From Isoetes taiwanensis (taxonomy: Eukaryota; Streptophyta; Lycopodiopsida; Isoetales; Isoetaceae): a stretch of DNA of 64,000 nt. This document shows positions 1 through 64,000 of the stretch, in pieces. Made by a program: the position numbers and the translations under genes. Numbering within the stretch: the stretch's first letter is position 1; each line of letters begins with the position of its first letter. A model generated the notes under the pieces. It ran no database searches, was not told where the DNA came from, and saw nothing but the letters and a program-made list of their open reading frames with translations. Where the stretch lies: the NCBI GenBank assembly GCA_021234155.1, contig JAJEKV010000036.1, positions 8,569,426 to 8,633,425 on the forward strand, in the 5' to 3' direction.

Positions 1-1085
1 ATTTTCCGTCCCCTTCCCCTGACCATGATTGAGAGAACGCAGAATGAACACAGGCATGACCCTGCCTTGGCCATATTGAATCTTCCTTTGATATCCTTTG
101 CCCCACATAAGAGGGTTCTTCTGATGTCAGAGATCTGGTCACAGCAGCAATTGCAAAAACAGGGCACTTCGTGACCATACAAGTTCGGTGGGCCGAACAC
201 CTTGATCCACTCCATATTGGTACCGGGGTCGGTCTTCCTCCATTTAATTATCCGCACCAAGACAAATGTGATCCCTTTAGCCTTATCCCCCTTACCCAGG
301 ACCGGTATGGCATTGCTAATTTTGTCTTCCCCGAACTTCGTTTTCACGGCATTGAGGCCGGAGAGCTTGACATCCTGGCAGTTCTCGCAATCACATGAAT
401 CCACCTCCACCGGGCTAAAAAATCCATTACTATCCTTGATTGAGCATTTCTTGGCTTTTTTTCGGAGTTTCATTTGGTAAACCTTCAGAGATGTCGCAAT
501 GATTTTCGGGATTTCATCGTTCTTTAGAAACGCCTTGAAATTTTTTCTATGCCTCTCAATTACCCTGTCATCTGCATCTTCCCACCTTCTGATTAGCCTA
601 ATGCTCGCTCTGGTTGTTTCCTTAATTCCATCCCACCGAATCACCAAATCTTTAACTTTGGCCAGCATTTCATCCATGGAAGCTCGAAAGATACTGTTTT
701 TAAGGCTACAACAGTCAGCCTCTGTATGTCCCTGTTTGACCGTTATGAGCTTATACAGAGCAGTATCCATCTCCTGAGTGAAGCCCCACATGTTCCATAT
801 CCAGTCTCTGTCGTTGGCTCTGCCATCCCAGTAATCTTTGTTTATTGCTTCCATTTTTTCCTTGCATGCCATGATAGTAGCATCTTCTTGAACCCCCATA
901 CAGACCGCAGCGGCCTTCTGCTGATCCTTGATAATCTCGAGCCCCAAATAAATTTCCTTGAGAAGCTTCCATCCCTGATCCCTTTTATTTTCCATCCAAA
1001 AAATTTGGGTCCATTCCTCATCCTCAATGCTGGTGCTGGTGTTCTGTCTAGAGGATCCGGCCCCGCTCTTCTTGCTGTTTGCCAT
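1..1085 (-). CDS. Cysteine-rich two-module protein, copy A (partial, runs off left edge)
   Basis: Reading the minus strand from an ATG at 1085 gives 361 codons with no stop, ending at the window edge. It aligns along its whole length with the two-exon gene at 31823-33313. Shared blocks include a Q-Q-x-A-A-x-x-C-M-G motif (about residues 55-65), D-C-C-S-L-K-N (about 125), W-E-x-A-D-D, and two copies of a cysteine module. Module 1 has C214, then D-S-N-G-F-F-S-P, then C231-x-C233-x2-C236; module 2 has G-R-F-N then C344-x-C346-x2-C349. The second cysteine of module 1 in the paralogue is a lysine here (K217). The frame is uninterrupted where the paralogue has a 375-bp intron. The last seen residues, G-R-x-G-R-K, match the paralogue's C-terminus, so the stop probably lies just outside the window. 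Metal or nucleic-acid binding is inference; I do not recognise the family. Confidence 0.75.
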   Translation of the reverse strand, partial: MANSKKSGAGSSRQNTSTSIEDEEWTQIFWMENKRDQGWKLLKEIYLGLEIIKDQQKAAAVCMGVQEDATIMACKEKMEAINKDYWDGRANDRDWIWNMWGFTQEMDTALYKLITVKQGHTEADCCSLKNSIFRASMDEMLAKVKDLVIRWDGIKETTRASIRLIRRWEDADDRVIERHRKNFKAFLKNDEIPKIIATSLKVYQMKLRKKAKKCSIKDSNGFFSPVEVDSCDCENCQDVKLSGLNAVKTKFGEDKISNAIPVLGKGDKAKGITFVLVRIIKWRKTDPGTNMEWIKVFGPPNLYGHEVPCFCNCCCDQISDIRRTLLCGAKDIKGRFNMAKAGSCLCSFCVLSIMVRGRGRK

Positions 1086-2340
1086 CTTCTATTCTGATTA
1101 CTGAGAGTACCCACGACCCGCCGGAACAGAAGCAGAAAAGGCTTCGAACAAAGGCAGCCAGAAAGACAATCAGTTACTTTTGAAACCTGGACTTTCCCCC
1201 TGCCCCCAAGGAATAACTAAAACACACCTCCCAAGAAATGCCAAATCAAAAAAGATAAGCCGTACTGTAGCAAGCAATCTAAGACTAAATACCCTACCCA
1301 GACTACCCAGAGATGAGTCAGAACTGGCACAACATCCTAGGGAAGCCCAAAAAGAACCTAATTGGCTGCCAGAAACCTCCAAACCAGGCTTCGAAATCCC
1401 CAGTTAAGTGTACCAGAAAATTTGCTGCCTTCAATAAACAACTGCTGGAATTTACAAACTTGAACCCGGAAACTCCGTTTTCATTGTAAATTAACCGGTA
1501 AAATGCCATCAATTTAAAAATTTTAAAGGCTAAACTAGTTAGTAATCCCTCTAAGTTTAGGATTCTTCAAATGATTTCGGTGTGGCCCCCAGCTTTGCTT
1601 AGCTTTTAGCTAATGATCTCCCTCTCTGCTTTCTGGCGACCTTCCTATATACCCCATACCTGATGAGCCTACAAACTGCAGTCTGCTCGTATGATCGTGA
1701 TCATTAGGTTTTCTGAAAGTGAATCCTAACTACTACTAACCAGAAAGTGGTTCGAAAAATATTTTAGATGTAACCAGAAAATTTGCCGTCTTCTACTTAT
1801 ATTTATCGGATTTTACAGAATTGAACTGGAAACCGCAGCTCCAAAATAAAGTTTGCTGGAACTTTGCCCGAATTTAGGCTAAAACAAAAATACATTCATT
1901 AATTGAAAAAATAAGATCAAACTAAGTGAAGAATATATAGAAAGAATCTCTTCGATTGGAAGCAGGCAGAGCACTAATTTGGAACATGCATACAAAGAAT
2001 GGCTTCCACCTATAAGGTTTTGAAAGAGCACAATAGCGGACTCACATTCACCGTTGTTGCTCCCAGGTAAACTGCAAGTCCTCCCGCAAAATTTCATTTG
2101 GTAGTAAGAGCATTAATACCCTAAAATCATGTGGGAGTGCTAGTGCCAGATCTATGGAGCCCGGGGCCACCAAGGCAATTGCAACTCTTTAATGCACTAA
2201 AACTTTGCTACAGGCTACGAATCTAAGATATGCAATTGCAAATATACTTTGCCACCCAGTCAGGCCAGGGCATGGCATGCCCAATATGGTCCCCTAGCCT
2301 TTTCAAAAAATCCCCAGTCCCCTAACCCTTAAACTGGAAA
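1086..2340. other. Non-coding stretch with a diverged ~90-bp direct repeat
   Basis: No convincing gene. A segment starting near 1411 (CCAGAAAATTTGCTGCCTTC) is repeated in diverged form near 1776. The two copies are about 365 bp apart and both contain a ...TTTACA..TTGAAC..GGAAAC... core. The part next to 1085 would be the 5' flank of the cysteine-rich ORF. Confidence 0.35.
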
Positions 2341-2419
2341 TTTGCATGTTTGGATGAATCTTTACATGCAATTAGCCATATGTCTGAAATTTTTGTTGGA
2401 ACCACCCGCAGTAGCCCTA

Positions 2420-3245
2420 AACCCTAACTGGACTTTAAGAGATTCAACCGGCAATATTCGAGCCAAACCCCCACTTTTTCGAACCCTGCTCCAAACTACC
2501 AATGAAACTACCACTTCTATATCCTCAATGAATTGATCCGGCTGCAGGTCAAAGAATGTTGCCCAGTGATAGATTGGTTCTGCACCAAATTCCATGGGGG
2601 CACTCATGGTGAACAAATTCCTCTCAAATCTGCCTCCAAGAAATGGTTGCGAGTTATGTGCAGCAACTCTCAGAGATCCTGGCCTATCAAAACAAAGAAT
2701 ACACAGGGGTAAAAGCATGTTAGGGTGTACCACTTTTGGAACCTGCAAAAGTACATACACTAGGTACTTCTGAACTGGGTACTTTCTCATTTTTCTTTTC
2801 ATTAAAACTAATACAAAAATCCAAAATAAAAGTCAAGGACATGGTAATATTCAAAGTTAAGGTAAAGATAATGCTATCGGAGACCAATATATATATAAAA
2901 AGTTCTAAAACATACCTTATATTGAGATATTATACAGGTACCCAGTACCCATTCCTGGCTACCTTTTTAGGTACCTTTTTAGTCACTAAATAATACTTTT
3001 TAAGGGACACCCTAACATGCTTTTACCCACAGATAGATGTAGTTGAATTCAATCCTGCAGAAGCCTATCCTAGAGTTAGAAACCCGGGCTAATCTAATGA
3101 AATTGCCAATTAAATTGATGGAGTCCTGGACTTCCTCCAGGGCCTGAACAGTCCCCAGACCCTGGAGAACAGCTTCGAGCAAAGCCTCATCCATTGGGTC
3201 TGGGATCTTGCCCCGAGATCGAGTCGGTGTTTGAGCGCCTAACAT
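2420..3245 (-). pseudogene. Unknown ORF split by a MITE insertion
   Basis: On the minus strand an ORF starts with ATG at 3245 and reads about 72 residues before entering the MITE at 3028. The coding frame resumes on the other side at 2706 (residues C-F-D-R-P-G-S-L-R-V...). If the MITE and one copy of the 4-bp target duplication are ignored, the two halves join in the same frame without a stop and continue to about 2420, roughly 190 codons in all. The protein has an acidic/leucine-rich N-terminal half (P-M-D-E-A-L-L-E-A-V-L) and a more hydrophobic second half. I recognise no domain. The uninterrupted joined frame suggests it was coding, or a recent fragment of a coding gene, when the MITE landed. 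Confidence 0.45.
2707..3028. mobile_element. MITE with ~22-bp terminal inverted repeats
   Basis: The left end reads GGGTAAAAGCATGTTAGGGT and the right end is its reverse complement, with matching extended to about 22 bp. The element is 322 bp, AT-rich and without coding capacity. It is flanked by a direct ACAG at 2703-2706 and 3029-3032, read as a 4-bp target-site duplication. The superfamily is not clear from the ends alone. Confidence 0.8.
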
Positions 3246-3829
3246 TCATCTCCTCCTTGTCCTGTTAGGTCCCTTCAAGATTTTATCACTATAATAAATA
3301 CCTGCGTGACGATAAAATTCTACAAGCAAGAACAGTCAAGAAAGAATCTATTAGTCCTTTCCGTTTGGCAAGCTCATTTGCACTTCCAGATATTTATTCC
3401 GTAGTTATATATACTCTTAGATCATTCTTGATGTAGATCACAATTAATTCTTTACCATGGTGGAACTGAGGCCCAAGACAACTAATATATTCTTGTTATC
3501 TTTCAAAGAAGCCTTTTGCTTCTAGCATTCATCATTAACTGAATGGAACTTCTATGGTCCAAGTACTTCATAATAGACTCTTCAACTTTTGGAAGCTAAA
3601 AGAATAATTCTCCAGTATGTTATAATTGTCATCACATGCGTGAACTCGTGAGGACCTCAATCCCTGCTAAACTAGTTTCTCATGGCTTTAGCTAAGTCCA
3701 TAACCATTCAATAACCATATTGGAGCATGACATGCGTATTGCAGAGTCAGATATTTGCTATAGAAATAACTAGTCCATCAGCTTGTAGACTCAACCAATT
3801 GGAACCTATAGAAGAAAACTAGCCCAAGA

Positions 3830-4135
3830 TGTGATAATGAAGCCTCATTCTGCATATTTGCATATTGGGCAGGGTGGGGTGCAAAGAAAAGTCGTAAACA
3901 CAATTTTCCCTAGTACTAGCCAATTATTTATGTGATGACATATGGATATGGTGTGATAATGTCATGGATGATGTGGTGGCGATATGGATCATGTGTGGTG
4001 ATGACATGGAATGATAATGAATTGAAAATGACATGGAGAAAGTGATAAGAATATGACTTTTGGCATATTCACTCTAGTCTCTTTTTTTTCCCCTTGAAAT
4101 GACATTCCAAGATTTTGTATCTTTCTCTCTCCACA
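3830..4135 (-). repeat. Partial copy of the GTGACATGG-rich LTR-like repeat
   Basis: The stretch is full of short motifs such as GATGACATGG, GATGATGTGG and GTGTGGTGATG. It resembles the larger copies at 15.5-17.9, 26.3-29.6 and 34.6-36.1 kb in the same orientation. It stops where LINE-derived sequence begins near 4140. Similar sequence reappears after the LINE near 5340-5560 (a GAGGGGTCTTCCAAACT-like string), so the LINE fragment may be inserted in it. Confidence 0.45.
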
Positions 4136-4139
4136 TACT

Positions 4140-5060
4140 GGAACACTTCCATCTGGTTGTGGGATTGGAAAGAACAGTACGCCATGCAAAACAACAGTCA
4201 CAAAGTAGAGCTATATATCTGGGGCCATCAGCCGCATTATGTTCGTAAACTTGGTCGAAGTTTTGGGGACCCAGAGTATCCCTTGCCACTGGAATGAACT
4301 GGAGCAGTGTAAGGCCTTCTTAGCTCGAGCCCTTGGGGTGAAATCCACACGCCCATATTAGATCCCGCTGCAAGAGGCGGGTTTCTTGCCCCTACGCATA
4401 AAAAGGGCCGGATTGGCTTTCCATATCATCTACTTGGAAGGTGGTTGATATGGATGACTCGGGCCTCCAATCTTACTTTTACCATATCAATTGGTCTATA
4501 TATAGTGCCTCAAAGCCCGCTTTGAACAAAAGAGCTTAATGATTCTCCCCACCGACAAGCATACATGTGCATACGCACCATAACCGAGGCAGATTTCACG
4601 ATCACTTGAGGCGCATCTTGATGCCTACTTCCCCGAAAGCAAACTCGATATACGAAAGTGCTTTGTCACGTAAGACGACACACTACTAGCAATGGATCAA
4701 CCCCATCCTCATGCGAGGTCCACAATGCTACTCGCGTGTGCATTTGGCCATGAAGAAGCGTGAGATAGATAGCTTCACCCGCATCGAGTGCACATCGCCT
4801 TCACATTGAATAGGAAGATAGAATCGGGAGGTGGACAAGATTTCTCAGTGTTGCCAACAAGGGGCCATTGAGCATGAATGACATTCCCTTTTTAGATTTG
4901 TCTTGCATTTTATCATATCCAAGGACGGTATGCTCAATTAGTGCCACCTAGACAGCCACGACATGTGCTATTAGACCTCTGTGGGCTTAATGGAGTCATA
5001 TCTTCAGGAGGTCATGGATATGCGTATTCAACTTGTCCTCTGACATGGTACTGAAATGTA
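4140..5060 (+). pseudogene. Non-LTR retrotransposon (LINE) C-terminal tail, decayed
   Basis: Plus-strand peptides in shifting frames match the minus-strand LINE at 60.9-62.25 kb. Examples are A-M-Q-N-N-S-H-K-V-E-L-Y-x-W-G-H-Q near 4190, W-N-E-L-E-Q...A-F-L-A-R-A-L-G-V-K near 4300, and G-F-L-P-L-R-I-K-R-A-G near 4380. Further on, near 4850, a C-C-Q-Q-G-A-I-E-H-E stretch looks like the cysteine/histidine C-terminus of such elements. Several frameshifts and stops make it a dead fragment, and the RT core itself is absent. The orientation is opposite to the 61-kb copy. Confidence 0.6.
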
Positions 5061-5599
5061 CCCTCACCTTTATTTCCATTTTACAGTTTCAGCATACTTA
5101 TTACTGCCAAGGTTCCCTCGAAAACTCTTCGGAGCGGGGTTTTTTAATCCTAACAATCCTATACACTTTTCTTCTTCTTTTTCTAGAGAAAGAATGACTT
5201 TTTTTACTATGTAGAGAGACTCGGCCAATGATGATGAAGTGTGCAAACTTTGATTAGACAATGGCATGTGTTTAATTAGGAAAAATTGGTTCACAATTTT
5301 TTAGCTTTTAAAATGACAATGGTCTAGAGCAAAAGTGTAGAAAAAATGGTACAAGGGTGGAAAAAGAATTTGAGCTTCTATAGAATAGGGGCAGATCGAG
5401 CTTTAGGCTTACGAGCAAGATATCAAAGATTAAATCAAAGCTATTATAAATCACCATGAGACTTGAGGGGTCTTCCAAACTCTGACTTGGGATCTAGTTT
5501 TACACTTTTACTAGTGTACTTCTTGAGTTAAGAACAAGTAATGGATCTCTAGGTGGCTCTCCAAATACTTCCGTGTTTCCGATTCTTTGTGCTAATGTC

Positions 5600-6734
5600 T
5601 TCCTTTGTCTTCAAGTTTTCATAGCATAAATGCAACCATATGTCATGGTAAGTTCTCTTATATTGCCATGCGGCCATAGCATACACAACACTCGCATGTC
5701 TTCTCAAACAACAAGAGACCTACATCAATGTCACAAAATTGGAAACCAAAAGTTGAACAAGCCGTTTATATTTGCTATATAACCTATTCAGATTTTCAAT
5801 GAACGCTGAACACCGAGACTATTAACTTAAGCTCATATTCATGGGCTAGATTTCCATACAGATAAGCCAAATTCAATGTTTCCTCTAGCAAGCATCATAA
5901 ATGCATTTGTTGAGCATCCTATAAAAAGTGCATGTATATACACTCGCGGTTTATTTAAACTTGTGTGTATTTTCTAAAATGACGTATACGACATTACTGT
6001 TGCAACACTGAAGACTATAAGTTGAATTAACTCTAGTTCTTTTGTAAAAGCCCATATTAGCCTTGTTATCTACTTACAATTGTGGACAATCTTTCATTTA
6101 GACAAGTCAAATTCAACCTCTCGTCTCTTATAGTTATTTCGGGTCTTGCAATATGAATGCTAAAATTACTACCTACGAACCTTTCAAAAATAAGAGGGGC
6201 AAGGACAAAAACACCAAGCTCGCAAGTTGGATTAGTTGTGTTGCATAGTTTGAGTACACAGTACTTCCAATGAGACATGCTTTTAAGGTAATGTTTTCAT
6301 AGGGTATGTTACAAATCCATGGATTTCCCTTCTCATTCCCGGTTATTACAGCAATGCACAAACTTCAACAGTCAAGCGAGCACATGGTCAAAGAAGTTAT
6401 TTGGCACTATTGTCACCAAATTGTTAAGTTACTATGTATGTTGTACATTCATAAGAGATCCTTATCTTCCAATTGAAGAAATTGAGCTTCTAACTGAGGT
6501 GATTGCAAATATAACCATCTTGGAATAACACTACATCATGAATATTCATTTCTAAGTTTTGGTCTAAAAACAATGCCTTCCTCAGAATGAATGGTCCTCC
6601 TGTCTTTGGTGGATGCAGCCACTTTCAGATATGTATTTATTGCCAAAAATCAATCCTACCTTTTGACATCGCGAAACTAACCTACGTTCGTGATCCTATT
6701 TGATGTGATACAAGTCGATAAGAGACTAGAAGAC
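5600..6734. repeat. Old dispersed repeat flanking the 4.1-kb TIR element (left side)
   Basis: No gene seen. The sequence shares diverged strings with 11.1-11.6 kb, for example AAATTCAATGTTTCCTCTA versus AAATCTAATGTCTCCTCTA, and a TTGTTGA/TTCGTTGA segment after each. The two homologous blocks lie on either side of the element at 6735-10822. Confidence 0.35.
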
Positions 6735-7283
6735 ATATAACAAGGTTGCATATGAAACGAGAGCAAATCATTGAAACGAGAGCAAAAGGAATATTCCTCA
6801 AAGATTCCTTTTTTTCGCCCAAAAAGGGGGCTAAAATGAGGTTTAAAAAACCAAAAAGGCATAAAATTGTATTTTGATCCCCCCAAAATAGCCCTTTTTT
6901 TGTGCGAAGAGAGAATTGACTGTGCAAAGTGACACTTTTCAGCCAACTAGAATTTTTTCCAAGTATGCTTTTTGAGAGAACTCCTGTTTTAAGAGAACAC
7001 AACTTTTCACCGAAAATAAAAGTGAAGCAATAACTGGCATTGTAGCATATTAAAAAAACTGAAGATAAAATCTTGATATTAACATGCAAAATTTAGAGTA
7101 TTTTTAAAATAATCAGTTTTGTGCAAAAGCATGAGGAGTGATGAGAGAAGGATCGAGCACAAAGAACAACGATTAGAGCTCTTTGATTCAAAAGGGCTAA
7201 CAAATATTCGGTTTTTCATGTGTCTTAGAAATTAGCAAATTTCTCTTGTTTAAAGAGCGGAGATAGCAACGGGAAAGGGATAC

Positions 7284-7610
7284 TGTGTTCGAACACGAGA
7301 AACCCTTTTTGTATTCCGGAATACACTTGCTATTCCAGAATAACAAACGGAAAAAAAAATATCAAACCTTTTTTGTATTCATCCTGTTCAGGAAGAGCCA
7401 GAGGAAAAACAAAGCAGCAACTAGGCCATTTTCAATTTATTTCAATCACTTTGGAATTTTTTTTATTTGTTTTGTAGGGATACAGGAATAAGGTTATAAT
7501 TAATAAAAGGAGTTTTTTGTTTTGTTTTGGGGAGACCAAGGATACAGGATTTGGGTTACAAATGAAAGAGGGAATCTTATTCTGGAATACACTTTGTATT
7601 CCAGAATACG
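7284..7610. repeat. Palindrome cluster, left side of the TIR element
   Basis: Palindromes seen are GTGTTCGAACAC (7284), GTATTCCGGAATAC (7311), TATTCCAGAATA (7331), TATTCTGGAATA (about 7579) and GTATTCCAGAATAC (about 7596). All but the first share a TATTCnnGAATA design. The same design appears at 10155-10335 near the other end of the element. Confidence 0.7.
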
Positions 7611-7679
7611 TTTTGGTTTTCAGAGAGACCTAGCATTTTTGTTTTTTCAGGCGATCTTTCTCTAGAGACTTAGCGCCTA

Positions 7680-8396
7680 CGATTTTAGTGTGGCGCTGGC
7701 TTTTACATAAGTTTTTGCTACAGGATAACCCATAGCTGGCTGCATCATCTTGGGTTTATCGAAGCTGGTCTGGCACAGGCATGTTGAAGGCATCTTAACC
7801 TTCAAGGCATGCTCTGAAGGTATGCCAAGAGCCAGATTTGTGCCTTGCGGAGCTGTGCCTGCTAAGATACGTTGAAGGTGAGGCCACAAGAAGGTGAGGT
7901 ATTTTCTGTAATTCAGGCTCTGTGATACGTTGAAAGTGAGGATCCCCTCTTGATATCGCCTACAGAGTCGTGCCAGTAGAAGCTATTGCTTGGATTTACG
8001 CATTTTCCATTCCTAAATCGACTGCAGTTGCGCATGTGAAGCCCATCTGCTTCCTGCTGCGTAAATATCCGTTCAGAGCTTTTCTTTTGCATCTGCTCAT
8101 ATGGAGAACATTGCCGCCCTTGTTCTTTTCTTTTGCCCTTGCCGCCCCTGTTCTCTGAGAACCCACATCCCAATTTTGTGCTTATATTGGACATGCAGGA
8201 GCCCAGAGTTTTTACCATTATTATATCCCTCGTTTATTTTGAAGCTTTCTTACAAGCTTGGCAAATGTTGTGAGAAAGAAATAGAAAAAATAGCTACTTA
8301 AAGATGGAAGGATCTCTGGACCAGAAGCATAAGTAATGGTCTACAGAAGGACGCAGATATTGAAATAGAACAGAGAATTCACAAGCTGCAACTTGA
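7680..8396. other. Interior of the TIR element, no recognised gene
   Basis: Open frames on both strands here, up to about 100 codons, show no family I know. The sequence is less AT-rich than its surroundings and could be another captured fragment, but I cannot support a product. Confidence 0.25.
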
Positions 8397-8890
8397 GTGG
8401 ACTTAATGACCATCAGAGCTTTTCATAGCAAAGTTCTTCGGAGATATAGCCTTGGAACTGCCCTTGGTTTTCGTATAAGACACGGTGTTCTTATAAATAT
8501 ACATGCGATCATTGTCTTTGTTGCTAAAAAGGTTCATAAGCAATGGCTTCTTGATGCTCAGAAGCTTCCAGCTGCAACACAGGTGTGTTTTTTTCTTCAG
8601 AGAGTAAGGCATGCATCCAGGTTGTTTCTTTGTAAAAAAGTCTTTGCTAAAACCAACATTATGTGAATGATGTTTTCATTAAGAAATTATGTTGTACTGT
8701 AAGTGTGCCAGTATATTCTGTTGTGCTATCCAATGTTCTAGGTCCGTGAGTATCCTGTACTTTTACTTCTCAATTAACTACATCTTGATTGTACAGGGTC
8801 CTGGAGGAGTCTGATATGATGTAGATGTTGTGCAATTTTATTATTTTGGTGCATCTTCAGTCACACCTAAGGAGCAGATCTACATAGAAA
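8397..8890 (+). pseudogene. NARROW LEAF1-like (trypsin-like peptidase family) gene fragment
   Basis: Exon 1 reads D-L-M-T-I-R-A-F-H-S-K-V-L-R-R-Y-S-L-G-T-A..., then an I-V-F-V-A-K-K-V-H-K-Q-W-L segment. This is the conserved N-terminal signature of the plant NAL1 family as I know it. It ends ...CAACACAG at 8582 before a GT donor. Exon 2 starts after TTGTACAG at 8797 and reads G-P-G-G-V, stop, Y-D-V-D-V-V-Q-F-Y-Y-F-G-A...T-P-K-E-Q. The family has tryptophan where the TGA stands. The inferred intron is 8583-8796 (214 bp). Homology ends near 8890, so the protease domain proper is missing. The TGA and truncation make this a pseudogene. It lies inside the TIR element, so transposon capture is the likely origin. 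In plants intact NAL1 affects leaf width and vein patterning; this fragment should have no such activity. Confidence 0.85.
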
Positions 8891-9670
8891 CGAACTGCAC
8901 ATCTGGGCAAACGAATCAATATGCACATCTGTCTAGCTAGAAAAAACGTGGATATATTGAAGAGTTTGTTGTCTTACAACTCTCAAATGCATTGGAGAAT
9001 CTGGACCAGTACATGCCAGCCCTGTTTTATTACATGCCAGTCCCGTTTTAAGACTCTAGATCTATTACTTAGACAATCTGATTGAATGGCTGCCTACCAC
9101 ATCATCTTAAATGGCCTAAATTCGTATTTTGACACTCTCCATCACAGGTTACATTCTTTCTCCAGTGTTGCCAAGGTAGCTCCTTACAGAAACTAACAGA
9201 GCTTACAAGGTAGAACCCAAGTTGTAGAGGATTTACATATACATGCTCAGTTTTACAGAAACTAAAGGGAGGAATTGGCTGAAATCATTTATATGTTGGA
9301 GAAACTATTATCAATTGAGCAGGACCATTCCATACTATTAAAGTAAAAACTTTGCAGTCATTTCATTGGGTTGTTTGGCATTAAGTATCCAATATTATAT
9401 GAGATACAACATGAGATTTACATGAGATTTAAGTTGGCCCTGGTGTCTACCTTTTCATTTGGTTCTGTTTGGCATTTAAGCATTCAATGTTATTTGAGAT
9501 ACAGCCAAATTAGGAGTTCTCTCCTCTCTTTATCCATTGATTTGCTTCTTGGCCATCCCTATTGTTAAGCATGGATTCAATCTGCACATTTGTCTAGCTA
9601 GAAAAATGAACTGCACATTTGGGCAAATGAATCAATCTGCACATCTGTCTAGCTAGAAAAAACGTGGATT
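8887..9670 (+). repeat. Direct repeat with GCACATCTGTCTAGCTAGAAA core
   Basis: The block near 8887-8955 (AACTGCACATCTGGGCAAAC, then TCTGTCTAGCTAGAAAAAAC) is repeated near 9605-9665, with a half copy just before it at 9570. Between them a short diverged tandem (GTTTGGCATT.AAG.AT.CAAT) occurs at 9371 and 9467. No coding sense is seen up to 10.1 kb. Confidence 0.6.
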
Positions 9671-10154
9671 GCCTTACAGCTCTCAAGTGCATTAGAGAAA
9701 ATAAGAAGAGTGTCAGTAGGCATTGTATTCCTTAAAAAAATTGTTCTACTGCATCACTATGAATTTCACTTGTCCAAGCTTACCCTTCTTCATTCAAGCC
9801 GTCTTAGGATTTGAATTTCACAAAACATTATAATACATTTTGAGTTTCCATTAGAAGCTCATCAGATTAGCACTGGTAATAAACTTGCACTGTTAGTTTA
9901 TTCATCTGCACATCCTTTTCTCACTGCTAATCAACAAGAGGAACCATATCTACCCCAGATCATAAACTGCATAAAAAACACGTATTTTGGATGGAATCTC
10001 TGTGGGTAACTCCAAGTTTGCAATGCTTAGAACATGATTTGGAAGTTCTAGATCAAATATCACCAGCTCAAGTGTAATCTGATTCGTGCTAAGTATGCTC
10101 AGCTTAACTTCATTTTTAATTGAGCGCATCTAAAGGTAATAACATGATAAATGT

Positions 10155-10335
10155 TTGATTCCGGAATACGTGCTTGATTTCTTAGAAAGCAAAGGTGTAT
10201 TCGAGAATACACATTTGCTTTCTCAGGAAAGCAAAAAGTGTATTACCTTCTCTGAAAATCCAAAGTGTATTATGGAATACACGTTTGTCTTTAAGAAAAG
10301 CAAAGTGTATTCCAGAATACACTTTTGTTTTTATA
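10155..10335. repeat. Array of three hairpins with TTCnnGAA cores
   Basis: The strongest hairpin is 10184-10223: arm AGAAAGCAAAGGTGTATTC, a 2-base loop, and a complementary arm with one mismatch. It is followed by GTGTATTatgGAATACAC near 10268 and AAAGTGTATTCCAGAATACACTTT near 10305. Linkers carry further AAAGCAAA/TTTGCTTT pairs. These resemble subterminal repeats of the surrounding transposon. Confidence 0.75.
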
Positions 10336-10822
10336 TTTTTTGTTTTATGTGTTCTACTGTTCATTTAGTTACTTGATTATTTTCTTGTTTTTTTTTTCAG
10401 CCACTAGAACGTCAAACATGTTTGATGGAATAACTAAACGGGGAGACTTAGGATAGATACCTAGTTGTAATGGCTGACGAGTGTATTGTTCGATGCGCAA
10501 CAAATTTTGAGGGTGCCAAATTGATGTACTTAAAAAATTTAAAGAAATAATTATTATTTTTTCTTCTCCATTTTGATGTTTTTGATATTTCGCTTTGAAA
10601 ATTTTTGTATCCATGTCTAGATTTTGCCATTTTCAAGGGTGTTTCTTTGCAAAAATAAACTTGTCACTTGATAAGGAGCCAAAATAGGGGCGAAATTGAA
10701 CCTTTTAAAATTCTCAAGTTTATCTAAAAAATGCCAATTTTAAGAGCATGGTGTTTTCTGAAAGGGAATCTTTGAAACGGGAGTTATGCAACACTCCCGT
10801 TTAATTTGCAACCTTGTTATAT

Positions 10823-11664
10823 AGCAAGAAGATGGTTTCATGGAATGAGGGTGTTATAACCATTGTTCAAGATGCACTTGCCTTATTATGACCTTCAACT
10901 AAAGAAAGTCTTCAACATTAACCTTTTTGTTATGTACGAGAGAGCAAAATGATGGATGGTACCAGTCTTAGCAATGGATATCTTAGCCAAATTTTTCATG
11001 ATGAAGAACGCAGTGAAATGTGATACGTGATGTGAATTGCAGAACTCCGAGAATGAATATTTAAACGCAACGTGTGCCCAACGCTTGTTTGAGGGTATGC
11101 CTAGTTGTTCGTTTATATGATTCAAATTTAATGTATCCTTTCACAAGTAGCATAAGGATGTTCATCATATAGAACATATCAATCTTACTTCATTTTGATA
11201 CTTTGTACTTCCAATAATCTCAGTTAAAAGATGAATCTCATCAAGTCAAATCTAATGTCTCCTCTAACAACTCGATAAACGTATTCGTTGAACAGGTAGA
11301 CAAAAGACATTCACATATGTTCACTAGTCGAATTATCAATTTGCACTCCATGAATGTATTCCTTGAATGGACAGATGAAACACACCTAAGTACGTCTACA
11401 ACCTAGCCGAATTGTTAATTTTCACTTAGTTTGTAACTGTTATTCTTTAATATAAGTTAAATTCAATGTACTGTGGTGCATATGTCTATAACTTGGGCTG
11501 TTTGTCATACAATGGTTCAACACTTCCTAAGATTCAATAAAAATCTAAAGAAATTTTCATAGAACCTCTTGCACTGCAACTTTCAAGAATTTAAGTGTCA
11601 CAAAATCGCATCAAATGCTAAGCTTATATTAATCGCATGTTAAACAGTCTTAAGGAATTTTGAA
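10823..11664. repeat. Old dispersed repeat flanking the TIR element (right side)
   Basis: No gene seen. Diverged counterparts of 5.7-6.5 kb run through 11.1-11.6 kb, including a repeated sentence of the type AAATTCAATGTA...GTCATACAATGG. Confidence 0.3.
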
Positions 11665-11783
11665 ATGGACTTGAAAATCAGTATTTTAAATCCACGTGGG
11701 CTGGCATGCAAGCATTGTTCTTTTCCCCTTACGAGTCGTCTTTGCCCGGCAATGGAGCGAGGAAGCGGTAGAACTTCCCAGCC

Positions 11784-12302
11784 ATGGCGTCATTATCGGC
11801 TGAGGCCTTTGTCGGGGCATCACCAACCCAACCAACCCAGCCCATGGTCACTGAGACCTTTGTTGAGCCCATGCAAACTGTGCATTGCCCTCATTGTCTT
11901 CAATGTTTCTCCTGTAGCTTGCACTCTTCATCTGTTGCTCCTGTTTCTACTGTGCCCTCTTGCTCTGTTGCTCCTCCAAGTGTCCCTCCATCGTCCAATG
12001 TGCGTGATGTGGAGTCTGAGACCTTGATTGATAACTGGTTTCCTGAGGGTCCTATGCTGCTACTTGCAGCAAAGGACAATGAAGGCAGTCTAAATGATCT
12101 GTTTGAGAGAGCTACTAAACTGACATTTGAGATGAGGGAGATCATCATGAACGCAAAATTGTTGATGGATCGTGTGAAAGCACGAATTGAGAAGCTGCAG
12201 AAGAAAACAGACTCATGGGATTCTCTCAAAATGCGTCGTTCCCCTCATTTCCGAGACCTCTTTGTGGGCGAGTATGAAAAGTGGCTCTTGAATATGAACT
12301 AA
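11784..12302 (+). CDS. Hypothetical 172-codon ORF with predicted coiled coil
   Basis: The ORF starts at a genuine ATG in a good context (GCCATGGCG) and reads 172 residues. The first ~85 are rich in Ser, Pro, Thr, Cys and Val with two C-x-x-C pairs (C-P-H-C-L-Q-C). The second half is charged and heptad-like (L-F-E-R-A-T-K-L-T-F-E-M-R-E-I-I then R-V-K-A-R-I-E-K-L-Q-K-K), suggesting a coiled coil. I do not recognise it. It sits just upstream of the duplicated copia remnant. The 24-kb duplicate has a different ORF at the equivalent place, although the downstream bases (TCACTGGGTTCTG) are shared. It may be a chance ORF or a captured gene. Confidence 0.35.
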   Translation: MASLSAEAFVGASPTQPTQPMVTETFVEPMQTVHCPHCLQCFSCSLHSSSVAPVSTVPSCSVAPPSVPPSSNVRDVESETLIDNWFPEGPMLLLAAKDNEGSLNDLFERATKLTFEMREIIMNAKLLMDRVKARIEKLQKKTDSWDSLKMRRSPHFRDLFVGEYEKWLLNMN

Positions 12303-13107
12303 GGCGGATTTCTGATCACTGGGTTCTGATATTTGTAGTTTTTTTTGTTTTTCAGAAGACTTTTTTTTATATATTTAGGGTCATGACCTTACCAGACCAT
12401 CTTCAACAGCTTACCTTCACATCTACCCTCTTTAAATGATGGGCATTTTTGCTCCATCTTCAACAGCTTACCTTGACATCTACCCCTTTTCAAATGATGG
12501 GCTTTTTTTGCTCCTGTAATGGTATTTTGAGGCTATGAAATGCGTAATATAAATCCTTTTTGCCTAAATGATATCTTTCTTGTTGTCTCAAAAACTGTTT
12601 TTTGGTTTTGACTACAAACATATTTGTCTAAATATTATGGTGCTGATTTCTGAGTCAGAATGGATGCCGCATGACAAGCAGATTTATCTCTACACATGGC
12701 TTGAAGCTATAATAAAGTATAAAATTTTTGCATTCATTATAATCATAGGAACTCTTGTTTTAGGATGAGAAGGAAATCTGGACCCTGTTTAAACATCTCA
12801 GATTACCATATTTCCAACACTCTATTGTGATATGTCAGACAAGAAAAATACAATTTAGCTTTGTTAATTGGTAGTTTTATGGTGTGGCAGCATCACATAT
12901 GCACTTGTGTCTATGCCCTCTGCTGTTAAAAACATATAGTTGCAAGATACAGATTTGGAGGTCATGGTTTTGTTATCATTATATCCAAAGTAGTCTTGTA
13001 ATTCATAACTACACTTTAGAATGCAATCAACACAGCAGAGTTGTTTACTATCTTTAACAGCCGCAGTAACTATCCTTATTTCTGTGTACACAAGTCTGAT
13101 TTCAGAC

Positions 13108-14174
13108 TTTAAGGATTTGTTAAGTTACAAAATGATGGCAATCTCTATAAGTATCAGACTGGTGAGGAATGGTGCATAATTGCACTGTATGTAGATGACA
13201 ATATAATGATCTCAAAAGGAATTAAAGTTCTGGAGCATTGCATGAATGTTCTAAACATTAAATATAGGATGTCATATTTAGGTGAGCTGAGGAAATTCTT
13301 AGGAGTTGAAGTTCACAGGGATAGATTCAATAAGATATTGACACTTACTCAGAAGAGCCAGATAGAAGGGATGCTTGACAAATTCAAAATGAGAGACTGC
13401 AACATTGCTAAAACTCCTATAATACCAGGGTGTAAGATTTCTGCTAAGATGAGCCCAAGAACTGAAAGAGAACGAGAAGAGATGAAAAAGGTACCTTACG
13501 TGTCTCTGATAGGATGTCTTTCTTATGTGGCAAATTGCACTCGTCCAGATATAGCTTATGCTGTAAACATGTTAAGCAGGTATAATAATGACCCAGGAAG
13601 GGATCACTTGATAGCAGCAAAGAGGACATTAAGATATCTTAAGGGGACAATGAATGATGGAATTAGTTACAATACAGAGAACTTACAATTTGCAGGCATT
13701 TTGTGATGCAGATTGGGGAGGGGACCTTGATACAAGGAAGTCTACCTCAGGGTATTTAATCTTCTTAGGAGGAGCACCAATTGCATGGAATGCAAAAAAC
13801 AGAATGCTATTGCTATGTCTAGTGCTGAGGCAGAATATGCTTCAGCTGCATTAGCTACCAAAGAGTTGATATGGGAAAGAAGGCTCATGTTTGAATTAGG
13901 TTATGATCAATTTAAGGCTACAGAATTACATTGTGATAGTACCAGTTGCATAGCTATGACTAAAGACCCGGTTCTTCACGAAAAGGACTAAGCATATTGA
14001 GTTAGAACCGCACTTTATCGGAGATGTTGTGAAGAAAAAATGCATCAAGATGGTATATGTGAACACCTCAAGTCAATTAGCGCACATTCCCCTCGACTAA
14101 AGCTCTATCAGAAGGAAAATTTACAGAGCTGAAGAATAAAATTCAGTGCACAGGTCATAACATGAAGGGGGAAT
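13108..14174 (+). pseudogene. Ty1/copia RT-RNase H remnant, copy A
   Basis: The reading begins with the RT end (L-Y-K-Y-Q-T-G-E-E-W, then the catalytic-loop motif Y-V-D-D at about 13190). It continues with Y-L-G-E-L-R-K-F-L-G-V-E-V and the RNase H part C-D-A-D-W-G-G-D, R-K-S-T-S-G-Y, A-E-A-E-Y-A-S, and T-K-H-I-E-L near 13990. An extra T near 13690 breaks the frame. A second frameshift at an A-run near 13795 is also present in copy B, and a third lies near 13975. Gag, protease, integrase and most of the RT are missing. A purine tract (GAAGGGGGAA) precedes the LTR at 14175. The remnant is inactive. Confidence 0.85.
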
Positions 14175-14575
14175 TGTAGGGATTGTTCATGTTATGATTA
14201 ATGAAGATAGCCTAGACAAAATCGAGGTTGCACATGATCTTTTAACCTAAAGTTGATATTCAAGGTTAAAGGATGAAATTGTAATGTTAAAGGTTAAAGG
14301 TTTCGAAGGGTTAAAGGTTTCGAAGGTTTGGCCCAGTTATTATGGGATATATCTATCCCATATTGAATAGAAAAAAAAAAGTTGCCTTAGTGATATCAGG
14401 TGGATCGATCGGTCCGCCATAGCGGCCGGATCCCGATCTAAAATAACAGAAGAAGTATTCTTGTAATTGCATTGATGTGAGATTATTTGCAGGTGAACTG
14501 TATGCAGATCGTCGGGCAGCTTGGGCTATCCAAGAGAAGGATAACTCAGTCTCATTGAACAGGTCAATACCTACA
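14175..14575 (+). repeat. Copia 3' LTR, copy A (401 bp)
   Basis: The LTR starts TGTAGGGATTG immediately after a polypurine tract and ends CAATACCTACA, so the ends are near-perfect inverted repeats (10 of 11). It contains a tandem GGTTAAAGGTTTCGAAGG. It is about 97% like the LTR at 25822. No matching 5' LTR is in the window. Confidence 0.85.
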
Positions 14576-15460
14576 GTGAAATTACTGTAGCAAATATAAG
14601 GTTTATGCTAAAGGTTATGTGACAAGTGAATTTTGAATCAAACCTTTAAGGATTTTGAATAACAAACATTGGGATTATTGTGTTTGATCAATAAGCTTAG
14701 ATGCTTAGGTCTTATTGTTCTATAGCATAATTATTTTCTTCATGGATAATAAGAGTAGCATCATCTATATGTCCACCAGCACCAAGGTACTTGTCCCTTA
14801 GAGTCTTAAGCTGACCAAGATACTCTCACATGCTTGCACAGTCCTGAAGTTTGAGACTATGCATTTGCTTTTGAATATTAACCTTTTGCCTAGCTCCTTT
14901 CTAGCTCCTTTCTGGACAGAATTTTACTGTACAAATTCCAAAGCATGTTGAAATGTCTTAACAGTTCTGAGATCTCTCTTGAAATCAAAGCTGGCCAGAG
15001 CCTTAAGAAGAGTAAGAGCTGTTAAATCTTTCTTCTTGTCTTCTGGAGTAACAGGATTCCAAGCAGGTTTCAAAACTTCGCGCTGGAGCCATCAAAAAAT
15101 CCTCAGAGACATTTTCCCCTTCATAAAATCCATTGTTTTTGTTAGTTTTGTTTGATCCGTGGATTTTTGTTTGGATTGTAATGTGTGAATATGTTTTTTG
15201 GCATGTATAAGGTCATTTCGGGAGCTCTGGGTGATGATTGACACGCTCAATCCGCCAAAAAAGGCCGGAACGTGGCCTGCCCTTTTTAGGGTTCTTAGAT
15301 TTTTCTAGAACAATATCCCACAGGCCGAGATCATGAAAGTCCATAGGGTATATATACAGCCCTCTAAGTTTTATAAGTAAATTTACGTGCTACCTTCCGC
15401 GTGGGATTCGCCGTTCTTGCCCACATGCCCTGGGGTACCACGTGGGGGATCAAGATTGGA
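14576..15460 (-). repeat. Promoter-side segment of the long LTR-like repeat
   Basis: Near 15270-15440 the sequence parallels 34780-34960: TTTAGGGTTCTTAGA, ATATCCCACAGGCC, then a TATA-like GTATATATACAG (15348) or CTATATAAAG (34850), and a CACGTGG-containing part. Read on the minus strand, the TATA box precedes the conserved GGCCTGTGGGATAT by about 30 bases, as for a core promoter and start site. No coding sequence is seen. Confidence 0.45.
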
Positions 15461-17901
15461 TGGAGAAGTGACTAGGCATTGCCCTGGTGTGTGTGTTGTG
15501 TGGTGCGCCTTTGCTGATGAGGAAGGTAGATAGGAATTTTTTTTTTATTTTTTCAAATGAACAATGAAGGTCCACAAGGAATCTTTTTTGATGCTCTACA
15601 AGATGGGAGAATCATTTTGCAAAAAAGGAGCACTTGATTTTTTTTTACTAAAAAAGAGAGTGAAATTTTATGATGTGGCAAGTTGGTGGGGCGATTTGGC
15701 AAATGGTGGTGACATGGCATTATAAAGTGATGAAGTGTCAAGTAAGGTGGCAAAATGACTTTTTTCTAGTCAAAACTTTTTATGAAGTGGAGATGATGTG
15801 GATGACATGTGTATGATGATGTGGAAGCACTTGGGGATGATGTGGCATCATGGGATGATGACATGTCATCTAAGGTATCAAGATGACTTTACTTAGGTCA
15901 AAATTTTTGAAAAGATAAGTTTTGTGGTAGGTGACACGTGTATGATGACATGGATGTGCTTCAATCTTCCAAACTTCAATCTTGAGGGGTCTTCCAATCT
16001 CTAAACTCAAGTTCACTTGGTTGAATCTTATCCTCTTTGCTACACTTGTATAATGTCCTTCCCGTGGTCAATTTGTGATCTTCAAAGATGGGAGTCTTCA
16101 AACTTCTAGCTCTTGCACGCATATATAGACAAAAATGTGCAAATTGTGCGAATTGCTCTTCTATGCTGCCAAAATATGGCAGCAATACTTGATGTCTTCT
16201 GGAGTTCTTCAATGCAAAATGTTTTCAAAATCAATGGTACATTGGCTCATGCACACATGTCAAGCAAAAAGGTTAGCTAGGAATGTGAAGTGTGCCATGG
16301 CTCTTATGTGCTACAAAAATGTGGCAGCAAGGCCCAAATCTTCCTTAAACATGCCAAGATAAAACCATAGCCACAAAAAAACAAAAAAATTAACATGGAT
16401 TGGGCAAGATTAAACAGGAGGGGGCTTTTGTTATAGATGAATTTCGAAGGCTTTTGGTGAAGATATCAATCTGCTTACCTGTGGTACTGGCCAGAACACT
16501 CGACGACTGTTCAAAATTACCTTCTTTGCCTCATGAATTAGCTATCTTGAAGGAGAAGTGACTAGGCATCGCTGGGGGGGGGGGGGGGGGAGAGGAGGGG
16601 ATGGGGAGGAAGTTAGATAGGATTTTTTTTTTCAAATTTGTCACAAATCCCAAGAAACGAACAATGAAGGTCAATATGGGTCTTTTTCAAAAAAAAAAAA
16701 AAATCCACAATGAATCTTTTTTGATGCTCTACAGGATGGGAGAATCATTTTGCAAAAAAAGAGCACTTGATTTTTTTTACTAAAAAAGAGAGTGAAATTT
16801 TATGATGTGGCAAGATGGTGGGGCGATTTGGCAAATGGGTGGTGACATGGCATTATGAAGTGATGAAGTGTCAAGTAAGGTGGCAAAATGACTTTTTTCT
16901 AGTCAAAACTTTTTATGAAGTGGAGGTGATGTGGATGACATGTGTATGATGATGTGGAAGCACTTGGGGATGATGTGGCATCATGGGATGATGACATGTC
17001 ATCTAAGGTATAACAATGTGACTTTACTTAGGTCAAAATTTTTGAAAAGATAAGTTTTGTGGTAGGTGACACGTGTATGATGACATGGATGTGCTTAGGT
17101 GGTGATGTGGATGGTATTTGGCATTCTTGAGGATGATGTGGACAATTTGGCAACCAATTTGGCACTGGTGCATATACCAATAGATCTTTTATGCAATGGC
17201 TTGGATAATTTACTCTTCCATACTTGTCTGAAGCAAATGCACACTTTCTCTCTCTAGCTTAGCTTTTAGAGAGAGAAGATTAATACATGGAAATAGCCAA
17301 ACGGTGGGATTTTTTTCTTTTCTCAAAGATGGTGAATGTATGATGGGAGTGCGATGCATATATGGGCTAGGGAAAATGATGATGAGGCATGAAGATGTGA
17401 GTTATGAATCCTATATGGTGTTCATGGATGGGATTGAGTTGATAGGATCATGTGAGAAGCCTTGGAGAATAGAACTCATGCCAAAATGATTTGGAAGTAG
17501 CCACATACCAAAGAAACTTGAGAGGTCTTCCAAACTTCAATCTTGAGGGGTCTTCCAATCTCTAAACTCAAGTTCACTTGCTACACTTGTATGATATCCA
17601 ATGAATGTCCTTCCCGTGGTTCTTCAACAAAAGTGTCAATTTGTGATCTTCAAAGATGGGAGTCTTCAAACTTCTAGCTCTTGCACACATATATTAGTCA
17701 AATATTAGACAAAAATGTGCAAATTGTGCGAATTGCTCTTCTTTGCTGCCAAAATGTGGCAACAATACTTGATGTCTTCTGGAGTTCTTCAATGCAAAAT
17801 GTTTTCAAAATCAATGGTACATTGGCTCATGCACACATGTCAAATGTGATGTGTGCCATGGCTCTTCTGTGCTACAAAAATATGGCAGCAAGGCCCAAAT
17901 C
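15461..17901 (-). repeat. Tandem copies of a long LTR-like repeat, left block
   Basis: Two head-to-tail copies start with GAGAAGTGACTAGGCAT at about 15461 and 16553. Each carries the GATGATGTGG/GTGACATGG-rich stretch, and the second has a G-run at its start. The first lacks an internal ~650-bp piece. On the minus strand the end of each unit encodes K-Q-I-D-I-F-T-E-S-L, like the C-terminus of copia polyproteins (QxADIFTKxL), followed by TGTAACAAAAG or similar. I infer that the unit is a copia-type internal end plus a long LTR, oriented minus. Similar copies are at 26.3-29.6, 34.6-36.1 and (opposite strand) 41.0-41.4 kb. Confidence 0.5.
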
Positions 17902-19775
17902 CTTTTTTTTTTTTTTTGAAGGATAAAGAATTTTCCATTTATAGGTAAACTATTACACAGCCTTATAGCAGATAGACACCCTCCTGAACAAGTTTGAAGA
18001 GGGGATAGCTACAAAGCCTTTGGACTGCATGTAAATGCCTTCTTCTTAAGGTGGTAGTTTGATGAAGGTCTCCCAAACAAGGGAGACATCATCTTCGACC
18101 ACACACTTGAACTTTCTAAGCTTCTCTATGAGCATGTGCAGTATTTGTGTGGCTGTAGTATATGCTTCTTTGCCTAGAGTGAAAGAATTGTGCCTTTTCC
18201 ATATGACCCATAATGCCCATGATCTGACAATATGAAAAGCTTTGCATTTTGAGACTGGCCATTCTACTGGATATCTACCTAGAAGGAGATCATTGGTCCC
18301 CAGTGTAATGTTGAACATATCCATGCACCACGACCACACAACTTGCAGGTCAGTGCACTCTGCTAAGCAGTGTTCCAGAGACTCTTCCTCCATCTTGCAC
18401 AATGGACATAGAGGGCTCACGTCAGCTTTGAATTTGGATACCCTTCTGTTTACCATAGGAGCCCTATGAATTACTTGCCATAAAAAAGAATTCACTCGGG
18501 GAGGGAGAAGTTTTATCCATACACCCCTCCAAATTTCCTTCAGCTGTGTGTCAGTGACTTGCACATTCCATTGAGCTGGTAGCAATAAAGTACCTTTTGT
18601 CTTCAGACGCTTATATGCTGATTTCACAAATGACCCCGCCTGCAAAGATTGATCGAGAACCCAAGGTTTCTTACTCGTGCTATTTATGTGGTTTGGAAGG
18701 CTTACTGCAATACATTCCCACATTGTTTTGTCGTTATTCTGGAGGCCGAATTTCTGCTTGAATACCATCCATTCTGTTAACTGACCACCTTCATACCACA
18801 TTGCACATGAACCAATGCCACAGCTGATCCATCTTCTCACCACTTTGATGTCAGCCAAAAGGGCCAAAGGACCATTCTTATTGCGGTAGTTGACTGGAAT
18901 CCACCATGGTGGAGTAGTACTCGCTGCACAATTACTGATATTCACAGTGAAGAGCTTTTTCACCACGTCCCACACGGAAATGAGACCTCTTAAGAACGGT
19001 GAGGCCTCAGAACTTGGTTTCAAGCCATAAAATAGAGACCATGGAAGAGATACTTGTGCTGATACTTTAGCATGTGTGCAGGAGAAACATATGGCCTGCG
19101 CTATGAGTTGGAGGCCTGGTGACTTCGTTTTCTCCTCTAAAATATTCCACATGCTTTTGGCTACTAGTATTTTGCTTTGTAGGGCTAAGTCAATCATGCC
19201 TATTCCCCCTTCTTCCTTATCTTTTTTACATTTCCACCATGCTATTTTCACTAGTGCTCCTTCCTCGTTTCCTCCCCACACAAAGTTTCTAATTGTCCCT
19301 TCCATTTCTTTTACTTTCTCTGGTGGGGCTATGAGGAGAGATGAGACATAGATGTGCGTGCTGCACAGCACATGCTTCACTACTACTATCCTGCCAGCCA
19401 ATGATAGTTTTTTGCGACTTTCCACCAATTCAGATGCTTCTGTAATCCCACTGGGTACTTTAATTCCCACTGGGATTCCAAGAAGGTTAGAATACTCCCC
19501 ATCTTTTATGATTTTCCACGGGAGGCGCTCTAAACACCTGGGATGTGGTCCTTCCCCAGCCCATTGCGCCGAGCATTTCTTCCAGTTGATGAGACATCCT
19601 GAGGCCAAGGAGAAAGTATCTAACAACTGACCGGCATTCTTTAGATTGCTCTCCTCTGCTACTAGAAACAAAAAAGAGTCATCTGCATATTGATTGCATA
19701 TCTGCTGAGATCCATCCCCCATTTGAAGACCTTCTACTAGACCATCCCTTGAGGCCTGTAGAAATAGCTGTGAGT
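17902..19775 (-). mobile_element. 5'-truncated L1-type LINE with 14-bp target-site duplication
   Basis: The insert is bounded by GCAAGGCCCAAATC on both sides (17888-17901 and 19776-19789) and begins with a T-run, i.e. a poly(A) tail on the minus strand. Codons run from about 19775 down to 18046. They start in the RT palm with Q-Y-A-D-D and continue through I-N-W-K-K-C, L-L-G-I-P-V-G, A-G-R-I-V-V-V-K-H-V-L and N-F-V-W-G-G. The C-terminal zf-RVT region has L-P-P-R-V-N-S-F-L-W and C-P-L-C...E-H-C-L-A-E-C. No internal stop interrupts about 575 codons, so it is young, but the upstream RT, endonuclease and ORF1 are missing. The open frame extends about 23 codons into the flanking repeat (to 19845). 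The duplicate block at 28-29 kb lacks the insert, so it came after the duplication. Confidence 0.92.
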
Positions 19776-19789
19776 GCAAGGCCCAAATC

Positions 19790-21085
19790 TTCCTTAAACA
19801 TGCCAAGATAAAACCATAGCCACAAAAAAACAAAAAAATTAACATGGATTAGGCAAGATTTGGACCGAAACAGGAAGGGGCTTTTGTTACAGATGAATTC
19901 CGAAGGCTTTCGGTGAAGATATCAATCTACTTACCTGTGGTACTGGCCGGAACACTCGACGACTGTTCAAAATTACCTTCTTTGCCTCATGAATTAGCAT
20001 TCTTGAAGCAAATCTTGAAGAAATTTGTTTTGGCATTTTATCATGTGCACGAGGCTCAAGAGCTCGGGATTTCTTGCAAGAAGTGTTGTACGGTGATCCA
20101 ATAAAATGAAAATTTGAACTTGGTGTATTTGCACTTAAAGTTGAAAAACCTAAGCTAAACTAGTGATTTAGGTGAAAGTCTTGTTGAAGCATGGCCTGGC
20201 TTGTAGACTCACTTTGAAGTATAAAATAGTGTGCTTCAAGATTTTAGGAAATATTGCATTTAAAAAAAAAACCCCTCTAAAAAAGAGCAAATTATCATTG
20301 TTTTGGAAAACTTAAAAGTCTCTTGCACGAGTCTTAGACTTATATCATGATGCAATCCTTAAAATATTGCAAGAAGATATCCACAAAATACATATTACTA
20401 TTTTTCTTAAGTTGCACTAGTTTCTTAGCAATTTTCCATCAAAAATCATGATTCCTTTGAGCATATTTGCACCTCTTTTGTTGGCAACATCTAATGCACA
20501 CTAGTTGCAGAGTTGTCAGAGTTGACGGGAAGTGTCAGAAGTTAAAGAAGATCACATTTGTTTGAGTTAATAAAATTTGCTTACTGGTTAGCTTTGTGAC
20601 AGTCTGGCTTGCAAAAATAAGATTTTTTGAGCCTATTTGCATGATTTTTGTGGAAACAACTGGATGTACTAGGTTTGCAGATCTCAAAGTTAATGCAAAG
20701 CATCAAAAGTAAAAAACTCATCAATTATTTCATCTGCAAAAATTAGCATGCTGGCTGGAGCATTGATCAAGTTTTCACTTGGTTAGATTTGCAAATTTGA
20801 GAGTGTTCTGCATATATTTTCTTGCATCAAACTTTTGAGCATAGATTCTTTACATGCAAAGCATCTTTTTTAATTGCAATTGCATTAAAATTTGATTATA
20901 AGAGCAAATGGCATAACTTTTACTGAGGTCACATTTTTCTTTGTCTTGGAAAAGCACTTCCAACTCAAAATTTGACCCTTTTTTTGCAATCTTTTTGCTC
21001 AGAGTTGTTGTCTCAAGCAATCTGGAGGTCTTGAACCACTGAGGTTAAAGCTTTGCCAGGAATACCTTCAACATTTTCCAAGGTC
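19790..21085 (-). repeat. Continuation of the long repeat, with LTR-related end
   Basis: This is the right part of the repeat interrupted by the LINE, almost the same as 29580-30845. It holds an AATAAAATG string near 20100. It ends with the dispersed 80-bp motif (TTGTTGTCTCAAGCAATCTG...CAGGAATACCTTCAACA) that closes the LTRs at 38.4 and 44.2 kb. Weak minus-strand copia C-terminal peptides lie at 19900-20050. No intact gene. Confidence 0.55.
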
Positions 21086-21559
21086 AAAAGTTAGCAAGAC
21101 CATTTTTTCCTAGTAAAAAATGCACCATTCATTCATGGCACATGAAATTGCTAAAGTTCCATCAAAGGGCCATTTCTAAGGTCCAAAACCATCTTCTCTC
21201 TTTAGAAACAAAGATAGAGAGACAAAGTGCACCTAACATTTCTGGAAAAGGCAAAAAGTTAGACCAAAAATCTTAAAAATCAAGCGTCTTTGTGAATACC
21301 AAAGTTCTTCGTGATACTTCCACATCATATATACCATCACATGTCGTCGAATCGGAAAATGTTTTTTTTACTAGGAAAAGAGCTATTTGCTACGGTTTTG
21401 CCACATCACCACCTTCAGATTGCCATATCACCATTGTCATTCATCACAGCAGCAGTATACAATGTATAAGAAGAGAGAGGGGTAGCCGAACATAGGAACA
21501 ATATCGGACTACCCCAAAAAAAGAAAATGTGCTAAGGCATGATAAGAGGGCAATGGCGA

Positions 21560-22240
21560 CAAGTTCTCATCGGGATAAAAAACCCCGCCCTTTCGGGTTT
21601 TCGAGGAAAACCCTAATGAGAAATGGTCGCCACCAACCTCGAATGTGGTGCCTAGAGAGCAGAGAAACCGGACGAGCGCGAAGGCAAACCGGAAGCACGA
21701 CCCCAAACAACCGCGAAAAAACCCCATGTAACAACGAGGATGACGAACGGAAACCAGCAGGACCCCAAAAGCCGGTGGAAGATAGCGAAATCCTGTAAGA
21801 CCAAAAACTCAAAAAACACCCGTAAAGAGTCAGAGAAACAAGCCTAGCCATAAAAAGAATCCGCATCAAGAAAGCTGGAAGAGATAAGGCATAAAAATCG
21901 ACAGAAAAAGAGCAGAACAAAAAAAGATAGCGTCACCGACAAGGTGGAAAAAGCATCACCCAGCGGGTGGAAAACATGATATATAAAGATGCATCACCCT
22001 CAAGGTGGAAATAAACAGCATCGCCCGCAAGCGGAGAAAAACACAGGAAAATGCCAAGGAAACAGCAACAAGGCAAAAGCGACACCCACAAGTGAAAAAC
22101 CACAAAAAGAGCAAGGACCAATACTAATACAAATGAAAAAGACGTACACGCCCACGCAGTAGGGTGGGAAGGGGGGGAAGCTACGAGCACGAAGAAAATG
22201 CTGCTGTGAGAAGACGCCGATAACCGGCCTGAGAATGGAA
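21560..22240 (-). repeat. LINE/SINE-like tail and short-hairpin array
   Basis: The start (GGATAAAAAACCCCGCCCTT) resembles the retroposon end at 52.7 kb. From 21925 to 22110 there are five successive modules of about 30-50 bases, each with a small inverted repeat: TCACCgacAAGGTGGA, CACCCagcgGGTGG, TCACCctcAAGGTGGA, TCGCCcgcAAGCGGA and CACCCacAAGTG. No protein is recognised. The region is richer in G+C than its surroundings. Confidence 0.5.
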
Positions 22241-22539
22241 CTAGCCTAATATAGGGGCTCGTCCTTTCCCAGAATGGCGATCCGATGGCTCGGATCGATG
22301 GGATTACTTGCCAAGTCACCACATTCTTTTGCCAAATCATCCATCTTTAGCCATCTTTGCCCTAAAACTAAAAAGTTCTCATTTTCCAATTTTTTTTCGC
22401 ATAGATAGAGCATGGAAAAGCATATGGTATAGGCTTTGAAAAAGTTGAATGTGGCCATGTTTAGACCTGGAAAATTCATTTCTTGGAATGTGTGCCACAA
22501 TTGGAAAAAAAAAACAAAAAAAGCTCATAGGGTCAAAGT

Positions 22540-23520
22540 AACAGTCGAGCTATTGACTTTACATAACAAGTTTAGTGGTTTTGATGGAAAAAGTATCATT
22601 ACTTTGGACACCTGCTGTCCTCCTTGGAGTGTATTTGTTAACTTCCAAACATGTGAAGTCTTCAAAAGGCGGACCATTATGGACTGGGAAACAAGCTTTC
22701 AACATGACATTTTCCACGGCATTGAATCATTTTTATTATGTATGGAGAAGTTGTGATACAATCCCGAGCTTCTAATGCTGAAGAATCTTCCAATTGTTGA
22801 GGATGGCATAATTAGTGTTTTAATACGGGAGATTAGAGTGGATTTGCAATTCAATACACCTTAATCGTGATCATTTATTTAGATTCCTAGCAATTCAAAA
22901 CATTGAGTTAAGTGCTCTCCTCTTTTTATCGCAATAATCAAGAGGAGTATGAAAAGAATTCTCTGATTTCATTTTAGGATTCAAGAAAGGAAGGCAATAG
23001 CAATAAACCCATCATTATGGTCTCCATTTAGTAGGGATTTTAATGGAGACACACTCCGTGTATATTTGTTCTGCAATCAGTGCAAGCTAGGGCAGAAGTA
23101 TAACAGTTATTGCCTTCACAGAACCAGACTAGTAGTTCCCAAATGGGTTGAAGTATTATTAGTTTGACAGATTATGCCCTTGTTGGAAATATTTCGAAGA
23201 GAATCACTAGTTCCAATAATTTTGAAGTGTCTAAAGGAGAAGCATTATAGCTATAAACTGGGAAGCAAGCTTTCAGCATGACACTTCCCATGGCATTGCG
23301 TCGTTTTTATCTTGTAAATGAAAAAGTTCTAATGAACAAAGGCGAGCTCCCGAACTGCTGAAGAATCTTCTTACTGGCTGAAAGAGAGCATAATTAGTGT
23401 TCCAAAAAGGGAATTAGGAGTAGAATCTGCAATGAAACGTCTGAATTCATGTTCCAAATGGTCATTAAATGGCTATCAGCAATGGATTTAGCTCAATTGA
23501 AGGTGCTTTTTAAGTTATTA
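22540..23520. repeat. Diverged tandem repeat, ~0.6-kb unit (related to 44.3-45.1 kb)
   Basis: Two copies of one sentence occur: CTGGGAAACAAGCTTTCAAC at about 22686 and CTGGGAAGCAAGCTTTCAGC at about 23258. Each is followed by CATGACA.TTCC..GGCATTG and later by GCTGAAGAATCTTC and GCATAATTAGTGTT. The block TTTAATGGAGACACACTCCG...TTCTGCAATCAGTGCAAG near 23040 matches the ~330-bp tandem units at 44.3-45.1 kb. No gene seen. Confidence 0.6.
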
Positions 23521-23576
23521 GCAATGGATTTTGCGTTTGTCTTATATTGTCTCATGATGTAATGTATATGTCATGC

Positions 23577-23783
23577 TCATTTCTTTGAGAATTTGATATT
23601 TGCATGTTGAAGTATGACATAATATTCTGCCCCATAAGCTGGGAATCCTATAACATTCCTGTTTTTGGTGAGGTCGAGTCGTCCACATAACATTCCTTTT
23701 TTTCTTTTGGAACCATTGAATTTTAATGACAAACCCAAGCAATCAGACCACATAAATACAGCCCTCGGATGTTGTGCCAGCAT
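23577..23783 (-). other. Short unassigned ORF
   Basis: A minus-strand frame from 23783 contains a G-F-P-A-Y-G-A-E-Y-Y-V-I stretch and has no recognised relatives. Just downstream on the plus strand, 23850-23920 carries a 32-bp tandem duplication (GCTCTCCATCTCCAAGTTCT twice). Confidence 0.2.
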
Positions 23784-23927
23784 TTATCTCATATATTTCT
23801 GCCTTCTGAGAGGGAGAAGGCCGAAAGGTTTTGTTAGGAGGCGCTTGAGATTTGGCTGCTCTCCATCTCCAAGTTCTTCAAGCTCTGCTTTGGCCGCTCT
23901 CCATCTCCAAGTTCTTCAATTGCAACT

Positions 23928-24200
23928 ATGTCCGAAGGTACTTCTGCTTCTACATGCACATTTGAGGGGAACGAGCTTTCCATTTTGCAGACCAGGAGGG
24001 TCCATAATGACATCACTACACAAGCTTTTGTGCAATATATGACTATGGACAATATTCGCATCGAAGACAAGCTGTTCAACTGGGCGATGAGAGCACCTGT
24101 TCGACAGAAGGTGCATGTGGAGTTCATATTTGGGAAGATTTCTGGTCACTGGGTTCTGCTGGAGATTAGAACTCCAACTAAACGTTGTGTTGCATGCTGA
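23928..24200 (+). CDS. Hypothetical 90-codon ORF
   Basis: A plus-strand ORF from ATG at 23928 (M-S-E-G-T-S-A-S...) is followed directly by sequence duplicated at 12.3-12.5 kb. It contains Q-K-V-H-V-E-F-I-F-G-K and ends R-C-V-A-C. No domain is recognised, and its counterpart ORF in the left block differs, so it may be a chance frame. Confidence 0.25.
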   Translation: MSEGTSASTCTFEGNELSILQTRRVHNDITTQAFVQYMTMDNIRIEDKLFNWAMRAPVRQKVHVEFIFGKISGHWVLLEIRTPTKRCVAC

Positions 24201-24756
24201 AGTCGCCCTGCCATGTTTTTTGGTAGTTTTTTTGGTTTTTCAGAATCACGACCTTACCAGACCATCTTCAACCGCTTACCTTGACATCTACCCCTTTTCT
24301 GTAAATGATGGGCATTTTTGCTCCTGTAATGGTATTTTGAGGCTATGAAATGCCTAATATAAATCCTTTTTGCCTAAATGATTTCATACTTTCTTGTTAT
24401 CATGAAAATACTGTTAAAAAACAATGATGCATAAAAAACAATGATGCAGGTACAATGCTCTGTCCCTTGAATATCTCAAAAACTGTTTTTTTGTTTTGAC
24501 TGTTAAGCTTTGTTAATTGGTAGTTTTATGGTGTGGCAGCATCACATATGCACTTGTGTCTATGCCCTCTGCTGTTAAAAACATGTAGTTGCAAGATACA
24601 GATTTGGAGGTCATGGTTTTCTTATCATTATATCCAAAGTAGTCTTGTAATGCATAACTACACTTTAGAATGCAATCAACACAGCAGAGTTGTTTACTAT
24701 CTTTAACAGCCGCAGTAACTATCCTTATTTCTGTGTACACAAGTCTGATTTCAGAC

Positions 24757-25821
24757 TTTAAGGATTTGTTAAGTTACAAAATGATGGCAATCTCTATAAG
24801 TATCAAACTGGTAAGGAATGGTGCATAATTGCACTGTATGTAGATGACAATATAATGATCTCAAAAGGAATTAAAGTTCTGGAGCATTGCATGAATGTTC
24901 TAAACATTAAATATAGGATGTCATATTTAGGTGAGCTGAGGAAATTCTTAGGAGTTGAAGTTCACAGGGATAGAGCCAATAAGATATTTACACTTACTCA
25001 GAAGAGCCAGATAGAAGGGATGCTTGACAAATTCAAAATGAGAGACTGCAACATTGCTAAAACTCCTATAATACCAGGGTGTAAGATTTCTGCTAAGATG
25101 AGCCCAAGAACTGAAAGAGAACGAGAAGAGATGAAAAAGGTACCTTACGTGTCTCTGATAGGATGTCTTTCTTATGTGGCAAATTGCACTCGTCCAGATA
25201 TAGCTTATGCTGTAAACATGTTAAGCAGGTATAATAATGACCTAGGAAGGGATCACTTGATAGCAGCAAAGAGGACATTAAGATACCTTAAGGGGACAAT
25301 GAATGATGGAATTAGTTACAATACAGAGAACTTACAATTGCAGGCATTTTGTGATGCGGATTGGGGAGGGGACCTTGATACAAGGAAGTCTACCTCAGGG
25401 TATTTAATCTTCTTAGGAGGAGCACCAATTGCATGGAATGCAAAAAACAGAATGATATTGCTATGTCTAGTCTTCGAGGCGTAATATGCTTCAAATTGCA
25501 TTAGCTACCAAAGAGTTGATATGGGAAAGAAGGCTCATGTTTGAATTAGGTTATGATCAATTTAAGGCTCTGAGAATTACATTGTGATAGTACCGGTTGC
25601 ATAGCTATGACTAAAGACCGGTTCTTCACGAAAAGGACTAAGCATATTGAGTTAGAACTGCACTTTATCGAGATGTTGTGAAGAAAAAATCACGATCAAG
25701 ATGGTATATGTGAACACCTCAAGTCGGTTAGCGTATTATTCCTGACTAAAAGCTCTATCGGAAGGAAAATTCTGAGTGAAGAATAAAATTCAATTACCGT
25801 GTCATAACATGAAGGGGGAAT
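24757..25821 (+). pseudogene. Ty1/copia RT-RNase H remnant, copy B
   Basis: A near-identical duplicate of 13108-14174 with the same truncated start and the same A-run frameshift near 25442. It lacks the extra T of copy A, so RT and the first RNase H motifs read continuously (24855-25484) until a private TAA where copy A reads A-E-A-E-Y. Y-V-D-D lies at about 24840 and C-D-A-D-W-G-G-D at about 25350. The duplicated segment includes non-element flank on both sides, so this is a segmental duplication rather than a second insertion. Confidence 0.85.
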
Positions 25822-26220
25822 TGTAGGGATTGTTCATGTTATGATTAATGAAGATAGCCTAGACAAAATCGAGGTTGCACATGATCTTTTAACCTAAAGT
25901 TGATATTCAAGGTTAAAGGATGAAATTGTAATGTTAAAGGTTAAAGGTTTCGAAGGGTTAAAGGTTTCGAAGGTTTGGCCCAGTTATTATAGGATATATC
26001 TATCCCATATTGAATAGAAAAAGAAAGTTGCCTTAGTGATATCAGGTGGATCGATCGGTCCGCCATAGCGGCCGGATCCCGATCAAAATAACAGAAGAAG
26101 TATTCTTGTAATTGCATTGATGTGAGATTATTTGCAGGTGAACTGTATGCAGATCGTCGGGCAGCTTGGGCTATCCACGAGAAGGATAACTCAGTCTCAT
26201 TGAACGGGTCAATACCTACA
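25822..26220 (+). repeat. Copia 3' LTR, copy B (399 bp)
   Basis: It starts TGTAGGGATTG after GAAGGGGGAA and ends CAATACCTACA. The downstream flank GTGAAATTACTGTAGCAAAT is shared with copy A for about 60 bp. Copy B then jumps to sequence found at 15505 in the left block, so about 860 bp are missing here. Confidence 0.85.
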
Positions 26221-26289
26221 GTGAAATTACTGTAGCAAATATAAGGTTTATGCTAAAGGTTATGTGACAAGTGAATTTTGAACCTTTAA

Positions 26290-29200
26290 GGGCCTTTGCT
26301 GATGAGGAAGGTAGATAGGAAATTTTTTTTTTTTTTTTTTTTTTCAAATGAACAATGAAGGTCAATATGGGTCTTTTTCAAAAAAAAAAAAATTCCACAA
26401 GGAATCTTTTTTGATGCTCTACAAGATTGGAAAATCATTTTGCAAAAAAGGAGCACTTGATTTTTTTTTTACTAAAAAAGAGAGTGAAATTTTATGATGT
26501 GGCAAGTTGGTGGGGCGATTTGGCAAATGGTGGTGACATGGCATTATAAAGTGATGAAGTGTCAAGTAAGGTGGCAAAATCACTTTTTTCTAGTCAAAAC
26601 TTTTTATGAAGTGGAGATGATGTGGATGACATGTGTATGATGATGTGGAAGCACTTGGGGATGATGTGGCATCATGGGATGATGACATGTCCCAAAATTG
26701 CCACAAATTTGTCACAAATCCCAAAATGAACAATGAAGGTCAATATGGGTCTTTTTCAAAAAAAAAAAAAAATCCACAAGGAATCTTTTTCGATGCTCTA
26801 CAAGATGGGAGAATCATTTTGCAAAAAAAGAGCACTTGATTTTTTTTACTAAAAAAGAGAGTGAAATTTTATGATGTGGCAAGTTGGTGGGGCGATTAGG
26901 CAAATGGGTGGTGACATGGCATTATAAAGTGATGAAGTGTCAAGTAAGGTGGCAAAATGACTTTTTTCTAGTCAAAACTTTTTATGAAGTGGAGATGATG
27001 TGGATGACATGTGTATGATGATGTGGAAGCACTTGGGGATGATGTGGCATCATGGGATGATGACATGTCATCTAAGGTATCAAGATGACTTTACTCAGGT
27101 CAAAATTTTTGAAAAGATAAGTTTTGTGGTAGGTGACACGTGTATGATGACATGGATGTGCTTAGGTGGTGATGTGGATGGTATTTGGCATTCTTGAGGA
27201 TGATGTGGACTTTGGCAACCAATTTGGCACTAGTGCATATACCAATAGATCTTTTATGCAATGGCTTGGATAATTTACTTTTCCATACTTGTTTGAAGAA
27301 AATGTGCACTTTCTCTCTCTAGCTTAGCTTTTAGAGAGAGAGGATGGTTTTAGAACATGGAAATAGCCAAACTTGGTGGGATTTTTTGCTTTTCTCCAAG
27401 GTGGTGAATGTATGATGGAGTGTGATGCATATATGGGCTAGGGAAAATGATGATGAGGCATGAAGATGTGAGTTATAAATCTTGTATGGTATTCATGGAT
27501 GGGATTGAGGTGATACGATCATGTGAGAAGCCTTGGAAAATAGAACTCATGCCAAAATGATTTGGAACTAGCCACATACCAAAGAAACTTGAGAGGTCCT
27601 CCAAACTTCAATCTTGAGGGGTCTTCCAATCTCTAAACTCAAGTTCACTTGGTTGAATCTTATCCTCTTTGCTACACTTGTATAATGTCCTTCCCGTGGT
27701 TCTTCAACAAAAGTGTCAATTTGTGATCTTCAAAGATGGGAGTCTTCAAACTTCTAGCTCTTGCAACCATATATTAGTCAAATATTAGACAAAAATGTGC
27801 AAATTGTGCGAATTGCTCTTCTATGCTGCCAAAATATGGCAGCAATACTTGATGTCTTCTGGAGTTCTTCAATGCAAAATGTTTTCAAAATCAATGGTAC
27901 ATTGGCTCATGCACACATGTCAAGCAAAAAGGTTAGCTAGGAATGTGACGTGTGCCATGGCTCTTATGTGCTACAAAAATGTGGCAGCAAGGCCCAAATC
28001 TTCCTTAAACATGCCAAGATAAAACCATAGCCACAAAAAAACAAAAAAATTAACATGGATTGGGCAAGATTTGGACCAAAACAGGAGGGGGCTTTTGTTA
28101 TAGATGAATTTCGAAGGCTTTCGGTGAAGATATCAATCTGCTTACGTGGTAATTGGCCGGAACACTTTCGACGACCGCTCAAGATTACCTTCTTTGCCTC
28201 ATGAATTAGCTATCTTGAAGGAGAAGTGACTAGGCATCGCGGGGGGGGGGGGGGGGGGGGGGGGGGTGGTGGGTGGTGGGGAGGAAGTTAGATAGGATTT
28301 TTTTTTTTCAAATTTGTCACAAATCCCAAGAAACGAACAATGAAGGTCAATATGGGTCTTTTTCAAAAAAAAAAAAATATCCACAAGGAATCTTTTTTGA
28401 TGCTCTACAAGATGGGAGAATCATTTTGCAAAAAAAAGAGCACTTGATTTTTTTACTAAAAAAAGAGAGTGAAATTTTATGATGTGGCAAGTTGGTGGGG
28501 CGATTTGGCAAATGGGTGGTGACATGGCATTATGAAGTGATGAAGTGTCAAGTAAGGTGGCAAAATGACTTTTTTCTAGTCAAAACTTTTTATGAAGTGG
28601 AGATGATGTGGATGACATGTGTATGATGATGTGGAAGCACTTGGGGATGATGTGGCATCATGGGATGATGACATGTCATCTAAGGTATCAAGATGACTTT
28701 ACTTATGTCAAAATTTTTGAAAAGATAAGTTTTGTGGTAGGTGACACGTGTATGATGACATGGATGTGCTTAGGTGGTGATGAGGATGGTATTTGGCATT
28801 CTTGAGGATGATGTGGACAATTTGGCAACCAATTTGGCACTAGTGCATATACCAATAGATCTTTTATGCAATGGCTTGGATTATTTACTTTTCCATACTT
28901 GTTTGAAGAAAATGTGCACTTTCTCTCTCTAGCTTAGCTTTTAGAGAGAGAAGATGGTTTTAGAACATGGAAATAGCCAAACTTGGTGGGAGTTTTTGTT
29001 TTTCTCAAAGGTGGTGAATGTATGATGGGAGTGGGATGCATATATGGGCTAGGGAAAATGATGATGAGGCATGAAGATGTGAATTATGAATCTTGTATGG
29101 TCATGGATGGGATTGAGTTGATAGGATCATGTGAGAAGCCTTGGAAAATAGAACTCATGCCAAAATGATTTGGAACTAGCCACATACCAAAGAAACTTGA

Positions 29201-29640
29201 GATGTCTTCCAAACTTCAATCTTGAGGGGTCTTCCAATCTCTAAACTCATGGTTGAATCTTATCATCTTTGCTACACTTATATGATATCCAATGAATGTC
29301 CTTCTTCAACAAAAGTGTCAATTTGTGATCTTCAAAGATGGGAGTCTTCAAACTTGTATCTCTTGCACACATATATTAGTCAAATATTAGACAAAAATGT
29401 GCAAATTGTGCGAATTGCTCTTCTATGCTGCCAAAACATGGCAGCAATACTTGATGTCTTCTGGAGTTCTTCAATGCAAAATGTTTTCAAAATCAATGGT
29501 ACATTGGCTCATGCACACATGTCAAGCAAAAAGGTTAGCTAGGAATGCGATGTGTGCCATGGCTCTTATGTCTTTGCAAAAAATGTGGCAAAAGGCCCAA
29601 ATCTTCCTTAAACATGCCAAGATAAAACCATAGCAAAAAA
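26290..29640 (-). repeat. Tandem copies of the long LTR-like repeat, right block
   Basis: Three successive copies occur (from about 26300, 26695 and 28219), each with the CAAATGAACAATGAAGGTC start, the GATGATGTGG stretch, and the TTCAAACTTCTAGCTCTTGC and AGGCCCAAATCTTCC parts. The 26.3 copy is short and joins the next within GATGACATGTC. The 28.2 copy begins with a run of about 26 G. A minus-strand K-Q-I-D-I-F-T-E-S-L peptide lies near 28120. This corresponds to 15.46-17.9 kb but lacks the LINE. Confidence 0.6.
28241..28266 (+). repeat. Poly-G tract (about 26 G) followed by GGTGGTGGG
   Basis: An uninterrupted G homopolymer at the start of a tandem LTR-like unit. The homologous position in the left block (16573-16590) also has a long G-run, and the 15.46-kb unit has GTGTGTGTTGTG there. 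Length may be affected by sequencing error. Confidence 0.85.
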
Positions 29641-30860
29641 AAAAACAAAACAATTAACATGGATTGGGCAAGATTTGGACCGAAATAGTAAGGGGCTTTT
29701 GTTACAGATGAATTCCGAAGGCTTTCAGTGAAGATATCAATCTGCTTACCTGTGATACTGGCCAGAAAACTTGACGACTGTTCAAAATTACCTTCTTTGC
29801 CTCATGAATTAGCATTCTTGAAGCAAATCATGAAGAAATTTTTGTTTTGGCATTTTATCATGTGCGCGAGACTCAAGAGCTCGGGATTTCTTGCAAGAAG
29901 TGTTGTACGGTGATCTAATAAAATGAAAATTTAAACTTGGTGTATTTGCACTTAAAGTTGAAAAACCTAAGCTAAACTAGTGATTTAGGTGAAAGTCTTG
30001 TTGAAGCTTGGCCTGGCTTGTAGACTCACTTTGAAGTATAAAATAGTGTGCTTCAAGATTTTAAGAAATATTGCATAAAAAAAAAAAAAAAAAAAAACTC
30101 CAAAAAAGAGCAAATTGTCATTGTTTTGGAAAACTTAAAAGTCTCTTGCATGAGTCTTACACTTATATCATGACGCAATCCTTAAAATATTGCAAGAAGA
30201 TATCCACAAAATACATACTACTATTTTTCTTAAGTTGCACTAGTTTCTTAGCAATTTTCCATCAAAAATCATGATTCCTTTGAGCAGATTTGCACCTCTT
30301 TTGTTGGCAACATCTAATGCACACTAGTTGCAGGGTTGTTAGAGTTGACGAGAAGTGTCGGTTAAACAAGATCGCATTTGTTTGAGTTAATAAAATTTGC
30401 TTGCTGGTTAGCTTTGTGACTGTCTGGCTTGCAAAAATAAGATTTTTTGAGCCTATTTGCATGATTTTTGTGGAAACAACTGGATGTACTAGGTTTGCAG
30501 ATCTCAAAGTTAATACAAAGCGTCAAAAGTAAAAAACTCATCAATTATTTCATCTGCAAAAATTAGCATGCTGGCAGGAGCATTGATCAAGTTTTCACTT
30601 GGTTAGATTTGCAAATTTGAGAGTGTTCTGCATATATTTTCTTGCATCAAACTTTTGAGCATAGATTCTTTACATGCCAAAGCATCTTTTTGAATTGCAA
30701 TTGTATTAAAATTTGATTCTAAGAGCAAATGGCATAACTTTTACTGAGGTCACATTTTTCTTTGTCTTGGAAAAGCACTTTCAACTCAAAATTTGACCTT
30801 TTTCTTCGCAATCTTTTTGGTCAGAGTTGTTGTCTCAAGCAACCTGGAGGTCCTGAACCA
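29641..30860 (-). repeat. Right-block counterpart of 19.8-21.05 kb
   Basis: Colinear with the left block, including TTTGGCATTTTATCATGTGC, the AATAAAATG string and GTTGTCTCAAGCAACCTGGA near 30826. After that the two blocks diverge. No gene seen. Confidence 0.6.
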
Positions 30861-31822
30861 AACGAAATAAGGGGTTTTAAGAGGGTTTTTTTTTTTAATC
30901 TCAGAGATTTTTCAAAGTCTTCAACGTGATTGTCAACCAATTGTGACCAAATATTGACTTGGTCAGGATTGCAAATTTGAAGGGATTTTGCAAATTGTTT
31001 TGGGCCAGACTTTTTGATCATAGCATGTTAGAGCATCTTCTTGAATTGGAATGGCATTAAAAATCGGGATTTATTGTGCATGGCATAAGTTTTGCTCAGA
31101 CTGTCTTTTTTTTGTTTTGGAAAATTACTTGGAACTTGGATTTTTTGCATAATCTTTGCAATTTTCTTGCATATATTGGTTACTTGGATGAGGTTCTAAC
31201 CACTGAGCTTGAAGGTTTGCCAGGAACACCTTCAATAAAGATCCCCCTAGATTCCCTAATCTCCCCCTTAGATTCCTCAAGATTCGTCGGTAAAATTTGC
31301 ACCAATCCTCGATCAAATGCATATCCACCCTTTGTTTGACATTTTACCTTTTCAATATCTTATCACATAATTCAAACCAAAGTTAAGGTTTGAGCAAAAT
31401 CCATTGCCCGATAGACCGTTTTAGAATATGAATTCCATTACCTACACTACAGATTCTATACTTAGTTCCCTTCTTAAAACACTTATTTTTTTCTTCAGTA
31501 CCTAGAGAACATTATTATGAAATGAAATGGTGCCTCGGGAACAGGGCCGGGGGGCTATTAGAGCCTCATCCAACTTTACTTCTGTCACCTCAAGCTAGTC
31601 TGTCACCTCAAGCTACTTTAATCATCAGACCAGGCCAGTAGCAGTAGACAGTCAGTAGGATTCTTTAATTTTCGATCTTGCAGGGAATTACTTGCTCTAT
31701 ATTCTCGCCCTTCATTCCTGTCAAGAACTCTGTTCCTACAAGAACAGAGTTCCTACAAAAGAATTACTCTGTTCCTCTTGTATTCTCGGCCTTCATTCCT
31801 GTCAAGAACTCTGTTCTTCAAG
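30861..31822 (+). other. 5' flank of the cysteine-rich gene with LTR-motif fragment and duplicated leader
   Basis: Near 31190-31235 there is another copy of the LTR-end motif (GAGGTTCTAACCACTGAG... CCAGGAACACCTTCAA). Close to the gene, ATTCTCG(G)CCTTCATTCCTG is present twice (about 31701 and 31783) and AGAACTCTGTTC pairs with AAGAACAGAGTTC, so the presumed leader can fold. TCTGTCACCTCAAGCTA is also duplicated in tandem near 31580. Confidence 0.45.
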
Positions 31823-33313
31823 ATGAGGCCTAGAAAGACTGCATTTAAGGGTGAATCTTCTCGCCAGAGCCGTTGGAAAGATATGGATGACCATAAAACT
31901 ATTGATCAAGAAAGTAAGGATTGGAAGATCATCCTTAAAATGGAGAAGGATGGCGACCCTGCATGGATAAAAATGAGACAACTCGCGGTCTCCTTCAATA
32001 TTATCAGAGAGCAACAAAATGCTGCTGTCGAATGTATGGGAATTAAAAAAGAAGGGCTCATTGCTGCATGCCAAGAAGAAATTATAAGGCTGGAAAATCA
32101 ATATGCGGAAGGAAAAGCCAGTGATCGAGATCTAGTTTGGAATATGATCAAAAAGCTTCAAGAACTTGATCTTCTTCTCTATCAAATGATTCGGATCAAG
32201 TCGGGACACTCTAAAGATGACTGCTGCAGTCTGAAAAACCAAGCTTTCAAGAAAAGCATGTCTGAGTTGCTCCAATCAACTAAAGGCTTTGCTGAAGAAC
32301 TTGAACTCTTGGGTTGGAATTCTGTGGCCTCTTTTCATCTGGTCCAAGTTTGGGAAGGTGCAGATGACCACGAGACCATTAGATTCAAGGAAAATTTAAA
32401 GGATGATCTCTCACTGTTAGCTGCTGCTGAGCTCAGAAATATTGAAGTGGATCATGATACCGTCCTCCATAAATTATTAGTTCCTACAAAAGAATGCTCT
32501 ATATGTGATTCCAATGGTTATTTCAATCCCCGAGAGGCTGCTCAATGTTCCTGCCCAAACTGCTCGAAGATAGTCAGCCTCCATCTGGACAAGCAGTCAA
32601 CAAAGATCTCTGACACTAAACTCAAAAACAAAATTCCTACCTTGGGCAAATACGACAGGATAAATGGTACGCTCCCCTCCTTTAAAAGTGCTCTTCTAAA
32701 TTCTATTGATGGGGAATGTACTTTTAACAATATGGATGGTAATCCCAATAGCATTAGGAGGAACTCCTTTTTTAAGATGAATGTGTCCATTCTCTAGCAT
32801 GATAGTTTTCTTAGTGATTTTGAGCAAATTTATGGCAGAATTCCTAAGCCTAAGAATCAGTTTGGTTGGATGGATTGGTGGGTTCAAACATCCAAAAATA
32901 TTAAGAAAAGCAAGAAATGCTCTCATCTTTGATGAGGAGATTGTTTGGCCCAGGTCTGTGATCAAACAGTCCAAATATGATATCAAATGGATTAATGAGG
33001 TATTTCATTAACTTACTTATTTCTTCTGTTGGATTTTTCAGGCAATATTCTGGTGGGACAGAAGAAGCTGAAATGGGATCGAATCAACCTTATGGTTAAC
33101 TCGATGTGGCTGGATCAATTTGGTGCCAACTCAGAATATCATGGAGACCAATGCCAATGTGACTGTTCCTGCATCCAAAATCTTGATTACAGAAGAATCC
33201 TGATATGTGAAGCCTTGGATCATACCGGTCGTTTCAACCCGTCCAAATTCCAGACTTGCAACTGCCTCTATTGTGCTTTCTGCTCAACAACAAGGGGATT
33301 AGGTCGAAAATGA
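31823..33313 (+). CDS. Cysteine-rich two-module protein, copy B (two exons, intact)
   Basis: Exon 1 is 31823-32666 and exon 2 is 33042-33313, joined across a GT-AG intron (32667-33041, phase 1). The product is 371 residues. The intron was placed by alignment with the intronless copy at 1-1085: the joined sequence keeps a gap-free 40-residue match around the junction, including K-W (292-293) and F-G. The start ATG is the first in the long frame. Module 1 is C225-x2-C228-D-S-N-G-Y-F-N-P, then C242-x-C244-x2-C247. Module 2 has C319, C321, C323, C325, C337, then G-R-F-N-P and C354-x-C356-x2-C359-x2-C362. The rest is mostly helical and charged. I recognise no known domain; zinc binding is inference. 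There is no signal peptide or membrane segment. It ends TGA after G-R-x-G-R-K. Confidence 0.75.
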
Positions 33314-33554
33314 TAAAACTTTGATCTTTATGGGATATTTCAGAACCACATTTTTGGTTATATATTTTGGACTAGAGAATGCGTACCTATATCTCATGCA
33401 TTTCTCAACTTTCTGTACTTACTCTTCACTATATTAATATACTTGCTGAAACCTTGTTTTTTAGTCCAAATACTTCTACATTTGGACATTTTAAAGTTAG
33501 TGGAACTAATAATTCTCTTAGAAATATATTTCAACAAGAGCATCATGTGTGTTT

Positions 33555-33690
33555 TTGGTGTTCCTGGAAAAACCCACAACCTCAGTGGTTCAGAACCTCC
33601 AGGTTGCTTAAGGCAACCACTCTGAGTGCCAAAGTTCCAAGAAAAATGTTCCAACAATTTTTAAATGCGACTTTCCACCCTCAAGAGCAA
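33555..33690 (-). repeat. LTR-end motif with GGTTGCCTTAAGCAACC hairpin, inverted
   Basis: Reverse-complemented, this reads CACTCAGAGTGGTTGCCTTA, AGCAACCTGGAGGTTCTGAA, CCACTGAGG and TTCCAGGAACACC. That is the last ~80 bp of the LTRs ending at 38470 and 44284. It lies downstream of the cysteine-rich gene, in inverted orientation to the copies at 30.82 and 31.19 kb upstream of it. Confidence 0.7.
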
Positions 33691-33699
33691 AAAGTCCGT

Positions 33700-34640
33700 C
33701 TCCGGAAAAATGGTTTCCAAATACACACCAAATGAATTTTGATTCTGTTTCTTGTGTACATGGCTGCCCAAAAGCTACATCTATCACATTGCGAGAAGTC
33801 GATGGGATTTGATAAGGCTAGATAGATAAAAGACATTCCCGACCAAGTCAATTTTGGTCAATATCCCCGGCGAGCTCGATTTTAGAACTTCGATCTTTGG
33901 TGCTTTTTTGAGATCTAACACCTTTGCCTATTCGGAAAATGTCTGCACGCAATGGGCCTTGATGGTCTTTGCTAATGAAAATCAAGATTTTCTATTTTTT
34001 GAAATTTTCTTAGGCTGACTGTTGCAAATCAAGAACAGAGGTAGGAGCAGATCTATCCTTACAGAGAGTGTAGGCAAATATGGTTCTATGAGCAACAACC
34101 ATGCATGAGAAAAGGTCCTAAAGACTTTGAGAGTCTTTATGCATTGCTACATGGCTGAATGTAGGTCTCTACTTCAATGAGTTGTAATAAGAATGCACTT
34201 CCTTATACTGATGGTTCAGGCAATCGAGAGAGTTGGACAACACTTGTATTGTGTATGCTTAAATACCAACCAATAATGTCATAGCTCTCGGGATGCAATG
34301 CATAAGGTAAACAATGCTGGCAGAGCGTTTTTTTCCAATAGGGTGGTAATATAGAACACTGGGAACTCAACAACAAGGGTCGGATTTTCAATTAAATCAG
34401 GTACACATAGGCAAATAACATGAATCCCAAGCTCTGAGTCTTGGGTACAGGATCAAATAGGTAAACATTCAAATAATCAGATGAATTCGTCAATAATTCA
34501 AGCTGAAAATCAAGTATGGAGGTCAGAATCAAGCTTCAATCAAGCAAGCCGATCCTTCTTCAAGGTAAACAATCGCTTATTCACCTCAAAGCCCTCGAAT
34601 TTTTCTTCTGCACAAAAGCCCCTTTTTGTAATTCCCCTGT
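33700..34640. other. No gene recognised
   Basis: AT-rich sequence without a convincing frame, motif or repeat that I can name. Confidence 0.4.
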
Positions 34641-36090
34641 TCTGTTGCATTCTTGATCAATTCCATTTAATTCCCTCTCCTTTTATTTCTCTGATGCATT
34701 CTTGGCATTAAACAAGGTTATTCGGCAGGTTTGGAATATGATTGCACAGTTAGTTTGGCCGAATCGACCGGACCTTGGCATTCACAGGTTTAGGGTTCTT
34801 AGAAATTTTCGATGATATATCCCACAGGCCAATTTAGATTTGGTGATCAAGCTATATAAAGATTAACAAATTTCTCATTTATAACCATTACGTGCAATAT
34901 CCACGTGGGATTCGGTACCTCCACCGCCCCACACGCCCGGATGTTCCACGTGGCATGCGGAGATTGGCCGGGGAGAAAAATAGGCTTTGGATGGTGGGGG
35001 CGGCTAGATAGGAATTTTTTTTTCTCCCATAGACTATGGCACGATTCCCAAGGAAGCAAGTTTAATGGCCAAAACAAATGAATTTTTCAATTTTCTTTTT
35101 TTCAATGAGAATCTTTTCTCATGCTCTAGAAGATTCTGGAATCTTTTTTTGCAAATGGGCATTTTCGAATTTGGCTTAAAAATGATGTGGCATGTGAGAA
35201 CAATGACATGGCAAGGTAGGGGTGACATGGCAAACAAGGATGGTGACGTGTCAATCAACTTGGCTTAGAATATTTTTTCTACTCAAAACTTCGAGTGAAG
35301 TCGACATGATGTGTGTGACATTTGGATGGTGATGTGTCATCTAATGGATGCAACTTGAAGGCTTTTTGCAAAATATTGGAGTATGAACATGGTGACAAGT
35401 ACATGACATGACATGGCAAGAAGGGTGACATATGTGATGATTTGGCATCTTAAATGTGTTTTCATGGGTCAACTTTTGTATAAATGCATAATATTGGCAT
35501 TTTCTAGGCAAATTTGATTTTTGAATGTTTCCCTTAGGGATTTTATGATTCTCTCTCCTCTTTGACTTTGAGGGAGGGAATGTTGAGCTTTGACCACATG
35601 AATGATCAAGTCAAGTGAAGTTTAGAGCTTTGAATGATGTAGAAATGGTATGGTAAGTATATGGCATGTGAATGACTCATGAAAGTGTACTTTTGACTAG
35701 AAAAAATCTTCAAGGCCAAATTTGACTTGGAAATGAGGTGTAAGCATGGAATTCAAGATCTCATGGGCATTTCATGGTGGTAGAAGGCAAGGGAGATGTG
35801 GAATGGGAATCAAAATGTGCAATAATGCCAAGAACTCAAATGATCACATACCAAGAAATCTTCAAGGGGTCTTCTCTCTTTTGCTTGATTCTTCTTTTGC
35901 CTCATTTGTGTGACCTGAATCAATTGTCCTCACCTTGCTCTTCAAGCCTTCAAACAGGATTGCTGACTATTCTGTCATGCAATTATCTATTTCTGTACTT
36001 ATTCTCTATAATTAATGATTAAAAAGCTTCAACCCTCAAAAAAACAAAAAAAAATTGGCTTGATTTGGAACTGGAATGATGGAGAAAACT
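34640..36090 (-). repeat. Single copy of the long LTR-like repeat (~1.45 kb)
   Basis: It shares with 14.9-17.9 kb the TTTAGGGTTCTTAGAAATTT / ATATCCCACAGGCC / CACGTGGGATTCG block, the TAGATAGGAATTTTTTTTT run, the GTGACATGGCAA-rich part, and the terminal CAAAAAAACAAAAAAAAATT. The likely TATA box on the minus strand is CTTTATATAG at about 34850. This single copy suggests the basic LTR length, before tandem amplification in the other blocks. Confidence 0.5.
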
Positions 36091-36627
36091 GAGTTCAAAG
36101 TGGATCAGAATTTTGGCCAGTGAAATGTGAGCAAGAAACAACAAGTTGGTTTTTTCAAATGAAGAAATGACAACTTTTTTCACTTCTTGACACCTGATTA
36201 TATCTCTGACACACCTACAAGCAAGGTGCAACAATTGCTTTCAACAAAATCATGCAATTTATGCTCAGATTTTGAATTTTTTTTTGTTGCCAGATTCTCA
36301 CTAAGGTAATGCAACTTGAAAGTCAAGGCTTTTTATGTTTTTTCTTTTTTATGACAATTTTTTAATGTTTCATTTGGAATAAAATATAAACTATATGTTG
36401 GACACCAGCCTCGGTACTTTGTGCAAGTAACTCTTTCTAGGTTGCAAAATTAATAACCAACAAAGCACTAATGACTAACTTTTGCAATTTTTTAAATTTT
36501 TTTGTGGCTTGATATTCTCAGAGACTTATAAACACTCAGGATTGCATTATAAACTAGTCTAGTACAGGCTATATTTCAACATTACTTTCACTAAAACTTT
36601 GATGTTACCTTGTTCTAGCACTTTTGA

Positions 36628-36816
36628 ATGCAAATGCACAAACTACTTCTTACCAAGTTCAGATTTTCATTGGTACAAGATCACCATACAAGATATTTTG
36701 TAAGCAATTCCAAGCTCTATAGTCTTAGGCATAGGATAAAAGTGGAGAAAGTAAAAAATTTCTCAACTTTGCTTCAAAATCTCAAACTTCTATTCAAGCA
36801 TGGAAGTATGGTCTAA
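36628..36816. other. AT-rich spacer, no gene
   Basis: From about 36.1 to 36.8 kb only short chance frames are seen; the sequence leads into the inverted satellite copy. Confidence 0.3.
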
Positions 36817-37110
36817 AGTGGTGTGGTTTACAACTAGGCGTAGTTTTCAAGTAGCTATTTCTTAAGTAAGTATAGTTTTTTTGAGTTGTGATTTATAACT
36901 ATACGTAATTTCTAAGTAACTGTGTTTTTTTAAGGAAGTATGATTTTTTGAGATGTGAATAATAAGCAGATGTAGTTTTTAAGTAGTTATTTTTAAGGAA
37001 AGTATATGGTTTTTTGAGGCGTGGTTTATAAGTAGGTGTAGTTTCTAAATGGTTGTTTGTTAAGGAAGTATGGTTTTTGGAACTGGTGTGAGTTTTTTTT
37101 TATAGCTAAT
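36815..37110 (-). repeat. Inverted piece of the AT-rich satellite found at 51.6-55.1 kb
   Basis: Reads as the reverse complement of the array unit: GTGTGGTTTATAAGTAGGTG, TAGTTT.TAAGTAG, TTAAGGAAGTATGGTTTTTTG. About four to five units are present. The following sequence (37110-37880) is likewise the reverse complement of 53.05-54.1 kb, so one contiguous ~1-kb module exists in two orientations. Confidence 0.75.
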
Positions 37111-37229
37111 ATTGCAAGCACAACTATATCACCATGCCACACTTATCCACATGACTTACTACAGTGTCATTACTTGCGATGTGTCAAAATGTCATTAGCA
37201 TAAGCAAATGAGGCCAAGTTAAAAAGGCT

Positions 37230-37880
37230 AGTAATGGTTGTTTTTTTCAAGACAACCTTTTTTGGCAACCGTCGTCCAAGGGGTCCTACGCTAATGCCCA
37301 CCCTCCCGAAGCTCAGTTCTCCTATCCGATCGTTGAATCCTATATATGTTGAAGTACCCTACTTCAAGATATATAGGTCTAAAAAAATATTGAAGATCGT
37401 TCCGAGAGAGCTCATCAAACTGCAGAAAGCATCCTGCAGGCGATCGTGTAGAAATAACGACTAGTCAAGAGATATTGAGATATGAATGCAACTGTCATTT
37501 TGCTTTAGGGATCCTAATGTGAAGGTTCTAACCATAAAATCCACTAAGGTTTGATCCACGTGCCAGGTTTAGGATCAACATGTTCCATCCACTACATAAT
37601 ACAAAGCTGCCACTGGTGATTAGACATATGTCGATCGATTGCTAGAAAAAGTAAGATTGTGATAAAGCAAACAAAAGAGTGAAATGACCTCTACCACAAG
37701 AAGAGCAAGCGGCAACAAGGTAACATGATGACCAAGTAATATCCCGCAGCCACCACCTAGGCCAATTGACTACGAACGTACTAGACATGAGCTCTTTTGG
37801 CTTTTCTTGGAGAAGGGCTGGTCTTCTGCCCATGAAACTTGGTACCCAAGGTATAATGTTCACATTTTGAGACCATTGGC
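37230..37880 (+). pseudogene. Unrecognised conserved ORF, copy 1 (broken)
   Basis: The sequence is the homologue of minus-strand 53.05-53.97 kb. Near 37740 it reads I-P-Q-P-P-P-R-P-I-D-Y-E-R, then L-E-K-G-W-S-S-A-H-E-T-W, closely matching the other copy, with most differences at third codon positions or conservative. Upstream, around 37330-37440, are V-E-V-P-Y-F and a K-A-S-C-R-R-S-C-R-N segment. Frames change and a stop (TAG at about 37460) occurs. I do not know the family; protein-level conservation with differing DNA suggests a once-functional coding sequence, perhaps transposon-encoded. Confidence 0.4.
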
Positions 37881-37897
37881 AGAGCCTTGCTGTTCTG

Positions 37898-38470
37898 GAG
37901 CAATCATCTGAGCACCAATCTTGCCAAGCTAGATATGTTACACGCGTGCAACCCTTCACTAGAAAGCGTTTTCTTTCAGTATTGTTGATTCCTTGCAGTT
38001 CTAGGCAGAAAATCTTCAAAAGAAAAAAATTAGGTTCCCTTTTGACAAAAGAAAGATTTGGCTCTTATTGTGCAGGCAAATCTAAGCAGAATAGAATTGG
38101 AAACTCCAAAAAATTCCTTGTCAACATCGAGTTTCAAATTTTGGCTCTCTGCCAGGGTTATTGACCAAAAGTTGACTGGGTCAGTGATCAAATTTCGGCC
38201 TATCTAACCTTGTCAGACCTCACTGAGCTTTTGCAGTCTGTTAGTATCAAGTATTGAGCATCTTGAGGAGAGACACCCTTATCCATAGCTTCATAGATCA
38301 TATTCTGCAAGTTATTTTGTGGAGCAGATTTTTTGGCCTTCAGGGAAACATACTCCCAGTTAACTTTCGTGCACTATTTCTGGAATCTTTGCACTCAGAG
38401 TGGTTGCCTCAAGCAACCTGGAGGTTCTAAACCACTGAGGTTGAAGGTTTTGCCAGGAACACCTTCAACA
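37898..38470 (+). repeat. 5' LTR (or LTR fragment) of a Ty3-type element
   Basis: A 573-bp segment is repeated in direct orientation at 43695-44284. Both end ...GTTTTGCCAGGAACACCTTC plus AACA. The first copy lacks about 25 bp (GAGCAAGGCAATGCTAGACA region) present in the second. The end CA is followed 3 bases later by a primer-binding site. The left boundary does not begin with the canonical TG, so the start may be eroded. Confidence 0.7.
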
Positions 38471-38473
38471 TTT

Positions 38474-38492
38474 TGGAGGTCCTACCGAGATT
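38474..38492 (+). promoter_or_regulatory. Primer-binding site resembling tRNA-Gln 3' end
   Basis: TGGAGGTCCTACCGAGATT lies 3 bases after the LTR. It is complementary to a tRNA 3' end of the form AATCTCGGTAGGACCT-CCA. From memory this fits eukaryotic tRNA-Gln, with one base differing from the animal version I know. It would prime minus-strand DNA synthesis. Confidence 0.6.
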
Positions 38493-38615
38493 ATTTTCCT
38501 GGAATCTGAACTCATGGCACCCAGAAGAACTAATGAGGCATCTGAGCCTACTGAAGCACAAGATAACCATGAAGCTGCTGCAGGACCTACTGTCACTATA
38601 TAAGCAAATGCAGGT

Positions 38616-40355
38616 ATGCCTTGTCAACACTTTGAGCTAAACGTGCCTATTCCAGTCCCTACTTTTGATCCGAGCATGAATGCCAACAATTTCCTCAAGA
38701 CTTTTAAAGAGTACTACCAAGAATATGGTTACAAAAAGGGTCAAAGTTCTCACGAGTTTAAAAAATGTTTCAAGAATGATGAAGTCAGGGCTTGGTTAGA
38801 GTATGTTATAAGTTTAGGCACCAATTCTTGGGAAGAACAGGTTAAAAAGTTTTTGGCACGTTTTGGAAGGCTCTTGGACCCCCAAGATCTAATTTTTGAG
38901 TTACAAACTTTTCGCATTAATCATGGTGAAAGTGTGCACCAATATGTTGAAAGATTCAATCTCTATCTTGTCAAATGCCAAGTCAATCATGTTCCTAACC
39001 ATACCTTGCATCTAGTGGCTTCTTTTATCAGGGGATTAAGCAGCAGACAGAGGATACACAGAAAGCTATTGAAGATCCAAAAACAAGAGGGATTTGACAC
39101 AATACACAAGGCTTTCACCAAAGCCACTGAAATTGCAGATATGATATCTTACTTACCAGATGATGTGCACTCACCAAGTGATCCTTTTTTTCCAGGTTAT
39201 GAGCAAGAATATATGGGAGCAACACCTGTACCTGTTTATGCTGTCCAAAAGGAGAAGAAGAAGGTAAAGATGGAAGATGATGAGGCTCCTGCAGCAGATG
39301 TAAGAGCAGAGATTACCAAGGTGTCTGAGGCACTGGTTGAGGTAACCAAACAGCTCCAAGAGCTGAAAAGCTCAAAATTTGAAAAGAAAACTTACCCTCC
39401 ATGTGTGCATTGCTTTAGAGACACTCATTCTTCTGACTACTGCTGGTATAGGCCATGCACAAAGTGTGGAAAAAGAGGACATTTTGGTAAAGAATGCCCT
39501 GTGTGTGCATTTTGTAAGGCTGTGGGACATTATGAGGATAGATGCAGTGTTAAAGAGTATTTTGCCAGACAAGAAAAGTCTAAAATTAATGAACCAAATG
39601 CATCTATAAGGTTTGTGCAGGAAATTGAGGAACAAGAGGAGATAATGGCTGTTCACACCAGAAGAATGAATAATGCCAAAGGGAGAGAATCAACACATGA
39701 GGAAGCTGACATCTTGAAACATAGGGATGCTGAGCAAGCAGTGGCTGTGCCTCCTCCTCCTGCTCAGAAATTTGTCAAGAAAGAAAAAGAGTGTGAGGAC
39801 TTTGAATATTTGTTAAAGAATTCAAAAATCTGTGTAGATCTGCTGACCTTGCTCAAGATAGCCCCTTCTTACAGAAAAAAGGTTCTCAATCTGACTAAGG
39901 AAGATGAGTTTGCCCTAACAAACCACATTGAGGAGCACATGCTCACCCAGGATGATTATGATCCTGGAGCTTTCACTTGTGTTGCCAAAATGGGAAGAAA
40001 TATCTTAACCAAGGTTCTGCTAGATGGAGGATCACCCCTGAATGTAATGCCACACCATGTTATGAGGCTATGTGGTCTAGAAATAGACAAGAAGGCTCCA
40101 ATGATCTTGAAATCTTTCTTTAACACAAAAATCAATCCAGTTGGAATAGTTAGCAACATGCCTATTGATGTTGAAGGAATAATGGTTGCAGCTAACTTTG
40201 TTGTGGTTGCTTTTGAAGGAATAGAAGACAAATCAGATATATATGACTTACTTTTGGGCAGAAAGTGGCTTTCTACGATTGATGCTAGGCACATTGTGGT
40301 CAAAAGGAGAATGCACTATTTCAAATGGAAAAAAAAAGGTAACATTGTACAATAA
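38616..40355 (+). CDS. Ty3-type Gag-protease polyprotein (579 codons)
   Basis: Starting at an ATG at 38616 the frame is open for 579 codons. Residues about 20-200 look like a retrotransposon Gag core (F-L-K-T-F-K-E-Y-Y...W-L-E-Y-V, then Q-Y-V-E-R-F-N-L-Y). Three CX2CX4HX4C zinc knuckles follow at about residues 261, 281 and 298 (C-V-H-C..., C-T-K-C-G-K-R-G-H-F-G-K-E-C, C-A-F-C...). A retropepsin segment has L-D-G-G-S-P-L-N-V-M near residue 470, the DGGS variant common in plant Ty3 elements, and later L-L-L-G-R-K-W-L. A separate short frame from ATG 38516 to TAA lies just upstream and may once have encoded the true N-terminus. The frame ends shortly after an A9 run. Gag packages RNA; the protease cleaves the polyprotein. 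Confidence 0.88.
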   Translation: MPCQHFELNVPIPVPTFDPSMNANNFLKTFKEYYQEYGYKKGQSSHEFKKCFKNDEVRAWLEYVISLGTNSWEEQVKKFLARFGRLLDPQDLIFELQTFRINHGESVHQYVERFNLYLVKCQVNHVPNHTLHLVASFIRGLSSRQRIHRKLLKIQKQEGFDTIHKAFTKATEIADMISYLPDDVHSPSDPFFPGYEQEYMGATPVPVYAVQKEKKKVKMEDDEAPAADVRAEITKVSEALVEVTKQLQELKSSKFEKKTYPPCVHCFRDTHSSDYCWYRPCTKCGKRGHFGKECPVCAFCKAVGHYEDRCSVKEYFARQEKSKINEPNASIRFVQEIEEQEEIMAVHTRRMNNAKGRESTHEEADILKHRDAEQAVAVPPPPAQKFVKKEKECEDFEYLLKNSKICVDLLTLLKIAPSYRKKVLNLTKEDEFALTNHIEEHMLTQDDYDPGAFTCVAKMGRNILTKVLLDGGSPLNVMPHHVMRLCGLEIDKKAPMILKSFFNTKINPVGIVSNMPIDVEGIMVAANFVVVAFEGIEDKSDIYDLLLGRKWLSTIDARHIVVKRRMHYFKWKKKGNIVQ

Positions 40356-40899
40356 GTTAGGAGAATTTGAAAGCATGAATTTCATTGAAGAAGAAATGCT
40401 GCTATCAAATCGATGTGGAGAATTTGAGCTGAATGCACTAGAGTTGGAGTCTAGCATAAAAATTCCAAAAGAATTGGCTTCAGCTAAATCAGGTAATTTT
40501 GCTTATTTATGGTTTGATGGTGGTGTCTCCAAAAGGCTTAATGTGGCATCTTCTGCTGCTATTCTCAAGGATGCTTCCAATAGATTGCTGGCTAAGGTAG
40601 GAAGAATTTATCCAAATGTCACTTCTAATGTGGCAGAGTACAAGGCATTGATTGCAGGTCTTCAAGAAGCAAGAAATCTAAACATCAGTGATGTAATCAT
40701 CTTTGGAGACTCTCAGCTTGTCTGCAGGCAAATATCAGGAGAATATCAGGCTAAGAGTGAAGACATGATGCAACTCAGAGATCAAGCTATGCTGGAACTG
40801 AAGAATTTTGAAACCTGGGAACTTTGCCATGTGCCAAGGGAGCAAAATTGTGAAGCAGACTCGTTATGCAGAAAGTGTGCTACTGGAACACTTAGCTGA
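40330..40899 (+). CDS. RNase H domain in the -1 frame after protease; no reverse transcriptase
   Basis: The frame is entered from gag-pro by a -1 shift at the A9 run (40328-40340). It reads a linker of about 55 residues and then an RNase H fold. The acidic quartet is visible: D in W-F-D-G-G (about 40515), E in A-E-Y-K-A-L (about 40637), D in G-D-S-Q-L-V (about 40709) and D in C-E-A-D-S (about 40858). This resembles the archaeal-type or plant RVT_3 RNase H found as an additional domain in Tat/Ogre-clade elements. No RT, first RNase H or integrase is present between or after. The related frame continues to about 41020 (H-L-A-E-G-A-I-Q-E-D) after another shift. The element is therefore an internally deleted, non-autonomous derivative, or the shift is a plain mutation. 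Confidence 0.8.
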   Translation, partial: KKKVTLYNKLGEFESMNFIEEEMLLSNRCGEFELNALELESSIKIPKELASAKSGNFAYLWFDGGVSKRLNVASSAAILKDASNRLLAKVGRIYPNVTSNVAEYKALIAGLQEARNLNISDVIIFGDSQLVCRQISGEYQAKSEDMMQLRDQAMLELKNFETWELCHVPREQNCEADSLCRKCATGTLS

Positions 40900-41026
40900 G
40901 GGAGCAATTCAAGAAGACGAGCTTGAGAAGAAAGATCTGCAACAGCTATACCCTATCCTGGTAATCAATGCAAGTGAAGACAAACAGGTAAAGGAAATCA
41001 AGGTCAACAAGAAGGGTCTAGATAGG

Positions 41027-41440
41027 GTATTATATGTTGGTGATTTGTTCCACATCACCATTGACACCTCATCACTCCACACTTGTCATACACATCATCT
41101 CCACTTCATTCAAAAGTTTTGACTAGAGAGAATTTTCAAACTCAAGTTGACTAACACGTCATCATTCCCATTGGCCACATCATACCCACCTAACCTTGTC
41201 ATCATTTCCAAATGCCACATCATCCACTCCTTAGCTCCATTTTTGCCAAATTCAAAAGAGCTCCATTGTGAGAAGAGATTCCAGAATCTTATAGAGTGCA
41301 AAAAAAGATTCCCTTAGAAAAAAAGAAATTTGAAAAAAGGCTCTATTTTGGACATTATAGATGCTTCCTAGGGAATCGTGCCATAGGGCTTTGGGGTGCA
41401 AAAATTTTCCGATCCTATCCCTGCAAAAATTGAAGGGAAA
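41027..41440 (+). repeat. Fragment of the long LTR-like repeat, opposite orientation
   Basis: The reverse complement gives GAAGTGGAGATGATGTGTATG and GTGACATGG-like strings as at 15.78 kb, and CTATGGCACGATTCCCTAGG as at 35.03 kb. It abuts the retroelement coding remnant abruptly near 41027, so it is an insertion or rearrangement breakpoint. Confidence 0.6.
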
Positions 41441-41486
41441 TGATCAAGATCTCAACGGAACAGAGCATTTTACACATAACCAACAC

Positions 41487-41933
41487 ATAACCAACACATA
41501 ACTTCCATTGACATTAATAAATATAACCATTGGATCCAACACATTTAAATTAAAATCCCCCTTAAACCCCCTTTGGTTTGGGTGCATATTCACACGGGGG
41601 GTGACTCCGGGCATCGAGAGCTGTCGGATTGGCATATTCGCCCCTTATTCCTTAATCTACACCGTACGTAAAGTTCCTCATTTATGGGGTATGCAAGTAC
41701 AAGATTTGCTATACTGTATAATAAGATTCGCAAAATACTATAAGATTTCAACCGGAATACTATATGGTGTTGATTTCGTACGTGCAAAATACAATTATGA
41801 GGGCTCTCGCCCCCTCGTCACCCCGTGTGAATATGCACCCAAACCAAAGGGGGTTTAAGGGGGATTTTAATTTAAATGTGTTGGATCCAATGGTTATATT
41901 TATTAATGTCAATGGAAGTTATGTGTTGGTTAT
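41487..41933. mobile_element. 447-bp element with ~135-bp terminal inverted repeats
   Basis: The left arm begins ATAACCAACACATAACTTCC and the right arm is its near-perfect reverse complement. Both arms contain CCCCCTTAAACCCCCTTTGG and GGGTGCATATTCACACGGGG. The ~175-bp centre matches, in inverted orientation, the 3' end of the ORF at 50173-51069. A GGCCCTTCGGGCC palindrome lies 20 bp outside the right arm, and the same palindrome stands outside the arm at 49.93 kb. This looks like a deletion derivative of a larger element. Confidence 0.8.
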
Positions 41934-41989
41934 TATACTAAAAAAAATTTTTGGCCCTTCGGGCCATAAAAAAAAACAGACGTGAGAAT

Positions 41990-42900
41990 ATAAAAGACAT
42001 TTAAAACATGTAGCAATATGTGTTATGTAATATGCAGCATTAAGAAAAAAAAGGGAATATAGTAAAATGAAACATGAGTAACTATAATATTAAAGCATAT
42101 AATGTAATATAATTATATATATCAAAATCCCTTGAGAGCATCATCCTTGTCATTGGAGTTGTGAGAATATTAAAATCTCTTGAAAGACCTATTTGAAAAT
42201 CCCTGTGGCATAAAGCCATAATAGTTTATGTTCCAACTCTAACCAAGTCCGCAAAACAGAGGCATCATCCCAGGCTTACTAGCTTGTATGGTAGTTATAG
42301 CCTAGAGAAATGATCTACACTATGATAGAATAATAAAAACCAACAAAGAGAACCAAAACATACACAACTCTACGTTTTGCTGCATGTGCTTCAAAACAAC
42401 CTGAAAATGATTATATTGGATGGAAGATACAGTGATGGCATTGCCCAAGAATAAAGGACGCATTTTCACAGACAAGGATCATCCCATATCCATCTGTTAT
42501 GTTGCATTTCCAGCATAGCTACTTGCCAGCATCCAAGATGCAATAGTAAGAATAAGATTGTGAATCGTTGGAATTGGCATAGATACCGGCCTTTTTCAAG
42601 GTCTTAGAAGTAGCTTCAATATAAGTATGATTATCAAATAACATGGAATAGAGAAGGCCCGAAAAGTCAAGAAGCAAATGTATCTTGGACCCATGTGACC
42701 TGAAGCTTCAAATGTATCTTGGCTTTGTCTGAACCTGGATTTTTAGAAAAAGCAATCCTCTTAGCATTTGGAATGAAAGCAAGAATTTAACTTACAGAAC
42801 CAAATACATACCCAGTTGTGGGTGTCTATGCTGCTGCAGATCCTTGTTTCATCTCAAATGATGAGGGAGAATGCCGTCAGACAAAAAATATAAAGAGCAA
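41990..42900. other. No recognised gene
   Basis: AT-rich sequence at 42.0-42.15 kb, then sequence of more balanced composition with only broken frames. It may be decayed exon/intron material of the PPR fragment that follows, but I cannot show it. Confidence 0.25.
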
Positions 42901-42914
42901 TACAACATGGAATT

Positions 42915-43110
42915 CCTGAGATATGTAAGAACAGGCTGAATGAAATTGAAATAGTGGCTTGTGATGCTGCAACCCTTCAACGTGCTTAAGAATGTAAATT
43001 TATCTGGCTCAGTGCCCAGATGCTGCATTTTATCATAAAACTGAAAGGCCAAATCCAGTTCCCCAAGCTTGGCATGGGCATCAATAATTGCAAACCATTA
43101 AAGCCTCTAC
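42915..43110 (-). pseudogene. Pentatricopeptide-repeat (PPR) protein fragment
   Basis: On the minus strand the codons read A-I-I-D-A-H-A-K-L-G-E-L-D-L-A-F-Q-F-Y-D, then K-M-Q-H-L-G-T-E-P-D-K-F-T-F-L-S-T-L-K-G-C. This is a textbook PLS-type PPR repeat (nALIdmYaKcG...A...FdkM...G..PD..TFlslLkaC). Stops occur just outside on both sides, so only about two repeat units remain. The sequence upstream on this strand (43140-43373) is open but unrecognised. PPR proteins bind organelle RNA; this piece cannot function. Confidence 0.7.
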
Positions 43111-43139
43111 ACATCTGCACATGCCCAAATCTGGTTTTT

Positions 43140-43550
43140 TTATGCATTTCTGTATGAGGGCATATACAACTTCTCTGGAAATCGGCATTCCATGTTGTTC
43201 CAGATCTGAGTCAATGTCAATGTTGGAAATAGTGGCAAACCCCTTCGGAACAACCTGATACAGAAATGCAAAACAACCTTATTATCAATCCTTACCTCGT
43301 CAGCCCAAAGCAGTTGGGCAAAACGATCTGTGAGCAATGACAGCCAGATGTTTTTCCCTTTCCAAGTGCCCATATCGCAAGGTTCTACAGATCCACGCTT
43401 CTACAACCTAGATATTCTGCCGTGACAAGGATGCAAGCAAGAATTGCTCCATTGTTGATAGCTTCCACCGCTCCTTCTGTTCGTGTTGCATTGAAACTCA
43501 TTCCCAAAAGTAAACAATTATCTGAGGCTAGGCATCTTGTGTTTGTCCAG
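43140..43550 (-). other. Unassigned coding-like stretch upstream of the PPR fragment
   Basis: Two minus-strand frames, 43140-43373 (contains L-W-A-D-E-V-R-I-D-N-K-V-V-L-H-F) and about 43400-43530 (contains G-A-V-E-A-I-N-N-G-A-I-L), are open and of coding-like composition. I recognise neither. Confidence 0.25.
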
Positions 43551-43694
43551 ATAGTCAGATATGAGTAGTCTGCCTATTTAGCATGTCTTTGGAAAAGGCA
43601 AAAGCTAAGCTCTTGTCAAGACAAAATTACAATACCAGTTTGAGTCAACATCTTTAGATCCAATTGTGTTGCACAACAGGCACTGAGGATATAA

Positions 43695-44284
43695 GAGCAA
43701 TCATCTGAGCACCAATCTTGCCAAGCTAGATATTTTGAGCAAGGCAATGCTAGACACGCGTGCAACCCTTCACTAGAAAGCGTTTTCTTTCAGTATTGTT
43801 GATTCCTTGCAGTTCTAGGCAGAAAATCTTCAAAAGAAAAAAATTAGGTTCCCTTTTGACAAAAGAAAGATTTGGCCCTTATTGTGCAGGCAAATCTAAG
43901 CGAGAATAAATTGGAAACTCCGAAAAATTCCTTGTCAACATCGAGTTTCAAGTTTTGGCTCTCTGCCAGGGTTATTGACCAAAAATTGACTGGGTCAGTG
44001 ATCAAATTTCGGCCTATCTAACCTTGTCAGACCTCACTGAGCTTTTGCAGTCTGTTAGTATCAAGTGTTGAGCATCTTGAGGAGAGACACCCTTATCCAT
44101 AGCTTCATAGATCATATTCTGCAAGTTATTTTGTGGAGCAGATTTTTTGGCCTTCAGGGAAACATACTCCCAGTTAACTTTCGTGCACTATTTCTGGAAT
44201 CTTTGCACTCAGAGTGGTTGCCTCAAGCAACCTGGAGGTTCTAAACCACTGAGGTTGAAGGTTTTGCCAGGAACACCTTCAACA
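43695..44284 (+). repeat. Second (3') LTR copy of the Ty3-type element
   Basis: 590 bp, direct repeat of 37898-38470 with few differences. It ends ...GGAACACCTTCAACA at 44284 and is followed by the ~330-bp tandem repeats. The flanks of the pair (GGAG on the left, ACCCC on the right) do not show an obvious 5-bp target duplication, so the pair may not be the two ends of one insertion. Confidence 0.65.
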
Positions 44285-44317
44285 ACCCCTTAGCGTGATC
44301 TTCATTTGTGCAGATTT

Positions 44318-45120
44318 TAATGAAGACACACTCCACGTATTTGTTCTGCAATTAGTGCAAGATATAGAACAGAAGTATCAGAGTTATTGGCTTTCCAGTC
44401 TAGTTATTGCCAAATGGGACAAAGTATCATTAGGTTGAGACATGATGCCCTCGTTGGAGCATATTTTTTAACTTCCAAACATGTGTTTTTAAACTGTTCA
44501 AAAATGTCTCAAATGGCCATATGGAATCCAAGAGATTTACCAGTTCCAACAGTTTTGAAGTGTCCAAAAGCAGAAGCGTTATGGATTGGGAGACAAACTT
44601 TCAGCATGACACTTTCCCTCTTACATTTAGTGGAGATTTTAATGATGGCATATTCCACGTATCTTGTTGCGCAATCACTGCAAGCTATAAGGCATAGGCA
44701 TCAGAGTTATTGACTTCATAGATCTAGTTTAGTGATTTCCAAATGGGAAAGTATCATTAGTTTGATGTATGATACCCTCTCTTTGGAACATATTTGTTAA
44801 CTTCCAAACATGTGTTTTTGAACTGTTTAGAAATGCCCCAAATGGCCATGTGTAAGAGAACTGTCGGTTCCAGCAATTTTGAAGTCTCCAAAAGGAGGAT
44901 GGTTATAGACTGTTGATTGCATTTAAAATTAGGATTCCAGCAATAAACCCCTTAGTGTGGTCTCCACTTAGCGCATATTTTAATAAGACACACTCCATAT
45001 ATTTGTTTTGCAACCAATGCAAGCTAGAGCAGAAGTATAAGATTCATTGGCTTTAGAGAAGTACCAATCTAATGGTTCCTAAATCAGATGAAGTATCATT
45101 AGTTTGACACATTGCTGCCA
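44318..45120. repeat. Tandem repeat, ~330-bp unit, about 2.5 copies
   Basis: Each unit begins TTTTAATGAAGACACACTCC or a variant (about 44318, 44635, 44970). It continues with TTGTTCTGCAAT.A.TGCAAG, GTATCAGAGTTATTG, CCAAATGGG, AGTATCATTAG and CTTCCAAACATGTGTTTTT. Diverged copies lie at 22.6-23.2 kb. No ORF is conserved between units. Confidence 0.8.
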
Positions 45121-45379
45121 TGCTATGGCAGCATGGAAGAACAAGACATATTTTGAAGACTAATCCTCACACTTTGATCTGAATTTTAAGGCACAAGAAG
45201 ATTTCATTTTTGGAAAAAGTTTTTGGACTTAGAAAGTCCCAAATATAAAATAGCAGCAATATATAGATCAGTTAATATGATTGAGAACATAGCAATTCTC
45301 ATCCTAAGGAGAATGTTCTTTGTTGATGGCGACATCCTTTCGAAAAAAACAAAACATCGAAGCATTTCTCGATGAAGCC

Positions 45380-45960
45380 CACTACATTTAGTGTAGATTT
45401 CTTAAGCCAACAATCGCAAAAGCAAAAGTATATAAAATTGAGGCGGATATCGAAAATTATAGGTGTCAAGAAAGTGGAAGTGGTCTCGGAAATGTGGATG
45501 GAGAATTGGTATGAAGTTCTTCCCCCAATCTACAATCTCAATCAGCCTGTTTGAGTTACAAGTGGAATATAAGTGGATGAGAGTACCATAACAATCTGCT
45601 CTGCCCCTATGGTAATAGTAGCACTCTCTGTAAAATTCGAATTGTCTATCTGTCATGTCCATGCTATTGGCATGCATGAACCACCAGAGCACACACATTA
45701 AATGAGTCTCCCTGCTGAATTCCTTAGCCCACTCAATTTCTCTTATGGGGATCTCATTTATTTTTTCATATAACTGGATCTAACATGTCCTGTCCAGAAA
45801 CTGTAATCCATCTGAGTTTGCACCTGAGTCTGTATCTCTTGCTGTTCTGACAGAGGATGACCAATATATTTTGATGCTTCAGCTTCATCAAATTGTAGAT
45901 CGAGCTTATACTTGCAGTTCCAAAGATATTCTAGGAGAAACAGAATCAGCATTAGTATTA
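45380..45960 (-). other. Open but unassigned minus-strand frames
   Basis: Two short frames (45402-45698, 45758-45967) lie just beyond the LINE's C-terminus. The second may be the tail of the LINE ORF. The first contains R-Q-F-E-F-Y-R-E-C-Y-Y-Y-H-R-G, with no recognised family. Confidence 0.25.
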
Positions 45961-45969
45961 TCTCCATGA

Positions 45970-47815
45970 CAATTCAATTTAAATATATTATAAGATCCAA
46001 CAAAATGCCCAATAGTATTCCAAAGCTGATCATAATGAGCATCAACATATTTATTTTTTTGTCTTTATTGCGGTTTAGCTCTAAGTCATAAATAACCTGC
46101 AGTTTAATCCAGAAAATAGATAAATTGTGACCTCCATATAAACATCTGTTCCTATGTTTCCAAATATTCCATAAAAAGATAAAGCAAATAGTATTCTTGA
46201 AAGCATTATTGTTCATCAAGAAGTCGAGAATTGAAGCAGGTTTATGAATATTGAAATTCACCTCAAACCAAGACCATAAGCTATTTAGTTTAGGACAGCT
46301 GAAAATATGTTCCATAGATTCCACAGAGTGACAACCCAAAGGGCATGAGGGGGAAAGCATTTGTTGAGTACCGACTCTTGGTGAATATTTTGATGACTCG
46401 ATGCTTACAAATATCATGGAGGTTAGGGACACTTTTATTTGCAATAAGCCAGCTGAAATAAGGGATTTTTGGGGCACAATAAGAATTCCAAATATTTTTA
46501 AAAAGACCTTTTTCAACTTGCTCATTGATATGCCAGTAAGTAGCTGCTTTGGATGGCAGATTGGAAGTAGTTAAATAGGCATAGACAGTAGATACTTTAT
46601 AAAAGTTTTTGTTGTTCAAAAGCCAATCATTTGCTGGAATAGGATTAGCATCTATATTTGTATTTGCTACAATCCTGATAATGTGTTTATAAAGCTGCCT
46701 AACAGAGCTAGTTCCCCTGATCTTGGCCTTAAGTCTAGTCCAAGAGATCCAGCTACCATTCGTCCAGAGGTCACCTAGATTACAAACATTGTTATGCAAC
46801 CATTTCCTATATATCTTTGGATGAATAATGGCCAAAGGGATGTTGTCTCTTTTTGATAGGTTTGAATTCCAGAAGATACTCATGTCATGATGAGCCTGAT
46901 CAATTTAAAGCTTTAGATACATAATTCCAGGCCACCAATAAATTTCTCATCAGAGGTGAGGTGTTTGCAGCAGGCTTGATATCACTAAAAACTGAGTGAG
47001 GAAGCTGATGATCAAATGCAGAATGTCCTCTAATAACACTCTTTGAAATCAAGAGTGAAGAAATTCAAGTAGTCTGCATTTCTTCTTTGAAAGAGTGTTT
47101 TCCATATATACTTTCCACCTAGGGCATAAGCTTGGAGCCTAAGGTTTTTACATCCAAGGCCACCAGCAGATTTCTTCTTAGTGACATAGTTCCAGTTAAC
47201 AAGATGCTTTTTTCCCCAGATAAAGTTCCTAATGATCCTCTCTAGCTGCTGATAGATGCATTTGGGTGCAATGAGAGCTGAAGAAAAATAGACATGTGAA
47301 CTGGCAATGACAGAATTTGCAATAATGGTTCTGCCAGCTAGAGAGAGGCAACTGCCATAATTATTCAGTTTCCTTTTGATTTTGTCGACAATAGGGCTCC
47401 AAAGAGTCTTGATGTTAATATCTAGACCTAAAGGCATGCCTAGTAACTTAGTGGCTTGATTAGCTGCAACACACTTAATCCCAGCAATATCAGAGTAATT
47501 TGAGCACCAATAATTACTGATTTCTGAGAATTTAATTGAATACCAGAGGCCTGACTGAAATTTTGAATGACTCCCAAGAAGAATTCAATGTTATTAACAT
47601 CATTTTGCAGAAATGAAAAGGAGTCATCTGCATATTGTAGCAGAGTCAGCTGATTTAAAGAGTTTGGCATGACTAGACCTTTTATATTTCCCATATTTTG
47701 ATGATACATTATGGCTCTAGTCAATTGGTCAGCAGCAATGATAAAAAGATAAGGAGCTAAGGGACAGCCTTGTCTGACCCCTTTTTGTAGAGGGAAGAAT
47801 CAAGGATAGGCACGG
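45970..47815 (-). pseudogene. Decayed L1-type LINE ORF2 (RT palm to zf-RVT)
   Basis: Reading leftward from about 47815, the RT shows K-G-V-R-Q-G-C-P-L-A-P-Y-L-F, then L-Q-Y-A-D-D-S near 47635, S-G-I-Q-L-N-S-Q-K-S, M-P-L-G-L-D-I, G-R-T-I-I-A-N-S-V, F-I-W-G-K-K and G-G-L-G-C-K-N-L. The C-terminal part has P-K-I-P-Y-F-S-W-L and C-P-L-G-C-H-S-V-E-S-M-E-H-I-F-S-C-P (zf-RVT). At least three frameshifts separate the frames, and a gap near 46.9-47.03 kb is out of frame. The 5' part is missing beyond RT motif 4. It resembles, but is much older than, the LINE at 17.9-19.8 kb. Confidence 0.85.
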
Positions 47816-49170
47816 ATGTTGGAACAGGCTTGGAGATATTTAGCTGGAATATCTAGCATTATAACAGGGGGTTTTTCTTTCTGTTTTTGTACTGTTTTCT
47901 CTAAGGTTTTCATATGATTTGGTGGCCGTATTCATCCAGGTGTACTAAATAGTATTTCTAGAGTGCACCCTATTCTCGGCCGTTGATTTTAGAAAAAGGG
48001 GCGAATCCTGTGGTGGAGGCCTCTTTATCGTCCTCCCATTATTTTTAGGGTTTTTAGCCAGGGACATGGCACCTCCTTTTTCGGCAGGGGGATCCGGTGG
48101 TTTTAGCAGCAATCGGATATGGCAGAGAACGGGAAACTAGGCAAGAAATGGCTTCAGAGGTGATGGTTCTGGTAGAAGATAGACCCAGCCCATCTATGGC
48201 AGACGATTCCGACCCAGGAGACTCAAATCCCCTCCCTTTGGTCTGATTTTTGCAGGTTAAGCTTCAAGGAAACTAAGCTTCATACATGCCGATTCTGGGC
48301 ACCAGGGTAATGGCTGAAGGTCGATTTTTTCCTCTAGTTACTCTTAATCTATCTCAGACAGGTTTACATAAAAGAACCAGATGATATATGTTGCATTCAT
48401 GGAAGATTTCGGGAGGAAGCAAACGGCTGTTTCTTCTCTGTTTTAACATTTTTAAATTATCGTGCCCACATCCAAATGCTGTAGATCCGTCAATGTTTCT
48501 GTGGCCAGATCGCTTGTAGAACGATTTTTAGAAACCTGATTGCAGGCATTTGTTTTGCCAGGAGGCCGCTTGCATTTGGGTCGAAGAACAGGGCAGCGTA
48601 GAATAGGTGGATGATTTTCTGGGTGGATAAGCTGTGACGGATTGCTTGTAGCACGATTTGCAGACCATGCATTAGATCCATGGAACCATGCTACCGATAT
48701 CCATTTTTGCCGGTCCTTCCATTTTTCTCTAAGTTAATAACTCTGCCATCGCCATAGCCACAACTCCAAATTCCGACCTTCCCTGTTCTCAGGTCGCAAC
48801 CGCCGATTTTTCTGTCGGGCTTGGTCCCCTGTTAAAAATGGGCCATGGCGGATTCAGTCTAGATCGTTTGCTCCAGGGCTATGAGCATGATGCAGGGAAT
48901 GCAGGGATCGCACCAGACAGTCGGTACCTTGGCTCACCTTGCCCAGTGGAAGATTGAAAGCTTAAGTCCAGTGTTTTCAGAATGGGCTCCTGGAATTGGC
49001 GCTTGCAGATCAAAAAGCGTGGGCCTCTGCATGTTTAACAACCTCAGAGTATTGAATGGCGGACACCGCCAAATATCAGCATCTCCAGGTTAAAATCGTG
49101 TAGAACAGAGTTTTTGGATCTGTAGCTGCCACATTGTGGCCATTATAGAAATTTCAACTGTTTTCTCTCA
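47816..49170. other. No recognised gene; some coding-like composition
   Basis: The sequence at 48.0-49.1 kb is less AT-rich and contains repeated phrases (GATCGCTTGTAGAACGATTT and GATTGCTTGTAGCACGATTT near 48507 and 48638), but I can name no product. Confidence 0.3.
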
Positions 49171-49418
49171 AGGGGCATGTTGCTCACAGGAATGGTTCTG
49201 CTCTATCTTTTCCTGGGTATTGCTGCTGGTTATGTGGCTTGCAGATTATGGCGCGCTGTGGAGTTGGGTGATGCCAAGGGTTGGAGATCAGTAGCTTGGA
49301 AACTTGCATGTTTTTTTCCTGGTGTAACTGCTCAATTTCCTGCTTTGGAGTAGTAACAGCACATGTGCCATGCCAATATCCCTGTTCTTCATCCTTATAG
49401 CACTTTGGTTTTGCATAT
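49171..49418 (+). pseudogene. TM9SF/EMP70 (nonaspanin) membrane protein fragment
   Basis: The first frame reads R-G-M-L-L-T-G-M-V-L-L-Y-L-F-L-G, I-A-A-G-Y-V-A-C-R-L-W-R-A-V, W-R-S-V-A-W-K-L-A-C-F-F-P-G. After a frameshift comes L-N-F-L-L-W-S-S-N-S-T-C-A-M-P, then L-F-F-I-L-I-A-L-W-F-C-I. These are consecutive parts of the conserved transmembrane region of plant TM9SF proteins (G-I-A-A-G-Y..R-L-W, A-C-F-F-P-G, N-F-L-L-W-G-S-H-S-T-G-A-I-P). About eight residues between F-F-P-G and L-N-F-L-L-W are missing, which causes the shift. Only about 80 of roughly 600 residues remain. Intact members are Golgi/endosomal multi-pass proteins. Confidence 0.8.
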
Positions 49419-49921
49419 AAAGCAAAACCTATCCATTATCTTGTGAGGACTAACCAGATCCCTAGGGAAATTCCAGCTCAAAAATATCCTTCTTGGTTGC
49501 TTGTTTTAGGAGCTGGAACTCTGCCTACTTCTGGTACATTGCAAAAGTAGGTGAGTTGCAGCGATGCTTTTGAAGCCAAATTTTGAAGCCAAATCATTCT
49601 GGCATATATATCAGAAGTGATCCCTTTTTGGAAAGCAGTCAATATTTTAACTGAATTGATTCTTATTTCATTTTAATGTTAAATGTTTATTTCTAAGAAA
49701 CTAAAAAAGGCAGCTCCACTCGTGGTACATACCCACTGGATGGCCACATCATTCTTGCTATGGACTCGTTGGATGGCCATTTGTGCATTCCAAATGTTTC
49801 TAACATAAAATATTGTCATATCCAGATGAATGGTCACATTGCAACAAACTATTTCAGCTAAAAATGCATTGTATTAAATGAAAATGTACGCCCTTAAAGT
49901 TTCTCTATTTTTTCTTTTGTT

Positions 49922-50095
49922 AGGGCCCGAAGGGCCCAATTTTTTTTTTTGATATAACAATGAACACACAACTACCATTAACATTATTAACACAAACCAT
50001 TGCATTTAATACATTTAAATTAAAATCCCCCTTAAACCCCCTTTGGTTTGGGTGCATATTCACACGGGGGGTTACATAGGGCAGCGAGAGCCTCA
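49922..50095. repeat. One arm of the long-TIR element, plus GGGCCCGAAGGGCCC palindrome
   Basis: Arm strings CCCCCTTAAACCCCCTTTGG and GGGTGCATATTCACACGGGG match 41487-41622. The palindrome at 49923 followed by a T-run corresponds to the GGCCCTTCGGGCC plus A-run outside the right arm of the 41.5-kb element. No second arm is found up to 52 kb. Confidence 0.75.
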
Positions 50096-50172
50096 AAAAT
50101 ATATTTACAATACACGTATAAAATTAACACCATTAAGTACATTCTCTCAAACCTTATAGTATTTTGCAAGCC

Positions 50173-51069
50173 TTAATATACAGTATACAAAAACTTGTAC
50201 ATGCATACCCCACAAATGAGGATCGCTATGTACGGTCCAGATCTTGGAATAAAAGGCAAATATGCCCATCCGACAGCTCTTTGTGCAAATGTATTTTCCA
50301 AAGGAGTTAAAGATTGCAGAAAAGCAATCTTCATCCCAATAAATTGGCTAAGATCCATCATGGAGACTGAGACAATGAAATATTTATCATACTCTGCAAT
50401 GGGAAGATTAGGGTACCATTTGAGAAAAGATAGCTGGAAGGTGTCAAAGGTCGATCTCCCTAACTTAAGCAGAAAGTTAGCAGACCTGGAATTACCACAC
50501 TCAACTAAGATATAAGGGTATCTCAGCCAGTAAACAGAATTTATGACAATGGATTTGTTAAGTCTCAGCAGGTGATCCCAAAGTCTATCAATTTTGACCC
50601 CAACTTTATCAATAGAGACAATGACAGCAGAAGCTGATAAAGTTTTGATTTTCTCTGCTATAATGGAATGATTAAGGTGGATACCTTTGAAAAGCTGGAG
50701 GTCTGGACGAGTTTGATATTGAAGATGATCCAAATTTTCTGCCAATTGTCGATCAGAAACTCTTTCTTGGATTGGCCGGATATTACCATAGGGAATAGGT
50801 ACTCCATTGGCATTGAGGATAGGTTCTCCATGAAGATCAGGATCTTTTGAAAGGTTATCCCATTCCGGCACATCTCGGGTCATATGATGCATTTCTTTAA
50901 GAAACAAATTTGGGTCAGAGAAATCACCAAACTTAATGAAAGCCGAGGGGTTTTTGTGTATCAAACTTAACTGTAAGAGAACATCGCCTTGACTGGATGG
51001 AGGGAGACGCAGGAAATTGTGCAAAAAGACTAAGAAATCTGTGTTTAGGGTTTTTGGTTTTGGCAACAT
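50173..51069 (-). CDS. 298-codon ORF of the long-TIR element, possibly RRM/DUF4283-like
   Basis: A clean frame from ATG at 51069. The middle part (about residues 130-215) alternates basic/hydrophobic blocks: I-A-E-K-I-K-T-L, R-L-N-K-S-I-V-I-N-S-V-Y-W-L-R-Y-P-Y, I-L-V-E-C-G-N-S, F-Q-L-S-F-L-K-W-Y-P-N, then F-I-V-S-V-S-M-M-D-L. That order resembles the DUF4283/RNA-binding region of plant LINE ORF1-type proteins, but I am not sure. The last ~35 residues lie in sequence shared with the centre of the 41.5-kb inverted-repeat element. Either a retroelement ORF1 or a TIR-element protein is possible. No stop or frameshift is seen, so it is relatively young or under constraint. Confidence 0.5.
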   Translation of the reverse strand: MLPKPKTLNTDFLVFLHNFLRLPPSSQGDVLLQLSLIHKNPSAFIKFGDFSDPNLFLKEMHHMTRDVPEWDNLSKDPDLHGEPILNANGVPIPYGNIRPIQERVSDRQLAENLDHLQYQTRPDLQLFKGIHLNHSIIAEKIKTLSASAVIVSIDKVGVKIDRLWDHLLRLNKSIVINSVYWLRYPYILVECGNSRSANFLLKLGRSTFDTFQLSFLKWYPNLPIAEYDKYFIVSVSMMDLSQFIGMKIAFLQSLTPLENTFAQRAVGWAYLPFIPRSGPYIAILICGVCMYKFLYTVY

Positions 51070-51238
51070 TTTGGTAACAAATTTGAACGAAGTCAGGGGA
51101 AAACAACAGAGTAGTGTTGAGACATGGACAGAAGAGAAGGTAAGAGGAGCGAATTTGGCAATTTAATTAAAATGCTACTATGCAGGTCGGAATCCAAATT
51201 AATACCATGAAATGCATTCAATTTAGAAGAATTTCGAT

Positions 51239-51580
51239 CTATTGAAAGTCAATTTGAAGATCTGCCTCTTCTAATTCACCTGGAAAAGGATCACTGAAAA
51301 GTTTGATAGTAATCCTGTTGTTGAATTCTCGATTGAAAACCTTAAAGATCCCTATAGCAGCAATGTTTCTTTTGCCAAGAAATTCTACAAGCCAAGCTTG
51401 TGTGATTTCAACTTCGAATTCTTCACAGCTGGGTACAAAGGTGTATTCTTTTTGGAAGAGGTATTCAGGAAAGATCTGCTCAAATATCAGTTTGTTCCAA
51501 AGAACCGAGCTTTCTCCCTTCAAAAATCCACAAGTGAGTCGAGAATTATCTTGAATAATTGCAAAAATTTTGCACCCCAT
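51239..51580 (-). CDS. Hypothetical 113-codon ORF upstream of the 298-codon ORF
   Basis: An ATG at 51580 opens 113 codons, including C-E-E-F-E-V-E-I-T-Q-A-W-L-V-E-F-L-G. Same strand as the 298-codon ORF, 170 bp upstream. It could be a first exon or a separate protein of the same element; not recognised. Confidence 0.35.
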   Translation of the reverse strand: MGCKIFAIIQDNSRLTCGFLKGESSVLWNKLIFEQIFPEYLFQKEYTFVPSCEEFEVEITQAWLVEFLGKRNIAAIGIFKVFNREFNNRITIKLFSDPFPGELEEADLQIDFQ

Positions 51581-51604
51581 TCAAATTTGATCTGATTGTT
51601 TGCT

Positions 51605-52618
51605 AATCAAAAATAGTTACTAGAAACTACACATAGTTATAAATTACAACTAAAAAAAACTATACTTACTTAAGAAAAAACCATACTTTTTTAATCAAAA
51701 ATAGTTACTAGAAACTACACATAGTTATAAATTACAACTCAAAAAAAACTATACTTACTTAAGAAATAGCTACTTGAAAACTATGTCTAGTCGTAAACCA
51801 CACCACTTTAGAAAACCATACTTCCTTAAAATATAGCCACTTAGAAACTACATCTACTTATAAACTACACTTCAAAAAACCATACTTCCCTAAAAAAACA
51901 ACTACTTAAAAACTACACCTAATTATATAAACCACACCTCCAAAAAACCATACTTCCTTAAAAATAGCTTCTTAAAAACTACACCTAGTTATAAACTACA
52001 CCACTTCAGAAAACCATACTTCATTAGAAAACAACCACTTAAGAACTACACCAACTTATAAACCACACCTCAAAAACCCATACTTCTTTCCAAAACAGCT
52101 GCTTAAAAACTACACTCACTTATAAACTACACCTCAAAAAACAACACCTAGACTTAAAAAATCATACCACTTCAGAATACTATACTTCCTTAGAAAACAG
52201 CTACTTAAAAACTACACCTACTTATAAACGACACCTTAAAAAACCATATTTCCTTAACAAATAGCTACTTAAAAACTACACCTCCAAAAAACCATACTTC
52301 CTTAGAAATAGCTTCTTAAAAACTACACCTAGTTATAAACTACACCACTTCAGAAAACCATACTTCATTAGAAAACAACCACTTAAGAACTACACCCACT
52401 TACAAACCACACCTCAAAAACCCATACTTCTTTCCAAAACAGCTGCTTAAAAACTACACTCACTTACAAACTACACCTCAAAAAATAACACCTAGACTTA
52501 AAAAATCATACCACTTCAGAAAACTATACTTCCTTAGAAAACAACTACTTAAAAACTACACCTACTTATAAACGACACCTTAAAAAACCATATTTCCTTA
52601 AAAAATAGCTACTTAAAA
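51605..52618 (+). repeat. AT-rich satellite-like array, block 1 (~65-bp higher unit)
   Basis: About 15 successive units follow the pattern AAAACTACACCTACTTATAA, ACCACACCTCAAAAA, ACCATACTTCCTTAAAAAAT, AGCTACTT. Within each unit the motif [A/C]CTACAC..., C-CACACC, C-ATACTT recurs every ~20 bp. There is no coding capacity on the plus strand. The block from 51693 is repeated from 54275 almost verbatim. Confidence 0.9.
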
Positions 52619-52841
52619 ATAGAATAGAATAGAATAGTTTTTTTAACGTCCACGAAGACCAATAGGTCATGGGACCCATACAATGGGCTAGTACAATCAT
52701 TACTACTAGGATTAAAAAACCCCTGCCTCGAAAGGTTTTCAAGGGAAAAACCTTTGCAGTAATGATGATACTAGACAAGCTTAGATAATGACTACTGAGG
52801 GCTCAGTAATTGCAGACGTTTATCTAGAACCTCAAGTATGT
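52617..52841 (-). mobile_element. Short retroposon with (TATTC)n tail inserted in the satellite
   Basis: On the minus strand the ~225-bp insert ends in ...AAAAAAACTATTCTATTCTA (tail at 52621-52637). It carries GGTTTTTCCCTTGAAAACC and GGGGTTTTTTAATCCTAG upstream. The uninterrupted satellite at 54834-54860 shows the pre-insertion state. Such simple-repeat tails occur on plant SINEs and LINE fragments. No coding part is present. Confidence 0.6.
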
Positions 52842-53040
52842 ACGCCTTATTATAAACCACACCTCAGAAAACAACATCCTCTTAAAAACAACTCATCTTT
52901 AAAAAAAAAACTACACTTCCGCAAAATGAAACCACACCTAAAAAAAAAACCACACCTTCAAAAAAAAAAAGCTATAGCTCCTTAAAAAAAACCTACATCG
53001 TCTTCTTAATAAACCACACCTCCACATAACCACATGTAGA
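52842..53040 (+). repeat. Satellite array, distal variant units
   Basis: Variant units (CCTTATTATAAACCACACCT, ACAACATCCTCTTAAAAACA, A-run, CTACACTTCCGCAAAATGAA) are the same as 55010-55140. They close block 1. Confidence 0.8.
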
Positions 53041-53049
53041 GTTTTTTTG

Positions 53050-53970
53050 AACAACAACATGTGGTTTTTCTTTTACTGTTGTTTTTAAGTGTGGTCCCAG
53101 AATTGGGGTGGTAGTGAATGGACTTCGACATTACCCTGGGACCAAGTTTCGTGGGCAGAAGACCACCCCTTCTCCAAGAAGCGCCAAAGTAGCTCATGTC
53201 CAACACGTTCGTAGTCAATTGGCCTAAGAGGTGGCTGCGGAATACTGCCATGTAGAGGGTTCATGTTTCTTTCATTGCCAAAAATGACCCTATATAGCTT
53301 GGTCCCTAGGGCGATTTCATCATTCTAGACGACGTGGCGAAGTCGAATCTCCATTCCGGAGCCTTTGTACTGCCCGAACAACAAAACACTTGGGTTTCTA
53401 CATGGTCCACTGCAAGACGCTTCGTGGTTTGATAAGTTCTCCCAGACCGATCTTGGATTTTTTTGAACCTGCTCGAAGTAGATTACTTTAATGGCAGATT
53501 GTCATGTTACCTTGTTGCTGCTTGCTCTGCTTGTGGTAGAGGTCATTTCACTCTTTTGTTTGCTTTATCAATCTTACTTTTTCTATAGCAACCGACTGAC
53601 GTATATCTAACCACCAATGGCAGCTTTATATTATGGAACATGTTGATCCTAAACCTAGCATGTGGATCAAACCTCAGTGGATTTTATGGTTAGAACCTTC
53701 AGGTTGCTTAAGGCAACCAATCCTTATGCAAAATTTGCAAAAAAGTATAAATCACATTAGGATGCCTAAAGCAAAATGAGACAGTTGCACTCATATCTCA
53801 ATATCCCTTGATTAGTCGTTATATAACGAGACCTATACTCGAAGTAGGGTACTTCAACATAGGATTTAATGATCAGATAGGAGAACCGAGCTTCGAGAGG
53901 GTGGGCATTAGCGTAGGACCCCTTGAAGGAGGGTTGCCAAGAAAGACTGCCTTGAAAAAACAACCATTGC
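53050..53970 (-). pseudogene. Unrecognised conserved ORF, copy 2 (broken)
   Basis: On the minus strand the frame from about 53490 reads V-I-Y-F-E-Q-V-Q-K-N-P-R-S-V-W-E-N-L, E-A-S-C-S-G-P-C-R-N-P-S-V-L-L-F-G, then one TAG, then a segment ending F-G-N-E. It continues I-P-Q-P-P-L-R-P-I-D-Y-E-R and L-E-K-G-W-S-S-A-H-E-T-W to about 53100. A further part at 53766-53963 reads P-S-F-K-G-S-Y-A-N-A-H-P and Y-V-E-V-P-Y-F-E-Y-R-S-R. One in-frame stop apart, about 130 codons are open. It is flanked by satellite arrays on both sides and recurs inverted at 37.2-37.9 kb with its piece of satellite, so the whole is a mobile or duplicated module. Family unknown. Confidence 0.45.
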
Positions 53971-54094
53971 TAGCCTTCTTAACTTGGCCTCATTTCCTTA
54001 TGCTAATGGCATTTTGACACATAGTATGTAATGACATTGTAGTAAGTCATATGGATAAGTGTGGCATGGTGATATAGTTGTGCATGCAATATTA

Positions 54095-55150
54095 GCTTAA
54101 AAAAAACCTCACACCAGTTCCAAAAACCATACTTCCTTAAAAAACAACCATTTAGAAACTACACTTACTTATAAACCACGCCTCAAAAAACTATATACTT
54201 TCCTAAAAAACAGCTACTTAAAAACTACATCTGCTTATTATTCACATCTCAAAAAAACCATACTTCTTTAATAAAAAATAGTTACTAGAAACTACACATA
54301 GTTATAAATTACAACTCAAAAAAAATTGTACTTACTTAAGAAATAGCTACTTGAAAACTATGTCTAGTCGTAAACCACACCACTTTAGAAAACCATACTT
54401 CCTTAAAATATAGCCACTTAGAAACTACATCTACTTATAAACTACACTTCAAAAAACCATACTTCCCTAAGAAAACAACTACTTAAAAACTACACCTAAT
54501 TATATAAACCACACCTCCAAAAAACCATACTTCCTAAAAAATAGCTTCTTAAAAACTACACCTAGTTATAAACTACACCACTTCAGAAAACCATACTTCA
54601 TTAGAAAACAGCCACTTAAGAACTACACCCACTTATAAACCACACCTCAAAAACCCATACTTCTTTCCAAAACAGCTGCTTAAAAACTACACTCACTCTA
54701 AAAAAACAACACCTGGACTTAAAAAATCATACCACTTCAGAAAACTATACTTCCTTGAAAACAGCTACTTAAAAACTACACCTACTTATAAACGACACCT
54801 TAAAAAACCATATTTCCTTAAAAAATAGTTACTTAAAAACAACACCTTATTATAAACCACACCTCAAAAAACAACACCTAGACTTAAAAAATCATACCAC
54901 TTCAGAAAACTATACTTCCTTAGAAAACAGCTACTTAAAAACTACACCTACTTATAAATGACACCTTAAAAAACCATATTTCCTTAAAAAATAGCTACTT
55001 AAAAACAACACCTTATTATAAACCACACCTCAGAAAACAACATCCTCTTAAAAACAACTCATCTTTAAAAAAAAAACTACACTTCCGCAAAATGAAACCA
55101 CACCTTCAAAAAAAAAAAAAAAGCTATAGCTCCTTAAAAAAAACCTATAC
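54095..55150 (+). repeat. AT-rich satellite-like array, block 2
   Basis: About 16 units of the same ~65-bp pattern as block 1; the part from 54275 copies 51693 onward at an offset of about 2.58 kb. It ends with the variant CCTTATTATAAACCACACCT units and an A-run near 55110. Confidence 0.9.
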
Positions 55151-55170
55151 TGGAACCTATAAGGTCAATA

Positions 55171-55453
55171 TTGAATCCAGAAGAGGCCAGGAAAATGAAG
55201 GAGAAGAACAATATTGTTCAGCTGGTCACGAAAGAGGTTATTCCTCTGTCGGCTAGCATTTCTGAGAATGCAACCTTGGCCTTCATTGATCTTCGTGGTA
55301 TAACCAAAGTATGGGAATGCAAGAGATACTTGGAGCTATCTACAAGGATATCGAACATGACAATAACTAAAGTTTATCACCTGGTTATACTAATGCACTC
55401 TCCCAGTTTGCCAAATTGTTTGTATAGCCAGAACCAAGTTCAGGGGGCTCTTA
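55171..55453 (+). other. Unassigned coding-like stretch before the CACTA end
   Basis: A plus-strand frame from ATG 55171 reads about 95 codons (K-V-I... includes L-V-T-K-E-V-I-P-L-S-A-S-I-S-E-N-A) before running into the CACTA terminus at 55454. No family is recognised; it is cut by the element. Confidence 0.3.
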
Positions 55454-55930
55454 CACTACTACAGAACGGGCTATTAGCGACGTCGTTAGTGACGTCACAT
55501 CGACGTATTAGAGACGTCAGACGTCGCATGAAGACGTCTTGCAAATGTTGCACGGACGTTGCAAATGACGTCGCCTAGGATTCGTCGCAGGGCGACGTCA
55601 CGTCGCAGGTGAAACGTGGTTTTGCGACGTCCTCGACGTCACTGTAACGTTGTTAATACGTCACTACGACGTTCTAATCTCGTTATCTTTACGTCACCCA
55701 TGAAACGTTGTTTTCGACGTGCATGCAACATGTTTGCAACGTCCAGGACGTCGGTGTAACGTCCTCCACACGTTCTTATCTCGTTGCTTACACGTCGCAG
55801 CGTAGACGTTGTTTACGACGTATTTGGCAACGTGTCTGCAACGTACAAGGCGTCGGTATAACGTCCTTCATACGTCGTTCCAACGTTGTTATCTCGTTGC
55901 TTGCACATCGCAAATGAAACGTCCACATCA
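55454..55930 (+). mobile_element. CACTA (En/Spm-type) transposon end with dense ACGT subterminal repeats
   Basis: CACTACTACAGAACGGGCTA at 55454 is a classical CACTA terminus, preceded by TTA as possible 3-bp target duplication. The next ~450 bp contain roughly 30 ACGT cores (GACGTC, AACGTT, TACGTC, CACGTC) in both orientations. Longer sentences are repeated, such as GTAACGT(C/T), TTATCTCGTTGCTT and GAAACGT. Subterminal short repeats bind the transposase in this superfamily. The matching right terminus (CTGTAGTAGTG) is not seen in the window. Confidence 0.8.
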
Positions 55931-56379
55931 ATGGCAATGATTTCATTTTTAAAATAACCCTTGCCAATATCAATGGTTCTGTCTGATTGTCAAGCCTTTT
56001 CTTCATATCAGTGCAGAACCGAGAAAGGGGATTTGAACCCCAATAATTCCAAGAACTCAAGAACATGGATTTGAACCCCAGTTATTCTAGGATATCATGA
56101 AGAACAGGATTTATGCTTCCCTATAAATGGAATAATTCTGGGCATCTAGAATAGAAGCTTGATGTGTTTGACCTGGACATTTAACTGAGTCAATTTTCGG
56201 ATGCTGCAGTTAAGCTTATACAACAGAGTTGAAGTGCTGCAAATATATAAAAGTTACTCATTTAGTACAACAAGGAAAAAAACCTAAATAAAGACACTCA
56301 ATCTGTCTCAAAATCTGTCTCAATAATGCAACGAATATTTCGTTCTCATCTTTGCATGGCGACTTGACAATCTAAGAAA

Positions 56380-56791
56380 GACTAAAGCTCTGTCATTTAA
56401 AGGCTGAAGATCCTTGATATCATCCGTGGCAAGGAGCCCAACAATGTCATCTTCCTTAAGTAGAAGATGGTCGATGTCATTGAACTGAACTTCAGTGCCT
56501 GCATATTTTGAGTAGACAATCAAATCCCCAACCTATAGACAACAACAAAAGTCAGAACCATTTTTAACAACGAAAAAATCTTTGCAAGGCAGCATTTTAA
56601 ATTATCAACGACCATGTAAAAGAACAATCACCTTTAAAGCAGGCTCAAGCTTTTTGTCATCAACTGTTTTTCCATCACCAACGGCAACTACTTTGCTTTG
56701 AGCTTGGTAACAAGGTTCCTCCAGAAGTCTTTTCCTCGACTATTTGTCTTTTCACTAAAACCCTATCACCAAGGGGTTTAAGGGTTTTAAA
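56380..56791 (-). pseudogene. Chloroplast 20-kDa co-chaperonin (Cpn20, GroES-type) gene fragment
   Basis: Two exons are visible on the minus strand. Exon A (56791-56632, after TTGCAG) reads [25 protein letters not shown]. After a frameshift it reads [15 protein letters not shown], ending ..TTTAAAG before GTGATT. Exon B (56532 on, after CTATAG) reads V-G-D-L-I-V-Y-S-K-Y-A-G-T-E-V-Q-F, L-L-K-E-D-D-I-V-G-L-L-A-T-D-D-I-K-D-L and P-L-N-D-R, where the second GroES domain should begin but stops. The linker K-E-D-D-I-V-G..D-D-I-K-D-L is typical of plant tandem-GroES Cpn20. The inferred intron is about 56533-56631. The frameshift and missing second domain make it a pseudogene, probably captured, as it follows a CACTA end. 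Intact Cpn20 partners chloroplast Cpn60. Confidence 0.88.
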
Positions 56792-56899
56792 CTGCAAGGG
56801 AACATCAAGTGCACATCAACGGCCATAAATCTCCAACTACATCCTAAGCTACAAGCAAGCATCCTAAGCTACAAGCAAGCACTGTTAATCGAAGCTGCT

Positions 56900-58260
56900 T
56901 ATCCATGAAGTTTATCAGTCATTAAATCAGAAAGAAAAGTTCCACTTACATTACAACAACACTGACAAATGCAAAATGCCATCTTGGTTGAACATACCTT
57001 TGGAGGTGCAGCAACACTTGTATACATATGATGAGCAAGGTGGGTGAACAAAAAGAAAGTGAAGGAATATCAATACTACATCACTCGCACGTTGCATCAA
57101 CAGGAGTGAGGCATGTGTTCTGCCAAGTGCAACCTGAATTGGAACTACGCCTGAGCCAGTTGAGCAACGCTTTGAAGAGCACCCCCAGGCCGCCCATGCC
57201 ACTGACTGGAAATGCAGATGAAGATGAAAAAATAAAAAGAGATACCAGACCTACTTCACAGGTAAACCGAGATAAAGTTGGGCTGCAATGGATGGAGACC
57301 ATGTCTTGAAATGCCAGCTGAAAACATTCTATGCATATCACATTATTGCTCAGCTGGTGCCTCAAGATGGTTGTGTCCTAGACTTTTTTTTTCTGCTGGC
57401 ACAGCTTCAGGCTCACAATGGATTTTTATTACTCATGACATCAGGTTCGTCAACATTTTGCAAAGCTATGAAATCTCTACGCTATTATGAAACACGGTTT
57501 GTGTAGGATAATAGTTATAGCACACATGGTTTTTCATTCCCATCCCTTCTAGGATCAGTACTGCCCATATCTATTCACGCATTGGTAAAGAAGATGACTA
57601 TTAAAGTGTGTGATTGCATGAAGAAGATGGCTTGGCAGCAATCCCATTATAGCAGTGCCCTTTCTGAAGGATATTACAGTGCAACACTCTAGAGCTCACT
57701 TCAAAGCCAAATTTAGCATCCTTGCTTTGCTAAAGTAATAGAAGCATGTGTAGGAAATGATTAAATTTTATGTTTGTCTATTCTTCTGACATGCATTTGG
57801 TTTCTTGTGTATTTGGCCTAACATTTCCATTACTTGCTGTCTTTTTAGACTTCTGTTTATGAAGATGGCCAAATACACATGGATAAAAAAGGCAAAAGAA
57901 TACATGAAATATCACTGCTACGATCTCCATCATAAATAGCCAGATGTGAAGCGTAGCCATAAGACCGTGTAATTGCTGAATTAAAGGAGTATTTTTTTGG
58001 TATTGGTTTTTCTAGATGGCATGTTCTAAATCTTATGTTTTTCTTTTTTTGACGAAGAAATGTTCGTCTTGGAATATCTGAGTTATTAATATAAAATTGA
58101 GCTTGAGCAATGATTTTTTGCTTTTATAGATCAAAGTCTTTTGTACTTATATTTTTAGATGAGATATAATATCATAAAAAAAATAATGCCTTAATAGATA
58201 ATAATACAAATAATGATAAATAATTATACATGGTGAAAAACGTGAGATTATAATTAATAC
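56900..58260. other. No recognised gene
   Basis: Several open frames of 60-95 codons (57028-57309 plus, 57081-57365 minus, 57288-57506 plus) have coding-like composition, but I recognise none. They could be further exons of captured genes. 57.6-58.2 kb is AT-rich and empty. Confidence 0.25.
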
Positions 58261-58319
58261 AATCATGGTCTAACTTGCAACAATACATGATATTATATTT
58301 GACCTTAGTAAACTTTAAC

Positions 58320-58495
58320 CTCCACGCGTGATATTATATATGATGCTAAATTTGGTACTAGTCATGTTAGAAATTATGCTATATTTTATACTATACGTGG
58401 CATCGTCAATGATGCTAAATTTGATACTAATCATGTTAGATGTGGCATTGTCAATGATAGTATATTTGATACTAATCACGTTAGAAAGGACGATA
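58320..58495 (+). repeat. Three diverged tandem units of ~60-70 bp
   Basis: ATGATGCTAAATTTGGTACT (about 58339), ATGATGCTAAATTTGATACT (about 58409) and ATGATAGTATATTTGATACT (about 58455) are each followed by A.TCA(T/C)GTTAGA. Non-coding. Confidence 0.75.
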
Positions 58496-58499
58496 CAAA

Positions 58500-60060
58500 G
58501 GACGACGCTTGTGACGCTCCCTACAAAATATACGGTGCTCGGTCATACACTCCGTAGGAAATCCCCCATCCAGTCCTTCGACCCCATGGGCCCTCTGTCA
58601 ATCCCGCACTCCAGGGTATCCCTAGTGCGGGAAGGGGACACGAAGGTTTCTTGCGCGCCCTTCCCCTATGGGCTCCTATCACAGCGGAAGCATAAACAAC
58701 TTCAAACCTGCAATAACAATACACAATACTACCTCGAAGGGTAGCACATCCACATATCCATAGCTACAACAGAGACAAACATATACCGTAAAACATGAGA
58801 GCTACCCAAGGCTCAGATTCATGGGGAGGTAGACTGACGGCTAGGCCTCAAGATAGAGCAGACCGAGTCATAACAATGGCGGGGCTGGCTTGAGACAATG
58901 GCTAGGGTTGACCACTCCATCCGCCCCTCCTGTGCATACTTTGCAGATGGGCTAGATCGGGCTCTGGCATGACTCTAGCCTTCCGGATACGCAATCTCAT
59001 GGCATCACCTATCGAGACTACTCCGGGTTGCATCTCCCCGGTTCATCGAGGCAGGAAGGGTTGCATCTCCCCTTCCCGGGGTCTACAGGTTCCACGGGCA
59101 GCTAGAGAATCATGGCGACACAGGATTCGTCCCCGACTTAACCCCCCAAATCAAGAGCCAGGCTGTCATCTGCAGCTCCTGAGAGGCAGGACAACACCAT
59201 TGCCCTAGGAGGTGTCGGACCCATGCCCGACCCACACGAAGTGACTGGCCATAAGCCTAGCCCGCTATGGGGTCCCTAGTAGCCACGCTCAGCAGGAACC
59301 CTCCCTCCATATCTCCTCTAGCCCCATTATGTAGTGCTGAGTCATGTCATAGCCCCTGTAGCCCGGTGGGTTCCTATGCACAGGCCGCATATATAATAGG
59401 AACTAAAGGGTCTAAACTAGGAGCATCACTACGTAAGGCTACTAGGTCTCTACGCCCCCTTCCCAATACAAGAGGAGCAAACATGATCAACCATCATCAC
59501 ACAACTTCATATCATGATAATCGTCAGAATAACATCTAACCTAATCATACATATCTAACTTACAATTAGGGTTCCTTGATTAGGGTTCAAGATGTTGAAT
59601 AAGGGTTCTAGGATGGCTCTACTCTAGATACGAAATACTAACCCATCTGGAGTGCTAACTTCCAGATGAACTACTAAGAACACTACTCCAAATACCTGCT
59701 CCCGATGCGCTCCCTTCTATTCCTGGCATCTCCATGGTCCTCCGAGTGGTCGAAGCCGCGCTCACTCCAAGATCATACACGCACTCTGGGGGCTGCTGCA
59801 GTAGGCTATGCCACAGCAAACGACGCTTGAAACGGAGTTTCGAGTGCGAAGAAGGTTCCCAGGGTGTTAGGGATAGGAAAGAGGCCTAGGGTTAGGGTTT
59901 AGGTTAATATAGGTTAGGGTCCACATTGGATGCCACGTGGCGCCGATGGGTCAAGGCCGTGTGGCAGTTTCCCAATAGGATAAAGCCATGTGGAAAATGG
60001 GCCTTATCCTAAGGTTATCTAAGTTATATGCTTAACTTAGATATGCACCCATGCCACTTC
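58500..60060. other. G+C-richer stretch without recognised genes
   Basis: From GTGACGCTCCCTACAAAATA to about 59.9 kb the base composition is clearly richer in C and G than the surroundings. A CCACTAGTCC-like stem (CCCGCACTCCAGGG/CCCTAGTGCGGG, about 58601-58630) is seen. Frames on both strands show no known domain. Confidence 0.3.
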
Positions 60061-60278
60061 CTAAGGTATACAAGGCTACGAAAATAGACTTGTATAGTGA
60101 CAGACTCGGAATACGACAACTATTGTTATTGGTGATGCTACAAGTGACGATATAGATGACGCGATTTCATCAACAGCTACCGTCACTTATTGTGTCAAAT
60201 TCCAAGAAAATTTAAAGTGCGATTTTAAGCAAATAAGTGGTGAAACTAGTGACTTAGATTGCTTATTCTCTTGTAGTG
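60060..60278 (-). mobile_element. CACTA-like right terminus
   Basis: Reverse-complemented from 60278 this begins CACTACAAGAGAATAAGCAA, the standard CACTA 5' end form, followed by TCTAAGTCACTAGTTTCACC and further short GTGAC/CGTCA repeats. It differs from the terminus at 55454, so it belongs to another element. The corresponding left end was not found. Confidence 0.6.
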
Positions 60279-60929
60279 TACGTAATGAGAAATTCAAGCG
60301 TGTTCTTAAGTTTGAAATTAAAAACACATAATTATGAAAGCAAAAGAGCAAGATATGGATACAATACAAACATCCTTAGCGCACTTAAATGCTAATTTGG
60401 ACTGGTTAACCATTGCTTGAATTTAGTGCGATGGACATTTGGGTTAGCAATTATCGCTTGCATCCTGGGGCTTTTCCTGATGGCGCTCATTTGTGATAAG
60501 CTTATATCTTTTAATTTCTCGATTTTGATTGGAACTAACAGAGGGTGTTCATATGTTTAGTGGATTTGGTTAATGCCTGGAAAACCGAGGTAGCATTAGG
60601 AGATAAGCCAGAACACATGGAGGTTATTCATTGACCGTGATGGATATGGGATACACAAGATTTGCATTGATAGAAGTTATTCAATAGGATGCCTTGTTGG
60701 TACAACCAATAGAAGAAGCAAAAACACTACGAGAGGCATCAGGATCCATGATACAATGGACCCAAGAATATTTGTGAACAGAGATGAATCAATTTAGATT
60801 GTTCGTAAGCACTGTATAATGGCATTAAGAGCTTTTGCTGTGATGATGTGCTATATGCATTAGCATTGAGGATCCCATCGTCGATGTGGATTCGTTTCTG
60901 AATCGATTAGTTTTATTTGTTTATGTATT

Positions 60930-62250
60930 TTTTTTTATTTGAATGCTCATAATAGATAGAACCATTTGCATGCTGGATAGATAGAATGCTTTCAAGTTTT
61001 ATGCATTCTCGGCTAGCTCGTTCAACAGCTTTCCCATGCAGCGGGCTCATTGCCACAGCGTAAGCCAAGTGCGGGAGCCGAGTGTCGCCCATGCTGGCCA
61101 CCTTCCGGAAATAAACAATGTATCTATCGAGGACCGCATGCTGCAGGGGCATGAATCCTGTCTCCTGCAACAAGATCTGATATGGAACTGAGGGCTTGAC
61201 CCCAAGTGCCCGCGTGAAAAATGCCTTCTAAACCTGCTCTAAGTCGTTCCAAGTTGCCAAAGACACCATTGGGCCCCACACCTCGACACCATACAGAAGA
61301 ACTGGCTCCACCAGTGCCCGGAACAAATGTGACTGGTGGCCCCAGTCATACAGCTCTGCCCTGTGACTATTGTTTTGCATTGCGTACAATGCCTTCCAAT
61401 CTGCGGTCACCCGAAGGTGAATGGATGCATCCCAATACATTGAGGACTTGTAGCTGGGTGTGACCTCTATCATCTGCCCCTGATAAGTGAGCGCCGGAGG
61501 TGCTGGATGACGTGAGGAGGATATGAGGACCACCTTAGTCTTGGCCAGGTTGACACGCATGTTCGTCGCCTGGCAGAATGTGTCCAGGGCATCTAGGTGG
61601 GCCTGCATGCCCTCTGGTGTATGGGCCAAGAGGTCCACATCATCCGTATAGATTAGCTGCCAGATGACCTGGTGCAAGAGTTGTATACCGTCCCCCCCAT
61701 TGGCAGCAAGCCAGTCTTCCAACTGTCAATGTAAAATCCAAAGAGTGTGGGTGAGAGAGGACAACCTTGCCTAACTCCAATGCTACTGGCAAATGACTGG
61801 CCTTCCGGTTGCATGCGACCTGTGCAGCTCTCGTACAGTCTATACACTGCGTTCTGCAGATCCATAGGGAGCCCCAGATGGTGCAATCTCGCCCACAACT
61901 TTTCCCGGGGTACTGTGTCGAAAGCTTTTGCAAAGTCCACAAAACAGCTATACAGGTCCTCCCGACGGTTCCTGCTGTCCTCGACCAGGGCCCTGAGTGT
62001 GAAGATGTGATCAATGGTCGAATGTCGGGGTCGGAAGCCTGCCTGGGTAAGTTCCCTGACTTCCGCTGCCTCTGCCCATCTGGTTACCCGCTGTTCGAGA
62101 ATGCCCGTGCATAGCTTGGCAAACACTGAGCTGACCATGATGGTTCAGTAATTAGCTGGACAGTGTGGGTCCCCTGCCTTGTAGATCGGAACAACCCTGC
62201 TTGTGGTCCATGACCGGGGAAAAGAAAGCAACTGCTCTTGGGTCACTCGG
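60930..62250 (-). pseudogene. Non-LTR retrotransposon RT, different clade from the L1-type copies
   Basis: Reading leftward from about 62250: V-V-P-I-Y-K-A-G-D, N-Y, stop, then Q-A-G-F-R-P-R-H-S-T-I-D-H, C-F-V-D-F-A-K-A-F-D-T-V-P, G-V-R-Q-G-C-P-L-S-P-T-L-F. After a frameshift near 61.68 kb come Y-T-D-D-V-D-L-L-A (catalytic box), N-L-A-K-T-K, and the connection Y-A-M-Q-N-N-S-H-R-A-E-L-Y, V-L-L-Y-G-V-E-V-W-G. After another shift it ends P-L-Q-H-A-V-L-D-R-Y near 61.1 kb. A T-run near 60926 may be the poly(A) tail. The catalytic motif Y-x-D-D and the R-H-S-T-I-D-H box suggest an RTE- or jockey-like clade. It is 5'-truncated and inactive. The 4.1-5.1 kb fragment is a relative. Confidence 0.85.
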
Positions 62251-62289
62251 TTCATATGGCTAAAACTATGTAAATCCTCCTTGATTTGT

Positions 62290-62510
62290 GGCAATCTCAA
62301 CTAGCTAGTTACGAAGGCCAAGAATCCTAAGCCTAAGGGTCCTAGTCCAAGTTAAGTCCTTTTCTTGACTAGCTAGTCGGGAATGCCGAGAATCTGAAGT
62401 AAGGGATCTAATTTGGGTTAAGGCACTCTCGACTAGTTAGCCGAGATTGCATTGCTTTTTTTTACTAGCTAGTTGGGAAGGCTGAGAATCATAGGCATAA
62501 GACACAAGGC
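62290..62510 (+). repeat. Tandem repeat with CTAGCTAGT core, four diverged units
   Basis: Units of roughly 65-75 bp start CTAGCTAGTTACGAAGGCCA, CTAGCTAGTCGGGAATGCCG, CTAGTTAGCCGAGATTG and CTAGCTAGTTGGGAAGGCTG, most followed by AGAATC and TAAG. Non-coding. Confidence 0.75.
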
Positions 62511-62599
62511 ACCCAAAATTAAAATACTACATGGTTTTTCCCATGGTTGTGACTACAAAACCATTTTACAAAACCAATACATGTTTGTGGGTTGATATC

Positions 62600-63040
62600 A
62601 TTAAAAACCATACGAGGCTAAACGGATGGGTTCTTTTGTAAGGTTTGTTAGGGTGGTGTTATGGTATGGTAATTGATAATGGTTTCCTTTGTAGAGTTTG
62701 TCAGAGTGGTATAGCATGTTGGTAAATTTATGTGGTATATGGGTTAGTCCCTATGGTATAACACCATGGTGTGGATGTGGTTTAATATGCTGCTCTGTGT
62801 TAGATTCAAATTACTATTACTATTAGTAATAGTTTATTCCAAATGTGCATGGTTTGGTTATGCCTTATCTTCATGGTTATCATTTATAAACTAGTGATGA
62901 TAACCAGTAACACTTTGTTGTTTAAATCATTTCAACAACCAGTAACACTTTGTTGTTTAAACCATTTCAACTTTATTTAACTAAAATCTATTAAGGAGTA
63001 ACGTTTTGTTGTTTAAAGCATTTCAAGAGTATTTAACAAA
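62600..63040 (+). repeat. Short tandem units (TTTGTTGTTTAAA.CATTTCAA), three copies
   Basis: GTAACACTTTGTTGTTTAAA followed by CATTTCAA occurs at about 62910, 62945 and 63000 with small changes. The preceding part (62.6-62.8 kb) is T/G-rich with repeated GGTATGG/GGTGTTATGG strings. No gene. Confidence 0.65.
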
Positions 63041-63099
63041 CTATTAAAGAATGTGGATGGTTTCTTTTAGGTATTGTTGTACTTATTACGTCCATGTCA

Positions 63100-63783
63100 A
63101 TATCAATATGTATGCTTTCAGGAAGCAAGGGGGATTTGAACCCCAACCATTTCCATAACTCATAAACAATGATAAATCTATTTTTAGAGATACTTACAAA
63201 ACAAATTCAGATAAAAACATCTTATAGAAAGACCAACCTTGCACTTGTAAGTACATAAATATCAAAACAAATTCAGATAGAAATGTCTTACAAAAAGAAA
63301 GTATTGACTTTGCACTTGTATTTAAGACATAAATTTATGTATTTTCAGATTCCATTTTCCAAAGGTGTAATTTCACAGGAAGGGGTCAAATTTCCTTCAT
63401 ATGCCTCTAAATTTCCTTCTCATGCCTCTGTAGTATAAAACAATCAGGTTACCATTGTAAAGAAAATAAAAGCGGAGAACTAAATAGCAACAGCGGTAAG
63501 GAGAACTTGGAGGTAGAATTGCAGCTCAATTAGCAAGCCCAACATAGTTGCATCGCAAAATGAGGCCCATTTGCAGTGGAATATATTCGCTAGAGGTGAG
63601 ACTTATCGCCCTTATAGCCATTTGCAGAAAAAACATTGCTGGATCTGCTCCATTGATTTGGGCTCCATTGATTTCCTCTCCAACACCGTAGATGCCAAAA
63701 ATTGCAGAGGGCCTCCTGTGTAACAGATTCTTTAGAGCTAACTTAGAATGAAGAGAGGAATAGAGTAGCAGAGGATAAGTTAC
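63100..63783. other. Flank/intron-like sequence, no recognised exon
   Basis: If the fragment at 63784-63960 kept its intron, this side is intron sequence. A minus-strand frame (63526-63810) overlaps the splice donor but shows no BES1-like second-exon residues. Confidence 0.3.
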
Positions 63784-63990
<207 letters not shown>

Positions 63991-64000
63991 TTACACAATC

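Follow-up and report, generated by a model that had tools for sequence, protein, structure and literature searches.

Two related cysteine-rich reading frames, loci A and B, lie in opposite orientations in a 64,000-nucleotide stretch of the Isoetes taiwanensis genome (the window, C1041:8569426-8633425). Are they host genes or were they left there by a transposon, and where do the two copies of a C-x-C-x2-C module in each of them come from? The first-pass annotation had offered either a plant-specific nuclear protein family or a new transposon-encoded gene. We addressed these questions by searching the whole genome (1,658,258,908 bases in 1110 contigs).

The window loci and their parent LINE family

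At locus A (minus strand, window 3-1085) a frame of at least 361 codons is open and is cut by the window edge; in the genome it is complete at 371 codons, stop to stop. Locus B (31823-33313, plus strand) begins with a 324-codon ORF followed by stops. When its 375-nt GT-AG segment (Table 1) is taken out, 371 codons and a stop are obtained, which is presumably the source of the 371-codon count in the first-pass annotation. The two ORFs had been described there as aligning along their entire length. The proteins do align over both halves (36% and 39% identity), and their cysteine modules line up with each other, but B is not a single ORF.

A genome search with the A protein gave 3163 first-look candidates, and 113 were scored and matched; most of these matches covered only A residues 1 to ~272. 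Stretches of 10 kb were taken around seven matched places. Six of them contained long ORFs on both sides of the match and the seventh, L015 on C1067, was a spliced relative of A. Full-length copies measured 6.5-6.9 kb. In L010, the one copy whose ORF1 was tested, ORF1 matched DUF4283 (E 1.6e-14) and ORF2 matched RVT_1 (1.7e-31), zf-RVT (2.5e-11), and Exo_endo_phos (2.1e-10); the ORF2 of L012, a frame cut short, matched RVT_1 and Exo_endo_phos. A poly(A) and target duplications were present in 4/4 copies tested (L009, 17 bp; L010, 17 bp; L012, 18 bp; L026, 16 bp), a set that left out L011, L013, and L014. For the copies read, full-length did not mean intact: the ORF2 of L009, L010, and L012 is broken by frame shifts.

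Loci A and B are most probably dead copies of this large plant LINE family. The transposon side of the earlier alternative has therefore held, both loci being made of LINE parts, and the nuclear protein family is unsupported. An LTR-retrotransposon gag identity was rejected because the adjoining ORFs have an APE endonuclease, a reverse transcriptase (RT), and DUF4283.

Plant L1-type LINEs have an ORF1 with DUF4283 and an ORF2 with APE endonuclease, RT, and zf-RVT. The present family is like them in having two main ORFs with these domains, a poly(A), and target duplications, and it is by these traits that the likeness is drawn. Unlike them, it has an extra cysteine module ahead of DUF4283 and a third coding exon past ORF2 that can be reached by splicing. 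At L013, two head-to-tail A-like LINE copies (1-3654 and 6352-10000) lie ~6.35 kb apart and are 98.5% identical. A third match to exon 2, at C1078:16782469, points to a longer tandem array there.

Table 1. Positions of the parts of loci A and B in the window.
Feature	Position	Strand	Remark
Locus A, exon-2-derived part	3-274	-	runs past window edge; homologue of the exon that follows ORF2 in full-length copies
Locus A, module 2	39-107	-	within exon-2-derived part
Locus A, C-x-C-x-C-C-C	141-161	-	within exon-2-derived part
Locus A, exon junction AAAG^GG	between 275 and 274	-	
Locus A, exon-1-derived part	275-1085	-	first 270 codons of LINE ORF1
Locus A, module 1	378-446	-	within exon-1-derived part
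A element, 5' UTR	1086-3250	-	interrupted by two insertions; matches full-length copies at 1086-1384, 2505-2706, and 3028-3250
Locus B, exon 1	31823-32666	+	ORF1 N-terminal part; donor AAATG^GTACG
Locus B, module 1	32495-32563	+	within exon 1
Locus B, intron remnant	32667-33041	+	375 nt, GT...TTTTTCAG
Locus B, exon 2	33042-33313	+	ends in stop
Locus B, C-x-C-x-C-x-C	33152-33172	+	within exon 2
Locus B, module 2	33206-33274	+	within exon 2

Locus B derives from a copy that was never spliced and from which internal deletion has removed the greater part of the intron: most of the remaining ORF1 and nearly all of ORF2 are deleted, and pieces of ORF2, including its very end, stay. It represents a more deleted form of an L025-like copy; L025 retains ORF2 endonuclease sequence where B has none; within the 10 kb fetched, L025 gave no exon-2 match.

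The 5' UTR of the A element is interrupted twice. A ~320-bp insertion (window 2707-3027), with inverted ends GGGTAAAAG...CTTTTACCC and CTGTG on either side, is missing from the relative L002 and looks like a small non-autonomous DNA transposon. The other insertion (1385-2504, ~1.1 kb) is partly common to L002 and L023, and a stretch inside it (~1473-1749) is absent in both. We considered the two interruptions as introns and rejected this, as the larger is without GT-AG ends and the smaller has the transposon-like inverted ends.

The splice junction and its retrocopies

After residue 271, the A protein originates from neither ORF1 nor ORF2. In full-length copies ORF1 continues as ...CTAAAG|GTCCGA..., and the part of A that is missing at this point resurfaces downstream as ...TTTTTTCAG|GGATCACA. 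Locus A reads CTAAAGGGATCACA, the product of a GT-AG removal, and its junction corresponds to donor CTAAAG^GTCCGA joined to acceptor TTTTTTCAG^GGATC of the full-length relative L013. The intron so defined is 4.34 kb long in L013 and ~4.81-4.86 kb in L009, L010, L012, and L026. By this junction, A is evidently a retrocopy of spliced LINE RNA.

The match of A to the LINE ends short of the usual 3' end, with no poly(A) there and no target duplication seen. Since the A-like copies L002, L003, L023, and L024 have their 3' flank in common with A, the group was counted as one spliced event. L018 (C1039), which belongs to the B subfamily, has a junction at the homologous site in different letters, as judged against B. 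It also has a poly(A) and a 17-bp target duplication, and these features together mark it as an independent retrocopy of spliced RNA; its frame is broken by one frameshift and one stop.

These two, the A group and L018, were the only independent spliced insertions found. When the joined exons of L010 were used as query, six of 150 scored rows extended at least 30 residues beyond the junction on both sides, and they comprised five A-group loci and L018. With the B protein as query, one of 113 rows crossed the junction, and this was again L018; the joined exons of L012 yielded no confirmed further spliced copy. Among the 150 scored exon-2 matches, not all of which were read, three are known spliced copies and represent one event. 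Several candidates were rejected. C992:106054, a possible third spliced copy, was unspliced when its sequence was read, and the unread C983:702809 and C1078:14663624 cross the junction nominally with the other exon ~5-6 kb off, as in unspliced copies. C907:5168708, C1031:10923918, and C1105:168650 were considered as fused frames and match A over exon 2 only.

The donor was AA[A/T]G^GT in 22/22 unspliced rows out of 24 rows in all, near-duplicates included (L005 and L027 are one place, and B and L017 are duplicates). Its glycine codon was GGT in 20/20 while the other 15 fully conserved G/A/V/T/P/L/R/S codons all vary; this codon count was anchored on the donor motif, and the 22/22 count was not. 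The acceptor was CAG^G in 18/18 unspliced loci, including L032 and L044, which are altered near the exon 2 end, and the junction was in frame in all 18. Ten exon pairs were picked by hand from the A-protein and exon-2 match lists. At the level of DNA, these data show a GT-AG junction in two independent retrocopies and, among the copies read, splice sites that do not vary.

Selection on exon 2 and the fate of the window copies

In the 17 of 21 loci that could be scored by script, the ORF2 stop lies 28-52 nt before exon 2; the remaining four have a stop that is visible by eye. Compared to the ORF2 frame, exon 2 is in the same frame in nine of 17 loci, shifted by one in seven, and shifted by two in B. 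We therefore rejected module 2 as the C-terminus of ORF2: the stop precedes it and the frames differ. Upstream of exon 2, its frame stays open for 245-349 codons in L020, L021, and L022; in the last of these it runs into ORF2-like protein, apparently via a frameshift.

In 14 copies picked for an intact exon 2 (91 pairs), pN/pS was 0.158 in the frame of exon 2 itself as compared to 1.42 and 1.36 in the other frames, a rough ratio because synonymous sites were saturated (pS 0.80); corrected dN/dS was computable for part of the pairs, and 16/91 counted <1. These 14 were drawn from 20 extracted copies: L032 and L044 (altered ends), L001 (a retrocopy), and B (90 codons, with a gap) were dropped, and L026 and L018 entered only a 16-copy figure (120 pairs) of 0.234 versus 1.28 and 1.17. 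L009 and L011 were not extracted, being changed near the end or having a deletion in exon 2. For exon 1, pN/pS was 0.208 (15 copies).

Amino-acid identity in the 14 copies was 0.21 over the ten codons that precede the acceptor and rose to 0.85 over the ten that follow; at the acceptor itself, TTnCAG|G was invariant in its bases. Stops occurred in 10 of the 150 best exon-2 matches, which are the best-preserved part of 1741 first-look candidates. These data show that exon 2 is under protein-level selection that begins at the acceptor. Exon 2 is part of a gene and not a tail.

The first-pass annotation had inferred selection from the comparison of A with B and had suggested dN/dS as a check. Against the nearest copies this inference failed: dN/dS was 1.61 for A versus L002 (13 nonsynonymous and 2 synonymous changes) and 1.76 for exon 1 of B versus L017 (14 and 2), both on small counts, and 0.77 for exon 2 of B versus L017 on four changes (3 nonsynonymous, 1 synonymous). 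Differences between B and L017 amounted to 16/840 sites in exon 1, 4/374 in the intron, and 39/854 in the 3' flank; by these counts, preservation of the exons does not clearly exceed that of the intron. Loci A and B themselves now have a neutral look, and it is in the LINE lineage that selection shows. A segment of 3.3 kb or more (window 30855-34128 or beyond), flanks included, is common to B, L017, and L019, so these three were copied within a larger unit. C1022 carries L024, related to A, along with L017, related to B; a duplication of the window segment would give this pattern.

One possible explanation for the fused ORF is that it is a by-product of cryptic splicing of LINE RNA and that its product has no role, like the SpIREs of human L1. 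The neutral look of A and B today agrees with this, as does the finding reported for human L1 that spliced retrotransposed copies are generally evolutionary dead ends (PMC5860796). However, the selection test already weighs against this explanation: exon 2 belongs to neither ORF1 nor ORF2 and yet its own frame is strongly protein-selected, its conservation begins at the acceptor, and neither splice site varies among the diverged unspliced copies that were read. We give it a small chance. It could also be speculated that exon 2 is translated without splicing, either as a stop-codon readthrough or frameshift product of ORF2 or from an internal start, as it stands in the ORF2 frame behind one or two stops in 9/17 loci and has an in-frame ATG in the open stretch upstream in 10/18 unspliced loci. 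The chance of this seems smaller still: exon 2 is in the +1 or +2 frame in the other 8/17 loci, so that recoding would have to differ among subfamilies, the upstream ATG is absent in 8/18, and conservation is poor over the ten codons just ahead of exon 2 (identity 0.21 in 14 copies and 0.26 in the six that share the ORF2 frame).

Another possibility is a domesticated plant gene family of which A and B are functional host genes, and the frames of A, intron-less B, L002, and both exons of L017 are indeed free of stops. This is highly improbable in view of the dN/dS of 1.61 and 1.76 between closest copies (13-14 nonsynonymous versus 2 synonymous changes), the stops or frameshifts in the sister copies L003, L023, L024, and L019, and the 3163 first-look candidates for the A protein; we rejected a host gene family on its copy number, shared duplicated flanks, and neutral-looking dN/dS. 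Finally, the A junction could have arisen without splicing by a DNA deletion at the 3-base microhomology AGG, which is present at both break points. We find this barely credible, as L018, from a subfamily with proteins ~36-42% identical to that of A, is joined in the same way, with both ends at homologous positions, and is itself a retrocopy with a target duplication and poly(A).

The two-module protein and its probable place in the LINE

Module 1 lies within the first ~270 codons of ORF1 and module 2 within the exon past ORF2. They are thus at opposite ends of the LINE and are joined only by splicing, which was beyond the view of the first-pass annotation. Its observation of two duplicated C-x-C-x2-C modules was correct: profiles of exon 1 and exon 2 aligned in one stretch only, C-x3-D-x2-G-x-F-[NS]-x6-C-x-C-x2-C, with an hhalign E of 3.5e-5 over 27 columns (probability 71.7; a single comparison without shuffled control). 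Exon 2 has an additional H-x3-C-x-C-x-C-x-C ahead of module 2 and is basic (pI 8.4-9.4 in six copies, with 6.8-8.0 for exon 1 in five copies). Its conserved part spans 91 codons, and A-type frames are ~ten codons longer.

No named domain had been recognized in these proteins, and we reached the same result. A Pfam search with both halves, which included zf-CCHC and the A2L zinc ribbon, gave nothing reaching the cut-off (best E 0.04), and a PDB sequence search with both halves gave no match below E 0.4. AlphaFold2 predicted helices in the N-terminal part of A (blocks with pLDDT 61-87 within residues 21-200, falling to 43 at one dip) and modeled the cysteine parts with low confidence (mean pLDDT 38.6 for the exon-2 model); a fold search of the PDB with the A model gave no match below E 0.39. 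Metal binding by the cysteine modules is plausible, and they may bind zinc and nucleic acid.

We consider it very probable that this is a three-protein LINE, that its two-module protein is made from spliced RNA, and that A and B are dead copies of it. Transcription would most likely start from the LINE's own 5' UTR. The unspliced RNA would serve as template for retrotransposition and would encode ORF1p (the N-terminal helical domain, module 1, and the DUF4283 domain) and ORF2p (endonuclease, RT, and zf-RVT). Removal of the ~4.8-kb intron, which contains the rest of ORF1 and all of ORF2, would produce an RNA for a ~370-aa protein composed of the ORF1 N-terminal domain, module 1, and a basic cysteine-rich exon with a second copy of the module. 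Copy A would have formed by reverse transcription of this spliced RNA and would have spread later inside larger duplications. Our knowledge of splicing here comes entirely from DNA retrocopies; we infer that the spliced RNA is made and translated in living cells, and likewise the start of transcription, the metal binding, and the role of the protein.

Because the two-module protein has the N-terminal helical domain in common with ORF1p and is without DUF4283, we propose that it might join or compete in ORF1p assemblies, where it could bring a second, basic cysteine module for nucleic acid. That it acts through this common domain as a regulator or accessory of the retrotransposition particle is a tentative suggestion, which we hold to be somewhat short of probable.

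A broader reading, on which we are evenly divided, is that the LINE has a retrovirus-like programme: the unspliced RNA would be the genome and also the message for ORF1p and ORF2p, and a dedicated protein with a regulatory or accessory function would be made from a spliced subgenomic mRNA of a split gene, the second exon of which lies past ORF2. If this is true, the LINE must keep its splice sites, export unspliced RNA, and bar spliced RNA from reverse transcription. The small number of spliced insertions (two events; 3/150 scored exon-2 matches) suggests that spliced RNA is kept from reverse transcription. Retroviruses have two-exon accessory genes such as tat and rev. Like these, the LINE would derive a spliced message for a small basic product from its full-length transcript; unlike in retroviruses, replication is that of a LINE.

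Spliced transcripts are also described for the LTR elements copia, BARE1, Bagy2, Ogre, and CRR (PMC3735527). As in these, the splice would make a separate message beside the unspliced RNA; unlike these, the present element is a LINE and the product combines the ORF1 N-terminal part with a dedicated 3' exon. Human L1 SpIREs are likewise retrocopies of spliced LINE RNA, and in their description splicing inhibits retrotransposition and the ORF1p variants are non-functional (PMC5860796). The precise GT-AG removal that characterizes SpIREs relative to the full-length LINE is present in A and, judged against B, in L018. In contrast to the SpIREs of that description, the splice studied here would create a selected frame, and the exon that it links to ORF1 belongs to neither ORF; given the selection on exon 2 and on the splice sites, an accident with a non-functional product does not appear to describe it.

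Among the papers listed in full-text searches of the open-licence literature, none was recognized as a description of a LINE with a selected, splice-dependent third protein. With such a gene, LINEs would join LTR elements and retroviruses in the use of subgenomic splicing. Because a LINE is copied from its own RNA, each jump puts a functional intron in danger of being lost, and a LINE that keeps an intron of ~4.8 kb would show RNA sorting or a cis-preference strict enough to protect introns. This raises the questions of what the LINE gains from a third protein and how spliced and unspliced RNAs are told apart.

The window also contains other transposon sequences. These are a fragment of another LINE ORF2 (18046-19842, minus strand; zf-RVT E 1.4e-14, with a weak match to the end of RVT_1), a Copia-type RVT_2 fragment (24855-25481, plus strand), and the remains of an LTR retrotransposon (38616-40896, plus strand), in which a Retrotrans_gag with a zinc knuckle, just below the cut-off, overlaps an RNase H-like ORF (RVT_3).
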